This document shows positions 1 through 64,000 of a stretch of DNA of 64,000 bases, piece after piece. Made by a program: the position numbers and the translations under genes. Below the pieces are notes generated by a model. That model saw nothing but the letters and a program-made list of their open reading frames with translations, ran no database searches and was not told the origin of the DNA. The stretch lies in assembly GCA_022450155.1 (NCBI GenBank), contig JAKUQR010000004.1, positions 62,001 to 126,000 of the forward strand. The letters are read 5' to 3'. The DNA comes from Gammaproteobacteria bacterium (lineage in GTDB: Bacteria > Pseudomonadota > Gammaproteobacteria > Arenicellales > UBA868). Numbering within the stretch: position 1 is the first letter of the stretch; every line of letters begins with the position of its first letter.

Positions 1-526
1 TTTCGCCAAGATAAGCCTTTGCGGCAACGCCGTATTCGGTCTGCAAGAGTTTGACTGTGCTGGAAAACGAGGCGAACGTCTTGGGCAGCTTACACACATA
101 AAGTGTCCCCGTGGTTTCCCAGTCACAACCTAACCCGTATTCCTTCATTAACTCGTCATAGAGCCGTCTAGATTGCTGCAACAGACCAAGTGCTGCGTGA
201 CCTGTCTTAATCATCAGATCTTCACGACAATGACCGGCAAATCTGAATAGCCAGCGCCATAGATCAAAATCTATGCGGGGCGCTACAAAAAAGGGTGAGC
301 GTCGCCGAAAAAACGAACCCAACGCCTGTCCAACCACACCGGGTTCTGCCAGGGGTAAAAGGTGACTCGGACAGATCACGCCACAGTTACCGTGCGATGC
401 CTCACCACCGATTCGGCCCCGGTCTATCAGTGAGACGGTATAACCCACTGCCTCGAGGTAATGTGCACAGGCTGTGCCAATAACGCCTCCGCCTATCACC
501 AGAACGTGTTTTGCGTGATGGCTCAT
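1..526 (-). CDS. FAD-dependent D-amino-acid / hydroxyproline oxidoreductase (DadA-like), partial
   Basis: Only the N-terminal 175 residues are in the window; the gene runs off the left edge. It starts MSHHAKHVLVIGGGVIG, an FAD-binding Rossmann fold of the DAO/DadA family with the GxGxxG motif at residues 12-17 and the following acidic residue region (SLIDRGRIGGEAS). The start ATG overlaps the stop of the hydroxyproline epimerase gene (ATGA), so the two are translationally coupled. In known trans-4-hydroxy-L-proline catabolism the epimerase makes cis-4-hydroxy-D-proline, and a flavin-dependent dehydrogenase of this family oxidises it. That pairing makes D-hydroxyproline the likely substrate here. 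A general D-amino-acid dehydrogenase remains possible because the catalytic half is missing. Confidence 0.85.
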   Translation of the reverse strand, partial: MSHHAKHVLVIGGGVIGTACAHYLEAVGYTVSLIDRGRIGGEASHGNCGVICPSHLLPLAEPGVVGQALGSFFRRRSPFFVAPRIDFDLWRWLFRFAGHCREDLMIKTGHAALGLLQQSRRLYDELMKEYGLGCDWETTGTLYVCKLPKTFASFSSTVKLLQTEYGVAAKAYLGE

Positions 527-1464
527 CCGGTTATACCCATACAGAAAGGATCCCCCGGATCTAGAATCAAAGTAGATTCGGCATTGACATGCGCACTGCC
601 AGTAATCTCGGGTATTACCCGGTCTTGGTGCCACTGTCCCTCTGCTTCGAAGACACTGCCGACGATGCTTTGCTGGCGCCAGATCGTTCCTGGTGCGAGT
701 TTGCCATCGGCCATCAAGCAAGCCAGTTTGGCGCTGGTACCCGTACCACAAGGAGATCGGTCGTAGGCACCGCCCGGGCAGAGTACAAAATTGCGACTGT
801 CCGCTGGCTCATCTGCCGGACCAAACAGTTCGATATGGTCGATCTCTCCGCCATCGTCTCCAGTGATCCCATCGCGGATCAGCGCCGCGCGGATCTGGTT
901 GGCGATTTCACTGAGGCGCGGGATATGGTCAACCGTGACCTGTTGCTGTGGGTCTTGCGCGAGAAAGAACCAGTTCCCGCCCCAGGCAATGTCACCATAA
1001 ATGGTGTCGCCACCAGCAAGTTCGAGTTTGACGCACTGTCTGTAACGATAGCTTGGAACGTTCGTGACAGTAACTCGGTTGTTTTCGTGAAGGCGGATGC
1101 TGACATCGCCAACCGGTGTTTCGATCAGATGGTTACCGAGAGCGATTCTGCCCAGGTGATGTAACGTGACTGCCAGACCAATGGTGCCGTGACCACACAT
1201 GTTGAGTACACCCACATTGTTGAAAAAGACGATTCCGGCGGTTGTCTCCGTTCGGGTTGGTTCACACAGAATACCACCAATCCAAACGTCGCTGCCGCGG
1301 GGTTCGTTGACAATTGCGGATCGAAATTCGTCATATTTATCTCGGAATATTTTCCGCCGACTGGCCATGTCACCTTTGCCGAGATCCGGCCCTCCCGAGA
1401 CCACAATTCTTGTGGGCTCACCACCTGTGTGGGAGTCAATTACGTTGACGTGCTGTAATTTCAT
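523..1464 (-). CDS. 4-hydroxyproline 2-epimerase (proline racemase family)
   Basis: The protein has 313 residues and belongs to the proline racemase family. Both catalytic cysteines are present: one in MCGHGTIG (about Cys90) and one in DRSPCGTGT (about Cys239). Trans-3-hydroxyproline dehydratases of the same family have Ser or Thr at the first position, so this should be a racemase or epimerase. Coupling to the FAD oxidase (4-base overlap) favours 4-hydroxyproline over proline as substrate. The frame stays open upstream to 1527, but I chose the internal ATG at 1464 (MKLQHVNVIDSHTGGEPT). Family homology begins there, and an AGGTGA-like ribosome site lies just upstream. Pseudomonas names for such genes include lhpA and hypE. 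The role is cytosolic amino-acid catabolism. Confidence 0.88.
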   Translation of the reverse strand: MKLQHVNVIDSHTGGEPTRIVVSGGPDLGKGDMASRRKIFRDKYDEFRSAIVNEPRGSDVWIGGILCEPTRTETTAGIVFFNNVGVLNMCGHGTIGLAVTLHHLGRIALGNHLIETPVGDVSIRLHENNRVTVTNVPSYRYRQCVKLELAGGDTIYGDIAWGGNWFFLAQDPQQQVTVDHIPRLSEIANQIRAALIRDGITGDDGGEIDHIELFGPADEPADSRNFVLCPGGAYDRSPCGTGTSAKLACLMADGKLAPGTIWRQQSIVGSVFEAEGQWHQDRVIPEITGSAHVNAESTLILDPGDPFCMGITG

Positions 1465-1504
1465 CTTTAGGGTCACCTGCTGCTGAGGAGTTTCCGGCAT
1501 GACG

Positions 1505-1519
1505 CATACCGATGGTATG
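1505..1519. promoter_or_regulatory. Candidate operator palindrome upstream of the hydroxyproline operon
   Basis: CATACC-GAT-GGTATG is a perfect 6-base inverted repeat with a 3-base spacer. It lies about 40 bases upstream of the chosen epimerase start and about 100 bases upstream of aroE on the other strand. The position suits a repressor or activator site for the catabolic operon. No regulator gene is visible in the window, so this rests on symmetry and position only. Confidence 0.3.
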
Positions 1520-1621
1520 GAATACACTCGATGGAAGCCGAGATGAGATTATGCGGTCAGGCTACCCGCAGTGTCAGTACTGTTTCGATGGTACGCACAT
1601 TCAGGATAACCACACAGCGTA

Positions 1622-2467
1622 ATGAAAGATTTGTTTGACCTCGGAGCAAAAAAACGCCGGTTCGGTGTGGTGGGGCACCCGGTAGAACACAGTAAATCTC
1701 CCCCGATTCACCGACTTTTTGCGCAGCAGTGCGGGCTCGAACTCGAATACATGGCGATTCAGCTTGACCGGGGTGGTTTCGTTCAGGGCGTACACAACCT
1801 GCAGGCAGGCGGTGTGTGCGGTCTCAACGTGACCCTTCCGTTCAAGGAAGAAGCTCGCCAGTTGTGTGATCATGTGAGTGATCGCGCTGAGGTCGCCGCT
1901 GCGGTAAACACGCTCTGCTTTAGAAACGAGGGGGATATTTATGGTGATAACACCGATGGTGTCGGCCTAGTAACAGATGTCGAGGAAAACCTAGGACTGC
2001 GATTGCGCGGCCGAACACTGCTGCTTCTGGGTGCGGGTGGAGCAGCGCGGGGTGTGCTCCAGCCTCTGCTCGAGGCCGGCCCTCAGCAGCTAGTGATTGC
2101 AAATCGTACCGCGGAGAAAGCCCGCCAACTGGCGTTCGCGTTTGCAGGTTACGGTCCGGTCGAGGCAGTGGGGCTGGATCGTCTTTCAGGCTGTCATTAT
2201 GACCTGGTGGTCAATGCCACTTCTGCGAGTCTTTCCGGCGAGATGCCACCGTTACCTGATGTGTTGTTTGCAGCTAATGCTCTGGCCTACGACATGATGT
2301 ATGGTGATGAGCCCACGGTATTTATGCAGTGGGCCGAGGGCCACGGGGCGGGGCAAGTCAGCGATGGTTTGGGTATGCTGGTGGAACAGGCAGCGGCATC
2401 GTTTTATCTCTGGAACGAAATCAAGCCCCAGACCGAGGAAGTCATCCGCTTGGTGCGACAGATGTGA
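1622..2467 (+). CDS. aroE: Shikimate dehydrogenase (NADP+)
   Basis: AroE reduces 3-dehydroshikimate to shikimate with NADPH, the fourth step of the shikimate pathway, in the cytosol. The 281-residue length is normal. The substrate-binding motif SKSP is at residues 24-27, and the catalytic lysine is Lys75 in NVTLPFK. The catalytic Asp is in NTDGVG (about residue 112). The NADP Rossmann motif GAGGAA is at about residues 137-142. The C-terminal region DGLGMLVEQAA is also typical. The gene stands alone on the plus strand, diverging from the hydroxyproline genes and converging on hemH. Another shikimate-pathway gene, aroQ, lies elsewhere in the window. The start gives the full N-terminal domain with no extra residues. 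Confidence 0.95.
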   Translation: MKDLFDLGAKKRRFGVVGHPVEHSKSPPIHRLFAQQCGLELEYMAIQLDRGGFVQGVHNLQAGGVCGLNVTLPFKEEARQLCDHVSDRAEVAAAVNTLCFRNEGDIYGDNTDGVGLVTDVEENLGLRLRGRTLLLLGAGGAARGVLQPLLEAGPQQLVIANRTAEKARQLAFAFAGYGPVEAVGLDRLSGCHYDLVVNATSASLSGEMPPLPDVLFAANALAYDMMYGDEPTVFMQWAEGHGAGQVSDGLGMLVEQAAASFYLWNEIKPQTEEVIRLVRQM

Positions 2468-2551
2468 CGGCGATATTTTTCGGCGCCTGGTTAGAGCCTC
2501 CTCAATGAGTAGGTCCAGTAGTCGGCGGTTTAATATAAGAAGGCGCAGGGA

Positions 2552-3568
2552 TCAAAGCCATCCGGCCAACGCCTGTTCCACGATAATTCCCAGCGCCAGG
2601 ATATGGTCTTGGCGATCGTTGAGACAGGGAATGTAATGGAATGTTTCACCACCTGAACGTAGGAATACTTCCCGATTCTGGATTTCGATTTCCTCGAGTG
2701 TTTCAAGACAGTCTGCAGAAAAACCCGGACAGATCACGTTGACACTACGAACGCCTTGGTTTGCGAGCTGTTCCAGACTTTTATCGGTGTACGGTTGAAG
2801 CCAGGCTGCGCGGCCGAAACGTGACTGAAAGGTTACCCGCCAGTCGCCTCGAGACAGCTTGAGTTTTTCAGCAAGCGCTGTGGCGGTGGCGAAGCACTGT
2901 TGGGCATAGGGATCGCCGGCCTGCCGCAAGCGCTCTGGTGTGCCGTGGAAAGAAATCAGTAAATGTTCAGCCCTACCCTGTTCCGCCCAGTGCTCAGAGA
3001 TCGACGCCGCCAGCGCATTGAGGTAACCCTCATTGAGGTGATAGTCACGAACGATATGCAGCGCTGGAAGATTTCTCCAGCTTTTTACAACGTTGGCTAC
3101 TGCATCGTAGATCGATGCGGTAGTGGAAGACGAATACTGTGGGTAAAGTGGCAGAATCAGGATCTGTTCTGTGCCCCGTTCAGCCAGACTTTGCAGTGCG
3201 GAAACAATTGACGGGTTGCCATAACGCATACCCAGCTCAACATTCACTGGGAGCTCGATTTTTTGTCGAAGATAGTCCGAGATGAGGTTGGTTTGCCGTC
3301 TCGCAATAGTCAGAAGAGGCGACCCCGTCGGTGACCAGATCTTTTTGTAGGCGGTGGCACTGAGTCGCGGTCGAAACCTGAGAATAATGCCGTGCAGTAT
3401 TGGGCACCAGATCATCCGGTGTAGTTCTACCACACGATGATCGTGCAGAAACTGAGTTAAAAACCGGCGTACGGCGGGTGAATCTGGAGCATCAGGTGTT
3501 CCCAGGTTAGCGAGAATGACGCCTATGCTGCGGTTGCGATCAGAGTCAATCCCAGTTTGGTAGCGCAT
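2552..3568 (-). CDS. hemH: Ferrochelatase
   Basis: HemH inserts Fe2+ into protoporphyrin IX, the last step of protoheme synthesis. The 338-residue protein opens with the family motif GVILANLGTPDAP. The metal-binding catalytic histidine is in ISFHGTPERLRQ (about His208), and the C-terminal signature CPGFSADCLETLEEI is intact. The gene converges on aroE and has a 346-base non-coding region upstream. Two other heme genes, hemF and hemB, are in the window but not adjacent. The cysteine pattern of [2Fe-2S] ferrochelatases is not evident at the C-terminus. Confidence 0.95.
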   Translation of the reverse strand: MRYQTGIDSDRNRSIGVILANLGTPDAPDSPAVRRFLTQFLHDHRVVELHRMIWCPILHGIILRFRPRLSATAYKKIWSPTGSPLLTIARRQTNLISDYLRQKIELPVNVELGMRYGNPSIVSALQSLAERGTEQILILPLYPQYSSSTTASIYDAVANVVKSWRNLPALHIVRDYHLNEGYLNALAASISEHWAEQGRAEHLLISFHGTPERLRQAGDPYAQQCFATATALAEKLKLSRGDWRVTFQSRFGRAAWLQPYTDKSLEQLANQGVRSVNVICPGFSADCLETLEEIEIQNREVFLRSGGETFHYIPCLNDRQDHILALGIIVEQALAGWL

Positions 3569-3914
3569 CCGGTCACACTCCTAGAATTGATTGTTTTTAC
3601 TCGGCCGGTTGACACGGCAACGACTCACGCTGCAATAGTCTAAATCGTACGATGACAGTTGTACGCTACTTAAGGCTCGTTTGCAGTGTGTGTCAATGTA
3701 TATCAATGGATATCGCCTCCCCTCACTGAAGATGGTGTTAACGGGATTTTATATGTGATCGTTCATTGTCGAGTCAGGCTCCAATCGAGTGTGAGATCTG
3801 ATGAAATCGAAGCCCAATAACGATCGCGCCACGCTATCATGTTATAACAGGGCCTAATGAATCTGTGGTTATTCCGGTGACTTAATTCGGAACCATAGAC
3901 CCAGGAGTTAGATT
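3569..3914. other. Non-coding divergent region between hemH and an unknown gene
   Basis: This stretch of 346 bases separates two divergent genes and should hold both promoters. It is AT-richer than its surroundings. I see no convincing ORF, tRNA or rho-independent terminator and could not assign a clear -35/-10 pair. An ACCCAGGAG element just before 3915 is a good ribosome-binding site for the rightward gene. Confidence 0.4.
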
Positions 3915-4409
3915 ATGCACTGGTTCGTGCTTGGGATTATCGGGCTTACGCTGGTCGTATCAGCAAGTCGTTATCCTCGACTGGCGTTTACTTTGCTGGT
4001 TGTACTTCTCGCACTCGCAGCTATCACCTTCCAGTTGAATTCGAAAAATGACGAACGTTCCGACTCGCTGATATCTGATTCAGAGGTCGAACTATCACAG
4101 GTGACCATGACTTCAGGTTACGCGGGTAGTTACGACATGGAAGGCTTTCTGCGCAATGACTCGCTAGTTTCTTCTATAGTCGAAGTTGTCGTACAGATTG
4201 AGATGCTGGATTGCCCAGCTCAGAGCAAAACAGATCGGGTTAACTGTAACAAACTGGGGTCGGTGACGGCCAGGATCACTACGGATGTACCCCCCGGTGA
4301 GGCCCAGCAGTTCAACACCAACCTGTCATTTCCCGCATCCCAAGTTTCGGGTTATATCACCTGGGATTATCAGATCTCACAGGTCATCGGACGGCCACAC
4401 CAGCGTTAG
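3915..4409 (+). CDS. Hypothetical membrane-anchored protein
   Basis: I do not recognise this 164-residue protein. It begins with two hydrophobic segments (about residues 3-17 and 22-41), separated by a short SRYPR turn. A soluble domain of about 120 residues follows, with alternating hydrophobic residues suggestive of beta strands. Two cysteines (LDCPAQ and VNCNK) lie about 12 residues apart and could pair if the domain is periplasmic. Topology and function are inferred from hydropathy only. A strong CAGGAG ribosome site precedes the ATG. It stands alone, with long non-coding DNA upstream and an opposing small gene downstream. Codon usage looks like that of the neighbours, so I think it is real. 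Confidence 0.7.
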   Translation: MHWFVLGIIGLTLVVSASRYPRLAFTLLVVLLALAAITFQLNSKNDERSDSLISDSEVELSQVTMTSGYAGSYDMEGFLRNDSLVSSIVEVVVQIEMLDCPAQSKTDRVNCNKLGSVTARITTDVPPGEAQQFNTNLSFPASQVSGYITWDYQISQVIGRPHQR

Positions 4410-4466
4410 TCACCTGCATTGATTACAGTCGACCGTTTGCCCAGCAGGCGAGAAAAGGACCCCAGC

Positions 4467-4501
4467 AAACAAAAGAGGCGACGGCCGGAGCCATCGCCTC
4501 T
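4467..4501 (-). terminator. Rho-independent terminator of the lysine-rich small gene
   Basis: Read on the minus strand, a GC-rich hairpin has outer arms GAGGCGA/TCGCCTC and inner arms GGC/GCC. It is followed directly by TTTTGTTTG. It lies about 55 bases past the stop of the minus-strand 39-residue gene. The T-run is on the minus strand only. Confidence 0.75.
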
Positions 4502-4554
4502 GTCAAGTTAGGAACGTCTGCCTAACGGTTATTTAGCGTCACTGTTACGCGTTC

Positions 4555-4674
4555 TTAGCGCCGCTTTTTCTTAGTTACTTTTTTCTTAGTTACCTTTTTC
4601 TTAGTTACTTTTTTCTTAGTTACTTTTTTCTTGGATGCTGCTCGTTTCTTCGTGGCTTTTTTCTTTGCCGCCAT
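4555..4674 (-). CDS. 39-residue lysine-rich histone-H1-like repeat protein
   Basis: This tiny gene is absent from ordinary length-filtered ORF calls. It encodes MAAKKKATKKRAASKKK followed by four tandem copies of the pentad VTKKK and a terminal RR. Lysine plus arginine make up well over half the residues. It has what a real gene needs: an AGAGGA ribosome site 8 bases before the ATG, an upstream promoter-like TTGACA, and a hairpin terminator after the stop. Such proteins resemble the lysine-rich tails of bacterial histone-H1-like and AlgP-type DNA-binding proteins, so a nucleoid, RNA or ribosome-associated role is plausible but inferred. The 15-base tandem repeat could vary in copy number. The same type of repeat forms the C-terminal tail of adenylate kinase at 35632-35775. 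Confidence 0.75.
   Translation of the reverse strand: MAAKKKATKKRAASKKKVTKKKVTKKKVTKKKVTKKKRR
4562..4632. repeat. 15-base tandem repeat inside the lysine-rich small gene
   Basis: A 15-base unit (on the plus strand TTAGTTACYTTTTTC) is repeated about four to five times with one base varying, and it encodes the VTKKK pentads. The near-identity of the copies suggests recent expansion or active slippage. Confidence 0.85.
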
Positions 4675-4752
4675 ATTTAATTTCCTCTGCTAGGGTTGAT
4701 GTGAGATGAGCTTCTGACTGCCAGCTGTTGACCGGAACGATATGTTTTCAAC

Positions 4753-4784
4753 TATAACGTTAAAGGTCTCTTTTAATATGTCAA
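4753..4784 (-). promoter_or_regulatory. Candidate sigma-70 promoter for the lysine-rich small gene
   Basis: On the minus strand a perfect TTGACA (4784-4779) is followed after 16 bases by TAACGT, a weak -10. An alternative -10, TATAGT, lies at a longer 22-base spacing. It is about 80-110 bases upstream of the ATG at 4674. Confidence 0.45.
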
Positions 4785-5040
4785 GATCGTTTTACCGTTA
4801 ATCAATTCGTTCTGGCAAACGCGGAGTAACAAAACACAGTTGCTCCTAAAGCGCGAACTATAGTCAGGCAAAAACAAATGTCAAGCGATAGTAACTTCAA
4901 CTAAATGCGGTGCAACCAATGTTAGGGTATGTTCATGCGTGCGCGAAGTCGTTTTATTTATTCTTACTGAGCAGTAATCAGCATTTGTTTTATCAAAAAA
5001 CATCTCGAAAGTATTGCGTGTTGTCGTTGAAAAACCACCG
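4785..5040. other. AT-rich non-coding region between the small gene and waaA
   Basis: The region from the small gene's start to the end of waaA (4675-5040) is 366 bases. Beyond the promoter noted above I see no ORF, tRNA or clear terminator. A short inverted repeat (TTACTG-CT-CAGTAA on the minus strand) downstream of waaA lacks a T-run. Confidence 0.35.
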
Positions 5041-6318
5041 TTAGTTTAGATAAGGCAAAACAAGTTTTAGTGTACTGTCAGTGGCACCGGTGTTTTCAGA
5101 TACCATCCGTATACCGTTTTCGCCGGTTGTTGCGCGAAGATTGGCATCGCGCAGCAAAGAGCACACCTGCGCTTTAAGCGTTTCAGGGCCATCAATCTGA
5201 AACCCAGCCTGACGAGCTAGCGTGAGCTGGCTGATCTCGAAAAAATTACGCATATAAGGCCCAAATATAACGGGCACACCCACTGCGCAAGGTTCTAGAA
5301 TATTGTGACCACCGATACCTTTTATACGGATCAGACTTCCCCCGACGATAGCAATGTCGGCAGCAGCATAAAGCATGGCAAGTTCACCCATAGTATCCGC
5401 AATCTGAACAGATACAGAGTCTGGGATTGGGCCGTGCTGCTGGCTACGTCGCACCACGGTGAATCCGGATCGAACGGTCAGCCGGGCGACTTGGTCAAAA
5501 CGTTCCGGATGCCGGGGTGCCAAGACCAGTAGCGTCTGTGGAAACTGCTCAGACAGGTCCTTGAGCAGGCCCAAAAGCAGTGATTCTTCACCATCGTGAG
5601 TACTGCCGCAGACGATCACAGAACGGTCGCGTCCCCAATCCCGCCGCACAGCTTCTGCGACCTCTCGCAGGCTGGGCGGCAAATGGGTCTCAAATTTCAT
5701 GCTGCCGGTTCGGGTTACTCTATTCGGGGAGATACCCAGATCAATCAGGCGTTGACGGTCACCATCGGATTGGACACCGAATTCAGATACCTTGGCCAAA
5801 GCCGGCCCGACTACCGGCAAAATACGCGCATAGCCTCGGCGTGACTTTTCTGACATGCGGACATTCGCCATTACGACTTTCGTTCCCATGCGGTGGCACT
5901 GAGAAATTATGTTTGGCCAGATTTCCGTCTCCATCAGAATCAGAATGTCGGGTGATGTTCTTTGTAGAAAGTGGGTTACGGCAAACGGATAATCATATGG
6001 TGCATAGCAGTGGGTTACTTGTTGATCGAACGTTGAGCGTACCCTTTCCGATCCAGTAGGGGTCATCGTTGTGACCAAAATTCGGCAGTCAGGCCGAGCG
6101 TTGAGCAGATTGCTAATAAGCGGAGTGGCTGCATTGACTTCCCCAACTGACACTGCATGAATCCAGACATTGAACCGGTCTGGGTAATGCGGGCCGTACC
6201 CAAATCGCTCTGCCCAACGGTAGTGGTAGGCAGAGCTGTAGAATCCCTTGACGACCAGTCGCAGCAGTACGACAGGCAGCAGCAACCAAAGCAGCAGGGT
6301 ATAAAGACTTCGAGCCAA
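5041..6318 (-). CDS. waaA: 3-deoxy-D-manno-octulosonic acid (Kdo) transferase
   Basis: WaaA (KdtA) transfers Kdo from CMP-Kdo to lipid A precursors at the inner membrane, starting the LPS inner core. The 425-residue protein has an N-terminal membrane anchor (about residues 5-24) and the GT30 catalytic glutamate in VSVGE (Glu60). Its GT-B C-terminal domain contains GGSLIRIKGIGGHNILEP. The start codon is a TTG 24 bases after the hemF stop; no in-frame ATG gives the anchor. It is the last gene of the long minus-strand run that begins at dsbD. Confidence 0.94.
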   Translation of the reverse strand: MARSLYTLLLWLLLPVVLLRLVVKGFYSSAYHYRWAERFGYGPHYPDRFNVWIHAVSVGEVNAATPLISNLLNARPDCRILVTTMTPTGSERVRSTFDQQVTHCYAPYDYPFAVTHFLQRTSPDILILMETEIWPNIISQCHRMGTKVVMANVRMSEKSRRGYARILPVVGPALAKVSEFGVQSDGDRQRLIDLGISPNRVTRTGSMKFETHLPPSLREVAEAVRRDWGRDRSVIVCGSTHDGEESLLLGLLKDLSEQFPQTLLVLAPRHPERFDQVARLTVRSGFTVVRRSQQHGPIPDSVSVQIADTMGELAMLYAAADIAIVGGSLIRIKGIGGHNILEPCAVGVPVIFGPYMRNFFEISQLTLARQAGFQIDGPETLKAQVCSLLRDANLRATTGENGIRMVSENTGATDSTLKLVLPYLN

Positions 6319-6342
6319 TGGTTTTAGTTGTTCTCGATCAGT

Positions 6343-7266
6343 TCATGATTCATCTTCGAGCCAGTTTCTGGGTCGAAGGAATTGAAGGTAAAGCGCTTCT
6401 TCAGCAGAACCCGGGGTTGGTTGCCAGTTGTATCTCCAGGATACTTCGGGCGGCAGCGACATTAAAATAGATTCCGTACGACCACCACTTTGTAAACCGA
6501 ACAATGTGCCGCGATCGTAGACTAGATTGAATTCCACATATCGACCTCGCCGATAGCGCTGAAACTCGCGTTCATTTGTGCCGTAGGGGGTCGCACACCG
6601 GCGCTTTACAATTGGGAGATAAGCTGTGAGAAAATGTTCGCCGATACTGCGAGTTACTCCGAAGGCATTTTCAAAGCCACCTTCATTGAAATCGTCAAAA
6701 AACAGTCCACCAATGCCGCGCTGTTCTCCGCGGTGTTTCAGAACAAAATATTCGTCACACCACTTTTTCATTCGGGGATAGAGATCCTCACCAAAAGGCC
6801 TTAAGGCCTCCCGTGCAGTGCGATGCCAGTGAACAGCATCTTCTTCAAATCCGTAGTAGGGAGTGAGGTCGAAACCTCCGCCAAACCACCAGGTCGTATC
6901 ATTCTCACCGGTGGATGCTTTGAAAAAACGAACATTCATATGGGCTGTTGGAACGTAGGGATTTAGTGGGTGAATCACCAAGGAGACGCCCATGGCTTCA
7001 TATTTGCAACCTGCCAGGGTAGGTCTATGGGCTGTTGCTTCCGATGGCAGTCGGTCTCCCCTAACGTGGGAGAAGTTAACACCTGCTTGCTCAAAAAGCG
7101 CTCCCTGACACAGAATTCGAGTTCGACCACCACCATCATCATTGTGGCGGGTCCAGGTGTCTTCTGTGAATAACGCCTTACCGTCGGTGCGTTCGAGTGT
7201 CGAGCAGATCTGATCCTGCAAATTTCTCAAAAATTCGCGAACCTCCTCGTCAGTAGAAGTGGTCAT
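6343..7266 (-). CDS. hemF: Oxygen-dependent coproporphyrinogen III oxidase
   Basis: HemF uses O2 to decarboxylate coproporphyrinogen III to protoporphyrinogen IX. The 307 residues match the family length. The signatures [18 protein letters not shown], the FDDFNEGG segment and the C-terminal [11 protein letters not shown] are clear. Its presence implies that the organism meets oxygen. It lies 29 bases after tsaC and 24 bases before waaA. An E. coli-like pairing with a nearby aroE is not kept here, although aroE is only a few kilobases away. Confidence 0.96.
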
Positions 7267-7295
7267 AGCTGGTGTCTACTTCAAAAACCCAGGTT

Positions 7296-7859
7296 TCAGT
7301 TTCCGCCGCGGACAAGCTGGCCAGTACGGGCATCGCGGATCTCGCTCGGTGAAGTCGCCCGCCCTACCGGGCCATCAATTATCCAATCTATGCGATCACC
7401 AAATTCAAACCGGACTTGTCTGGCGGTACGCAGCGGTGGCTGGTTCTTTCTGTTTGCACTGGTGGATACAATCGCAGACCGACTTTGTCGACACAGTGCC
7501 AATGCCAGTGGATGGTCGATGAGACGTACTGCCAGGGTATCGTGTTGACCGCGCAGCCAACGGGGGGTAGCGGTTAAAGCGGGCAGTAACCAGGTGTGTG
7601 GTCCAGGCCAGTTGGCGAGTGGTGTAATGAGTGAACTGCCGACGGAAAAATCAATAAGTCGTCTCAGCCGGCGGACATCGTCTGTGATCACGATCAGCCC
7701 CTTGGCCCAACTCCGGTGCTTCAGTGTCAGTATCCGTCGGACGGCAGTTTCATTGAGCGGGTCGCAGCCCAGCCCGAAACAGTATTCAGTCGGGTAGGCG
7801 ATTATCCCGCCTGCCGTACAAACTTCGACTGCTTTTTCAATCTGACTCCAAATGGACAT
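7296..7859 (-). CDS. tsaC: L-threonylcarbamoyladenylate synthase (TsaC/YrdC)
   Basis: TsaC makes threonylcarbamoyl-AMP from threonine, bicarbonate and ATP for the t6A37 modification of ANN-decoding tRNAs. The 187 residues match the short TsaC form without the SUA5 C-terminal domain. Conserved elements are IIAYPTEYCFGLGCDP near the N-terminus, LKHRSWAKGLI, WPGPHTWLLPA and VSTSAN. Its first 23 bases overlap the end of purE in another frame. I kept this ATG because it matches the E. coli N-terminus almost exactly. Confidence 0.94.
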   Translation of the reverse strand: MSIWSQIEKAVEVCTAGGIIAYPTEYCFGLGCDPLNETAVRRILTLKHRSWAKGLIVITDDVRRLRRLIDFSVGSSLITPLANWPGPHTWLLPALTATPRWLRGQHDTLAVRLIDHPLALALCRQSRSAIVSTSANRKNQPPLRTARQVRFEFGDRIDWIIDGPVGRATSPSEIRDARTGQLVRGGN

Positions 7860-8367
7860 TTTGTTTATCCAGGCTTGTTTGCAACTTGCGATCTTTATCT
7901 CGAACGAGCTGGGCGTTTGCTTTACGCTCGGTTTTAAGTCTTTCAGTCAGTTCGGGGTCACCGATTGCAAGTATCTGTGCGGACAGATAAGCCGCATTTT
8001 TTGCCCCTGCTTTGCCGATGGCAACACAAGCGACCGGTATTCCACCAGGCATTTGGACAGTAGACAGCAATGCATCATGCCCGTTGAGTGGTCCAGCGTC
8101 CATGGGGATCCCGATGACAGGTTTTAGTGTCAGGGCAGCAACCGTTCCAGCAAGATGCGCTGCCAGACCCGCGGCTGCAACAAATACGGCGCAGCCCCTT
8201 TCCTCAGCATCAAACACATAACGACGGGTGTCATCGGGCGTACGGTGGGCGGACGTAATCTTTACTTCAAAAGGTATTGCCAGGGCGTTCAAGGTGTCAA
8301 GAGTAGTTTGTACGGTTGAGAGGTCCGAATCGGATCCCATCAAGACTGAGATAAATTTGTTACTCAC
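7837..8367 (-). CDS. purE: N5-carboxyaminoimidazole ribonucleotide mutase
   Basis: PurE catalyses the carboxylation-related step that yields CAIR in purine synthesis. The 176-residue protein has GSDSD (residues 11-15), the SAHRTP loop with its catalytic histidine (about residues 39-44), and [21 protein letters not shown]. The R in SAHRTP fits class I mutases, which need PurK; no purK is in the window. Start is GTG at 8367 with a GGGAG ribosome site; no in-frame ATG is near. It follows purD by 11 bases in a purH-purD-purE order. Confidence 0.93.
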
Positions 8368-8378
8368 ATGAATACTCC

Positions 8379-9677
8379 CTACTTATGTTCGGCCCTTTCG
8401 CGGGCTAGTGCACGGTGGCCAATATCGCCACGCCAGAAAGCACCTGGCCAGTGTATCGTCTTTATTGCGCTATAGACCGATTCGCGGGCCGATTCAATAT
8501 CAGAACCAAGCGCTGTTACGCACAGTACGCGACCGCCGCTGGTGAGTACCTGCGCGTCGCGATCATGGGTACCCGCATGAAAGACCTTGGCAGTGTCTGC
8601 CGCAGACCTATCGAGGCCGTCGATGGGCAGACCGATGTCGTAGCGGTCCGGATATCCGGCCGATGCCATCACTACGCCCAGAGAACAGCGCTTGTCCCAG
8701 CTGACCTCGATGTCTGCAATATGACCATCGAGCGCCGCGTCGCACAGTGTTACAAGATCCGAATTCAGTCGCATCAGAATCGGCTGGGTTTCAGGGTCAC
8801 CGAGGCGGCAGTTAAATTCAAGCACCCGTGGTACGTTATCCTCACCGATCATCAGACCAGCATAGAGGAAACCGGTGTAAGGAATTCCTTCGCTAGCCAG
8901 GCCATTGACGGTCGGTTCTATGACCTGCTTGAGAATGCGCTGATTGAGTGACGTGTCAACGATTGGTGCGGGTGAATAAGCCCCCATACCCCCGGTGTTG
9001 GGTCCCTGATCACCATCATCTCGAGCCTTGTGGTCCTGGGAGGTTGCCAGAGGCAGCACCTCTTTACCGGAGACAAGACAGATATAGCTGACTTCCTCTC
9101 CGCTCAGGAATTGCTCGACGACAACCTGGTTGCCTGCTGCACCAAAGCGCCGCTCTTCCAAAATTTGCTTAATAGCTTGCTTTGCTTCCTTGAGTTTGTG
9201 AGTGATGATGACACCTTTACCAGCGGCCAAACCGTCTGCTTTGATGACAAAAGGCGGTTCATTTGAATCAAGCCAGGCGAAAGCTTTTATTGACTCGGTG
9301 AAAACTTGGTGTTTGGCGGTTGGTATGTTGTGGCGCTGTAGAAAATCCTTGGCGAAAGATTTAGACCCTTCAAGCTGGGCAGCTTTTTTGCTAGGTCCCA
9401 GACAGCGCAGCCCTTTTTCCGTAAAACGATCAACGATACCCTCTACGAGCGGCCCTTCGGGACCAATGACGGTGAGATTAACCCGTTCAAGTTGGGCAAA
9501 TTCACACAGCTGATCCATATCGTCAGCCGCTATAGCGATGTTTTCTACGCCGTCTTCTTGCGCCGTGCCCGCATTGCCCGGGGCAACAAACACTGTGTTT
9601 ATACGGTCGGATTGTGCAAGCTTCCAGGCCAGTGCATGTTCCCTACCCCCACCACCGACTACCAGTGCTTTTGCCAT
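8379..9677 (-). CDS. purD: Phosphoribosylamine-glycine ligase (GAR synthetase)
   Basis: PurD joins glycine to phosphoribosylamine with ATP, step two of purine synthesis. The 432-residue protein has the N-terminal GGGGREHALAWKL motif, the ATP-grasp core (KADGLAAGKGVI, FNCRLGDPETQ) and a normal C-terminus. A TTG at 9686 that overlaps the purH stop is possible, but the ATG at 9677 (MAKALVV) fits the family best. It lies between purH and purE in a purine operon. Confidence 0.96.
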   Translation of the reverse strand: MAKALVVGGGGREHALAWKLAQSDRINTVFVAPGNAGTAQEDGVENIAIAADDMDQLCEFAQLERVNLTVIGPEGPLVEGIVDRFTEKGLRCLGPSKKAAQLEGSKSFAKDFLQRHNIPTAKHQVFTESIKAFAWLDSNEPPFVIKADGLAAGKGVIITHKLKEAKQAIKQILEERRFGAAGNQVVVEQFLSGEEVSYICLVSGKEVLPLATSQDHKARDDGDQGPNTGGMGAYSPAPIVDTSLNQRILKQVIEPTVNGLASEGIPYTGFLYAGLMIGEDNVPRVLEFNCRLGDPETQPILMRLNSDLVTLCDAALDGHIADIEVSWDKRCSLGVVMASAGYPDRYDIGLPIDGLDRSAADTAKVFHAGTHDRDAQVLTSGGRVLCVTALGSDIESARESVYSAIKTIHWPGAFWRGDIGHRALARERAEHK

Positions 9678-9682
9678 CGATT

Positions 9683-11251
9683 TCAATGCCGAAAGTGACG
9701 CATGCCTGTGAATACCATCGCAAGTCCGTGCTCGTCCGCAGCTGCAATGACTTCGTCGTCGCGGATCGAGCCACCGGGTTCGATAACGGCACTGATTCCG
9801 GCTGCCGCGGCTGAGTCAATACCATCCCTGAATGGGAAAAAAGCGTCTGATGCCATGACGGCACCCGCTGGGTCCAGATTCTCATCCGCTGCTTTGATGC
9901 CGGCTATTTTGGCTGAATAAACACGGCTCATCTGCCCGGCACCGATTCCAATCGTTCGTTGTTCAGCGGCGTAGACGATCGCATTTGACTTGACGAATTT
10001 GGCCACTGTCCAGGCAAAACGCAGGTCGCGAAATTGTTCGGGAGTCGGTTCGCGTCGGGTCACGACCTTGAGGTCGTCGGCTGATACCTGTCCTTGATCT
10101 TGTTCTTGAACCAGAAGACCGCCGCCAACACGTTTGAAGTGGAGCTGTTCAAAGGCTTCGCTTGCGATGATGTCTGTCAGCAAGACGCGTATGCCCGTTT
10201 TGGTTGCGAGCACTTCAGCCGCCTGTTCGCTTTGGGTAGGCGCGATGATGACTTCCACGAACTGTCGGTCGAGGATGTTTTGGGCGGTATAGGCGTCGAG
10301 TTCTCGGTTGAACGCAATAATGCCACCAAAAGCGGAGGTGGGGTCAGTCGCGTAAGCCCCCTGATAAGCATCGAGTAAGGTATCGGCGCAGGCGACACCA
10401 CAGGGGTTGGCATGTTTGACGATGACACAGGTGGGTGCATCAAAAGCCGCCACACACTCAAGTGCTGCGTCGGCATCTGCGACATTATTGAAAGACAGTG
10501 GTTTACCTTGGGTCTGATGGGCGGTTGCTAAAGTGCCGGGGGCGGGTGCTGCTTCCCGATAAAAGGCCGCAATTTGGTGGGGATTTTCACCGTAGCGCAG
10601 GGTGCTGGCTTTCTGGAACTGTAGGGTTAGTGTACGCGGCAATCCTTTTTTTTCACCGCTAACGCTCAGGTAATTGGATATCAATCCATCGTAGCGAGCG
10701 GTGTGACTGAAAGCGTCTGCTGCCAAGCGTTTTCGGGTTGCCGTTGAGACGCCACCACTGGTTCTGAGCTCTTCAAGAATGCAGTCGTAGTCATTGCTGT
10801 TGACCACCACCGTAACATCTGCATGATTCTTGGCCGCAGCGCGCAGCAGCGCCGGCCCGCCAATGTCGATATTTTCTATTGCCTGCTCGGTGGTGCAGTC
10901 CGGTTGTGCAATTGTTTGTTCAAACGGATAGAGGTTAACAGCCACAAGATCTATAGGCAGTATCCCTGCTTTTGACATGTCGCCGTCATCGGTACCGCGG
11001 CGAGCCAGAATGCCGCCGTGTATTTTCGGATGCAAGGTCTTTACACGCCCAGCCATCATTTCGGGAAAACCTGTGTGATCAGAAACTTCGACAACATCGA
11101 TGTTGTATTCCTGCAGTAATCGGGCCGTACCACCGGTTGAGAGGATGTCAATCTGGAGCTCCCGGAGCTTACGCGCAAAGGCCACTACACCTGATTTGTC
11201 CGAGACGCTGATGAGCGCACGTTTTACGGGCGTAAAGCGTTCCGTTGCCAT
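9683..11251 (-). CDS. purH: Bifunctional AICAR transformylase / IMP cyclohydrolase
   Basis: PurH carries out the last two steps of IMP synthesis. The 522 residues are standard. The N-terminal IMP cyclohydrolase (MGS-like) domain shows [23 protein letters not shown] and [15 protein letters not shown]. The C-terminal transformylase shows KHANPCG and [15 protein letters not shown]. It starts 61 bases after fis. The fis-purH-purD order seen here also occurs in other non-enteric gammaproteobacteria. Confidence 0.97.
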
Positions 11252-11312
11252 AGTGTTTGATCCAAGGTCAAAGTCGCGGCGGTAATAACCCAGCGCAGCA
11301 GTACAGCAGAGT

Positions 11313-11558
11313 TCATCTGATCAATTGGTAAAGCTTGAGTTTCTTGCGTAAAGTGTTGCGGTTGATGCCCAGAATTTCGGCTGCGCGAGACTGATTTCCG
11401 TTGGTTTCCTGCATAACGACTTCAAGCAGAGGGCGTTCGACTTCCCGCAGAACCATATCGTAAACCGAGGCCGGCTGTTCACCATTCAACTCCCTGAAAT
11501 AACGTTCTATGGAGTGCTTGACGTGGTGGTTAAGCGGTTTGCCTTCAGAAGTATCCAC
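11313..11558 (-). CDS. fis: DNA-binding protein Fis
   Basis: Fis is a small nucleoid-associated protein that bends DNA and regulates rRNA and many growth-linked promoters. The 81 residues end with the helix-turn-helix [21 protein letters not shown], typical of Fis and NtrC C-termini. Start is probably GTG at 11558. It is 14 bases downstream of dusB, the conserved dusB-fis arrangement in which Fis is translated from the dusB-fis transcript. Confidence 0.95.
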
Positions 11559-11572
11559 GTGCTGAGTGATCT

Positions 11573-12556
11573 CTACCCCTCCGGGCCAATCAAATGGTGC
11601 CTGACAAACTCGACCTGTTCATCAGGTCTGCCGATCAGATTAAAGCGTCTGCGAAACACTTGGGCGTTTCCCATTGCCGAGGTGTACCACGACACATGTT
11701 TACGGGCGATACGGACACCTTTGACGTTTCCATAGAGCAAGTACAACTCGCTCAGGTGTCTCAGAAGGGTATCACGTTTACTGACTGGATGGGGGTCTCC
11801 CGGATCGATTCCACTGTTTAAATAGCTGGCAATACGACCGAACAACCAGGGCTGTCCCTGCGCTGCCCTGCCAATCATGATCCCATCAGCTTGGGTAAAT
11901 TCCAGCACCCGCTTCGCTTTTTGTGGTGAATCGATGTCACCGTTTGCGATGACGGGGATCCCTACTTCCCGTTTTATTTGCTTGATGGTCTGATATTCGA
12001 CTGGACCATGAAATCTGCACTGGCGGGTACGGCCGTGTACTGACAGCGCGCTTACACCCGCCGATTCTGCGATCTTCGCGATACGAACCCCGTTGCGGTG
12101 ATCCGGGTCCCACCCGGTTCGAATCTTTAGCGTGACCGGCACATCGACTGCTGAAACCACAGCGTCCAAGATTTGACCCACCAGTTTTTCATGCCGTAAC
12201 AGAGCCGAGCCGACCCGGCGATTGCACACTTTCTTGGATGGACAGCCCATGTTGATGTCGATGATATTGGCGCCACGATCTACGTTGAACCTTGCAGCTT
12301 CAGCCATCTGTAACGGGTCCGCGCCGAGCAGCTGAACACTGATGGGGCCTGTTTCACCGCCGTGCTCAGTTCGGCGCAAACTCTCGGACGAGTGGCGAAG
12401 TGCGGGGTTTGCACTGACCATTTCACTGACAGCCAGAGCAGCACCGTGGATGCGGGCGAGACGACGGTATGGTCGATCACTCACGCCGGCCATGGGTGCA
12501 GCCAATACGCTGCCCCGCAGCTCGACCTGGCCGATTTGGATACAGGAACCCGTCAT
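11573..12556 (-). CDS. dusB: tRNA-dihydrouridine synthase B
   Basis: DusB is an FMN enzyme that reduces uridine to dihydrouridine in the tRNA D-loop. The 327-residue TIM-barrel protein has the N-terminal APMAGVSDRPYRRLAR, the catalytic cysteine in NMGCPSKKVCNR, and the FMN-binding HGRTRQ and IPVIANGDI motifs. It lies directly upstream of fis and downstream of a zinc-ribbon/DUF3426 gene. All residues expected for activity are visible. Confidence 0.96.
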   Translation of the reverse strand: MTGSCIQIGQVELRGSVLAAPMAGVSDRPYRRLARIHGAALAVSEMVSANPALRHSSESLRRTEHGGETGPISVQLLGADPLQMAEAARFNVDRGANIIDINMGCPSKKVCNRRVGSALLRHEKLVGQILDAVVSAVDVPVTLKIRTGWDPDHRNGVRIAKIAESAGVSALSVHGRTRQCRFHGPVEYQTIKQIKREVGIPVIANGDIDSPQKAKRVLEFTQADGIMIGRAAQGQPWLFGRIASYLNSGIDPGDPHPVSKRDTLLRHLSELYLLYGNVKGVRIARKHVSWYTSAMGNAQVFRRRFNLIGRPDEQVEFVRHHLIGPEG

Positions 12557-12578
12557 CGATGTGGTACTGAAAATAGGC

Positions 12579-13577
12579 TTAACTACTGACGATTCTAGCC
12601 TCGAAACCTACGGCATTATCTTCGGGCTGGGCCAGGTTTACGACCACGGTCACATCGGCCCCAGGCGGCACTTTCTTGTCGAGGTCGTCTATTGTGAGAA
12701 TCGATTCGGGTGAATATGTACGACGACCGACAATACGGCCATTTCGGTCGCTTAGTGCCAGTTCAATCGCAGGGTAGGATCGGTGTTGTGTGCTGCGGTT
12801 AAGCAGGTGAACTTCAACGATCACAGCACCGGGTATGTCCGGATGTAGATCAACCTTGGTCTCGATCACGCGGAATACAGGACCTGACAGCGGCAGCGGT
12901 ACGCTGCAACCCATGTTCTTGCAGACTTGAACCAAATAGGGTCGGGCAGCTGGAATAGCTGTGAGTTGGTCGAATAACACGTAGCGTGTCTGTAGAAACA
13001 ATGCCAAAACCGCCACCACTGATGCTATAAACCAGATCAGGCTTCTGGACGTCGCTGGTGCTTGATGTTCAGTCCGCAACTGACTACGGCTGAGAGCTGG
13101 TGTGTCAGTTGATGTGCTGTCGCGGACGCTATCACTCAGACTGAGCCTAGGCTCAGTTCGATAGGTTGTTGAACGGGAATCCGGCACTTTCTGATTTCCA
13201 GTTGGGCCGAACCCTCGCTCCCTGCGAAGTGCCCGGTTTATCTCGTCCAGACCTTCTGTTTCAGTGGCCGGCAATTGCAGATCCCCGAGTTGTTCCGTCG
13301 TCAGATCGAACAACCGCGGTCGCGGGTCGACTTTGGATCGGTCAAATTCAGGAATTCGGTCAGTTGAAACACGGGTAGTTAATCGATTTTGTAACGACCG
13401 GGCTTGTGTCGGGTTTGCAATCTGTTCTACCAGGTTCCATGCTGCGTTGAATACCGTATCGCACTCGCCGCATTGAACAAGACCCGCCCCGGCAGCCAGG
13501 GTGTCCGCCGTCACCGGTAGGATGCTCTTGCAACCGCTACAGCGAGTTTCGAGCAAAGCCTGTTCGTCATACGTCAT
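12579..13577 (-). CDS. Zinc-ribbon and DUF3426 membrane protein
   Basis: This protein is about 332 residues. An N-terminal MJ0042-type zinc ribbon has cysteines at about 13, 16, 36 and 39 (CSGC and CGEC). A polar, probably disordered linker follows, then one membrane segment (about residues 179-197). The C-terminal DUF3426 domain of about 130 residues contains the conserved NMGC region. Function is unknown. It lies between prmA and dusB, its usual place in many gamma- and betaproteobacteria. The frame is open further upstream, but the ATG at 13577 sits 13 bases after the prmA stop and puts the zinc ribbon at the N-terminus. Confidence 0.88.
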   Translation of the reverse strand: MTYDEQALLETRCSGCKSILPVTADTLAAGAGLVQCGECDTVFNAAWNLVEQIANPTQARSLQNRLTTRVSTDRIPEFDRSKVDPRPRLFDLTTEQLGDLQLPATETEGLDEINRALRRERGFGPTGNQKVPDSRSTTYRTEPRLSLSDSVRDSTSTDTPALSRSQLRTEHQAPATSRSLIWFIASVVAVLALFLQTRYVLFDQLTAIPAARPYLVQVCKNMGCSVPLPLSGPVFRVIETKVDLHPDIPGAVIVEVHLLNRSTQHRSYPAIELALSDRNGRIVGRRTYSPESILTIDDLDKKVPPGADVTVVVNLAQPEDNAVGFEARIVSS

Positions 13578-13590
13578 GTTTGATGGGCCT

Positions 13591-14469
13591 TCATGCTGTG
13601 CGCGCACCGATAAGCAAAATCCATTCGTCTGCCGGCACGGTATCAAAAGTATAGCCCGGACCGAATGCCGAACATACTGTTTCAGCCTGAGCCCCTAGAA
13701 CCCCGCTGAGCAACACGATTCCATCTGCCGCGAGCAGTGAATTCAGCCGTGGTGCCAGTTCGATTAGCGTGTGAGACAGTATGTTGGCGATAACGATATC
13801 AAAGATCATCGGGCTCACGATCTGTTCAGGTGTCTTTACCGCCAGCTGGTCACCGATTCCGTTGTTCTGGGCATTTCCCCGAGTGGTGATCAAGGCCTTA
13901 GGGTCAATATCTGTGGCTGTTGCTCGCGAAGCACCCAACTTCAACGCCGCTACAGCCAGAATCCCCGATCCGCAGCCCCAATCAAGCACCGTGCGCTCAG
14001 TGAGATCAAATTTGGCTAATTGCCTGAGACACAGCGCAGTCGTTGGATGTGTGCCGGTCCCAAAAGCCAAACCTGGGTCAATAATGATATTGACAGCGCT
14101 AGGGACGGGCGGTTGACACCAGCTCGGACAGATCCACAGATCACCCTCGACATTGAACGGCTTGAATTGATCGCGGCTAACTTGTTCCCAGTTACGGTTC
14201 GCCAAGATTTCGCAGTTGATCCCGGTGTGTCCGCCACTGACGTCATAAAGGTAATTGCAGATAGTCTTTTGGTCGGCGTCTGGCGGGAAAAGACCGCTTA
14301 CTTTTTCTGTTGACCAGCCCTGAAAATTGGATGATGCAGTGTCGAAACGCGCGCTGCCGCCGGCATGCTGCCGTGATACTGCCACAGCACCGAGGCCGTC
14401 CATTGCTTCGGTGATCCGCTGAACGGCGGGTTGTTCAACGGTAATACTGATTTGCAGCCAATAATCCAC
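13591..14469 (-). CDS. prmA: Ribosomal protein L11 methyltransferase
   Basis: PrmA trimethylates ribosomal protein L11 using SAM. The conserved core includes WICPSW, DPGLAFGTGTHPTT, the SAM-binding VLDWGCGSGILAVAALKLGA and the catalytic VIANIL loop. I chose GTG at 14469 (VDYWLQI) because it aligns with the E. coli N-terminus (MPWIQL). The longest frame starts at 14565 and would overlap accC by about 50 bases. The accB-accC-prmA order is typical of gammaproteobacteria. No clear ribosome site precedes the GTG, so the start is moderately certain. Confidence 0.92.
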   Translation of the reverse strand: MDYWLQISITVEQPAVQRITEAMDGLGAVAVSRQHAGGSARFDTASSNFQGWSTEKVSGLFPPDADQKTICNYLYDVSGGHTGINCEILANRNWEQVSRDQFKPFNVEGDLWICPSWCQPPVPSAVNIIIDPGLAFGTGTHPTTALCLRQLAKFDLTERTVLDWGCGSGILAVAALKLGASRATATDIDPKALITTRGNAQNNGIGDQLAVKTPEQIVSPMIFDIVIANILSHTLIELAPRLNSLLAADGIVLLSGVLGAQAETVCSAFGPGYTFDTVPADEWILLIGARTA

Positions 14470-14512
14470 AGGAGACAGAACGCCAACGGAGCCTGTAATG
14501 CGACCGCTCGGG

Positions 14513-15853
14513 TCAGCTCCGCCGGTTCCTTTCGAGGTAGTGGATGTCCATCGGTTGTCGGCCAAAGGCCGAATCAGTTACCAGACGTTGTTGAAGTGGA
14601 ATATTGGTCTTGATGCCATCGATCACCATCTCCTCCAGAGCACCGCTCATTCTGGTTAACGCCTGTGTACGGTTCTCGCCGTGTGCAATGACCTTGGCGA
14701 TCATGGAATCATAATAAGGTGGCACGGTGTAGTTGTTATAAATGTGAGAGTCCACACGGATACCCGGTCCGCCCGGTTGGTGGTACTGGGTGATTGTACC
14801 TGGTGATGGCAGAAACGTGTCCGGGTCTTCGGCATTGATGCGGCACTCTACAGCATGCCCCGTGAAGATGATGTCCGCCTGAGTATGTTCAAGTGGCTGA
14901 TTTGCCGCCACCTGCATCTGTTCTCTGACAATATCGATCCCGGTAATCGCTTCGGTTACTGGATGTTCGACCTGGATACGTGTATTCATCTCGATGAAAA
15001 AGAACTCACCATTCTCATAAAGAAATTCGAAGGTACCAGCTCCTCGATAGTTCAGGGTGTGGCAGGCGTCTATACAGCACTGAGTCATCTTTGCCCGCAG
15101 CTTCGGATCAATGCCTGGGGCGGGTGCTTCTTCTAAGACCTTTTGATTTCTGCGCTGCATTGAGCAATCTCGATCGCCAAGATGGATCACATGTCCGTGC
15201 GTGTCCGCAAGCACCTGGAACTCAATATGACGCGGACGTTCCAGATAACGCTCCAGGTAGACAGCGTCGTCGCCGAAGGATGCTTGTGCTTCGTTACGGG
15301 TCAGCTGCCAGGCATTGAGCAGCGCGGCTTCAGTGTGGGCAACCCGCATGCCTTTACCGCCGCCGCCCGCAGCGGCTTTGATAATGACGGGATAACCGAT
15401 TTCTGCAGCAATTTTTGCCACCGCCAAGTTGTCGTCCGGCAATGGGCCGTTCGAGCCTGGCACGCAGGGCACGCCGGCGCTTTGCATTTGGGCAATGGCC
15501 GCGATTTTGTCACCCATCACACGGATTGTTTCTGCTGTAGGACCCACAAAGATAAATCCGCTCTGTTCGACCCGTTCGGCAAAATCGGCGTTTTCTGCAA
15601 GAAATCCGTAACCTGGATGGATCGCAACTGCGTCTGTTACTTCAGCTGCGGCGATCACAGCCGGAATATTCAGGTAACTGTCTATGCTTGCCGCTGGACC
15701 AATACACACGGATTCATCAGCGAGGCGTACGTATTTTGTATCCCGATCCGCTTCGGAATACAGTGCAACAGTGCGGATACCGAGCTCACGGCATGTTCTA
15801 AGAATGCGCAGCGCAATCTCACCGCGATTGGCGATCACCAATTTATCAATCAT
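14513..15853 (-). CDS. accC: Acetyl-CoA carboxylase biotin carboxylase subunit
   Basis: AccC carboxylates the biotin of AccB with ATP and bicarbonate, the first half-reaction of malonyl-CoA synthesis. The 446 residues have the normal domains: the N-terminal [13 protein letters not shown], the ATP-grasp loop [14 protein letters not shown], the [14 protein letters not shown] active site and the C-terminal [15 protein letters not shown]. It starts 10 bases after accB. The carboxyltransferase subunits accA and accD are not in the window. Confidence 0.97.
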
Positions 15854-15863
15854 CAGACGCCGG

Positions 15864-16331
15864 TCAGGGGGACAAAGATTCGATCAGGAAAAGAGGCTCG
15901 CCAAATTCAACCGGGTCCCCGCTGTGCTTGAAAATCTTGCGGACGATGCCGGTGATTTCAGTATCGACCTGATTAAATATTTTCATGGCCTCAATGACAC
16001 ATAACGTGTCACCGGCGTTCACCTCGGTTCCCAGTTCGACATAGGGTGGGGTTTCAGGATTTGGTGAGGCGTAATAAGTGCCTACCATTGGTGAAACCAC
16101 GGGCACTTTACCGACTGAAGAGATCTCGCTAGCCGCGGGGTTATCCAATAAGGGTTCAGCGACCGCGCTCAGTCGCGTGTCTGTCATTGTCTGCGCCGGT
16201 ACCGAGTACACATGGGTTCCGGTGCTGCTGCGACTCAGGCGAATCGATTCCTCACCCTCACTGATTTCAATTTCGGTCAATTCAGACTCTTCAAGCAGCT
16301 CAATGAGTTTTTTGACTTTGCGGATATCCAT
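15864..16331 (-). CDS. accB: Biotin carboxyl carrier protein of acetyl-CoA carboxylase
   Basis: AccB carries biotin on the lysine of the AMK motif ([11 protein letters not shown], about Lys117). The 155-residue protein has the N-terminal helix [22 protein letters not shown], a linker with proline and serine, and the C-terminal biotinyl domain from about residue 78, including the thumb region. It is 17 bases downstream of aroQ and 10 bases upstream of accC. Confidence 0.96.
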
Positions 16332-16348
16332 CGGCTGTCGACTGGTGT

Positions 16349-16795
16349 TCAGTGCCCGGATTCAAGGTATGTAATTGCAGCCTCAAGAGCCAACTCGTAA
16401 CTCATGCCCCCGAAACCGGCGATAACCCCTACCGCAAGATCAGAAAAGTAGGAATGGCGGCGGAAACTCTCTCGGGCGTGGACGTTCGACAGATGCACTT
16501 CGATGAACGGAATCGCCACTCCTGCGAGCGCGTCGCGTAAGGCCACACTGGTATGCGTAAAGGCCGCGGGGTTGATCACGATGAATTCGGTGCCATCTGT
16601 CGCTGCCGCGTGAACCCGTTCGATCAGGGCGTTTTCAGCGTTTGACTGGAAGCTCGTCAGCTGAAACCCTTTGCGGGCAGCGGTTTTAGATGCCAGCTGG
16701 TTGATGTCAGCCAACGTCTGGTGACCATAATGTGAAGGCTCACGAGTGCCCAGTAAGTTCAGGTTGGGGCCGTGCAGCAGCAGAATGTGTCTCAC
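16349..16795 (-). CDS. aroQ: 3-dehydroquinate dehydratase, type II
   Basis: AroQ dehydrates 3-dehydroquinate to 3-dehydroshikimate. The 148-residue sequence has [20 protein letters not shown] with the catalytic tyrosine and arginine, [16 protein letters not shown] with the catalytic histidine, and EVHLSN. Start is GTG at 16795. It heads the aroQ-accB-accC-prmA cluster, a conserved order, and is preceded by a candidate promoter with an internal palindrome. Confidence 0.96.
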
Positions 16796-16811
16796 GGAAA
16801 GAAGACCCTAA

Positions 16812-16840
16812 ACATTAAACAATGTGTCCATTGTGCACAA
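16812..16840 (-). promoter_or_regulatory. Candidate promoter and palindrome of the aroQ-accB-accC operon
   Basis: On the minus strand TTGTGC (16840-16835) and TAATGT (16817-16812) are separated by 17 bases. The spacer contains a perfect 6-base inverted repeat, ACAATG-GACA-CATTGT (16834-16819 on that strand). A regulator binding there would block the promoter. The promoter ends about 17 bases from the GTG start. Confidence 0.4.
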
Positions 16841-16922
16841 AGCTTTCTTGTCTGTCCAGTTCGGGGACAATGGGGAAAGTTAGGCGTAGATATAGGCAAG
16901 TTCGACGAAATTAGGCGACCAC

Positions 16923-17465
16923 TTAGAGAAGGTGTGCCAACCAATCCGCGAGTTCAGTGGTTTGCAGCTCACCAGTTTTTCGGTATCGGAGCACACCGGT
17001 CCGGTCAAACACTAAAGTGAATGGCAGCTGTCCAGCACTGCCGTAGCGCTGCATGAGTTCGGGACCTGCGGTCGGGCCGATCAATGAGACATAGTTCAGA
17101 CCCACTTCATCCTCGAATCGGCGAACGGACTCGGCATCGTCGACCGCAATACCCACGACCTGAATCTTCTGCCCATAGCGTGCTTGCATTGCGATCAACA
17201 CGGGGATTTCAGTTCGGCAAGGTGCGCACCACGTGGCCCAGAAATTAAACAATACCACTTTGTTGTGAATCACTCGTGTCGACCATTCCTCTCCCGTGCT
17301 GGTAGGCAGGACAAACGGAATAATGGTGTCAGCCCCGGCGCCCAGGTCAGAGACAGTAGGCGAACGCAGCTGACTTACCCAGTACCCGCCAGCCGCCGCC
17401 GCCGCCACCGCCACCGCCAATACAAGCAGGGTGTAGACCACCAAGGATTTTCTTGGGTTGTCCAC
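16923..17465 (-). CDS. TlpA-like membrane-anchored thioredoxin
   Basis: This protein of about 180 residues has one N-terminal membrane segment (about residues 8-30) and a periplasmic thioredoxin fold. Its redox motif is WCAPC (about Cys80 and Cys83), followed by the TlpA/ResA-type EIPVL. The cis-proline loop QLPFTLVFD is present. Such proteins reduce or oxidise periplasmic disulfides, often in cytochrome c maturation. It follows dsbD by 7 bases, so it probably receives electrons from that transporter. I chose GTG at 17465; the longer frame to 17624 overlaps dsbD by 150 bases and adds no recognisable sequence. Confidence 0.86.
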   Translation of the reverse strand: MDNPRKSLVVYTLLVLAVAVAAAAAGGYWVSQLRSPTVSDLGAGADTIIPFVLPTSTGEEWSTRVIHNKVVLFNFWATWCAPCRTEIPVLIAMQARYGQKIQVVGIAVDDAESVRRFEDEVGLNYVSLIGPTAGPELMQRYGSAGQLPFTLVFDRTGVLRYRKTGELQTTELADWLAHLL

Positions 17466-17472
17466 TAGGATG

Positions 17473-19722
17473 TCAGATTCTAAGAGTCTTGAGCAGGGAG
17501 AGGAAGCGGTTCGGGTCAAGGTAGCCGTAGAGGCGTTTTGCAGACACTTCTTGACCTTGTGCGTCAAAAAACAGCAGCGCTGGGGGACCATATACGCCAT
17601 AGTTTTGCTTGATGGTCTTGCCAACCGGATCTGACGGATCCGTGACGTCTATTTTGAGCAGACGGAATCGGTTCAGAACTGTGCGTACCTGCAGGTTGCT
17701 AAATGTCGTTTTTTCCATGCGCAGGCAATCAGTACACCAGTCGGCATAAAAATCCAGGATCACAGGTTGTTCATCTGAGCGGGCGTCAGACAGCAACCGT
17801 TCAAGTTCGGCCACGCTTGTCACCGTGTAAAAATCAGGTTGGTCTTTTTCGGAGACAGCATCCTTCAGTACCTCCTCGCTAAACAGCGCTAAGCTGACGG
17901 GCTGCAGGATGTCGCGACCACCGTTCAAGCCGCCGATTATTGCCAACATCCCCCAGATGATGGAGATGGTACCCAAACCTTTCCAGGCGTAGCGCCACCG
18001 CAGCAGAGGTGCCTGGCTTTTGACGAGATAGATGCCAAACGTGATCAAGAGCGCCGCCCACAACAGTAGAACAGGTACAGCGGGTATGGTGCCAAGCAGA
18101 TAAATGGCAACACCAATCAGCATCACACCAAACAGATGGTTCACTCGATCCATCCAGGCACCAGCTCGCGGCAGCAAGACACCCGCACCGAAGCCGATGG
18201 CAATGAGAACCACGCCCATACCCAGCGCCATAGAAAACATCAGCCCAGCACCCAGATAGGGGTCACCATGGAAAATAGCGATGCTCAGCACTGAAATCAG
18301 CAGCGGTGACACACAAGCACCGACCACCAGTGCGGAGACAGCGCCGAGTAGAAAAATCATACCAAACGAACCGGTACTTAAACCGGTCGTACGCGCGGTC
18401 AGACTAGACTGCACAAAGGCAGGCATCTGGATCTCATAGAGGCCAAACATAGACAATGCCATCAGTGTGAGGATGATGCTGATCAAGCCGATTGCCCAGA
18501 TATTTTGGAAATAGGCTTGCAGTTGCTCCCCGGTCGCGCCTGCCACAGCACCGATTGCCGCATAGGTCGCGGCCGTCCCCAGTACATAGGCCACTGAAAT
18601 CGCACCACCCCGGAGGCGACGGGAAGTGCCGCCTTGACGTACGATGATACTGGAAAGAATCGGAATTAAGGGCAGTACACACGGCGTAAAGGTCAGCAGA
18701 AACCCTGTGACGAACGCGGCACCGAAAATAGCGATCAGGTTGCGGGCTGACAATGCCCCTTCAGCCGGCTCCTGCGCTTTGGCGTTCACGAAGCTGGGGA
18801 ACTCAATCGTCTGGGTTGTGCTCATGGGCGCATAGCAAATGCCCTTTTCGGCACAGCCCTGGTAATTGACGGTCAGGCTGAGTGTGTCAGCCATCAGGGC
18901 ATTTTTCTCGATCGGTACAATGACGCTACGACTAGTGAGGTAAACCTCAACCGCACCAAAATAAGGATCCTGTTTTACAGTGCCTGGCGGCAGGTCGAAT
19001 GCGCGAACTTGTGCGTTACCCTGCACTGCCTGGAAAGCGATTTTGTCACGATACAGGTAATACCCCGGTGCGATCTTGAAATGTACCGCCAGAGCGTTTT
19101 CGCCGGCGATTTCGATCTCCACCTGAAATGCATCATCGGGATCAAGGAATTCGGATACATCACCAGTGGCGGTCCCCAGCAGTTTCTGCAATTCAGTCGC
19201 GCTGCCCCCAGTGCTGGTCGACTGCCAACCCGTTTTGACTGAGCCAGAGCGCTCGTTGATTAACGACGACGTTGTGAGGGGGACGTCCATCCGGACACGT
19301 TGCGTCATCGGTGGATAACAAACGCCAACCGGTTTGTTACAGCCTTGACCTGCCGCCAGCAAGATCAATGGGCCGCCGATGAAGTGGTCTCTATCCAACG
19401 GCAGTGCGATGCGAATTGAATCGGTGTAAATCTCGGTCTCGCCAAAAAACTCATCGTGTTGGATGGTCCCGGCTGGATATTTAGGGTTACCCAGAACGGC
19501 TTGAACAGGTTCAGCTGTAAAGCCAAACTTACTGCGATACATGTAATAGCCCTCGGCGATCGTCCAGACGGCCTCGATCGTGTTCGGGTTGACCAGCGAG
19601 GCGTGGAACCTGAACGCTTGTTCAGCTGGAAGGAGTTTGCTGTCCTGCTGCGCCACCCCGGACAATGAAAACAGCATCACTGACAACAGCACTGACAACA
19701 GCAGGGCAGTCATCGTTTTCAT
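17473..19722 (-). CDS. dsbD: Thiol:disulfide interchange protein DsbD with duplicated N-terminal domain
   Basis: DsbD passes electrons from cytosolic thioredoxin across the membrane to periplasmic partners. Here it is about 749 residues, well above the usual 565-600. After a signal peptide come two DsbD-alpha domains, each with a cysteine pair: GCNKPVGVCYPP (about Cys128 and Cys135) and GCAEKGICYAP (about Cys290 and Cys296). Then comes the eight-helix transmembrane domain with the redox cysteines in TFTPCVLP (about Cys348) and VGACVSP (about Cys470). A C-terminal thioredoxin domain carries WCTDC (about Cys663 and Cys666). The duplication is real within a single uninterrupted frame. An upstream TTG at 19728 is an alternative start. 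The neighbouring TlpA-like protein is a plausible partner. Confidence 0.94.
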   Translation of the reverse strand: MKTMTALLLSVLLSVMLFSLSGVAQQDSKLLPAEQAFRFHASLVNPNTIEAVWTIAEGYYMYRSKFGFTAEPVQAVLGNPKYPAGTIQHDEFFGETEIYTDSIRIALPLDRDHFIGGPLILLAAGQGCNKPVGVCYPPMTQRVRMDVPLTTSSLINERSGSVKTGWQSTSTGGSATELQKLLGTATGDVSEFLDPDDAFQVEIEIAGENALAVHFKIAPGYYLYRDKIAFQAVQGNAQVRAFDLPPGTVKQDPYFGAVEVYLTSRSVIVPIEKNALMADTLSLTVNYQGCAEKGICYAPMSTTQTIEFPSFVNAKAQEPAEGALSARNLIAIFGAAFVTGFLLTFTPCVLPLIPILSSIIVRQGGTSRRLRGGAISVAYVLGTAATYAAIGAVAGATGEQLQAYFQNIWAIGLISIILTLMALSMFGLYEIQMPAFVQSSLTARTTGLSTGSFGMIFLLGAVSALVVGACVSPLLISVLSIAIFHGDPYLGAGLMFSMALGMGVVLIAIGFGAGVLLPRAGAWMDRVNHLFGVMLIGVAIYLLGTIPAVPVLLLWAALLITFGIYLVKSQAPLLRWRYAWKGLGTISIIWGMLAIIGGLNGGRDILQPVSLALFSEEVLKDAVSEKDQPDFYTVTSVAELERLLSDARSDEQPVILDFYADWCTDCLRMEKTTFSNLQVRTVLNRFRLLKIDVTDPSDPVGKTIKQNYGVYGPPALLFFDAQGQEVSAKRLYGYLDPNRFLSLLKTLRI

Positions 19723-19943
19723 GAGCAAATCGAGATAATCGCGTTGGATTGTTACGCTGTGCGAAACATCTTGGGTCGGTAAACGACGCGTTATATTAGC
19801 ACCCGATTATATGCCCAGGCTATTGTAGCGACCCAGACCGACGATCGTCTGACAATCGACTACACTTGGCGCCCACAATCGAATTAAGTTCCTTATGCTG
19901 TTGAGTCGAAACGTGCCACTGAGACCTTAACCGGACCTTAACA

Positions 19944-20375
19944 GTGCCCATTATTTTTCTGATTTTTCTCGCGGTTCCATTGATTGAGATTTTCTTGTTG
20001 ATCAAGGTGGGGAACGTAATCGGTGCACCGTGGACCATCGCACTGGTTGTCCTCACAGCGCTGGTGGGTGCTTGGCTGGTTCGGCTGCAGGGCCTGTCTG
20101 CCCTGAACCGAGTCCGTCGGAGTGCAGCGCGCGGTGAGTTGCCGGCATTCGAGCTGCTGGAAGGTTTATTTCTCCTCGCCGCAGGCGCATTGTTACTCAC
20201 ACCGGGGTTTTTTACGGATGTCGTGGGGTTTGCCTGCTTGACGCCACCGTTCCGAAGGTCGCTGATCAAGCTGGCTGTCCGGCGGTTTGGCTTGGTCCAC
20301 CCGGGGTCGCCCCCCGCGGATTCCGCCCTGGGTAAATCCAGCATTGAAACCGATTATCGCCGGCTGGATGATTGA
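19944..20375 (+). CDS. fxsA: FxsA family membrane protein
   Basis: This 143-residue inner-membrane protein matches FxsA, known in E. coli for relieving F-plasmid exclusion of phage T7. It has hydrophobic segments at about residues 2-20 and 25-45 and the conserved ELLEGLFLLAAGALLLTPGFFTD. Start is GTG at 19944. It lies directly upstream of groES, but a separate CIRCE-controlled promoter lies between them, so it is probably a separate transcript. It diverges from dsbD. The physiological role is unknown. Confidence 0.9.
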   Translation: MPIIFLIFLAVPLIEIFLLIKVGNVIGAPWTIALVVLTALVGAWLVRLQGLSALNRVRRSAARGELPAFELLEGLFLLAAGALLLTPGFFTDVVGFACLTPPFRRSLIKLAVRRFGLVHPGSPPADSALGKSSIETDYRRLDD

Positions 20376-20390
20376 GTGGAGATAGCCTAC

Positions 20391-20418
20391 TTGACAGGGG
20401 GTTAAAACCAGCTATTAT
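20391..20418 (+). promoter_or_regulatory. Sigma-70 promoter of groES-groEL
   Basis: A perfect TTGACA (20391-20396) and TATTAT (20413-20418) are separated by 16 bases. The -10 abuts the CIRCE operator, so HrcA binding would block transcription. Confidence 0.8.
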
Positions 20419-20444
20419 TAGCACTCGATAGGGATGAGTGCTAG
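20418..20444 (+). promoter_or_regulatory. CIRCE operator (HrcA binding site)
   Basis: TTAGCACTC, nine bases, GAGTGCTAG matches the CIRCE consensus (TTAGCACTC-N9-GAGTGCTAA) in all but the last base. It overlaps the -10 end of the groES promoter. This implies HrcA-type repression of the chaperonin operon, not purely sigma-32 control. hrcA is not in the window. Confidence 0.93.
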
Positions 20445-20513
20445 TTGTACCACATACTCACCTCTATGTTATCATTTTGTTGTTATTCATCAATACTTTA
20501 GGAGATTTAGGTA

Positions 20514-20804
20514 ATGAAGATTCGACCGCTTCACGATCGTGTCGTTGTGCGACGACTCGAAGAAGAGCGTACCAGTGCCGGCGGAATCGTGATTCCCGAT
20601 AGTGCTGCGGAAAAACCGATGACCGGCGAAGTTTTATCAACCGGCAACGGCAAGATCCAGGAGAACGGTGAACAGCGTCCACTGGACGTCAAAGCCGGGG
20701 ACAAGGTGCTTTTTGGGAAGTACTCCGGTACCGAAGTCAAAATCGATGGTGAAGAAGTTTTAGTCATGCGCGAGGACGACATCATGGGTGTCATCGAGGC
20801 TTAA
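20514..20804 (+). CDS. groES: Co-chaperonin GroES
   Basis: GroES is the 10-kDa lid of the GroEL folding chamber. The 96 residues include [14 protein letters not shown], the mobile loop [19 protein letters not shown] and the C-terminal [13 protein letters not shown] strong AGGAGAT ribosome site precedes the ATG. It is first in the CIRCE-controlled groES-groEL operon. Confidence 0.98.
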
Positions 20805-20855
20805 GCCTGCTGATTACCCAGACCGTTGAACATCAACACTGATTTATATTTATAA

Positions 20856-22514
<1,659 letters not shown>

Positions 22515-22543
22515 GCTGCCAGTCATAGCGCAAGTTGTATCTC

Positions 22544-22577
22544 GAAGGCCCCGATCATTCGGGGCCTTCTTCGTTTT
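22544..22577 (+). terminator. Rho-independent terminator of groES-groEL
   Basis: An 11-base-pair perfect stem (GAAGGCCCCGA/TCGGGGCCTTC) with a 4-base loop is followed by TTCGTTTT. It lies 30 bases after the groEL stop. Confidence 0.92.
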
Positions 22578-22602
22578 AGGGTAATTTAAGCGGGTTTTCG
22601 CT

Positions 22603-23391
22603 CTAGACGACGGTGATGAGCGCGTCCAGCACATCATTGGGCCGTTCCATCATCAGGGAGTGGCCCGTACCCTCAAGCAACTCGACACGCGCGCCGGTTA
22701 TTACCTTGGCCAATTCCTTGCCAGCTCTGGCAGGTGTCATAATGTCACGGTTTCCCAAGATAAACAGGGTTGGACACTGTACTGCGTCGGCGTGCACCAT
22801 CCCAGTGTTATAGGTATTGCAGGCTGCAAGGCCGGCATGAATGACGTCGTCGTCTGAACGCTCGAGCAGTCGCAGCGTACCGCCGACCATCCACATTCCG
22901 GGGTTCTCATTGCCACCGAGCTGAGCAGCTTTGCTGTAACCCCAGTAGGTCAGCATATCGATTGCAGCGTGGTTGTTTTGTGCGGCATTGCTCAGAAGAG
23001 ATTTGTGGACGGCCATCGGTACGGCGGTACCGATAAGCGCCAACGATCGTGTCCGTTCCGGATAGCGAGCTGCAAGGGCAAGCGTCACCAGCGAACCCAT
23101 GCTGTGGCCAACCAAGGCGGCCTTTTCGATGTTCGCTCCATCCATTGCAGCGACGACTTCATCAGCCATCTTTTCGATAGTATCCAGTGGAGGTCCTTCG
23201 GAACGACCATGGCCGGGCAGGTCAGTTGCCAACACGTTGTACTGATGCCGGGCAAAGAAACGCGCGGGGAGGACCCAGACGGTGTGATCCATCCCGGTTC
23301 CGTGTACAAAGACGACCGATTCCTGTTCAGACTGATGTTCCCGGGCACCTGTATAGGCAAAAATATTTTTCTTGTTAGCATTGATATACAT
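22603..23391 (-). CDS. Alpha/beta-hydrolase
   Basis: This 262-residue protein is an alpha/beta hydrolase with the oxyanion region VFVHGTGMDHTVW. The nucleophile is in GHSMGS (Ser97), the probable acid is Asp216 (GNRDIMTP) and the histidine is His244 (GTGHSLM). It has no signal peptide, so it should be cytosolic. The substrate cannot be named; sequence resemblance is to the broad family of esterases, haloperoxidase-like and MhpC-like hydrolases. It is 20 bases downstream of metY and probably co-transcribed. A link to sulfur amino-acid metabolism, such as acyl-homoserine turnover, would be speculation. Confidence 0.85.
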   Translation of the reverse strand: MYINANKKNIFAYTGAREHQSEQESVVFVHGTGMDHTVWVLPARFFARHQYNVLATDLPGHGRSEGPPLDTIEKMADEVVAAMDGANIEKAALVGHSMGSLVTLALAARYPERTRSLALIGTAVPMAVHKSLLSNAAQNNHAAIDMLTYWGYSKAAQLGGNENPGMWMVGGTLRLLERSDDDVIHAGLAACNTYNTGMVHADAVQCPTLFILGNRDIMTPARAGKELAKVITGARVELLEGTGHSLMMERPNDVLDALITVV

Positions 23392-23411
23392 GATCGATCA
23401 GCCTTCCGTGC

Positions 23412-24707
23412 TCAGGCTTTCTGCGCGGCGCGCAAAGCGGTTTCTAGATCCTGCAGTAGGTCCTGTGGATCTTCTAGTCCCACAGACAGGCGAATCAGTC
23501 CTTCCGAGATACCGGCCGCTTGAAGTGCCTTGGCATCCATCCGGTGGTGGGTTGTGCTGGCGGGGTGAATCACCAGTGATTTGGCATCACCAACATTGGC
23601 AAGATGTGACAGCAGCTCGACATTTTCAATGAAACGCTGCCCTGCAGCCCTCCCGCCCTTGATGCCGAAGCTGAAAACGGCGCCGCAACCGTTCGGCAAA
23701 ATGTCCTTGGCCAGTTCGTGATCCGGATGGTCGGGCAACTCCGGATAACTGACCCACTCCACCGCATCGTGCTGTGACAGATACTTGACGATCAGCCGCG
23801 TGTTTTCGACATGTCGCTGCATACGAAGCGGCAGGGTTTCCATCCCTTGAAGCACCTGGAATGCCGTGGTCGGGCTCATACAGGCACCGAAGTCCCGCGC
23901 ACCTTCTTTGCGGGCGCGGGTGATAAACGCTGCGGGGCCAAATTCAACCGCGAAATTCATGTTGTGAAAGCCGGCATAAGGTTCGGTCATCGTTGGGAAC
24001 ATCCCAGAGGCCTCCCAGTCGAAAGTGCCACTGTCTACCAGCAGACCACCGATCACTACACCATGGCCACTTAGGAATTTGGTGGCCGAGTGAAAAATAA
24101 TGTCAGCGCCGAGGTCAAATGGTCGGCACAAATACGGCGTGGTGAAGGTTGAATCAATCATCAGCGGCAGGCCATGCTGGTGTGCGACCTCGGCCAGGAC
24201 AGGAATATTCAGAACTTCCAATCCAGGGTTGCCGAGCGTCTCGCCAAACAAGAGGCGGGTTTCCGGTCGTATGGCAGCTGCAAACGCATCCGGGTTGCGA
24301 GGATCGACAAAAGTGGTCTCGATACCGAATCTGCGTAAGGTGTAGTCCAGCAGGTTATGGGTGCCGCCATAAATTGAACCTGAGGACACGATGTGTGAGC
24401 CCGCACTCATCAGAGTAGCAATAGCCAAATGGCATGCTGCTTGGCCGCTGGCGGTGGCGATTGCACCGACACCACCCTCTAAAGCGGCTATTCTTTCTTC
24501 CAGGACTGCAGTAGTCGGATTGGTGATTCTGGAATAGACGTGACCGGCACGTTCGGCGTTGAAAAGTGCTGCTGCATGATCGGGGCTTTTGAAAACATAA
24601 GATGCTGTTTGGTAGATCGGTGTAGCACGCGCACCCGTTGTCGGGTCGGGTTGTTGTCCCGCGTGCAGGGTCAGGGTGTCAAAACCAAACGTTTTCGGTG
24701 TAGTCAT
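23412..24707 (-). CDS. metY: O-acetylhomoserine sulfhydrylase (MetY type)
   Basis: This PLP enzyme makes homocysteine from O-acetylhomoserine and sulfide. The 431-residue length matches MetY, longer than MetB or MetZ (about 390-400). Features include TLHAGQQPDPTTGARATPIYQT, the PLP tyrosine and arginine in YSRITNPTT, and the internal-aldimine lysine in SATKFLSGHG (Lys210). A hairpin and about 300 non-coding bases precede it. It shows direct sulfhydrylation capacity; the alternative of cysteine-type O-acetylserine use is less likely at this length. Confidence 0.93.
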   Translation of the reverse strand: MTTPKTFGFDTLTLHAGQQPDPTTGARATPIYQTASYVFKSPDHAAALFNAERAGHVYSRITNPTTAVLEERIAALEGGVGAIATASGQAACHLAIATLMSAGSHIVSSGSIYGGTHNLLDYTLRRFGIETTFVDPRNPDAFAAAIRPETRLLFGETLGNPGLEVLNIPVLAEVAHQHGLPLMIDSTFTTPYLCRPFDLGADIIFHSATKFLSGHGVVIGGLLVDSGTFDWEASGMFPTMTEPYAGFHNMNFAVEFGPAAFITRARKEGARDFGACMSPTTAFQVLQGMETLPLRMQRHVENTRLIVKYLSQHDAVEWVSYPELPDHPDHELAKDILPNGCGAVFSFGIKGGRAAGQRFIENVELLSHLANVGDAKSLVIHPASTTHHRMDAKALQAAGISEGLIRLSVGLEDPQDLLQDLETALRAAQKA

Positions 24708-25033
24708 CTCGTTCTCCGAAACGGGTGTCTATGTAAGTTGGTTTAACTTTAACTGGGTCACAAAGGAATAGGCATCATCTTGAATGCCTGTGTTTGCAAC
24801 GTAGTGGCTAGTCTATTGAATTAAACAGCAGATGCAGCGATCCGTCTAACAGTTCTCTACCCCGAGGGGTTTATTGGTTTTGAGACCCTAGGCCTTCCCT
24901 CATTTGCGCACAGACACAGGATGGGCAGACGCATAGCAAGGGCAGGGGTTCAAGCGGTAATGGTACTAGCGCCTAGAAAGGGTCGTTCGAGACCCGGTCA
25001 TGAACTTCGCTCAGCGGTGTCGCGGAAAACCGT
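24708..25033. other. Non-coding region upstream of metY
   Basis: These 326 bases lie between the end of nrdJb and the start of metY and should hold the metY promoter on the minus strand. I see a small hairpin (24770-24789; arms AGGCAT and ATGCCT around eight bases) and another GC hairpin near 24859-24870. Neither matches a known SAM or SAH riboswitch by eye. No credible ORF is present. Confidence 0.35.
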
Positions 25034-25759
25034 TCAACCGCATTTAGAGTCGCCGCAGTTGAGACAGGTCATACAGCCATCGAGAAGAACCACAGCCTTG
25101 GTTTGGCATTTGCTGCACAGTCTGGCTTCAGCGGGAAATCCAGTGGTCGAACCGCCCTCAGGGGAGGGCTGTTTTCTGGTTTCATATTCCTGGCGCTTGT
25201 CATCGACCAGTTTTTGCTGATGGTCGTCGAGATCATCTTCTCGGATCATACCAATCATTTTCATGTGTGCTTCGATCGCATCTCCTATCTCAGCAACCAA
25301 TGACGGTGTGTACTTTCCGCCCCGTTTGAAATAGCCACCTTGAGGATCGAATACACTGCGCAGTTCTTCGACCAGAAAGGTGGCATCGCCACCCTTGCGG
25401 AAAACAGCCGAGATAATTCGAGTCAGAGCAACGATCCACTGAAAATGGTCCATGTTCTTAGAGTTGATAAATATCTCGAATGGGCGTCGTTTTTCGTAAG
25501 GCGTTTCAGGATTTAGTACGATGTCATTGATGGTGACGTAAAGCGCATGCTCAGACAGTGGAGTCTTGATTTTGTAGGTGCTGCCGATCAGCATTTCCGG
25601 CCGTTCGAGCTTCTCATGCATCTGAATGACGTTGGAAGCAGAACCCTCAATGCCTGCGATGACTTCGTTTTCCGGTGCCATCTCAGCGATCTTCGGCGGG
25701 TCACCCTCGGTACTGATGACCTCGAAGTCGGCGATGGGGTTGTCGATCTTAATAACCAT
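25034..25759 (-). CDS. nrdJb: Class II ribonucleotide reductase, C-terminal subunit NrdJb
   Basis: This 241-residue protein corresponds to the C-terminal part of an adenosylcobalamin-dependent ribonucleotide reductase, as in the split nrdJa/nrdJb of Pseudomonas. It contains the TSCPD-like domain (about residues 55-160, with RPFEIFIN and ALTRIISAVFRKGG). It ends in a cysteine-rich tail, CSKC...CMTCLNCGDSKCG, a probable zinc ribbon or redox tail that re-reduces the active site. It follows nrdJa by 8 bases on the same strand. The split is thus an intact two-gene arrangement and not a frameshift: each part has its own start and stop. Confidence 0.9.
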   Translation of the reverse strand: MVIKIDNPIADFEVISTEGDPPKIAEMAPENEVIAGIEGSASNVIQMHEKLERPEMLIGSTYKIKTPLSEHALYVTINDIVLNPETPYEKRRPFEIFINSKNMDHFQWIVALTRIISAVFRKGGDATFLVEELRSVFDPQGGYFKRGGKYTPSLVAEIGDAIEAHMKMIGMIREDDLDDHQQKLVDDKRQEYETRKQPSPEGGSTTGFPAEARLCSKCQTKAVVLLDGCMTCLNCGDSKCG

Positions 25760-25767
25760 TTTCCACT

Positions 25768-27888
25768 CTAAAATTTGCCGTAGTAACCTTCTTTTAGGGC
25801 ATCAAACAGGTTGGCGGCCGTATGAGTTTCGCCATCGTATTCGATTTCTTCGTTGCCCTTGGCTTCGATCACCTCCCCGTTTTCCAGAGTGAAGCGATAC
25901 GTGGTGTTTTCCAGGTCTTCTTCTTTGACCAGCACGCCCTGGAAGGCATCCGGATTGAAACGGAAAGTCGTGCAGCCTTTGAGGCCTTTTTCGTAGGCGT
26001 ACATGTAGATATCTTCGAAATCCTCAAACGGGATGTCCGTGGGCACATTGGCAGTTTTGGAAATCGACGAATCTATCCATTTTTGTGCAGCGGCCTGTAC
26101 GTCGACATGCTGTTTGGGAGTGATGGTGTCGGCGCTGATAAAATAATCCGGTAGCGCATTGTTATCGTCGTCTGGCGCCGCCGCCGGGTTGACCAAGCGC
26201 CGATATTCCAGTAACTCAAACGACATGACATCGATTTTTTCCTTGGTTTTTCGACCTTCGCGTATGACGTTTCGGCTGTACAAATGGGCAAAAGACGGTT
26301 CAATGCCGTTGCTCGCGTTGTTCGCCAGGGACAAACTGATGGTGCCGGTTGGCGCGATAGAAGTATGGTGACTGTAGCGTGCACCGTGCTCAGCAATCTT
26401 ATCGGTAAGTTCATCAGGAAACTGTTGCATATAACGACTGTATTTCGCCATCAAGACAGACCCTCTAACACGGTCACCATTCTGATAACCATCGGCTTCC
26501 ATTTCAGGTCGTTTGGTCAGAATTTCTTTATCGACTGTAAACTCGTCCTGCATAATCGGGGCGGGTCCCTTTTCTATAGCGAGCTCAACAGCGGTCTGCC
26601 AACCGACCTCAGCCATTTCACGTGAAACGCGTTCAGTGAAAGCCAGTGAATCTTCACTGCCATACTTCATCTGCATCATTACCAATACAGAACCCAGACC
26701 CAGAAAGCCCATACCGTGACGCCGTTTATATTCGATCTCGTGTACTTGCTGACCAAGAGGCAAGCCGTGAATATCAACCACGTTGTCTAGCATGCGGGAG
26801 AATATACTGACGACGCGATGGAACCGTTCCCAATTAAAACGCACGCTCACTGAAAACGGTTGTTCCACAAAGCGGGTTAGATTGATCGAGCCCAGCAAAC
26901 AACTGCCATAAGGCGGCAAAGGTTGCTCGCCACACGGATTGGTCGCTCGAATCTCTTCACAGAACCAGTTATTGTTCATCTCGTTGATTCGATCAATCAG
27001 AATAAATCCCGGTTCAGCGTAGTCGTAGGTTGAGGACATAATCAAGTTCCACAACCGGCGAGCTGGCAACGTGCGAAAGACTTTGCAGGCGACCTCGCCT
27101 TTATCGTTGGTGACATAGCCCTCGCGACTGGGCCAGTGGCGCCAGGTGATCTTGCTCTCAGGATCATCAATTTCTGTTACCAGAGCAGGGAATAGCAGTT
27201 CCCAGTCGGCATCATTTTGTACTGCTTGCATGAACCCATCGGTAACCAAACACGATAGATTGAACTGCCGGAGTCGGCCGTTTTCCCGCTTAGACTGAAT
27301 AAAATCAACGATATCCGGGTGGGCGATGTCAAAAGTGCCCATTTGTGCGCCGCGACGGCCACCCGCAGAAGACACCGTGAAACACATGGCGTCAAAAATA
27401 TCCATAAAAGACAGCGGTCCGGAGGTGTAAGCGCCCGCGCCGCTCACAAAAGCGCCTTTTGGCCGCAACGTAGAGAACTCGTAACCAATGCCACAACCGG
27501 CTTTCAGTGTCAGACCGGCATCATGAACTTCAGTCAGTATGCCTTTCATTGAATCAGGGATGGTGCCAGACACGGTACAGTTGATCGTACTGGTCGCTGG
27601 TTTGTGTTCGCGAGCACCCGCATTAGAAATGATTCGGCCTGCTGGGATGGCGCCGTTTCTAAGCGCCCACAAAAATTCTTTATACCAGTGATCTTGTTTT
27701 TCACTGGTCTGTTCAACCGCAGCCAACGCACTTGCGACCCGCTTGAAGGTGTCATCGATGGTGCGGTCAATCACATGGCCCGACTTTGCTTTGAGCCGGT
27801 ACTTCTTGTCCCAGATATCAATGGACGCAGGTTGTAACTCAACCCCCGAGGCATCGGTCTTGCGCTGTTCCAGTGATGCCTTTGTCAT
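25768..27888 (-). CDS. nrdJa: Adenosylcobalamin-dependent ribonucleotide reductase, catalytic subunit NrdJa
   Basis: NrdJ reduces ribonucleotides to deoxyribonucleotides using a B12-generated thiyl radical and needs no oxygen. The 706-residue barrel has the substrate cysteine in TINCTVSGTIPDS, LKAGCGIGYEFSTLRP, the radical finger-loop motif NPCGEQPLPPYGSC with the thiyl cysteine and catalytic glutamate, and APTGTISL near the phosphate site. The B12 domain and tail are typical. Two NrdR boxes lie upstream. I see no nrdAB or nrdDG in the window. Confidence 0.95.
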   Translation of the reverse strand: MTKASLEQRKTDASGVELQPASIDIWDKKYRLKAKSGHVIDRTIDDTFKRVASALAAVEQTSEKQDHWYKEFLWALRNGAIPAGRIISNAGAREHKPATSTINCTVSGTIPDSMKGILTEVHDAGLTLKAGCGIGYEFSTLRPKGAFVSGAGAYTSGPLSFMDIFDAMCFTVSSAGGRRGAQMGTFDIAHPDIVDFIQSKRENGRLRQFNLSCLVTDGFMQAVQNDADWELLFPALVTEIDDPESKITWRHWPSREGYVTNDKGEVACKVFRTLPARRLWNLIMSSTYDYAEPGFILIDRINEMNNNWFCEEIRATNPCGEQPLPPYGSCLLGSINLTRFVEQPFSVSVRFNWERFHRVVSIFSRMLDNVVDIHGLPLGQQVHEIEYKRRHGMGFLGLGSVLVMMQMKYGSEDSLAFTERVSREMAEVGWQTAVELAIEKGPAPIMQDEFTVDKEILTKRPEMEADGYQNGDRVRGSVLMAKYSRYMQQFPDELTDKIAEHGARYSHHTSIAPTGTISLSLANNASNGIEPSFAHLYSRNVIREGRKTKEKIDVMSFELLEYRRLVNPAAAPDDDNNALPDYFISADTITPKQHVDVQAAAQKWIDSSISKTANVPTDIPFEDFEDIYMYAYEKGLKGCTTFRFNPDAFQGVLVKEEDLENTTYRFTLENGEVIEAKGNEEIEYDGETHTAANLFDALKEGYYGKF

Positions 27889-28021
27889 TTGTTGTTATTC
27901 CTTGAGTGGGGTAAAAGACCCGGCAGGCTGCGCCCTCAAAATTAAAGGGGTAGCCGGTTATTCACCACTTACTATTTACGAATCTGAAAACGCCACTTTG
28001 TTTGGGTAGGTCTGACCAATA

Positions 28022-28037
28022 ACACTATATGTTGTGG
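28022..28037. promoter_or_regulatory. NrdR box 1 upstream of nrdJa
   Basis: ACACTATATGTTGTGG closely matches the NrdR consensus (acaCwAtATaTwGtgt). Its centre is about 33 bases, roughly three helical turns, from a second box. It lies about 135 bases upstream of the nrdJa start. Confidence 0.75.
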
Positions 28038-28054
28038 CATTGAACAGAGCATAC

Positions 28055-28070
28055 GCCCAACATATTGTGC
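28055..28070. promoter_or_regulatory. NrdR box 2 upstream of nrdJa
   Basis: GCCCAACATATTGTGC matches the core and right half of the NrdR consensus. The tandem arrangement at about three helical turns is what NrdR, the ATP/dATP-sensing repressor of ribonucleotide reductase genes, requires. nrdR is not in the window. Confidence 0.7.
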
Positions 28071-28095
28071 CGGTCAACTTTTTTCAAGGGTGCGC

Positions 28096-28118
28096 AAAAA
28101 ATGCCCTAAAAAAGGGCT
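28096..28118 (-). terminator. Rho-independent terminator of the VWA protein gene
   Basis: On the minus strand the sequence GCCCT, five bases, AGGGC forms a hairpin followed by ATTTTTTG. It lies about 20 bases after the stop at 28134 and separates that gene from the nrdJ promoter. Confidence 0.75.
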
Positions 28119-28133
28119 TCGGTCTATAGGCGG

Positions 28134-30260
28134 TCAGGTGGTCAGACGCCGGTAGATCTCTGACACCTTGACCGGCAGTTGGTGTACATCGTCGACCACG
28201 GTGTAGTTGACTGCCCCGTACATGTGTGGCAGGTAGTCTCGTGCTTCGCGGTCGATGGTGATACAGAACGGATGTATGCCCGCCCGCTTGGCTTCAACTA
28301 GTGCTTGCCGAGTGTCTTCGATGCCATACTCACCGCGGTAGCCGTCATAGTCATCCGGTTTACCGTCGGACAAGGTGATTAAGAGGCGTGTCCGTGCCTC
28401 TATATTTTCAAACAGGTGAGTAAGGTGGCGGATCGTTACACCCATGCGCGTGTAGTCCTGCGGTTGGATGCCGGCGATACGCGCTTTGACTTCCTGGCCA
28501 TAGATTTCATCAATCCGCTTGATACGATAAAGCTCACAGCGTTTTCGAGTCATGCCCGAAAAGCCATAAATGGCATAACGGTCACCCAAAATTTCCAGGG
28601 CTTCGCACAGTAGCACCAGGCTTTCTCTTTCTGCGTCGTTGATCCAGCCCTTAGTCGAGCCACTGACGTCGACCATAAAAATCACAGCAATATCGCGTTC
28701 CAGCCGTTGCGGGCAGGTGAAGAGGTTTTCCGGCATCTCTCGGCCAGAAATGGCTTCGATTCTGGCTTCAATTGCGGCATCTAGGTCGATATCGTCCCCA
28801 TAAGCCTGTCGTTTCAGGCGTCGTTCACCACCGCGAAGTGCCTCAAAACTCCGACGAATTTCTGTGACTAGACCATGGTATTTTTCAAGCGTTTCCGCCA
28901 CAAACGGCTTGTCTACCGATCGCATATCGATTTCTCTCAGCACGCACCATCCTTTACGGTAGTGACGCCGTCGGAAATCCCATTCATCGTAGTGTAGTGC
29001 GCCTTCCTCACGGTAGGATCCTTTCCACATGTCTTTGGCGCTGCTGTCTTCTCTAGGACCTGCGTCGTAATCTCCTGCGCCGGCCGCGACGAGATATTCC
29101 GGTGGGATTTCATCTAGGTCCAGCAGCATCGACTGCAGAATCCGTTTGATATCGGCTGGAGTAGCCACAGGGTTGCCGTTTATCTCCAGCATCAACTCTG
29201 TCTCCCCGGTTGTGTTTTCCGGCGTCTGCAATTCAATTTGTCGTATTGCTGAATCATCCAAGGTTTGATCATCGCGCAGCAGTTCGCTTAGACGGACCTT
29301 GAGTTCTTCGCGATCCCGTTCCATTCGTATGGCGAGTACCTGTTCGGCGAGCTCGAGTTGAAGAGTTCCCTGCCAGGGTTGGGGAGCGGGCGCGGTGACT
29401 GAGCGAGGATAAATCAGCTTAAGTTGTTCAAGTGTCGTCTCGATGGTCGAGGCTGGTTCTTTGAGTGCAGATGTAGCATGTTGCCACTCGATAGCTGCAG
29501 GTTTGTCGCCAGTATTTTCTAGCAGAGTGTTCATCTGGCGCCACAAACCGGGTAACTCTCGTTTAATGCAAGCTTCAAGGCGTATTGATTCAAGTGCAAA
29601 AAATAGCGATAGCGCTCGTTGAGGCTCTGAATATTCAGCCAGGCGTGCTGACAGTGGTGGATCGTCCTGGGTTTGTTTTCGAAATGTGCCGAAGCGCGTT
29701 TGTGCCCAAAGGTAGGTTGTCATGAGTTTGTACAGCGAGAAATTGTTCTGTTTGTCACCATAACGGTTGAGCAGAGCTGGCAGGAAGAGCACTTCGGTAT
29801 CTGTAAATACTTCATTACTGGACTCAATGCGTAAAGACCGACCTGCCAGACCGCGGATGTAGTGATTAAGCACACCGACGGTATCGTCGAGGTGGACGGT
29901 AACCGGGCGCAGACTCTCTTCACGAGCGAAAGTATCAACGGCGGCGAAGGCTTCACTTCCGGGATAAAGACCCTGGCGGTCATAAACATCCATGGCGTTA
30001 ATGATCCAGTCCTCAACCTGCCTCAGATCCATAAACTCAAGAGCTCGCGCTGCGTGACGAACGAACTGAAAACCCATCTCGGAGTTGGTGCGGATGATGA
30101 CCTCTAGCCAGTGGAGAGCGAACTCCTGCTGTGTTCTGGTGCAGACCGACAGGGCCAGCGCGGGTTCCCGGGCCGTTCGCCTCGATGACAGGACCGCGTC
30201 GAGCATTTCATCGAAACGTTCTTCAAGTGCTTCAAAAGAAAAAGATTTTTGTTCAGGCAT
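28134..30260 (-). CDS. VWA-domain protein of the NorD/CbbO family
   Basis: This protein of about 708 residues has a long helical N-terminal half and a C-terminal von Willebrand A domain. The metal-dependent adhesion site starts with DVSGST (about residues 531-536) and continues with TLSDGKPDDYDG. A segment before it (YDEWDFRRRHYRKGWC) is characteristic of NorD and CbbO proteins. Those act with a MoxR-type AAA+ ATPase (NorQ, NirQ or CbbQ) to activate nitric oxide reductase or RuBisCO. The matching ATPase lies 2 kb away at 32277-33083, with three genes between. Neither a RuBisCO nor a nor gene is in the window, so the client is unknown. Start is ATG at 30260, with a TTG just before. Confidence 0.85.
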   Translation of the reverse strand: MPEQKSFSFEALEERFDEMLDAVLSSRRTAREPALALSVCTRTQQEFALHWLEVIIRTNSEMGFQFVRHAARALEFMDLRQVEDWIINAMDVYDRQGLYPGSEAFAAVDTFAREESLRPVTVHLDDTVGVLNHYIRGLAGRSLRIESSNEVFTDTEVLFLPALLNRYGDKQNNFSLYKLMTTYLWAQTRFGTFRKQTQDDPPLSARLAEYSEPQRALSLFFALESIRLEACIKRELPGLWRQMNTLLENTGDKPAAIEWQHATSALKEPASTIETTLEQLKLIYPRSVTAPAPQPWQGTLQLELAEQVLAIRMERDREELKVRLSELLRDDQTLDDSAIRQIELQTPENTTGETELMLEINGNPVATPADIKRILQSMLLDLDEIPPEYLVAAGAGDYDAGPREDSSAKDMWKGSYREEGALHYDEWDFRRRHYRKGWCVLREIDMRSVDKPFVAETLEKYHGLVTEIRRSFEALRGGERRLKRQAYGDDIDLDAAIEARIEAISGREMPENLFTCPQRLERDIAVIFMVDVSGSTKGWINDAERESLVLLCEALEILGDRYAIYGFSGMTRKRCELYRIKRIDEIYGQEVKARIAGIQPQDYTRMGVTIRHLTHLFENIEARTRLLITLSDGKPDDYDGYRGEYGIEDTRQALVEAKRAGIHPFCITIDREARDYLPHMYGAVNYTVVDDVHQLPVKVSEIYRRLTT

Positions 30261-30398
30261 CAACGCAATCGGTGCTGCTGTACAGCCTCATGAGTCAAGT
30301 AAGTATACCGAGAAGCCACGGTTTGGCTTGCGTTGGGCCCGTTTGCCGCAGGCAACCGGGTCAGGCTACAGTGCACGCTCGGCAGATCAGGGGTAAAA

Positions 30399-30827
30399 AT
30401 GGGCGGATTAAGTACAGTACTACTGTGGGTTCAGACACACCCGTTGGTGGTCACGGGTACGCTGGTCGTGTCGTTGCTCCTGGCCGGGATTTACGCCGTA
30501 GTGATCTTTATGGCTATCGCTCGCATGGATGCGGATTATTTTATGCGCTCTAAAGCGAGTCGAGACCACTGGCGCTATCGGTACACCGCCCTATGGCTGG
30601 TGATTCGCGTCACTAAGAATCTGGTCGGTGTGCTTCTGGTATTGCTTGGTCTGGCTATGCTGGTATTGCCTGGGCAGGGTATTCTGACCATTCTGATTGG
30701 GATCAGCCTGCTCGAATTTCCAGGGAAACACAGGCTCGAATTGGCTATCGTGAAGCGGCCGTCGATACGCAGGGCGATTGACCGAATTCGGCAGCGCTCC
30801 GGAACAGAGCCACTCAATCTGCCCTGA
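30399..30827 (+). CDS. PGPGW-like small membrane protein
   Basis: This 142-residue protein has membrane segments at about residues 15-42 and 70-100. The conserved loop LAMLVLPGQGILTILIGISLL resembles the PGPGW family of transmembrane proteins of unknown function. Start is the ATG at 30399 with an AGGGG ribosome site; the upstream part of the frame carries no family similarity. It is the only plus-strand gene in this stretch, diverging from the VWA gene and converging on apt with only 2 bases between stops. The function is unknown. Confidence 0.8.
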   Translation: MGGLSTVLLWVQTHPLVVTGTLVVSLLLAGIYAVVIFMAIARMDADYFMRSKASRDHWRYRYTALWLVIRVTKNLVGVLLVLLGLAMLVLPGQGILTILIGISLLEFPGKHRLELAIVKRPSIRRAIDRIRQRSGTEPLNLP

Positions 30828-30829
30828 TC

Positions 30830-31357
30830 TTAGTCGCCCTCGAAGGCGATCAAAGTGCGCGTGGGAACATCCATCGCTTGGAGTTTTTCTTTCCCACCAA
30901 GGTCAGGCAGATCGATCACGAAACTCGCACCCACAACGAGTGCACCAGCATCACGAAGCAGGGCGACTGTCGCGCACGCTGTCCCACCGGTGGCGATCAG
31001 GTCATCAACCAGCAGGATTCGGTCTCCTGGCTGGGCGCTGTCGGTGTGAATTTCAACTTCATCCTTGCCGTATTCGAGATCATAGCGTTTGCCGATTGTT
31101 TGCCACGGCAGTTTCCCCTTTTTGCGTACGGCGATAAAACCAACAGATAGTTGGTGCGCAACTGCTCCGCCCAAAATAAATCCGCGTGCTTCAATCCCGG
31201 CAACAGCATCGATCTGATTACCCGCGAACGGTTGAACTAAATCGTCGACGGTCTTACGGAAACCGGCGGGGTGCTGCAACAACGTGGTGATGTCGCGGAA
31301 TATAACGCCAGCTTTTGGATAGTCCGGTATAGACCGAATGAGTGTTTCGATGTCCAT
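30830..31357 (-). CDS. apt: Adenine phosphoribosyltransferase
   Basis: Apt salvages adenine to AMP with PRPP. The 175-residue protein starts [24 protein letters not shown], a typical Apt N-terminus. The PRPP-binding motif is [14 protein letters not shown], and the AGIEARGFI flexible region is clear. I chose the ATG at 31357 because family similarity begins there and an AAGG ribosome site precedes it; the frame is open to 31399 but overlaps mtnP. Pairing with mtnP makes sense, since MtnP releases adenine. Confidence 0.95.
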
Positions 31358-31370
31358 TGTCGTTTTGCCT

Positions 31371-32261
31371 TCAGACGAACAATCGGCCGGCAACCGCATC
31401 CAGCATTTTTACGACATCCGGGTCTCGGGCGTCGGGTTCTGTAATCAACGCTGACTCCAGTGCCCGGTCATCTCCTGAAGGACACCGTGCCGGTCGATTT
31501 CGCATTTGAGGTGCGACCGTCTTGATCAGTGAACGGGCCCGGTCAGCATTGTCCAGAAGGACCTCGATGATTGTTTCGACATTGACGTTGTCGTGGCCAG
31601 GGTGCCAGCAGTCGTAATCGGTCACCATCGCCACCGTACAGTAAGGTATTTCTGCCTCACGGGCGAGCTTAGCCTCCGGCATATTGGTCATTCCGATCAC
31701 ATCACAGCCCCATTGTCGATAGAGATTTGATTCGGCCAGAGTCGAAAACTGTGGGCCCTCCATGGCGAGGTATATACCGCCGCGTTGAACTGGAATATTG
31801 CAATCCCGGCAGGCGGCCTCGCACCAGTCACCCAGCCGGGCGTTGACCGGATGTGCCATAGACACATGGGCGACTAAACCGGTGCCGAAAAAACTTTTTT
31901 CTCGTGCAAACGTCCGGTCTATGAACTGATCGATAATCACGAAGGTCCCTGGCGCCAGTTCGTCGCGAAAAGAACCTACGGCTGACAAGGAGATAATGTC
32001 AGTCACACCAGCTCGCTTGAGTGCATCGATGTTGGCTCGGTAATTAATGCTGCTCGGGCTGAGTCGATGTCCACGGCCATGCCGGGGCAGAAAAACCATC
32101 TGCACACCGTCGAGTCGTCCACGAAGTAACTCGTCCGATGGGTCTCCCCAGGGACTTTTAACCTGTTGCCAATGGATATTCTCCAGTCCCTGAAGGTCGT
32201 ACAGACCGCTGCCGCCAATGATGCCAAGCACTGGTGCCGGATGAATGTCTGCCATGGTCAT
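31371..32261 (-). CDS. mtnP: S-methyl-5'-thioadenosine phosphorylase
   Basis: MtnP phosphorolyses methylthioadenosine to adenine and methylthioribose-1-phosphate, recycling the polyamine and SAM by-product. The 296-residue protein carries [11 protein letters not shown], the phosphate site [20 protein letters not shown], and [11 protein letters not shown] followed by [16 protein letters not shown] and TDYDCW, the MTAP signature. It overlaps only the alternative longer apt frame. Some homologues act on methylthioinosine, as in Pseudomonas; specificity cannot be read with certainty. Confidence 0.93.
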
Positions 32262-32276
32262 TTGCCCGGCAGTGAG

Positions 32277-33083
32277 CTAAAACAAGGTCGTGCCCAGTTC
32301 ATTGACCGCCGCCAGCATGTCGGGCTCATCTGTGAGTGATGCTGCAATGGCACCTCGGCAGGCTGTGCGGGGTTCGACCCCGCTATGCATGAGTTTGGCT
32401 GCATGGACAAGCAACCGTGTACTGGCACCTTCTTCCAGTCCGTTGCCTTTAAGATTACGGGTCATTGCAGCATACCGAACCAGCAGTTGTGCCGTCTGTT
32501 TATCGATGCCTGATTCATGGGCAACGATGCTCGTTTCCATTTCAGCTTCAGGGTAGTCAAAATCTATGGCCACAAATCGCTGTCGGGTGCTTTGTTTCAG
32601 GTCCTTAAGGACACTCTGATAGCCTGGGTTGTAGGAAATAGTAAGGCAGAATTCTCCGGGGGCCTTGACTGTTTCACCTGTCTTCTCAATCGGCAGTATG
32701 CGCCGGTCATCTGCCAGCGGATGAATGACCACGGTCGTATCCTTTCTGGCTTCGACGATCTCATCAAGGTAGCACAGTGCGCCCTGTCGTACCGCGCGTG
32801 TCAGCGGCCCGTCAATCCAACGTGTTTCACCGCCGATTATCAGATAACGGCCGACGAGGTCCGAGGCAGTTAGGTCATCATGGCACGATACGGTGACCAG
32901 GGGGCGTTTCAGTCTCCAGGCCATATGTTCCATAAAGCGGGTTTTGCCACAACCGGTGGGTCCTTTGAGCAGTATCGGGATACAGTTGTTGTAAGCGGCT
33001 TCAAAGACCTGTATTTCTTCCCCTTGAGTCGCGTAGAACGGTTCCTGCGCAATAAATTCTGTCTGTGCGATCGGCTGATTCAT
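32277..33083 (-). CDS. CbbQ/NirQ/NorQ-family AAA+ ATPase
   Basis: This 268-residue MoxR-type AAA+ ATPase has Walker A GPTGCGKT (residues 41-48), Walker B LCYLDEI (about 103-109) and [22 protein letters not shown], typical of the CbbQ/NorQ/GvpN group. Such ATPases work with a VWA partner (CbbO or NorD) to remodel RuBisCO or nitric oxide reductase. The candidate partner is at 28134-30260, not adjacent. The ATG at 33083 begins the family-like sequence (MNQPIAQ...FYATQGEE), 15 bases upstream of nothing recognisable in the longer frame to 33179. It lies 15 bases before mtnP. Confidence 0.9.
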
Positions 33084-33235
33084 GATGCTGTGGCGCTGTT
33101 CGTTATTCCCTGTTCTGACTATCGTTGAATTCCGGTGTTCCGGAGAACATAGTCTAGCTGGGGTGGCTGGCAAGTCCACCAGGACCCTCGGCAGCGCTGG
33201 AGTACAGTAATGTCATCTAGATGCTAGCGGTCCAA

Positions 33236-34501
33236 TCAGAGGTTGAAAGTTTTTGCCAGTTTTCTTTTTACCGGTGTGTTCTTCAATCGCGCATACTGCG
33301 GTAAGCCTTGATGGTACGGTGGATAGTCTTCCCCGGTGATCAGCGGCATCAGGTACTGTCGACATCTGGCTGTAATGCCATAGCCGTCGCGACTGATAAA
33401 ACTGCGGGGCATCAATTTTTCCCGGTTTGCGACCCGGTTTAGGTCCGCCTCGCCAATCGTCCAGCGATAGGGAGAGTCTGACAACCGCACTATAGCTGGC
33501 ATAACGGCGTTCTTGCCAGCTAGAGCAAATTCAACCGCCGCCCGGCCAGTGGCATAGGCCTGGTCGACGTCGGTTTTGGATGCGATGTGACGGGCAGCAC
33601 GCTGAAGATAGTCGGCAACTGCCCAGTGGTACTTCAGTCCGAGGTCATCGCGAATCATTCCGGCGACGACTGGCGCCACACCACCAAGTTGCGTGTGGCC
33701 AAATGCATCTTTAAGGCCCTGGTCGGCCAGGAATCGGCCACTCGCTTCGCGCGCGCCTTCCGAGACAACGATAGAACAGTATCCAAAACGCTTAATCTTG
33801 CGGGTGACCGCAGCAGCAAAGCGTTTGCGTTCAAAAGGGATTTCCGGAAACAAGATGAGTATCGGAATTTCGGTTTTTCGGTCCGACGCCATCCCACCCG
33901 CTGCGGCAATCCAACCAGCGTGCCGACCCATGACCTCAACGATGAAAACTTTGGTTGACGTTTTGGCCATGGAGGCCACGTCAAAACTGGCTTCTCGTGT
34001 GGAGACGGCGATGTACTTGGCCACAGACCCGAATCCTGGACAATTGTCGGTAATCGGCAGGTCGTTATCCACGGTCTTGGGAATGTGGATGGCCTGTATC
34101 GGATAGCCTTTTGTTCTGGCTAGTTGTGAGACCTTAAGGCAGGTATCGGCAGAATCCCCTCCACCGTTGTAGAAGAAATAACCGATGTTGTGCGCCTTGA
34201 AGACCTCGATGAGCCGTTCATATTCGGCTGCGCTCTCAGCGAGGCTCTTGAGTTTGTAGCGACAGGAACCGAATGCGCCAGCGGGGGTATGGCGCAGTGC
34301 TGTGATCGTGGTCTTCGATTCACGGCTGGTGTCAATGAGGTCCTCGTTCAAAGCGCCGATGATACCGTTGCGACCGGCATAGACCTTACCGATCTGTTGT
34401 CGATTGCTCCGTGCGGTTTCTATTACACCACAGGCTGAAGCGTTGATTACAGCTGTGACACCGCCGGACTGTGCATAAAACGCGTTTCTGCCTTGGGCCA
34501 T
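33236..34501 (-). CDS. pfp: Pyrophosphate-dependent 6-phosphofructokinase
   Basis: This enzyme interconverts fructose-6-phosphate and fructose-1,6-bisphosphate using PPi, reversibly. The 421-residue protein has PKTVDND (residues 141-147), where the lysine replaces the glycine of ATP enzymes, and MGRHAGW (191-197). The nucleotide loop reads NGGGDSADT (112-120). The second aspartate of the PPi-type GGDDS is kept, while the first position is Gly. In methanotrophs and some chemoautotrophs such enzymes replace fructose and sedoheptulose bisphosphatases. A strong AAGGAAGAG ribosome site precedes the ATG. It diverges from adk. Confidence 0.9.
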   Translation of the reverse strand: MAQGRNAFYAQSGGVTAVINASACGVIETARSNRQQIGKVYAGRNGIIGALNEDLIDTSRESKTTITALRHTPAGAFGSCRYKLKSLAESAAEYERLIEVFKAHNIGYFFYNGGGDSADTCLKVSQLARTKGYPIQAIHIPKTVDNDLPITDNCPGFGSVAKYIAVSTREASFDVASMAKTSTKVFIVEVMGRHAGWIAAAGGMASDRKTEIPILILFPEIPFERKRFAAAVTRKIKRFGYCSIVVSEGAREASGRFLADQGLKDAFGHTQLGGVAPVVAGMIRDDLGLKYHWAVADYLQRAARHIASKTDVDQAYATGRAAVEFALAGKNAVMPAIVRLSDSPYRWTIGEADLNRVANREKLMPRSFISRDGYGITARCRQYLMPLITGEDYPPYHQGLPQYARLKNTPVKRKLAKTFNL

Positions 34502-34690
34502 GGTCTCTCTTCCTTAAATAAATTAATCGGGGTATCAAGTACGACCGCCGAAAATCAAGTATAGCCATACACGTAATGTTGCCGTGCTGGCAATCGGTTT
34601 TCACCCTGCTGGAACGCAATCTGATCGCCGGCCCACGCTAGGCATTCAACATTATATTGTCAGCGCCAGCCATTGCAGGCTGCGGATACA
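34502..34690. other. Non-coding divergent region between pfp and adk (left part)
   Basis: The 320 bases between the two starts hold the pfp promoter (not assigned) and the adk promoter described separately. A minus-strand open frame at 34638-35258 crosses it, but it is the antisense shadow of adk. No RNA gene is evident. Confidence 0.35.
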
Positions 34691-34718
34691 TTGACAGATG
34701 GAGAAACGGAACTATAGT
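34691..34718 (+). promoter_or_regulatory. Sigma-70 promoter of adk
   Basis: A perfect TTGACA (34691-34696) and TATAGT (34713-34718) are 16 bases apart. It lies about 105 bases upstream of the adk ATG in otherwise non-coding DNA. Confidence 0.7.
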
Positions 34719-34821
34719 AGGCGCCCCGATTTTTCGTCGCGGGGAGAGATCGGGTAGTAGGGATAGCTGAGTTTTCGGCTTGTGTTCGCCGATGAAACAC
34801 CGGTAAAACAAGGACCCTAGA

Positions 34822-35778
34822 ATGAGAATAGTGCTGTTGGGTGTGCCGGGTTCCGGAAAGGGAACCCAAGCTAAATTGATGGCTGAAAAATACCGAGTGC
34901 CACAGATCTCCAGTGGAGAGCTTCTTCGGCAGGCGGTGACAGAGAAAACCGAACTGGGTAAACGGGTCGAATCGATCATAGCGTCGGGCGAACTGGTATC
35001 GGACGGCATTGTAATCGACGCGGTAACGGAACGGCTTCGCAGCAACGAAAGCAAACGAGGGTTTGTTCTGGATGGCTTTCCCCGCACGATACCCCAGGCC
35101 CAGCAGCTTGATACACGCTTGGGCTGGATGAACCGGCCGCTACAGTTAGTCTTGTATTTTTCGCTCAGCCCAGCGGTGGTTAAAAAGCGAACCCTTGGGC
35201 GCCTGGAGTGCGCGGAATGCGGTGCATCATACAACCGATATTTCTCGCCGCCAGCCAAACGCGGAATCTGTGATCACTGTGGTTCGAAAGCGCTTGCTCA
35301 ACGACCGGATGATAATCAGCGGGCGGTGCGCGCACGCTTGGACGCTTACGAGCAGGATACTGCGCCGCTGATCACCTATTTCAAGGCCCAGCATAAATTG
35401 CGTACTGTCGAGGGAGAGGGCGAAATACAGGATATTTTTGAACGTATATGCGAGATCGTAGACACCGAGATTCGACCTCTGGAGACGAAAGTCATCGCGA
35501 CAGAATCCGGTCGTGAGTGTCGATCCGATGTTGTAACGTTGATCAGCGGTGGCACGGTGGTTCGTAAAGACAGCCGCGCTGACGATGATAAAGCTGTTGG
35601 TCAGGCGAAGCGTCGCTTATCCGTTGTGGCCTCTAAGAAAGTGGTCAAGAAAAAAGCGGTCAAGAAAAAGGCCGGCAAGCAGAAGGTGGTCAAGAAAAAA
35701 GTGACCAAAAGAAAGGTCGTCAAGAAAAAAGTCATGGTGCGGAAATCTGCAGCTAAAAAACGCACACGCAAGCGCTGA
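34822..35778 (+). CDS. adk: Adenylate kinase with lysine-rich C-terminal tail
   Basis: Residues 1 to about 217 form a complete long-lid adenylate kinase, which balances AMP, ADP and ATP. Seen are the P-loop GVPGSGKGT (7-15), DGFPRT (84-89), a zinc-type lid with Cys130, Cys133, Cys150 and Cys153, and the RLDAYEQDT region. A polar linker follows (about 218-270). The last 48 residues contain 22 lysines and 5 arginines in KKKV/KKVV repeats resembling histone H1 tails. Adenylate kinases normally stop near residue 215-220. The frame is continuous, with the stop 6 bases before hemB, so the tail is not an assembly read-through of a short intergenic gap. A DNA, RNA or polyphosphate-binding role for the tail is inference. 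Confidence 0.93.
   Translation: MRIVLLGVPGSGKGTQAKLMAEKYRVPQISSGELLRQAVTEKTELGKRVESIIASGELVSDGIVIDAVTERLRSNESKRGFVLDGFPRTIPQAQQLDTRLGWMNRPLQLVLYFSLSPAVVKKRTLGRLECAECGASYNRYFSPPAKRGICDHCGSKALAQRPDDNQRAVRARLDAYEQDTAPLITYFKAQHKLRTVEGEGEIQDIFERICEIVDTEIRPLETKVIATESGRECRSDVVTLISGGTVVRKDSRADDDKAVGQAKRRLSVVASKKVVKKKAVKKKAGKQKVVKKKVTKRKVVKKKVMVRKSAAKKRTRKR
35632..35775 (+). repeat. Degenerate lysine-codon repeat encoding the Adk tail
   Basis: Imperfect repeats of about 15-18 bases (AAGAAAAAAGYGGTC-like) encode KKKVV/KKKAV/KKKVT units. They are more diverged than the near-perfect repeat at 4562-4632 but have the same coding logic. Confidence 0.75.
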
Positions 35779-36780
<1,002 letters not shown>

Positions 36781-36838
36781 ACGATCACCGTTGGTAAAGG
36801 GTGTATCGTCTCCTGCCGCCAACAGGAGCGCACCGACC

Positions 36839-37600
36839 ATGGGAACGCAAGGTACCAACCCCCAGGTAGCACACTTCGGTTTCCGTCAGGTGGACGAAGA
36901 TGAGAAAGATACGCTGGTTGCGAGTGTCTTTCGTTCCGTAGCGGGTCAATACGATTTAATGAACGACCTGATGTCCCTGGGTGGTCACCGCTTGTGGAAA
37001 GATTTCGTGATCAGCAGGAGTGGTGTACGAGCCGGTCACAAAGTTCTTGATGTGGCCACCGGCACAGCTGATCTCGTTCGCCGATTTGCAGAGCGTGTCG
37101 GCCCCGACGGTCGGGTTATTGGTGTGGATATCAATGCCGAGATGCTTGCGGTTGGTCGATCGCGACTTGTAGACGCCGGTATGGTACAAGGTGTCGAACT
37201 ACTGATTGCAAACGCTGAACAACTGCCTTTCATTGAACATCGATTTGACTGTGTGAGCATCGCCTTTGGGCTGAGAAATGTGACGCGTATCCCGACTGCA
37301 CTCCAAGCCATGACCAGGATGCTTCGGCCAGGCGGCCGCATGCTGGTGCTTGAGTTTTCGCAGCCGCGAGACGGACCTTTTGCCCGCTGGTACGACCACT
37401 ATTCGTTCAAGCTGATTCCCACTCTGGGCAGGGTAGTCGCCGGTGATGAAGACAGTTATCGCTATCTCGTCGAATCTATCCGCCGTCACCCTGATCAGGA
37501 AACACTGAAAGAGATGATGCTCTCAGCCGGACTTGAAGACGTGTCGTATCACAACTTGAGCGGTGGCGTGGTGGCACTGCATGTTGGGTTTCGATACTGA
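36839..37600 (+). CDS. ubiE: Ubiquinone/menaquinone biosynthesis C-methyltransferase
   Basis: UbiE C-methylates the ubiquinone (and menaquinone) ring using SAM. The 253-residue protein has HFGFRQVDEDEK, the SAM-binding VLDVATGTADL, and the family-specific FGLRNVTRIPTAL and DSYRYLVESIRRHPDQETL. I chose ATG at 36839 because an AGGAG ribosome site lies 9 bases upstream; a TTG at 36791 is the longer option. It begins the ubiE-ubiJ-ubiB cluster conserved across gammaproteobacteria. Confidence 0.96.
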   Translation: MGTQGTNPQVAHFGFRQVDEDEKDTLVASVFRSVAGQYDLMNDLMSLGGHRLWKDFVISRSGVRAGHKVLDVATGTADLVRRFAERVGPDGRVIGVDINAEMLAVGRSRLVDAGMVQGVELLIANAEQLPFIEHRFDCVSIAFGLRNVTRIPTALQAMTRMLRPGGRMLVLEFSQPRDGPFARWYDHYSFKLIPTLGRVVAGDEDSYRYLVESIRRHPDQETLKEMMLSAGLEDVSYHNLSGGVVALHVGFRY

Positions 37601-37619
37601 GGGTTAGTTCTGATCGCTT

Positions 37620-38237
37620 ATGGAATTCCGACAGATCATAGCGTCGGTTCTTGAACGTGCCCTGAACGCGACGCTGGCGATGGATCCTGCGTCTGTGCAG
37701 CTGTTGGCTAAGTTGGACGGTAGGGTCATTGCAATGAACATCGAATCGATCGATGGAAGTTTCTACCTTCTGCCCCATCGCGAACGGGTGACGATTGAGA
37801 TCAATCACGATCAAAACCCCGACATTGTCATCAAGGGTGGGTTACTCGCGTATGTGCGAAGTGCGACCGCCAGCGTCAGGGGATCGGCTAACCCTGACCA
37901 GCTGTTGGAGATCAGCGGTGACGCTCATTCGGTTGCGGTACTGCGAGATTTTCTCAGATCACTGCAGCCAGATTTCGAAGAACAATTGTCGTCACTGATC
38001 GGCGACATGCCGGCCCGCCAGGCCGGTAATCAGATTCGATCCTTCGCCGAATGGGCCGAGCAGGTCGGTCAGTCGATCGCTGTCAATACGGGCGAGTATC
38101 TCACTGAAGAGAAGCAGCTTCTTGTAGCGAGACCAAGAATCGATCGGTTCCTCATTGCGGTAGATCAACTGCGAAATGACACCGAGCGGTTGGCAAGCCG
38201 ACTGGGTACGTTGGAAAAGGTTGATCGTAAAAGCTGA
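37620..38237 (+). CDS. ubiJ: Ubiquinone biosynthesis accessory factor UbiJ
   Basis: UbiJ is an SCP2-domain lipid-binding protein that works with UbiK and UbiB in the ubiquinone synthesis complex. The 205 residues have an N-terminal SCP2-like fold (about 10-110) and a C-terminal helical part (DQLRNDTERLASRLGTLE) that looks able to form a coiled coil with UbiK. It lies between ubiE and ubiB, and its stop shares one base with the ubiB start. Confidence 0.9.
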   Translation: MEFRQIIASVLERALNATLAMDPASVQLLAKLDGRVIAMNIESIDGSFYLLPHRERVTIEINHDQNPDIVIKGGLLAYVRSATASVRGSANPDQLLEISGDAHSVAVLRDFLRSLQPDFEEQLSSLIGDMPARQAGNQIRSFAEWAEQVGQSIAVNTGEYLTEEKQLLVARPRIDRFLIAVDQLRNDTERLASRLGTLEKVDRKS

Positions 38238-39904
38238 TGATGGTTGGCGCCAGGCAGACACTCCGGTTATTTCGTATCGTCCAGATTCTGGTCAGGCACG
38301 GGCTGGATGAGTTCATCACGGTCTTGCACCTGTTCCGGCCGTATCGGGCTTTGCTTTACGTTTTCCCCGGTTTTTGGTTCCGGAAACTGGAAAAACCGCG
38401 TGGCCAGAGGCTGCGGGAGGCGCTGGAAGAGCTCGGTCCGATCTTCGTGAAGTTCGGGCAGCTATTGTCGACACGACCTGACCTGATTCCGGAAGATATC
38501 GCCAGTGAATTAACCCGGCTCCAGGACCGTGTCGAACCTTTCCCCGGTCAGAAAGCGCGTGCTGTCATTGAATCGGCCTACGGCGTAGCGGTGGAAGCAC
38601 ATCTGGCTGAATTCGAGGATCAGCCTATGGCCTCGGCTTCAGTGGCCCAGGTACACAGGGCGAGGCTTCTTGACGGGACCAAAGTGGTGGTCAAGGTATT
38701 GCGCCCCGGGATAGAGGCTGCGATAAACAAAGACCTCGCCGTGCTTCATGCCCTGGCGCATATGGCCGACAGACACTGGTCAGAAGCGAAACGGCTGCGC
38801 CCGGTGGAAATCGTCGAAGACTACGATAAGACGATTCATGACGAACTTGACCTGATGCGGGAAGCAGCCAACGCAGCCCAGTTGCGTCACAATTTTCTGG
38901 ACTCCGACCTGATCTACGTGCCGCAAGTCCACTGGGAGCACTGCCGGCGTGACGTCATGGTCATGGAACAGATCGATGGCATACCCATACGCGATGTCGA
39001 CGCGATAAAAAAAGCGGGTGTGGATATGAAGCAACTGGCACACAATGGCGTAGAAATATTTTTTACACAGGCATTTCGTGATGGGTTTTTCCACGCTGAC
39101 ATGCATCCGGGTAACATTTTTGTCGGCCCCGATGGTCAATATCGGGCGGTTGACTTCGGTATCATGGGAACATTGAGCGAACTGGACAAGCGATACCTGG
39201 CCGAAAATCTACTCGGCTTTTTCAATCGTGACTACCGAGCTGTTGCTCAAGCACACCTGCGGGCGGGGTGGGTACCGGCGGATACCCGAGTTGATGAATT
39301 TGAGTCAGCGGTTCGTACCGTCTGTGAACCGATCTTTGCCAAACCGATCAGCGAAATATCGTTTGGTCGACTGGTGATCCGGCTTTTCCAGGTGGCGCGG
39401 CGGTTCAATATGCCGGTGCAACCGCAGTTGGTCCTATTACAGAAAACCCTGTTGAACATCGAAGGTTTGGGTCGTCAGCTTTATCCCGAACTCGATCTGT
39501 GGGAAACGGCCAAACCGTTCCTCGAACGTTGGAAGCGTGAGCAGATCGGGCCACAGGCGATTTTACGTGCCGTTCGACAGGAACTCCCGCAAATCGCAGC
39601 GCTACTGCCACGGCTACCGGGTCTGACACACGATTTGTTGCAGCGCCTTCAAGATGATGAATTGCATTCGCAGACCCGAACCCGGGAGATTGAGGCGCTT
39701 AATCGTCAGATTGACCGCAGTGAGCGGCGGCTGACAGGCGCCCTGCTGGGCAGTGCAGTCGGGCTGTCCGGTGTGCTCGTACTGCTGTTCGGCAGTGAGG
39801 CGCTGGGATCGGTGGCGGCAGCCCAGGGGTTGGGCACGGCCTTGTGCGCATTTGGCATCATGGCAGGACTTTACAGCTGGTTGGCGACGGCTCGGCGACC
39901 GTAA
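38237..39904 (+). CDS. ubiB: Protein kinase-like ATPase UbiB
   Basis: UbiB is an atypical kinase-family ATPase that supports ubiquinone synthesis at the inner membrane. The 555-residue protein has the family KxGQ motif in [16 protein letters not shown], the alanine-rich loop ASVAQVHRA, the VVKVLRPGI lysine, the [10 protein letters not shown] catalytic loop and the VDFGIMG metal motif. Two hydrophobic helices at the C-terminus (about 500-550) anchor it. The start overlaps the ubiJ stop. Confidence 0.97.
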
Positions 39905-39945
39905 AGCGTCGGCTGAGCACAAAAAGCTAATTAACCTACAAGCAC

Positions 39946-39987
39946 ACTTGGTTTTTAGTGCCTAAATCCTTATAATGATACTTGGTT
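39946..39987 (+). promoter_or_regulatory. iscR-suf promoter with repeated octamer
   Basis: TTGGTT (39948-39953) and TATAAT (39971-39976) are spaced by 17 bases. The octamer ACTTGGTT occurs at 39946-39953 and again at 39980-39987, 34 bases apart, over the -35 and just past the -10. It partly resembles the left half of the IscR type-1 site (ATAsyyGACT). Autoregulation by IscR is the expected logic; the exact sites are a guess. Confidence 0.55.
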
Positions 39988-40108
39988 AATCTGGCGATGC
40001 ATTAAGCCAATGGGGTGAGCTCAAGAGCGAAAACTCGCGAGTGGCCCTCTCGTCCGGCGACTGAGTTTGCGGCGCTTTGGACTCTATTTTAGACATAGGG
40101 GGATAAAT

Positions 40109-40621
40109 ATGCGATTAACAACCAAGGGCCGCTATGCGGTGACTGCAATGCTTGACCTGGCGCTGAATCAGGGTAAGGGTGCTGTGACACTCCAGGATAT
40201 CGCGTTGAAACAGGAAATTTCACTGTCGTATCTCGAACAGTTATTTGCCAAATTACGCCGCGACGGTCTGGTCAAGGGCACGCGGGGCCCCGGTGGGGGG
40301 TACCGGCTAGCACAGGGTGCTGAAGCCATCTCAGTCGCTGCAATCATCAGCGCGGTTGATGAAAAAGCTGATATGACCCGATGTGGCGGTGAGGCAAACT
40401 GCCAGGATGGAAAAAAGTGCCTTACGCATGAACTCTGGGCCGATCTCAGCCGAGAGATTTACAAGTTTCTAGACGGAATCAGTTTGGCTGATCTGGTGAA
40501 CAGACCCGAAGTGCAGGAGGTGGCAGAGCGCCAGGATATTACGCATCAGAGCCACGCCAGTGGCTTGCAGTCCATCGTCGTTGGACCTGATCAATTGACG
40601 GGAACGACTGACAGGTACTAA
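40109..40621 (+). CDS. iscR: Fe-S cluster regulator IscR
   Basis: This Rrf2-family repressor binds a [2Fe-2S] cluster and controls iron-sulfur assembly genes. From the ATG at 40109 the protein is 170 residues. Its winged helix begins [19 protein letters not shown], and the cluster ligands are Cys92, Cys98, Cys104 and His107, the same numbering as E. coli IscR. The frame is open to 40067, but the shorter start has the GGGGGATA ribosome site and the family N-terminus. It heads the suf operon, so iron-sulfur assembly here is under IscR-type control. Confidence 0.95.
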
Positions 40622-40691
40622 TCCCCGCACACAATAAACAGATGGTTCTCAGCAACCGCTGTTTTTGTTCCAGATTATAGAGGCGACCAAA

Positions 40692-42140
40692 ATGAGTTCA
40701 TCCGTAGCACAAATTAGTGACCTGATCGGTCGTGAGTACAAGGAAGGGTTCGTCACCGAGATCGAGGCGGACACGTTTCCGCCCGGTCTTGATGAAGGCG
40801 TTATCCGTGCGCTGTCGGCCAAGAAGAACGAACCGGATTTTATGCTCGACTGGCGACTGGATGCATATCGCGGTTGGCAGGATATGGACAAACCCACCTG
40901 GGCCCATGTCGATTACGCACCGATCGACTTTCAAGCGATCAGTTACTACTCGGCACCGCGCAGCGTGGGGGACGGCCCCCAAAGCCTCGATGAGGTTGAT
41001 CCAAAACTCCTAGAGACGTACGACAAGCTGGGTATTCCGCTGCAAGAACAGAAATTCCTCGCGGGCGTCGCAGTCGATGCGGTTTTTGACAGCGTGTCAG
41101 TCGCGACAACATTCAAAAGCAAACTCGCCGAAGTCGGGGTGATCTTCTGTCCGTTTTCAGAGGCTGTGCAGGAGCACCCGGAACTGGTGCGCCGGTATCT
41201 GGGTGCGGTTGTGCCAGCGGGAGATAACTTCTACGCCGCCCTCAACGCGGCCGTATTCAGCGACGGCTCATTCGTTTACATCCCCAAGGGTGTACGTTGC
41301 CCAATGGAACTGTCGACGTATTTTCGGATTAACGCGCTAAATACCGGGCAGTTTGAGCGAACTTTGATTGTTGCCGATGAAGACAGTTATGTCAGTTACC
41401 TGGAAGGGTGTACAGCGCCAATGCGTGATGAAAATCAGCTGCATGCGGCGGTAGTCGAACTGGTGGCAATGAAAGGTGCTCAGATCAAGTATGCGACCGT
41501 TCAGAACTGGTATCCAGGCGATGAAGAAGGCCGTGGCGGTATCTACAACTTTGTCACTAAACGAGGGGCCTGTAGAGGTGACGATGCCAAAATTTCTTGG
41601 ACTCAGGTGGAAACCGGATCAGCAATTACCTGGAAGTATCCCAGCGTCTTGCTTGAGGGCGATCGGTCGGTCGGAGAATTCTATTCAGTGGCACTGACCA
41701 ACAACTGCCAGCAGGCGGATACAGGAACCAAGATGATCCACATCGGCAAGGACACCAGCAGCACCATCATCTCCAAGGGTATTTCAGCGGGTCGCGGCCA
41801 GAACGCTTATCGCGGCCTGGTCAAGATACTCAAGGGTGCTGAAAATGCGCGCAACTACTCCCAGTGTGATTCCCTGCTGATGGGGGACCGCTGCGGTGCA
41901 CATACCTTTCCCTACGTGGAAGTGAAAAATCCAACCGCGATCGTCGAACACGAAGCAACCACCTCAAAGATTGGTGAAGACCAACTGTTTTATTGCCGTC
42001 AGCGGGGGCTGTCGGAGGAGGACGCTGTTTCGATGATCGTCAATGGTTTCTGCAAGGAAGTATTCAAGGAACTGCCAATGGAGTTTGCGGTAGAGGCGCA
42101 GGCGCTGCTGGGCGTCAGTCTGGAGGGTGCGGTCGGTTGA
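40692..42140 (+). CDS. sufB: Fe-S cluster scaffold protein SufB
   Basis: SufB is the main scaffold subunit of the SufBC2D complex on which clusters form. The 482-residue protein has [18 protein letters not shown], the conserved core cysteine region [24 protein letters not shown], and [21 protein letters not shown]. Start is ATG at 40692; the longer frame from 40665 adds nothing recognisable. It follows iscR directly. Confidence 0.97.
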
Positions 42141-42187
42141 TCCCGAAGGCACAGTGGAATGGACAATAGAACGTGGGGGAAACATAA

Positions 42188-42958
42188 ATGCTGAGTGTCA
42201 GAGACCTTAACGTCACGGTAGACGGCCGGTCAATTTTGAACGGCGTCAATCTTCAGGTGAACGCCGGTGAAGTGCATGCAATCATGGGCCCCAATGGCTC
42301 GGGCAAGAGCACTCTGGCGAACGTGATCGCCGGACGTGACGGTTACGAGGTCACTTCGGGTTCGGTACTTTACGATGGCAAGGACCTGCTGGGACTGGTG
42401 CCGGAGGAACGGGCCCGCCAGGGAATTTTTCTTGCCTTCCAGTACCCCGTGGAAATTCCTGGCGTCAGCAATGTCTACATGCTCAAGGCTGCGGTCAACG
42501 CGATTCGCAAGCACCGGGGCGAAGACGAACTCGATGCGATAGATTTTCTGAAAATGGTGCGGCAGAAACTGAAACTGGTTGAAATGAAAGAAGAGCTTCT
42601 GCACCGCCCGGTCAACGAAGGGTTTTCAGGTGGAGAGAAAAAACGCAACGAGATCTTCCAGATGGCCGTGCTGGAACCGCGGTTAGCCATGCTGGACGAG
42701 ACAGATTCGGGATTGGATATTGATGCGTTGAAGGTTGTTGCCTCGGGTGTGAACAGCCTGCGTAGCAAGGACCGGGCAATCATTATCGTCACGCACTATC
42801 AGCGGTTGCTCGACTACATTGTGCCGGACCAGGTACATGTGCTGGCAGGCGGCAGGATACTGAAGTCGGGCGGCAAAGAACTTGCCTTGGAACTGGAAGA
42901 AAACGGGTACGGCTGGGTCGAACAGGCGGGCTCGCCTGCCGCAGCATTGGCGGTCTGA
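42188..42958 (+). CDS. sufC: Fe-S assembly ATPase SufC
   Basis: SufC is the ABC-type ATPase that drives conformational change in SufBC2D. The 256 residues include Walker A GPNGSGKST (34-42), the ABC signature FSGGEKKRNEI and Walker B LAMLDETDSGLD. A GTGGGGGAAACATAA leader gives a GGGGGA ribosome site. It lies between sufB and sufD. Confidence 0.98.
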   Translation: MLSVRDLNVTVDGRSILNGVNLQVNAGEVHAIMGPNGSGKSTLANVIAGRDGYEVTSGSVLYDGKDLLGLVPEERARQGIFLAFQYPVEIPGVSNVYMLKAAVNAIRKHRGEDELDAIDFLKMVRQKLKLVEMKEELLHRPVNEGFSGGEKKRNEIFQMAVLEPRLAMLDETDSGLDIDALKVVASGVNSLRSKDRAIIIVTHYQRLLDYIVPDQVHVLAGGRILKSGGKELALELEENGYGWVEQAGSPAAALAV

Positions 42959-42962
42959 CTGG

Positions 42963-44294
42963 ATGGATCAAGTCGCCTCGAATGTCGCTGACTATGTTGC
43001 TGCTCAGCAAGCTGCTGCCCTCCCGGCTGCAGGCACTGCCTGGCTGGATACCAGTCGCGATCAAGCGCGGACAACACTGGCGGCGGTCGGTCTGCCGAGC
43101 ACGCGGCAGGAGGACTGGAAGTACACTAACATTAAGTCCATCACTCGGTCTTTGTTCAGCCCCGTCTCACAGCCTTCCCGCTGGAATGATCAAGACTTCG
43201 TCGCCGATGCACAGGTGCCCGGTCTTGACAGCCACCGACTGGTCTTTGCGGACGGTATTCTGGTACCAGAACTGTCGCAATGTGACGGTCTTCCGGCTGG
43301 GGTGACCGTCGCCGGTATGGCGGACATTCTGCAGCGGGATGCCAAACGGGCTGAAGAGAACCTCGGCTCGACACTGCCCGGCTTACCCCACGGCTTTACG
43401 GCGATGAATTCTTCCTTCATCCCGGATGGCGCTTTCGTGGAGATCGGTCCCGGAATTGTGCTGGAAAAACCGATCGAACTGCTGTTTGTGTCTGCGTGCG
43501 AGGGTGAAGGGCGCTTAGGGCTTCCGCGCAACCTGATTGTGTGCCGGTCCGGTAGTCGTGCAAGCGTGATAGAGCGTTACCTGTCTGCGGTTGAAGCACG
43601 CTCACTGACCAATGCGGTCAGCGAAGTGATCCTGGATGACGGTGCCAGGCTCACACACCAGCGTATCGTCGATGAGAGTTCGCGTAGCTTCCACGTCGGT
43701 GGCCTTTTCACCAGGCTGAACCGCGACAGTCGGCTGACTGCCTGTTCGGTGACGCTGGGCGGGGCGCTGGTGCGAAACGACGTGCTGGTCAATCTGGACG
43801 CAACCGGTGCCGCGGTCGACCTGGTTGGCCTCTACCTGTCCCGTGGGCGCAGTCACGTCGACAACCATACGCACGTGATCCACAACTGTCCGGGTGGGAC
43901 CAGCCGGGAATTCTACAAGGGTATCCTCTTTGACCGTTCGCGAGCCGTATTCCACGGCCGGATTACGGTTCAACCCGACGCCCAGCAGACCGACGCCGAA
44001 CAGAGGAACCAGAACCTCCTGCTGTCCCGAGATGCCGAGATAGACACCAAGCCGCAGCTGGAAATCTATGCCGATGATGTCAAATGCGCTCATGGCGCGA
44101 CCGTGGGCCAGCTTGATGAGACGGCAGTGTTCTACCTGCGTTCTCGCGGCGTCAGTGAGCGCCAGGCCCGCAGAATGCTGACATACGCGTTCGCCGGCGA
44201 AATCCTGGGCAGGATTGAGCCGAGCAATCTGCGAGCGTATCTCGACCAGCGCGTGAGCGAACTGTTCTCGAGCACGGGTCAGGCCACAATATGA
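42963..44294 (+). CDS. sufD: Fe-S assembly protein SufD
   Basis: SufD partners SufB in the scaffold complex. The 443-residue protein has the N-terminal TRQEDWKYTNIKSI, the beta-helix core and the C-terminal CAHGATVGQLDETAVFYLRSRG. I chose ATG at 42963, 4 bases after the sufC stop; the longer frame overlaps sufC. Its stop overlaps the sufS start (ATGA). Confidence 0.96.
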   Translation: MDQVASNVADYVAAQQAAALPAAGTAWLDTSRDQARTTLAAVGLPSTRQEDWKYTNIKSITRSLFSPVSQPSRWNDQDFVADAQVPGLDSHRLVFADGILVPELSQCDGLPAGVTVAGMADILQRDAKRAEENLGSTLPGLPHGFTAMNSSFIPDGAFVEIGPGIVLEKPIELLFVSACEGEGRLGLPRNLIVCRSGSRASVIERYLSAVEARSLTNAVSEVILDDGARLTHQRIVDESSRSFHVGGLFTRLNRDSRLTACSVTLGGALVRNDVLVNLDATGAAVDLVGLYLSRGRSHVDNHTHVIHNCPGGTSREFYKGILFDRSRAVFHGRITVQPDAQQTDAEQRNQNLLLSRDAEIDTKPQLEIYADDVKCAHGATVGQLDETAVFYLRSRGVSERQARRMLTYAFAGEILGRIEPSNLRAYLDQRVSELFSSTGQATI

Positions 44295-45550
44295 AAAAAT
44301 CGTCAGCCGCCCTCGACGAAGATATTCTTCCGCTTGACGTCGAGGCCGTGCGGAAGGATTTTCCAATTCTGCATCAGCGGGTCAACGGGCGACCGCTGGT
44401 TTACCTTGATAGCGGTGCCAGTTCGCAGAAGCCAGAGCAGGTCATCCACGCGCTTTCCGAATACGAGCGGCGTGATCATTCCAATGTCCATCGGGGTGTC
44501 CACACCCTCAGCCAGCGGGCGACCGAAGCCTATGAGGGCGCGCGGGAAAAAATCCGCTGTTTTGTCAATGCTGGATCGGTCAAGGAGATTGTGTTTACTC
44601 GCGGAACGACCGAGGCCATCAACCTAGTGGCCCAGAGTTATGGGCGTTCTCGGCTGGGGCCGGGCGACGAGGTGCTGATCACCGAGATGGAGCACCATGC
44701 CAATATCGTGCCCTGGCAGCTGATGTGCCAACAGACCGGTGCCGTGCTGAAGGTTGCACCGTTTGATGACAATGGCGAACTGATCATGGCCCGGTTCAGC
44801 GAACTGTTATCGGACCGTACACGACTCGTTGCCATGACACAGGTATCCAATGCATTGGGGACCATCAATCCGGTACAGCGCATGGTCCAGATGGCGCACG
44901 ATGCCGGTGCGGTGGTGCTGATTGACGGTGCCCAGGCTGTACCCCACGGTCCAGTCGACGTGATCGAACTGGATTGTGATTTCTATGCGTTTTCGGGCCA
45001 CAAACTTTACGGTCCCACCGGTATCGGGGTACTGTTTGGCAGAGAATCGTTGCTGGAGGCAATGCCGCCTTGGCAAGGTGGTGGCGACATGATCAAAACA
45101 GTGCGTTTCGAGGGCTCAACCTACAACGACCTGCCCTACAAGTTCGAAGCCGGTACCCCCCACATCGCGGGTGTCATCGGTCTTGGGGCAGCGATTGATT
45201 ACGCCACAACGTTGGGTATGGACCGTATCGCGGCGCATGAGCGCCAACTGCTCGATTACGCAACCGACCAGGCGAGTGCTGAACCCGGCATGCGCATCTT
45301 CGGCAATGCGTGTGAGAAAGCCGCCATCCTGTCGTTTGAGCTGGACGGCATACACCCACACGATGTCGGCACGATTCTGGATCACGAAGGTGTGGCCGTT
45401 CGCACTGGACACCACTGTGCGATGCCCGTCATGGAACATTTCGGTGTGCCGGCCACCACCCGCGCGACGTTTGGCCCCTATAACACCGAGGCGGAAGTGG
45501 ATTCGTTGTTTGCCGCCATTGGCAAAGCCAGGGAAATGTTCAGAACATGA
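44291..45550 (+). CDS. sufS: Cysteine desulfurase SufS
   Basis: SufS is a PLP enzyme that removes sulfur from cysteine as a persulfide for cluster assembly. The 419 residues carry the PLP lysine in FSGHKLYGPTG (Lys238) and the persulfide cysteine in RTGHHCAMPVM (Cys376), the RxGHHC loop of group II desulfurases. It overlaps sufD by 4 bases and sufU by 4 bases. With SufU next door, sulfur transfer should go through SufU instead of SufE. Confidence 0.97.
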   Translation: MKKSSAALDEDILPLDVEAVRKDFPILHQRVNGRPLVYLDSGASSQKPEQVIHALSEYERRDHSNVHRGVHTLSQRATEAYEGAREKIRCFVNAGSVKEIVFTRGTTEAINLVAQSYGRSRLGPGDEVLITEMEHHANIVPWQLMCQQTGAVLKVAPFDDNGELIMARFSELLSDRTRLVAMTQVSNALGTINPVQRMVQMAHDAGAVVLIDGAQAVPHGPVDVIELDCDFYAFSGHKLYGPTGIGVLFGRESLLEAMPPWQGGGDMIKTVRFEGSTYNDLPYKFEAGTPHIAGVIGLGAAIDYATTLGMDRIAAHERQLLDYATDQASAEPGMRIFGNACEKAAILSFELDGIHPHDVGTILDHEGVAVRTGHHCAMPVMEHFGVPATTRATFGPYNTEAEVDSLFAAIGKAREMFRT

Positions 45551-45996
45551 ACGATTTGCGCGATCTTTATCAGGAGGTCATTTTTGACCACAACCGCAGC
45601 CCGCGAAACTACGGTGAGCTGGCATCGGCCAATCGCCGGGCCGAAGGCTTCAACCCGTTATGCGGTGACCGGGTGGTGGTCTTTTTGCACCTAAGTGACG
45701 ACGACGTGGTCGAGGACGTGCGCTTCGAGGGTCGTGGTTGTGCCATTTCGACCGCCTCGGCCTCCATCATGACCGAAACTGTGAAAGGCTTGACCATCGA
45801 AGAAGCGGATCGATACTTCGAGGCGTTCCACCGCATGGCCAAGGGTGAGGACTCGGATGATAGGCTTGAGCTGGACAAGCTGGAAGTGCTTGCCGGTGTG
45901 AGGGAATACCCAAGCCGGGTCAAATGCGCAACCCTGGCCTGGCACACCGTGCGTTCGGCACTGTACGACACCGGTGACATGGCCACGACCGAATAA
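45547..45996 (+). CDS. sufU: Zinc-dependent sulfurtransferase SufU
   Basis: SufU accepts sulfur from SufS; in Bacillus it is a zinc-bound transferase and not a true scaffold. The 149-residue protein keeps the zinc ligands Cys39, Asp41, Cys65 and Cys127 and has the insertion before the third cysteine (FEAFHRMAKGEDSDDR) that separates SufU from IscU. The ATG overlaps the sufS stop. SufE and SufA are absent from this operon. Confidence 0.94.
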   Translation: MNDLRDLYQEVIFDHNRSPRNYGELASANRRAEGFNPLCGDRVVVFLHLSDDDVVEDVRFEGRGCAISTASASIMTETVKGLTIEEADRYFEAFHRMAKGEDSDDRLELDKLEVLAGVREYPSRVKCATLAWHTVRSALYDTGDMATTE

Positions 45997-46016
45997 CACC
46001 AGGTAGGTAAAACGAA

Positions 46017-46646
46017 ATGGATATCAGAAAGCATTACGACAGCTTTGTCAGCAAGTTCATGGCGGGTGACGGGCAAGCGGACGAAACAGGCGTGGAAGAT
46101 CAGCATCCGGAACGCTCAGCCGCGAAATATCAGGGTGACTCGGTTACCGGCCCGACTGAAGAGCACGCTGCGCCGCAGGCCGGAGTCAGCAAAGCTGAGC
46201 AGGGCGCGGCGACTGAGACCCTCGGATCCGGCCCGGCCGGCACAGGATCTGTGCAGACCGCCCCGGACGTACTCGCAGAAGATTCAACGGACCCTGAAAC
46301 AGATCCGGCGGATACTGGGCCCGAGGTTAGCGGGGGTGGAGATCCCGAACTGCGTGGAAAAGTGATCGACGCCTTTAAGGAAATCTATGACCCCGAGATT
46401 CCACTCAATATCTACGACCTGGGGCTCATATACCGAATCGAGATTGATCCGGACAACAACGCGGCGATCGATATGACCCTGACCTCGCCCAATTGCCCGG
46501 TCGCCGAGAGCCTGCCGATTGCAGTCGAGACTGCGGCCCGGTCCGTTGAGGGAATCTCCGATGTTCACCTCGAGCTTGTCTGGGACCCGGCCTGGGGCAT
46601 GGATCGAATGGGTGAGGCCGCTCGCCTGGAACTTGGCTTTTTCTGA
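46017..46646 (+). CDS. sufT: SufT / DUF59 Fe-S maturation factor with long disordered N-terminus
   Basis: The C-terminal half (about residues 107-209) is a DUF59/MIP18 domain typical of SufT: VIDAFKEIYDPEIPLNIYDLGLIYRI, the conserved TSPNCPVAESLP with its cysteine, and VWDPAW. SufT helps deliver clusters under iron-sulfur stress. The first 105 or so residues are low in complexity, rich in Ala, Gly, Glu, Asp and Thr, and predicted disordered by composition. Typical SufT proteins are about 100-180 residues. It lies 20 bases after sufU. Confidence 0.9.
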   Translation: MDIRKHYDSFVSKFMAGDGQADETGVEDQHPERSAAKYQGDSVTGPTEEHAAPQAGVSKAEQGAATETLGSGPAGTGSVQTAPDVLAEDSTDPETDPADTGPEVSGGGDPELRGKVIDAFKEIYDPEIPLNIYDLGLIYRIEIDPDNNAAIDMTLTSPNCPVAESLPIAVETAARSVEGISDVHLELVWDPAWGMDRMGEAARLELGFF

Positions 46647-46652
46647 CAATTC

Positions 46653-46973
46653 ATGAGTGACTGGTTCGTCGTCGGGGCCTCTGGCGACCTGAAACCCGGG
46701 GAAGCGAAGGTCGTGGAGGTAGACGGAACGGATGTGGCCTTATTCAACCTCGACGGTGAGTACTATGCGATTGAAGATGTCTGCAGCCATGATGGTGCCG
46801 AGATTGCGTCAGGCTGTATTCTGGGCGACGTGATCGAGTGTCCACGCCACGGCGCGCGCTTCAGTATCCGTACCGGTGAGGTGCTGGCACCGCCGGCCTA
46901 CGAACCGCTTCACGTTTTTCCGGTAGAGGTAAAAGAAGGTGTGATCAGCGTTCGTGATGATCGTTGGGGCTGA
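46653..46973 (+). CDS. Rieske-type [2Fe-2S] ferredoxin
   Basis: This 106-residue single-domain protein has the two Rieske ligand pairs, CSH (Cys44 and His46) and CPRH (Cys63 and His66), with a typical spacing. It resembles dioxygenase-type Rieske ferredoxins, but no dioxygenase is near. It closes the suf operon, 6 bases after sufT, so it may carry electrons for cluster assembly; that is inference. Confidence 0.92.
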
Positions 46974-47013
46974 GCCAGTGGCAAACGCACGGCAGAACGA
47001 TCGAGACCAGAAG

Positions 47014-48399
47014 ATGACTACGAAGTTATATATCAAAACGTTCGGTTGCCAGATGAACGACTATGATTCACGACGAATCTCGGATCTGCTCGCTCAATCA
47101 CACGGTATGGAAAAGACCGATGATGTCAATGCAGCCGATATCCTGTTGTTGAATACCTGTTCCGTGCGAGAGAAAGCACAGGAGAAAGTGTTCTCACAAC
47201 TGGGCCGCTGGCGTGAATTGAAGGACAGCCGGCCACAACTGGTGATCGGCGTGGGGGGCTGTGTGGCCAGTCAGGAAGGTGACGCTATTCTCAATCGAGC
47301 ACCCTATGTTGACCTGGTGTTTGGACCGCAGACCTACCATCGATTGCCGTCGATGTATGACGCGCTACTGTCGGAGCGACGAAGTCTTGTGGACATCAGT
47401 TTCCCCGAGATCGAGAAATTCGACAACCTGCCGCAACCTCGGGTCGATGGCTGCCGGGCCTTCGTCTCTGTCATGGAAGGCTGCAGTAAGTATTGTAGTT
47501 TCTGTGTTGTTCCCTACACGCGAGGAGAAGAATTCAGTCGACCGTTTGACGACGTGATCACAGAAATCTATGAACTCGCAGAACAAGGTGTTAAAGAGGT
47601 AACCCTGCTCGGACAGAACGTCAACGCTTATGCCGGCGCCCGGCACGGTGGCGGCAAGGTCGGTTTTGCGGAACTGGTCCGTTACAGCGTGGCGGTAGAA
47701 GGCATTGAGCGGCTACGGTACACCACCTCTCACCCGCTTGATTTTGATCAGGACCTGATTGATGTTTATGCCGATGTGCCCGAACTGGTCAGCCATCTTC
47801 ACCTCCCGGTACAGAGCGGATCGGATAGGATACTCAGGCTGATGAAACGCGGTTACACCGTGGCAGATTACGAACAGATTATCAGGCAGGTGAAGTTACA
47901 ACGCCCGGAGCTGGCGGTTTCAACTGACTTTATAGTTGGATTCCCCGGTGAAACCGACGACGATTTTGATCAGACCATGGCCTTGGTTGACCGTGTGGGA
48001 TTCGACCAGTCGTACAGCTTTGTTTACAGTGCCAGGCCGGGCACACCGGCGGCAGTGTTGACGGACGAATTGTCGGCGGCGGTCAAACAGCAGCGGTTAA
48101 CCCGCCTGCAGGAACGCATCCGGCAGTTTGCGAGTACGATCAGCCAGCAGATGATTGGCACCATTCAACGGGTGCTGGTCGACGGACCGTCAAGAAAAGA
48201 TCCCCAACAGTTAAGTGGTCGCACCGACAACAATCGGGTGGTCAATTTCTTGGGTTCTTCGCAGTGTAAGAACCAGTTTGTTGATATCATGATCACCGAA
48301 GCCCTGCCGAATTCTCTGCGTGGCCAGAGGGTTGAGGACACTTCGGAAAATTCTGCTATTATGCGAACCGGTCAATCACGGGCAAGCAACGCCGCTTGA
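47014..48399 (+). CDS. miaB: tRNA-2-methylthio-N6-dimethylallyladenosine synthase
   Basis: MiaB is a radical-SAM enzyme that adds the 2-methylthio group to i6A37 of tRNA. From ATG 47014 the protein is 461 residues. The auxiliary cluster cysteines are Cys12, Cys49 and Cys83, and the radical-SAM cysteines are Cys157, Cys161 and Cys164 (CSKYCSFC). A C-terminal TRAM domain (about residues 375-440) is present. The longer frame from 46954 overlaps the Rieske gene. It starts the miaB-ybeZ-ybeY-ybeX-lnt series and needs two iron-sulfur clusters from the suf products upstream. Confidence 0.96.
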
Positions 48400-49370
48400 A
48401 GACGATAACAACTCCGGTCACTTTCCACCTCAATCCGGAAAGCAATCAGCGCCTCGCGGGCCTGTGTGGCGAATACAACTGCAACCTCAAACAGGTCGAG
48501 GAACGCCTCGGTGTGAAGATCTCTCACCGGGGGCATTTGTTCTGTATAGACGGTGGGCCTGACGCTGTTAAACAGGCCGAAACTGTGCTCCACGCACTGT
48601 ACCGAGATACTGCGACCGATCCGGCATTGAGTACGGAAAAAGTCCACTTGGCAATCTCGCAGATTCCGTATGATGAAAATGCCGGTGAACCAGACTCCCA
48701 AGATGTCGTGATTCGTGTTCGCAAGACCATAATCCAGGGCAAGAATCCGAACCAGCGATCCTACCTGCGTAACATCATGACCCATGACCTCACCTTTTGT
48801 ATTGGGCCAGCTGGTACCGGCAAGACATACCTGGCCGTCGCCTGCGCTGTGCAGGCCCTGGCAAATAACGAGGTAGACAGGATTCTTTTGGTGCGACCCG
48901 CGGTTGAGGCTGGTGAGCGGCTTGGTTTTTTGCCTGGTGATATCGGTCAGAAAGTGGAGCCGTACCTCAGACCTCTTTATGACGCAATGTACGAAATGCT
49001 GGGGTTTGAGCGCGTCGGCAAACTCATGGATCGAGGAATTATTGAGTTGGCACCGCTGGCTTACATGCGTGGCCGGACGCTGAATGAATCGTTCATCATT
49101 CTTGACGAGGCTCAGAATACGACGAGCGAGCAAATGAAAATGTTTCTCACACGGATTGGCTTTGGTTCCAAAAGCGTAATCACGGGGGATGTGACACAAG
49201 TGGATCTACCGAAGGAAACTCGATCAGGGCTTCGTCATGCCAGTGGACTACTGGCTTATGTAGACGGCATCGCGGTGTCCCGATTCACATCCCGGGATGT
49301 AGTCAGACACCCTTTGGTCCAGAAAATCGTGGAAGCCTACGAAGTCGACGAGGGAGAAAGACCAAAGTAG
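48396..49370 (+). CDS. ybeZ: PhoH-family ATPase YbeZ
   Basis: YbeZ is a PhoH-like NTPase linked to RNA and ribosome maturation with YbeY. The 324-residue protein has an N-terminal KH-like part and the ATPase core with Walker [12 protein letters not shown] and Walker [12 protein letters not shown]. Start is TTG at 48396, overlapping the miaB stop. The stop shares a base with the ybeY start. Confidence 0.95.
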
Positions 49371-49828
49371 TGAACAACGCGATCGAAGTCCAGCTGGGTC
49401 ATGACGACAAGTTCGTGCCAGATGGGCCCAGAATAACAGCCTGGGTTGATTCCGCTCTGAAGTCTGTACAAAAAAGGGCTGTTGCGATCACGGTGCGCGT
49501 TGTTACACGAGATGAAATGCAGAATCTTAACGTCCGTTTCCGGGGCCAGAACTCCGCCACCAACGTACTTTCCTTTCCCTCGGACAACCTTGGATCCCAG
49601 CGTCGGGGTGTCAGTGGTGACATCGCAGTTTGTTCAGTAGTTGTTCAAACCGAGGCACAAGAACAGAACAAAGCCGCGGATGCACACTGGGCCCATATGA
49701 TTATCCACGGCGTACTACATCTGTGTGGTTATGACCATACAACCGATGCCGCGGCCACTGACATGGAATCCATTGAAGTGTTGATCCTTCGTCAGCTGGG
49801 GTTTCCAGATCCCTACAACTTGCACTAA
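49370..49828 (+). CDS. ybeY: Endoribonuclease YbeY
   Basis: YbeY is a metal-dependent RNase for 16S rRNA 3'-end maturation and ribosome quality control. The 152 residues contain the zinc motif HGVLHLCGYDH with the three histidines, and NVLSFP. Start is GTG at 49370, sharing its first base with the last base of the ybeZ TAG stop. Confidence 0.96.
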   Translation: MNNAIEVQLGHDDKFVPDGPRITAWVDSALKSVQKRAVAITVRVVTRDEMQNLNVRFRGQNSATNVLSFPSDNLGSQRRGVSGDIAVCSVVVQTEAQEQNKAADAHWAHMIIHGVLHLCGYDHTTDAAATDMESIEVLILRQLGFPDPYNLH

Positions 49829-49844
49829 GTGGCAGGCTCGGCTT

Positions 49845-50684
49845 ATGTCAAATAGACAACAATGGTGGCGCCCAGTCATCGGTCAGTTGTGGCATTTTCT
49901 TCGTGGGGCACCGTTGAGTCGAGAGCAACTCTTTAAAGTGTTGCGACAGGCCCACCACAGGGAATTGCTGGATGACGATACCTTGCTGATGATGGAACGC
50001 GTCGCAGTGGTTTCCGACCTGCAGGTCGATCAGGTCATGGTTGCCAGGGCACAGATGGTCACTGTGGATTCCAGCCAGACGCTGGATGAACTGCTGCCGG
50101 TCATTATCAAATCAGCGCATTCGAGATTTCCAGTGACGGGCGGTGATCGCGATACAGTGCTTGGGATCTTATTGGCCAAGGATCTGCTGCGCCATCTTCG
50201 TGAAAGTGGTGACCGTGACCTGCCCTGGGAAAGGCTGTTGAGACCGGCTGTGTTTATTCCAGAGAGCAAACGTCTGAACGTGCTCTTGCAGGAGTTCAGG
50301 GCCAGTCGCAATCACATGGCCATTGTGGTGGATGAATATGGCGGCGTCGTTGGCCTGGTAACCATTGAAGATGTACTCGAACAGATCGTCGGCGACATTG
50401 AGGATGAGCATGATGTCGATGAAGGTGCCGGTATGGTTGTCCGTCGTGGTGCTGATTATTGTGTGGTAAAGGCAATGGTGTCGATCAGTGGTTTTAATCA
50501 AACCTTCGATACAAAACTGGACCCGCTGGAGTTCGACACATTGGGTGGGCTTGTTACGGCCGAACTCGGCCATCTACCGACCAGAGGTGAATCAGTGGAC
50601 TTGCCCGGGATTCATGTCGAAGTACTCAGTGCCGACAGTCGCCTTCCCCGCTTACTGCGGGTCACTCGCAAGCCCTCGACTTGA
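49845..50684 (+). CDS. ybeX: Magnesium/cobalt efflux-type protein CorC (YbeX)
   Basis: This 279-residue soluble protein has two CBS domains (about residues 60-190, including [12 protein letters not shown] and the [28 protein letters not shown] segment) and a C-terminal CorC_HlyC transporter-associated domain (about 200-275). In E. coli YbeX is tied to magnesium/cobalt homeostasis and ribosome metabolism. It lies between ybeY and lnt as usual. Confidence 0.94.
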
Positions 50685-50718
50685 AACCACCGGCGGTCGA
50701 AGTGGCCCGGCCAGCACA

Positions 50719-52221
50719 TTGAGTGATAGCGGTCTACTGAGACGGTTCGGCCCAATTCTTACTGCTGTCGCGGTCGGCGGTCTGTTTCCGCTGGGTTTTG
50801 CACCGTTCGAGTATGCACTGGTAGCACCCCTGTCTTTGGCGGTACTGTTTTTGCTGTGGTTAACAGCCGGCCCCCTGCAGGCAGCTTTGTTGGGGTTCTG
50901 GTTCGGTATAGGCGCTTTTGGCGTGGGCGTATCCTGGGTTTATGTCAGTCTGCACGACTTTGGCCAGATGCCTGTACCGCTTGCCATCTTGGCCGTTGTG
51001 TTTTTTGTGTTGATCATGTCGGGATATATAGCAGCTACGGGGTGGCTGCAGTCCTGTTGTCGTCAGCATGGGTCAGCCCTGAGACTGCTGCTGATCATGC
51101 CCGCCTGCTGGATACTTGGGGAATGGCTACGCGGCTGGCTGTTTAGCGGGTTTCCGTGGCTCTATCTGGGCTATGGGTTGATTGACACACCGCTGGCGGC
51201 ACTGGCGCCTGTTGGCGGCGTGTTGACTGTCGGTGCCGTGGGCGCTGCCGGTGGTGCAGCGGTCATGATGCTGATCACAGGGCCCCTACGAGATCGTGTC
51301 ATTGCGGTTTGCACCCTGGTTGTCGTAGGAGCGGGGGTGTTGGTGCTTGATCGTATTGAATTTGTTCAATCTGCTGGAAAGCCACTTCGAATCGCGATCG
51401 TTCAGCAGAATGTTCCCCTCGAGCGCAAATGGTCTGCGGATAATCTTGAAGCAATCGCCCAGGGCTATTTATCGGTTTCCCGTCAAGTAGGGCAGGTGGA
51501 CCTGATTGTTTGGCCCGAAGCAGCGTTGCCGCTTTACCATGACCAGATTCCGCCAGCCTATCTCTCGCAACTCAGGGCGCTGCCGGCCGACATATTAGTG
51601 GGGGTTCTGGAACGCACCCGAAACAACGAGAGAACAGAGTATTTCAATAGCGCACTGGGCCTGGGTGTAGTTGATTCTATGTACCGCAAACAGCGCCTGG
51701 TCCCATTCGGTGAGTTTCTTCCAATCCGCCCGCTCTTCAGTTGGGTACTGAACTATCTGAACATCCCGATGTCTGACTTCACGGCCTGGCCGACGGCACA
51801 ACAGCCAATGCGTCTGGCAGGGCAACCCGTCGGCGTTTCGATCTGTTATGAAAATGCATTTGGGTATCTCATCAGAAAATCACTGCCAGCATCGGCGGTG
51901 CTGGTCAATCTCAGCGAGGAAGGGTGGTTTGGGAACTCTCTGGCCCCACATCAGCGACTGCAGATGGCCCGTATGCGGGCCATGGAAAGCGGTCGAGCAC
52001 TGATCAGAGCCAGCAATAACGGGCTGTCTGCACTGATTTCTGCCGAGGGAAAACTACTCACTGTCGCAGCACAGTTTCAACCCGACACGGTTCGCGGTAG
52101 CCTTATTCCGATGGCCGGCATCACACCGTATGTACGCCTGGGCAACCTACCCATAGTGCTGCTGTCAGTATTGGTGATTGCAGGCTCATTCTTGAAGCGA
52201 TTTTGGTGCCGTACTGCATGA
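50719..52221 (+). CDS. lnt: Apolipoprotein N-acyltransferase
   Basis: Lnt adds the third acyl chain to lipoproteins in the inner membrane. The protein of about 500 residues has six or so N-terminal membrane helices and a periplasmic nitrilase-like domain. The catalytic glutamate is in VWPEAALP, the lysine in YRKQRLVPFGEFLP and the cysteine in VSICYENAFG. I place the start at TTG 50719, which aligns with the E. coli N-terminus and avoids overlap with ybeX; the open frame extends upstream to 50488. No clear ribosome site precedes it. Confidence 0.93.
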   Translation: MSDSGLLRRFGPILTAVAVGGLFPLGFAPFEYALVAPLSLAVLFLLWLTAGPLQAALLGFWFGIGAFGVGVSWVYVSLHDFGQMPVPLAILAVVFFVLIMSGYIAATGWLQSCCRQHGSALRLLLIMPACWILGEWLRGWLFSGFPWLYLGYGLIDTPLAALAPVGGVLTVGAVGAAGGAAVMMLITGPLRDRVIAVCTLVVVGAGVLVLDRIEFVQSAGKPLRIAIVQQNVPLERKWSADNLEAIAQGYLSVSRQVGQVDLIVWPEAALPLYHDQIPPAYLSQLRALPADILVGVLERTRNNERTEYFNSALGLGVVDSMYRKQRLVPFGEFLPIRPLFSWVLNYLNIPMSDFTAWPTAQQPMRLAGQPVGVSICYENAFGYLIRKSLPASAVLVNLSEEGWFGNSLAPHQRLQMARMRAMESGRALIRASNNGLSALISAEGKLLTVAAQFQPDTVRGSLIPMAGITPYVRLGNLPIVLLSVLVIAGSFLKRFWCRTA

Positions 52222-52254
52222 TGAGGGCTGAGCAGTCAGTGCTAAACTGCGCTG

Positions 52255-53160
52255 ATGGAGACCCAATCTGATAACCGTCTGGTTGTGGCCATCTCTTCAC
52301 GCGCGTTGTTTGATCTCGAAGAGAGTCATCGTGTTTTTACCGAAGAGGGTGTTGACGCATATTGTCGGTACCAGATCAGCCACGAAGACGAGGTTCTAAA
52401 GCCCGGCGCGGCTTTTTCGTTGACACGCAAACTGCTGAACCTTAACCGCTCAGCGAGAACCAGCCGGCGTGTCGAAGTGGTACTGATATCTCGCAACAGT
52501 GCCGACACCGGCCTGCGGATATTCAATTCGATCAGCCACTATGGGCTGGGAATTACACGAGCTGCATTTTCAGGCGGCGCCAGTCCGTTTCCCTACGTCG
52601 CACCGTTTAATGCCGACCTGTTTCTTTCTACTGATCCCCAGGATGTACGACGCGCTCTCGACGCTAACATCGCCGCCGCCACTATCGTGCCCTCGCAGAT
52701 TGTTGATAGCGAGGATGATCAATTACGGATCGCATTTGACGGCGATGCCGTTCTGTTTGCTGACGATTCCGAACGGGTCTACCAGGAACAGGGTTTGGTC
52801 GCCTTCTCTGAATCCGAACGGGCAGCGGCAGCTTCACCCATGGTCGGAGGGCCGTTCCGCCATTTTCTTTCTGTTCTCCATCATCTGCAGTCTGATTGGC
52901 CAGAGGACTGTTCACCAATCCGTACCGCTTTGTTTACTGCCAGGAGTGCACCAGCACACGAGCGGGTTATCCGCACACTCAGGGCATGGAATATACGCAT
53001 AGACGAAGCCGTTTTTCTGGGCGGGTTGGATAAAGGCGCCTTTTTGAAGACTTTTGGTGCGGACATTTTTTTCGATGATCAGACCGAACACTGCGAATCA
53101 GCGCGCCGGTTTGTGGCAACTGGCCATGTTCCACATGGGGTGGCAAACGAAGGTGGTTGA
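52255..53160 (+). CDS. Cytosolic 5'-nucleotidase (NT5C1-like family)
   Basis: This 301-residue protein resembles the 5'-nucleotidase family related to cytosolic 5'-nucleotidase I, which dephosphorylates AMP or IMP. Matching segments are VVAISSRALFDLEESHRVF, LISRNSADTGLRIFNSI, the SGGASPFPYVAPFNADLFLS loop, RIAFDGDAVLFADDSE and the C-terminal FFDDQTEHCESA. It lies 33 bases after lnt with no clear link to neighbours. Substrate preference cannot be read. Confidence 0.87.
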   Translation: METQSDNRLVVAISSRALFDLEESHRVFTEEGVDAYCRYQISHEDEVLKPGAAFSLTRKLLNLNRSARTSRRVEVVLISRNSADTGLRIFNSISHYGLGITRAAFSGGASPFPYVAPFNADLFLSTDPQDVRRALDANIAAATIVPSQIVDSEDDQLRIAFDGDAVLFADDSERVYQEQGLVAFSESERAAAASPMVGGPFRHFLSVLHHLQSDWPEDCSPIRTALFTARSAPAHERVIRTLRAWNIRIDEAVFLGGLDKGAFLKTFGADIFFDDQTEHCESARRFVATGHVPHGVANEGG

Positions 53161-53182
53161 TGGGTGTTTCGCTGTCGCTTGA

Positions 53183-53188
53183 TATAAT
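53183..53188 (+). promoter_or_regulatory. Candidate -10 element for the Deg protease gene
   Basis: A perfect TATAAT preceded by TTGA occurs between the nucleotidase stop and the protease start. No good -35 is at the right spacing (TTGATG lies 20 bases upstream), so the promoter may depend on an activator or another sigma factor. Confidence 0.35.
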
Positions 53189-53251
53189 TCGTCTGCCGAC
53201 TGTGTGGATGCGGAGCCGGTAGCTAAATTTCCTTTGCCTGTATTTAAAAAA

Positions 53252-54631
53252 ATGAAAACACTAATTCGCCGGACCATAGCCTGTGCGTCGCTCATGTTGC
53301 TTCTGGGGCCGATGCAGTCGAACGGAGCGGGTTTGCCGCTGGCACTCGATGGTCAGACCTTGCCCAGTCTGGCTCCCATGCTGGAAGATGTACTACCCTC
53401 CGTGGTCAACATTTCGACCGAAGGACGGGTGTCAGTTGGCGGTAGTCCTTTTCAATCGGATCCTTTTTTCGAGCGTTTTTTCAATAGGCGCCCTGACAAT
53501 CAGCCCAGACAACGCCGTACACAGAGTCTGGGATCAGGTGTCATCATTGACAGTGAATCCGGCTACGTGGTGACCAATCATCATGTGATCGAAAACGCGG
53601 ACCAAATTCGCGTCCGTCTGGATGACGGCCGATCCTTTGAGGCAAAGGTGGTGGGTGCCGATCCCGAAGCCGACGTCGCAGTCATCCAGATACCAGCACA
53701 GGGTCTGCAGGCGATTAATATTGGCGATTCCGCTGCACTGCGAGTCGGGGATTTCGTGGTGGCGATTGGCAACCCGTTTGGGTTGAGTCAAACGGCGACG
53801 TCCGGGATCGTCAGCGCACTCGGCCGAAGCGGACTCGGTATAGAGGGCTATGAAGATTTTATTCAGACCGATGCATCCATCAATTTTGGGAATTCAGGTG
53901 GGGCACTGGTCAATCTGCGTGGAGAACTGATTGGGGTGAACACCGCCATACTGGCTCGAGGTGGCGGTAACGTTGGAATCGGTTTTGCCATTCCCGTCAA
54001 CATGGTAATGAGCCTGACCGCGCAGATCATTGAGTTCGGTGAAGTACGGCGCGGTCGACTCGGTGTACACATTCAGGATCTGACACCGGAACTTGCTCAA
54101 GCGTTTGGAATTGAGACCGGCAGCGGCGCGCTGATTTCCAAGGTCATGCCGGATTCAGCGGCGCAGGCGGCAGATCTTCGGGAAGGCGATGTCATTACGA
54201 TGGTAGATGGCCGAGCCATTAAAGGTGCCGCAGAACTTCGAAACGTCATTGGCCTGGCACGGGCTGATGAAGAAATCGAGTTGACTTATATTCGTGATCG
54301 CAAGTCGGTCAACAAGAAAATACGCATCAGGGCGATTGTTGCCGAATCCGGACGAGGAATTCAGATCAGCGAAAGCTTCGAGGGCGCTCGTCTGGAAGAC
54401 GTTGACGACAGCAGCAGTCAGAACGGCCAACCCGGGATAAGGGTTGTAGAGGTCACCTCAGGCAGCCCCGCCTGGCAGTCTGGCCTGCGTTCGGGTGATG
54501 TTATTCTTTCGGTGAACCGGCAGTGGGTGTTTAGCCTGGAAGATCTGGTGCAGATCGTAAACGGTAGAACCCGCGGACTGTTGCTGAATATTCAGCGCGG
54601 TGAATCAGCTTTGTTTCTGGTAATACCGTAA
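53252..54631 (+). CDS. degQ: Periplasmic serine endoprotease DegQ/DegP-like
   Basis: This Do-family protease degrades or refolds damaged periplasmic proteins. From ATG 53252 it has 459 residues: a signal peptide (about 1-26), a trypsin-like domain with His111 (TNHHVIE), Asp141 (EADVAVIQI) and Ser215 (NFGNSGGALVN), then two PDZ domains (about 245-340 and 365-455). The long Q-linker LA loop of DegP is short here, closer to DegQ/MucD. The frame is open from 53204, but MKTLIRR starts a proper signal peptide. Confidence 0.92.
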   Translation: MKTLIRRTIACASLMLLLGPMQSNGAGLPLALDGQTLPSLAPMLEDVLPSVVNISTEGRVSVGGSPFQSDPFFERFFNRRPDNQPRQRRTQSLGSGVIIDSESGYVVTNHHVIENADQIRVRLDDGRSFEAKVVGADPEADVAVIQIPAQGLQAINIGDSAALRVGDFVVAIGNPFGLSQTATSGIVSALGRSGLGIEGYEDFIQTDASINFGNSGGALVNLRGELIGVNTAILARGGGNVGIGFAIPVNMVMSLTAQIIEFGEVRRGRLGVHIQDLTPELAQAFGIETGSGALISKVMPDSAAQAADLREGDVITMVDGRAIKGAAELRNVIGLARADEEIELTYIRDRKSVNKKIRIRAIVAESGRGIQISESFEGARLEDVDDSSSQNGQPGIRVVEVTSGSPAWQSGLRSGDVILSVNRQWVFSLEDLVQIVNGRTRGLLLNIQRGESALFLVIP

Positions 54632-54688
54632 CGAGAAACTGATCCAGCATATGACCACTACGGTTCAAACTAAACCCCAACCAAGACC

Positions 54689-55381
54689 ATGAAACAAGAC
54701 CTTATCGCACCGTCTATTCTTTCAGCCGACTTCGCAAAGCTCGGCGAAGACGTCGAAGCTGTGATGGCATCCGGTGCCGATATGGTGCATTTTGATGTTA
54801 TGGATAACCATTACGTTCCAAATCTGACAATAGGCCCTGTGGTTTGCCGAGCACTGCGCAGCCATGGTATCCAGGCACCCATAGACGTTCATCTGATGGT
54901 AAAGCCTGTGGATCGGATTATTCCCGATTTTGCCGATGCCGGAGCGACCTATATTTCTTTCCATCCCGAAGCCAGTGATCATGTCGATCGCACCCTACAA
55001 CTGATTCGGGACAATGGATGCCGGCCTGGCCTTGTGTTCAATCCGGCCACGCCACTGGATTCCCTGCGCTATGCAATGCACAACGTAGACTTGATTCTTC
55101 TGATGTCAGTGAATCCAGGGTTCGCTGGACAAAAGTTCATCCCAACCACACTGGAGAAGCTTAAACAGGTTCGGGCGATGATCGAGGAGTCGGGTTTGGA
55201 AATACGGCTTGAGGTCGATGGGGGTGTCAATCTGGGAAACATCAGCTCCATCGCGCAAGCAGGTGCCGACACCTTTGTCGCTGGGTCGGCAGTTTTTGGT
55301 GCCGGCAATGATTCGGACCCAAACCGCTACGATTCAGTCATCGGCCAGTTGCGTGCTGCACTCGCCCAGGCCAGACGATGA
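54689..55381 (+). CDS. rpe: Ribulose-phosphate 3-epimerase
   Basis: Rpe interconverts ribulose-5-phosphate and xylulose-5-phosphate in the pentose phosphate pathway and in the Calvin cycle. The 230-residue TIM barrel has [32 protein letters not shown], the HLMVKP and [12 protein letters not shown] motifs and LEVDGGVN. Its stop overlaps the gph start (ATGA). The rpe-gph-trpE order is conserved in gammaproteobacteria. Confidence 0.97.
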
Positions 55382-56097
55382 GCCAGGCCGGCCTTGGTCC
55401 GGCCGGGCGATCCCTTTCACGACCCCTGTCGGTTCGTGCGGTACTGTTTGACCTTGACGGTACGCTGGTCGATTCCGCGCCGGATCTGACAGTTGCGACC
55501 AATAAGATGTTGAGTGCGCTGGGATACCCCCACGTGAACTGTACGCAAGTTAAGGGCTGGGTCGGTGATGGTGCACGCAGCCTGGTCATGCGCGCGCTGA
55601 CCGCGAATTTTGGGAATGTGCCAGCTGAATCCTTGATCGAGCAGAGCTATGTGCTCTTTCAGCGCTATTACGCCGAATCAGTTTACCAAGACAGTACGCT
55701 TTATCCCGGCGTCCATGAAACGTTGCAGATACTGATATCCAGAGGACTGGCATTAGCCTGCGTCACCAACAAACCGAGCCGTTTTACCAAACCGTTGCTG
55801 GAGAAATCCGGGCTAATAGGGTTCTTCGGCGCTGTGGTATCCGGTGACGATCTGTCACTGAAAAAACCCGATCCGGCGCCACTTGAGTTTGCCGCCGAGC
55901 AATTGGGGGTGGCGCTGACAGCCTGTGTGTTCGTCGGTGATTCGACCAACGACATTCGTGCTGCCGGCGCTGCCGGGATCCCGGTATTGTGGGCTACCTA
56001 CGGCTATGCCGGTCAGGACGATATCGAACAGGACGCAACTTATGGGGCAATAGATACGATGTTTCAGCTGTGTAAGTGCCTGCAAGTCGCCGGCTGA
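55378..56097 (+). CDS. gph: Phosphoglycolate phosphatase
   Basis: Gph is a HAD-family phosphatase for 2-phosphoglycolate, formed by DNA repair or by RuBisCO oxygenation. The 239 residues contain motif [15 protein letters not shown], motif II VTNKPS, and motifs [13 protein letters not shown] and [12 protein letters not shown]. It is coupled to rpe by a 4-base overlap. The first 20 residues are extra relative to some homologues, so the start could lie a little downstream. Confidence 0.94.
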
Positions 56098-56277
56098 GTA
56101 CAATAGCCCTAGATCTCCAGGAGATCGACAGCGCTATCGCTATCGCTGTTCATCAGTGGGGTGACAGCCTTCAATCCCCAATAACCTCACCATCGAACCA
56201 TTTGTCGTGCTTACTGAACAACACCGTAGTCCACTGAGTCTTGCCGGAACTGCCTGCAGTTCAGGAGAAATTCTAAA

Positions 56278-57771
56278 ATGATCAGCCGTTTAGACTATGA
56301 CCGGTATCGGGCTGCGGGTTATAACCGTATCCCCATGGTAAGGACAGTGCTGGCCGATCTCGAGACGCCAGTCAGCGCGTATGCCAAACTTGCTCGGGGT
56401 GCATACAGCTACCTACTCGAGTCAGTACAGGGCGGCGAGAAGTGGGGCCGCTACTCGATGATCGGACTGCCGTGTGCAACGGTGATCAAGGTCGACGGTG
56501 ATCAGGTCGTGATTGAAGAGGCCGGCGAGGTGATTCACAGCCAGTCCACCGATGATCCGCTGAGTGCCATTCAACAGATTCAGCATCAGTTCCGTGTCCC
56601 TCAGATCGATGGCATGCCCAGGTTTACCGGTGGTCTGGTCGGTTACTTCGGCTACGAAACAATCAATTATGTAGAAACCCATCTGGGGGAGACCGCCAAA
56701 CCCGATCCAGTTGGAGCGCCGGATATTCTGCTGATGGTGTCAGATGAAGTCGTGGTGTTTGATAATCTCAGTGGCCGGCTCCATGTTATCGTCCACACCG
56801 ATCCTGAAACAGAGGATGCTTTTGAAGCCGGTAATCACCGTTTAGACGAGCTGGCGAATCAGATTCAGCAAGAAACGGTGTCGGCAGCAGTACCAACGAC
56901 TGCGCCGGTTGCAGAGGATGATTTTATCTCTTCCTTTGAGCAAACCGAGTTTGAAGCTGCTGTTGAAGTGGCCAAGGAATATATTCGCAGCGGCGATGTT
57001 TTTCAGACAGTGCTGTCACAGCGTCTGTCCATACCTTTTCGAACCGAACCTCTCACCATGTACCGGGCACTGCGCACAGTTAATCCGTCGCCCTACATGT
57101 ACTATCTTGACCTGGAGGATTTCCACATCGTCGGTTCCTCGCCGGAAATTTTGGCCCGACTGGAAGACGGACAAGTCACGGTACGGCCCATTGCGGGCAC
57201 CCGCCGTCGGGGACACACCGATGAAGAAGATCTGCATCTGGAGCAGGAATTGATCTCTGATCCCAAGGAACTTGCCGAACACCTGATGCTGGTGGACCTC
57301 GGGCGTAATGACGTTGGCCGGATCGCCCAGATCGGTTCGGTCAAACTGACTGCAAAGATGGAAATCGAACGGTATTCACACGTAATGCACATTGCCTCTA
57401 ATGTGGTGGGACAACTGCGTGATGACTATGATGCGATTGATGTACTCCGCGCAACATTTCCAGCCGGGACCGTGTCCGGCGCACCCAAGGTACGCGCAAT
57501 GGAGATCATCGAAGAGCTGGAACCAGACCGTCGTGGTATTTATGCTGGAGCGCTGGGTTACATTGGTTGGAACGGGAATATGGATACAGCGATCACGATC
57601 CGTACTGCGATCATTGCCAATGGACGGCTGTACATTCAAGCCGGTGCTGGCATAGTTGCCGACTCGATCCCTGCGCAAGAATGGAAGGAGACGATGAACA
57701 AAGGTCGAGCGGTGTTTCGCGCAGCAGCGATGGCGGCACAGGGGCTCGATCTGGCAGTGCTTGATCGCTAG
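56278..57771 (+). CDS. trpE: Anthranilate synthase component I
   Basis: TrpE makes anthranilate from chorismate with ammonia delivered by TrpG. The 497 residues have the N-terminal regulatory region with the LLES segment that binds feedback tryptophan (YLLESVQGGEKWGRYS) and the catalytic core: IAGTRRRG, ELxSDPKELAEHLMLVDLGRND, and GTVSGAPKVRAME. The 180-base leader has no obvious leader peptide with tryptophan codons. Confidence 0.97.
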   Translation: MISRLDYDRYRAAGYNRIPMVRTVLADLETPVSAYAKLARGAYSYLLESVQGGEKWGRYSMIGLPCATVIKVDGDQVVIEEAGEVIHSQSTDDPLSAIQQIQHQFRVPQIDGMPRFTGGLVGYFGYETINYVETHLGETAKPDPVGAPDILLMVSDEVVVFDNLSGRLHVIVHTDPETEDAFEAGNHRLDELANQIQQETVSAAVPTTAPVAEDDFISSFEQTEFEAAVEVAKEYIRSGDVFQTVLSQRLSIPFRTEPLTMYRALRTVNPSPYMYYLDLEDFHIVGSSPEILARLEDGQVTVRPIAGTRRRGHTDEEDLHLEQELISDPKELAEHLMLVDLGRNDVGRIAQIGSVKLTAKMEIERYSHVMHIASNVVGQLRDDYDAIDVLRATFPAGTVSGAPKVRAMEIIEELEPDRRGIYAGALGYIGWNGNMDTAITIRTAIIANGRLYIQAGAGIVADSIPAQEWKETMNKGRAVFRAAAMAAQGLDLAVLDR

Positions 57772-57813
57772 CACGGGTGGGCACCTGGCCAGGATGATCG
57801 AGGAAATTCAGAC

Positions 57814-58380
57814 ATGTTGCTCATGATCGACAATTACGATTCGTTTACCTACAACCTAGTGCAGTATCTGGGTGAGTTAGGCCAGGAAGTCATCGTTTAC
57901 CGAAACGACCAGATCACCCTCGACGAAATAGACAAAATCGCACCCGACCATATCGTGATTTCACCGGGGCCGTGTACACCGAATGAAGCCGGCATCTCGG
58001 TAGATCTGGTCAAGAAATTTGGTGAACATATTTCCATACTGGGCGTTTGTCTGGGGCATCAGAGTATCGCCCAGGCCTTCGGTGGCGTCATCGTGCGAGC
58101 GAGGCAGTTGATGCACGGCAAAACCTCTATGATCACGCACCAGGGTGAAGGATTGTTCGGGGGGGTGCCGAGTCCTTTTCAGGCAACCCGGTATCACTCG
58201 CTGGTGGTTCAGGAGGCTTCACTGCCGGATTGTTTTGAAATTACGGCACGGGCCGATGATGACGAAATCATGGGTATACGGCACCAGGATTGGCCACTCC
58301 AGGGGGTTCAGTTTCATCCCGAATCCATACTCACTCAGTATGGTCACCAGCAACTGCAGAATTTTCTTGACGGCGCTTAG
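57814..58380 (+). CDS. trpG: Anthranilate synthase component II (glutamine amidotransferase)
   Basis: TrpG releases ammonia from glutamine for TrpE; a homologous copy may serve PabB (amphibolic TrpG/PabA). The 188 residues carry the oxyanion [11 protein letters not shown], the catalytic Cys79 in GVCLGHQ and the His-Glu pair in VQFHPESI. It lies 42 bases after trpE and only 2 bases before trpC. Confidence 0.96.
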
Positions 58381-58382
58381 CC

Positions 58383-59192
58383 ATGGAAAGGCCCCGCGCC
58401 GATATTCTGGAACGCATACTTGACCGTAAACGGGAGCAGATTTCGGAGTTGCGTGGGACGACATCACAATCAGCCCTTGATCGACTGGTTGCGTCCCAGG
58501 AGCCACCGCGCGGATTTATAGATGCTTTGTCGACCCGCGCCTCGCAGGGCAGTGCCGCGGTGATCGCTGAGATCAAAAAAGCTTCACCCAGTCAGGGCGT
58601 TATACGTGCCGACTTCGATCCGACCTCAATCGCCTTGAGTTATGCCAAAGGTGGTGCGGCTTGCCTTTCAGTACTGACGGAGCCTGATTTTTTTCAGGGT
58701 CGGGCCGAAGATCTTGTGACTGCACGCTGCGCCAGCAGGTTACCGGTTTTACGCAAAGATTTCATGATTGATCCTTTGCAGATCGCCGAATCCCGAGCTA
58801 TGGGTGCGGACTGTATACTGTTGATCGTTGCGGCGTTAGATCCAACGACTATGGCTGAGCTGGCAGCGGCTGCAACTGACTACGGCTTGGATATACTGAT
58901 CGAAGTGCATGATAGGAACGAACTCGAACTGGCTCTGGCGATCAAACCGAAAATGATTGGTGTTAACAACCGTGATCTACATACTTTCGAGACAACGCTG
59001 ACAACAACGCTCGATTTGTTGCCTTCGATACCTAGTGATGTTCTCGTGGTCACGGAAAGCGGAATTCAGACAGCCCAGGATGTTGCTTTGATGCGCCAGA
59101 GCGGTGTGAGTAGTTTTCTGGTTGGTGAAGCGTTTATGCGGGCTGAAGAACCAGGCCAGCGGTTGGCTGAACTGTTCGATCTCACACACTAA
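58383..59192 (+). CDS. trpC: Indole-3-glycerol phosphate synthase
   Basis: TrpC closes the indole ring from CdRP. The 269-residue TIM barrel has [57 protein letters not shown] and VTESGI. It begins 2 bases after the trpG stop, so the usual trpD between trpG and trpC is missing. The protein is monofunctional, with no TrpF fusion. Confidence 0.97.
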
Positions 59193-59211
59193 AGCGGATA
59201 CGGTTAATCTG

Positions 59212-59628
59212 ATGCACGCAACGGTGACGGTCACGGCGGACAACGCACTGTTGGGTTCATCAGATAGCGGTCATCGAGTGACTATGGACATGGCACCTGA
59301 TCTGGGGGGTCAGAATCAGGGCCCGCGACCCATGGAAATGTTACTACTGGGTATGGGTGGCTGCACGCTCATCGATGTGATGTTCATCCTGCGCAAATCG
59401 CGTCAGGCATTCAGTGATATGCGAGTGGAAATAGAGGCACAACGAGCCGAAGAAATACCGCAGGTCTTCACCCGGATTCACGCTCATTTTGTCGTCAGTG
59501 GCAACGACCTCGATCCTAAAAAGGTCGGCCGGGCGATTGACCTTTCCGCTGAAAAATACTGTTCAGCATCCAGGATGCTGGGTGCGGTTGCAGTACTTAC
59601 CCACGACTTTGAAATAGTGGCAGACTAA
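59212..59628 (+). CDS. OsmC/Ohr-family peroxiredoxin-like protein
   Basis: The 138-residue protein has the OsmC-fold cysteines in GMGGCTLIDV and EKYCSASRML, spaced as in YhfA/OsmC-type proteins that reduce organic hydroperoxides or bind small ligands. The ATG at 59212 is the family start; the longer frame to 59122 overlaps trpC. It follows trpC by 19 bases. Confidence 0.88.
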   Translation: MHATVTVTADNALLGSSDSGHRVTMDMAPDLGGQNQGPRPMEMLLLGMGGCTLIDVMFILRKSRQAFSDMRVEIEAQRAEEIPQVFTRIHAHFVVSGNDLDPKKVGRAIDLSAEKYCSASRMLGAVAVLTHDFEIVAD

Positions 59629-59675
59629 GGCCCTGACGCCTCATGTCTTGGCACTGACTACCGGAATCCTGGCGC

Positions 59676-60743
59676 ATGGAATTAATTACAAGCTGGTTCA
59701 AGCAACATTTTTCAAACCCTCAGGTTGTGTATTTGGGGCTGTGCCTCCTGGTGTTATTCGCGGTGCTAATTCTGATGGGTCACATGATTGGTCCCTTACT
59801 CGTCGGAATCGTGATCGCTTATTTGTTGGAAGGGCTGGTCAGTAAATTAGAGCGTATGAGGGTACCCCGATTAGTTGCAGTCTTGATCGTATTTATCTTA
59901 TTTCTGTTGTTTGTTGTCGTGATATTGTTTGGATTGTTGCCGTTGGTGTCGCAACAGGCCACCCAGCTTGTACAGCAGATTCCCAGCATGTTGGGGAAAG
60001 GGCACGCTGCTATGTTGAAACTTCCGGATATGTATCCAGACCTCGTTTCTCAAACCCAGATCGACGAGATCATGACAGCCATGCGTTTAGAACTGACATC
60101 TTGGGGTCAGGCGATAGTTTCGATTTCTATGTCATCAGTTGTCGGACTAATCACGGTGCTGATTTATCTAGTGTTGCTGCCACTACTGGTATTTTTTTTC
60201 CTCAAAGACAAACAGACGATGATGCGGTGGTTAAGTCGCTTCGTGCCCAAGGAATACCAATTGGTAGAAAAGGTCTGGATCGAAGTCGATCGACAGATTG
60301 GCAACTATGTCCGCGGCAAGTTCTGGGAAATTGTTGCCGTCTGGTTTGCCTGTCAGATCAGTTTTTCGCTCCTGGGTCTCGAATATGCGACCTTGCTGGC
60401 CATGGTTGTTGCATTGTCAGTCCTAATTCCTTACGTTGGTGCTGCAGTGGTCACAATTCCCGTGGTATTGGTGGCATGGTTTCAGTGGGGTTGGGGTAGC
60501 GAATTTGGTTATTTGTTAGCTGCATATGTTGTTATCCAACTATTAGATGGTAATTTGTTGGTTCCTATTTTGTTTTCAGAAGTCAATAATCTGCATCCCG
60601 TTGCGATCATTTCGGCTGTTTTGATCTTTGGGAGCTTGTGGGGCCTGATCGGCGTATTTTTCGCGATACCACTCGCTACATTGGTCCATGCGGTGATCAA
60701 TGCCTGGCCAAAAAATATCGGAGCGCATCCTGTAGTTGATTAA
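59676..60743 (+). CDS. AI-2E family (PerM-like) membrane permease
   Basis: This 355-residue inner-membrane protein has about seven to eight hydrophobic segments and the AI-2E/PerM pattern: two N-terminal helix pairs, a soluble stretch (about 95-150), then SVLIPYVGAAVVTIPVVLVA, LLDGNLLVPILFSEVNNLHPVAII and the final GLIGVFFAIPLATLVHAV. Family members export AI-2 or act as antiporters; no substrate can be named. It is 47 bases after the OsmC gene. Confidence 0.93.
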   Translation: MELITSWFKQHFSNPQVVYLGLCLLVLFAVLILMGHMIGPLLVGIVIAYLLEGLVSKLERMRVPRLVAVLIVFILFLLFVVVILFGLLPLVSQQATQLVQQIPSMLGKGHAAMLKLPDMYPDLVSQTQIDEIMTAMRLELTSWGQAIVSISMSSVVGLITVLIYLVLLPLLVFFFLKDKQTMMRWLSRFVPKEYQLVEKVWIEVDRQIGNYVRGKFWEIVAVWFACQISFSLLGLEYATLLAMVVALSVLIPYVGAAVVTIPVVLVAWFQWGWGSEFGYLLAAYVVIQLLDGNLLVPILFSEVNNLHPVAIISAVLIFGSLWGLIGVFFAIPLATLVHAVINAWPKNIGAHPVVD

Positions 60744-60847
60744 CCCGTGTGAGGAGGTTGATGCGAGTGAAGCACCATCTGCTCCGTCCAGAATTCGTTT
60801 GTCGGTAAGGGGTTGGTTGACCCGGGCATTTTCATTTGATGCCGGCC

Positions 60848-60875
60848 TTGACGACTCACGACGACAAGGTATTAT
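60848..60875 (+). promoter_or_regulatory. Sigma-70-like promoter of cfa
   Basis: TTGACG (60848-60853) and TATTAT (60870-60875) are 16 bases apart, ending 17 bases before the cfa ATG. The leader would be very short, which explains the lack of a good ribosome site. Confidence 0.5.
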
Positions 60876-60892
60876 TGAGAGCAGTTTAGGAC

Positions 60893-62185
60893 ATGATCAG
60901 GTTGTTTCTAGCGTTGAATAGCAGAGATTCAACAGTCAGCAGCAGAACCACCGCGGGTCAGAGCGTCAGGACCGGCGACTCAATAGCCAAGGGGTCCTCA
61001 CATGCGTACGAGCGTTGGGGTCTGTACCAGTTGGTTCAGCAGCTGGGCCATCCTCAGGTATCGATACGCCTGTGGGACGGCTTTAGCATTCCGCCTCGTC
61101 AGGGAGAATCGCTGGCGACAGTCAAAATTCACAGTCATCGGGCCCTGAGACAGTTAGTCCTGAAAGGCGATGTTGCGTTTGGTGAAGAGTTTGCAGCAGG
61201 CAATATCGAGGTCGATGGCGATCTGGTCGATCTGCTGGTTGAAGTGTATGGCAGCCGGGCACGACAGCGGTCATTTCTTGGAGGTGTGCTTAAACTTCTA
61301 TTCCGCAATAGACCACGCAGTAACACACTGCAGGGCTCACGTGACCACATTCATCATCATTACGATATCAGTAATGCATTCTACAAGTTATGGCTGGACT
61401 CTGAGATGCAGTACACCTGTGCCTATTTTCCGGAGCCCGATATGAGTCTGGAAGCGGCACAACAAGCCAAAATGGATCACATCTGTCGAAAATTGCAGCT
61501 TAAATCGGGTGACCGGGTGGTAGAGGCGGGCTGTGGCTGGGGATCACTCGCTCGACACATGGCACTCCATTACGGTGCCAAGGTGACAGCCTGGAACATC
61601 TCTCATGAGCAAGTCAGGTATGCAACCGAGCGGGCAAAAGCAGAAGGGTATGATGACAGGGTGCGCTACGTGGAGGATGACTACAGGAACGCCAGTGGTG
61701 AATATGACGTATTCGTATCGGTAGGTATGCTGGAACACGTAGGCAAACAGAACTATTCAGCTTTGGGTTCGGTAGTTGACACGTGCCTTGCGGCAGATGG
61801 CCGGGCGCTGATTCACACGATTGGTCGAAACCAACCGAAGCTGATGAATGAATGGATTGAACAAAGGATATTTCCGGGTGCCTACCCGCCGACTCTACGA
61901 GAGATGATGGATATTCTCGAGCCAAACAATTTTTCAGTGCTTGATGTTGAAAATCTCAGGCTGCACTATGCGCGGACACTGGAACTTTGGCTGGCGCGTT
62001 ATGACGAAGCCAGCAATGAAGTGGTCGGGATGTTTGACCCGGTGTTTACTCGGGCCTGGCGACTTTATCTGTGTGGATCGATTGCCGGCTTTCTCCACGG
62101 ATCGTTACAAGTCTTCCAAGTTCTGTTTGCCCGCGGTCAGGACAACACCATCCCCTGGTCAAGACAGCACCAGTATCTCTCCTGA
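60893..62185 (+). CDS. cfa: Cyclopropane-fatty-acyl-phospholipid synthase family methyltransferase
   Basis: This 430-residue protein resembles Cfa, which converts membrane cis-unsaturated fatty acids to cyclopropane forms with SAM. It has an N-terminal lipid-binding part (about 40-140), HHHYDISNAFYKLWLDSEMQYTCAYF, the SAM motif VVEAGCGWGSLA, the SVGMLEHVGKQNY catalytic region and the C-terminal YEASN-like helix bundle. A first stretch of about 35 residues is unlike the family, so the real start may be further in. A promoter-like pair precedes it. Confidence 0.92.
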   Translation: MIRLFLALNSRDSTVSSRTTAGQSVRTGDSIAKGSSHAYERWGLYQLVQQLGHPQVSIRLWDGFSIPPRQGESLATVKIHSHRALRQLVLKGDVAFGEEFAAGNIEVDGDLVDLLVEVYGSRARQRSFLGGVLKLLFRNRPRSNTLQGSRDHIHHHYDISNAFYKLWLDSEMQYTCAYFPEPDMSLEAAQQAKMDHICRKLQLKSGDRVVEAGCGWGSLARHMALHYGAKVTAWNISHEQVRYATERAKAEGYDDRVRYVEDDYRNASGEYDVFVSVGMLEHVGKQNYSALGSVVDTCLAADGRALIHTIGRNQPKLMNEWIEQRIFPGAYPPTLREMMDILEPNNFSVLDVENLRLHYARTLELWLARYDEASNEVVGMFDPVFTRAWRLYLCGSIAGFLHGSLQVFQVLFARGQDNTIPWSRQHQYLS

Positions 62186-62515
62186 GTGGCAGTTACAGCA
62201 ACGATGCGCCGCGTCTACACTGCTGCAACGCTGCCGGAAGCGCACCTGATCCGGCAACAACTTGAAAGCGCCGGTATCAGTGCTCAGGTATTTAACGAGA
62301 ACGCGCAAGGCGCCATCGGAGAACTGCCGGTCACCGATGCCTGGCCGGATGTTTGGATCGTTCAGAATCATCAGTTTCGTGCTGCCCGGGCAGTGATTGA
62401 GCGTTACGAAGCCAGCCCGGAAGACGAACAGTTATGTAATTCTTGCGGTGAGATCTCCCCAGGCAGTTTTGAACTGTGCTGGCACTGTCATGCGCTCCTG
62501 CCGACACAGGCTTGA
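62186..62515 (+). CDS. DUF2007 protein with C-terminal zinc ribbon
   Basis: This 109-residue protein has an N-terminal DUF2007 (putative signal-transducing, PII-like fold) domain: VYTAATLPEAHLIRQQLESAGI ... VTDAWPDVWIVQ. It ends in a four-cysteine ribbon, CNSCGEIS...CWHCHAL. Function is unknown. The GTG at 62186 immediately follows the cfa stop; the ATG at 62204 is the alternative start. Confidence 0.8.
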   Translation: MAVTATMRRVYTAATLPEAHLIRQQLESAGISAQVFNENAQGAIGELPVTDAWPDVWIVQNHQFRAARAVIERYEASPEDEQLCNSCGEISPGSFELCWHCHALLPTQA

Positions 62516-62686
62516 GGGCGCGTCAGAAACCGGCTCAAGAACTCGATAAGATCGGGCAGTTCGATTTCGGGGGGGTTAGTCGCCCAATCTGTCAGACTGG
62601 GCTGGTGCGGCGAAAACGGTTCAATATAGTAAAATCAGGCCACCCGAGATCGGACTGGCCGGTCTTGGGGTCGGATATCAAGGACA

Positions 62687-62995
62687 ATGGACGCACACGA
62701 ACCAACTGAACTTCGGACCGGCGAGACCTGGTTGCGCCTGGCGGTGATGCTCGTTTACTTCTTTATGGTGTTTTACGTGGTGAAGTTCCTGGTTGGAGTG
62801 AGTATGCTCTTTCAGTTTGTGTTGGTCGTCTTCAGGGGCTCAGTCAACATCCGACTCAAAAAGTTTACTGCGGATCTCAATCTGTTTGCATACAGCGTGC
62901 TGCAATACGTATCTTGGAACACCGATCAACGACCTTTCCCGTTCTGTGACTGGCCCTGCGCGGAGGATCTGTCCGTGCCCGCTAAAGATCGCTGA
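62687..62995 (+). CDS. DUF4389 membrane protein
   Basis: This 102-residue protein has one long or two short membrane segments (about residues 15-50) and the DUF4389 pattern: LRLAVMLVYFFMVFYVVKFLVG, FTADLNLFAYSVLQYVSWNTDQRPFPFCDWP. Function is unknown. It sits between the DUF2007 gene and leuS. The 170 bases upstream contain a GC hairpin (about 62581-62602) with no T-run. Confidence 0.8.
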   Translation: MDAHEPTELRTGETWLRLAVMLVYFFMVFYVVKFLVGVSMLFQFVLVVFRGSVNIRLKKFTADLNLFAYSVLQYVSWNTDQRPFPFCDWPCAEDLSVPAKDR

Positions 62996-63001
62996 GCGTG
63001 A

Positions 63002-64000
<999 letters not shown>

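Follow-up and report, generated by a model that had tools for sequence, protein, structure and literature searches.

What would a bacterium do with a DsbD that reaches into the periplasm with two alpha domains? In the DsbD pathway, electrons pass from cytoplasmic thioredoxin to the cysteines of the membrane domain, from there to the CxxC of the gamma domain, then to the alpha domain and finally to periplasmic clients, and the ScsB and CcdA-type transporters belong to the same membrane electron-transporter superfamily. The dsbD gene considered here lies in the window, by which we mean the whole 64,000-nucleotide stretch of a gammaproteobacterial contig that was analysed, and the original prediction for it was that two consecutive DsbD-alpha-like domains, both redox-competent, precede the membrane domain and could serve different substrates, for example the TlpA-like protein encoded next.

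A DsbD with a second alpha domain

The two domains were found as predicted. Pfam DsbD_N has two matches along the dsbD product (whole-protein E 2.5e-59), and in a profile search of the genome to which the window belongs both lie far above the cut-off of 25, the outer copy (D1) with 100.6 bits at window positions 19291-19641 and the inner copy (D2) with 106.8 bits at 18808-19152. The cysteine pairs assigned to them are also in place, C128/C135 as C-x6-C and C290/C296 as C-x5-C (Table 1). DsbD_TM follows with 226.9 bits, then a Pfam thioredoxin-like match at residues 639-721, so that the nDsbD, membrane and cDsbD parts of Escherichia coli DsbD recur in the same order. The NCBIfam DsbD model NF001419 is passed (568.6 bits, cut-off 330) and likewise matches in two stretches, the best of which covers residues 188-747, from D2 onward. 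The sequence hallmarks of a DsbD are therefore present, namely an alpha domain with its cysteine pair (here twice), a DsbD_TM domain with two conserved cysteines and a gamma CxxC, and the protein departs from the E. coli-type architecture of exactly one alpha domain by having two. This is a recurrent variant inside the DsbD family and leaves membership unaffected; by its sequence and predicted structure, the product is a genuine DsbD, ordinary in its D2-membrane-gamma part, that carries one additional alpha domain. The extra length had been put at about 150 residues, but compared with E. coli K-12 DsbD (565 aa, from a 1698-nt CDS) the 749-aa window protein is 184 residues longer. Since the genome (3.2 Mb, 95.5% complete) gives one DsbD_TM match and two DsbD_N matches, both of the latter in this gene, it is also the only DsbD detected there.

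Table 1. Features of the tandem-alpha DsbD locus, in window coordinates
Feature	Position	Strand	Size or basis
dsbD gene, tandem-alpha DsbD	17473..19722	(-)	749 aa
Putative signal peptide region, residues 1-25	19648..19722	(-)	hydrophobic N-terminus in translation
D1, outer DsbD-alpha domain, residues ~26-148, Cys128 and Cys135 (C-x6-C)	19279..19647	(-)	profiles, alignment, model
D1-D2 linker, residues ~149-187, short helix 175-181	19162..19278	(-)	low-confidence part of AlphaFold2 model
D2, inner DsbD-alpha domain, residues ~188-308, Cys290 and Cys296 (C-x5-C)	18799..19161	(-)	profiles, alignment, model
DsbD_TM membrane domain, residues 331-545, invariant Cys348 and Cys470	18088..18732	(-)	Pfam, alignment
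C-terminal thioredoxin-like (gamma) domain, residues ~630-748, Cys663-x-x-Cys666	17479..17835	(-)	Pfam, alignment, structure match
TlpA-like thioredoxin-fold protein, next gene, same strand	16923..17465	(-)	Pfam; start by eye, GTG at 17465

Either copy might still have been some other fold, and neither is: both match the profile and solved structures. Searched alone, D1 and D2 each find DsbD-alpha chains in the PDB (best 3.5e-17 and 4.6e-15, respectively), and in an AlphaFold2 model built from 51 tandem proteins (mean pLDDT 84.3) D1 exceeds 90 in every ten-residue block and D2 in most, with two blocks at 79 and 86. With a pTM of only 0.59, the model gives no reading of which copy docks on the gamma or membrane domain. 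Superposed with VIA-align, D1 (residues 27-148) fits 6dps_D (Z 17.2, rmsd 1.6, 117 aligned), D2 fits 1l6p (Z 16.9, rmsd 2.2, 119 aligned) and the gamma domain fits 2fwe (Z 21.9, rmsd 1.0, 119 aligned). Sequence and model together show D1 to be a complete second copy of the DsbD-alpha domain, catalytic hairpin and cap loop included. The ten-residue blocks between residues 151 and 190 average pLDDT 34-48, and the D1-D2 linker is probably flexible.

Two conserved active sites

In an alignment of 51 diverse tandem proteins, the four alpha-domain cysteines (Cys128, Cys135, Cys290, Cys296) never vary, and neither do Cys348, Cys470, Cys663 and Cys666. In a wider set of full-length domains, collected with a profile built from these loci and freed of exact but not of near duplicates, the pair is present in 75/75 D1, 74/74 D2 and 46/46 single domains. 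Because the pairs are invariant in both copies, both are very probably redox-active, as had been predicted, and the catalytic residues common to the two copies and their predicted fold point the same way. The first pair does have the extra residue that had been noticed, but this trait belongs to only part of the lineage, since D1 is C-x6-C in 53/75 and C-x5-C in 22/75; D2 is C-x5-C in 71/74, with two cases of C-x7-C and one of C-x6-C. Methylocaldum sp. 14B (L083) and a Methyloversatilis universalis MAG (L084), for example, share the tandem architecture and have a cysteine pair in both copies, but their D1 is C-x5-C whereas that of the window's group is C-x6-C.

The cap loop of DsbD is D68-E69-F70-Y71-G72 and its active-site cysteines are C103 and C109, according to PMC7347389. 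Both alpha copies of the window protein keep the active-site residues and the cap-loop frame of E. coli nDsbD, and in a thinned set Tyr42, Asp68, Gln101, Gly102, Cys103, Cys109 and Pro112 (E. coli numbering throughout) are invariant in 51/51 D1 and 51/51 D2. The differences lie close by: where E. coli has one alpha domain with Tyr100, the window protein has a second one ahead of it with C-x6-C and Gly at that position. Across the thinned set, position 100 is Gly in 26/51 and Ser in 16/51 D1 domains (G/S in 42/51), Tyr or Phe in 50/51 D2 domains and Tyr in 27/36 single-domain proteins, and cap-loop position 70 is F in 36/51 D1, compared with Y in 23/51 and F in 14/51 D2. Pairwise comparison of the window sequence with L032, L033 and L034, close relatives at 84-86% identity, gives dN/dS values of 0.20-0.23 (D1), 0.14-0.21 (D2), 0.09-0.16 (membrane domain) and 0.21-0.25 (gamma), D1 being similar to gamma in this respect.

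A redox-inactive or degenerate D1, left over from duplication, would sit well with the existence of relatives that have no D1, but we hold this to be very improbable: the cysteine pair stands in all 75 D1 domains and all 51 aligned proteins, dN/dS is about 0.2 and the fold is confidently predicted, so that conservation strongly disfavours such a reading.

Distribution, origin and loss of D1

The tandem form is recurrent in its class and no oddity of this genome. The relatives sample comprises 41 genomes, the window's own plus 40 more: both domains lie in one frame in 27, the tandem is interrupted by a contig or frame break in three (G011, G024, G037), ten have a single domain and one has no match. 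In the class sample, DsbD_N was matched in 168/185 genomes, and at least 37/185, from 34 families and not counting the window's own genome, have two matches within 800 bases. In the phylum sample, DsbD_N was matched in 44/90 genomes and the tandem only in the window's own and G052, that is, in 1/20 other same-class genomes with a match and 0/23 of other classes. A search that was biased to tandems, because it used a tandem query and patterns from both copies, gave 65 named loci, 51 with two domains, 11 with one (three of these cut by contig ends) and three with none; their titles suggest that the class in question is Gammaproteobacteria. The arrangement can thus largely be called common from the class and relatives samples, less so from the 1/20 of the phylum sample, but no published description of a tandem-alpha DsbD, let alone a characterised one, was found among the open-licence papers listed, judged by title and opening of the abstract, which is weak evidence as most subscription journals fall outside it.

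Two observations were made along the way. At L027 (G024) and L020 (G037), the tandem DsbD is split over two frames, either by real frameshifts or by assembly errors. Separately, G033:C12:36099 and G034:C9:53892 are weak DsbD_N matches in separate frames of 802-812 aa beside DsbD, which we take to be perhaps ScsB-like.

Where D1 came from was approached with domain trees, which rest on few columns. With IQ-TREE (138 rows), the window's D1 falls inside an all-D1 branch of 30 rows (support 100/93) and D2 rows intermingle with single-domain rows; the label D1 needs five changes, at least two of them forced by well-supported branches, and D1 forms one group in 0% of the bootstrap trees. With FastTree, 69/75 D1 cluster together with one single-domain row, a broken-tandem fragment, at a support of 0.68, and six D1 fall outside. 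These trees therefore do not establish a single origin of D1. The sequences do suggest that D2 corresponds to the ordinary DsbD-alpha and D1 to the extra copy, and D1 forms for the most part a lineage apart, distinguished by residues next to the active site.

D1 has also been lost in some relatives. The single-domain genomes of the window's family fall in two genera (g2, g6), and D1 is hence dispensable there. At three of their loci (L013, L017 and L030), the single domain scores 41-52% to D2 and 31-34% to D1, and a hydrophobic stretch leads, by eye, into an apparent D1-D2 linker. Another single-domain DsbD, at L074 in the sponge symbiont Candidatus Spongiihabitans (ORF start 5995), keeps ahead of the linker a short piece that by eye resembles the start of D1, an apparent in-frame internal deletion of that domain.

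These histories bear on the thought that the two domains are equivalent and merely raise throughput or local concentration, with no client specialisation. Shared catalytic residues and the loss of D1 in some relatives are what one would expect from such redundancy, but D1, largely a lineage apart in which residues of its own are frequent next to the cysteines, does not look like a drifting copy, and we consider this explanation unlikely.

Candidate clients and the two heads

The TlpA-like protein is indeed encoded just 3' of dsbD; its apparent GTG start (17465) lies 7 bases past the dsbD stop (window 17463-17475, by eye), a gap so short that the two genes are probably co-transcribed, and the downstream set tlpA, aroQ, accB, accC, prmA recurs in many relatives. 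As a dedicated client of the extra domain, TlpA fared less well. An adjacent TlpA was called (by blastp with the window's TlpA at E 1e-5, which could miss divergent ones) at 34/46 tandem and 4/8 single-domain loci (Fisher p 0.22), the census covering 54 of the 65 named loci after exclusion of the three contig-end fragments without DsbD_N and of eight whose ORF began at a contig edge or had <900 bases downstream. With 12/46 tandem loci lacking the neighbour and half of the single-domain loci possessing it, the neighbourhoods do not support the idea that TlpA accounts for D1. DsbC fares no better: DsbC_N is found in 37/41 genomes, 29/30 with a tandem (broken ones included), 8/10 with a single domain and 0/1 without DsbD_N, and its presence does not clearly follow D1.

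The window's genome has one DsbC_N match and 13 Redoxin matches, 11 of them over cut-off, although the Redoxin matches may include cytoplasmic enzymes. On its contig C26 (L158, ~27756-29435), genes for a CcmG-like (WASWCVSC), a TlpA-like (WATWCGPC) and a DsbC-like (CGYC) protein adjoin one another, and a further TlpA-like protein is encoded on contig C3; DsbC-like was assigned by Pfam DsbC_N, TlpA-like and CcmG-like by a Redoxin match plus motif, with CcmG called by eye. The partners given for E. coli nDsbD are CcmG, DsbC and DsbG (PMC7347389), and by analogy these proteins are plausible clients of the tandem DsbD, the C26 group being a likely cluster of them.

How, then, might two heads be used? 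Our leading model, held with moderate confidence, is a two-headed hub in which gamma would reduce D1 and D2 by turns and the two would work in parallel, with client preferences that overlap but are not identical, in a genome whose sole detected DsbD has several thioredoxin-fold proteins (DsbC-like, CcmG-like, TlpA-like) as candidate clients. It is favoured because the copy-specific residues adjoin the active site, a placement compatible with different substrates for the two domains. Against it stand the dispensability of D1 in two genera of the family and the fact that neither an adjacent TlpA nor DsbC clearly follows D1. One could instead imagine a relay in series, in which gamma reduces D2 only and D2 passes electrons to D1 as the outermost head; D2 does look like the lone alpha domain of an ordinary DsbD, and it adjoins the membrane domain, with D1 tethered through a low-confidence linker, but D1 keeps the catalytic residues and the cap-loop frame, so that its sequence presents no bar to direct reduction by gamma, and we know of no precedent for alpha-to-alpha exchange. 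We regard such a relay as rather improbable.

The model of parallel heads can be extended, more tentatively, to a broader picture that may well prove wrong, in which D1 would be a distinct and old DsbD-alpha subfamily with envelope clients of its own, two specialised heads would operate in many families of Gammaproteobacteria, and loss of D1 would mark the loss of that client branch. Since Methylocaldum sp. 14B is not labelled as a MAG, a cultured test organism may exist. On its sequence, tandem-alpha DsbD is a two-headed variant of the known DsbD, and the family name DsbD alone hides this second head. Recurrent in nature and conserved in both alpha heads, the tandem form gives a means of asking how DsbD picks its clients.
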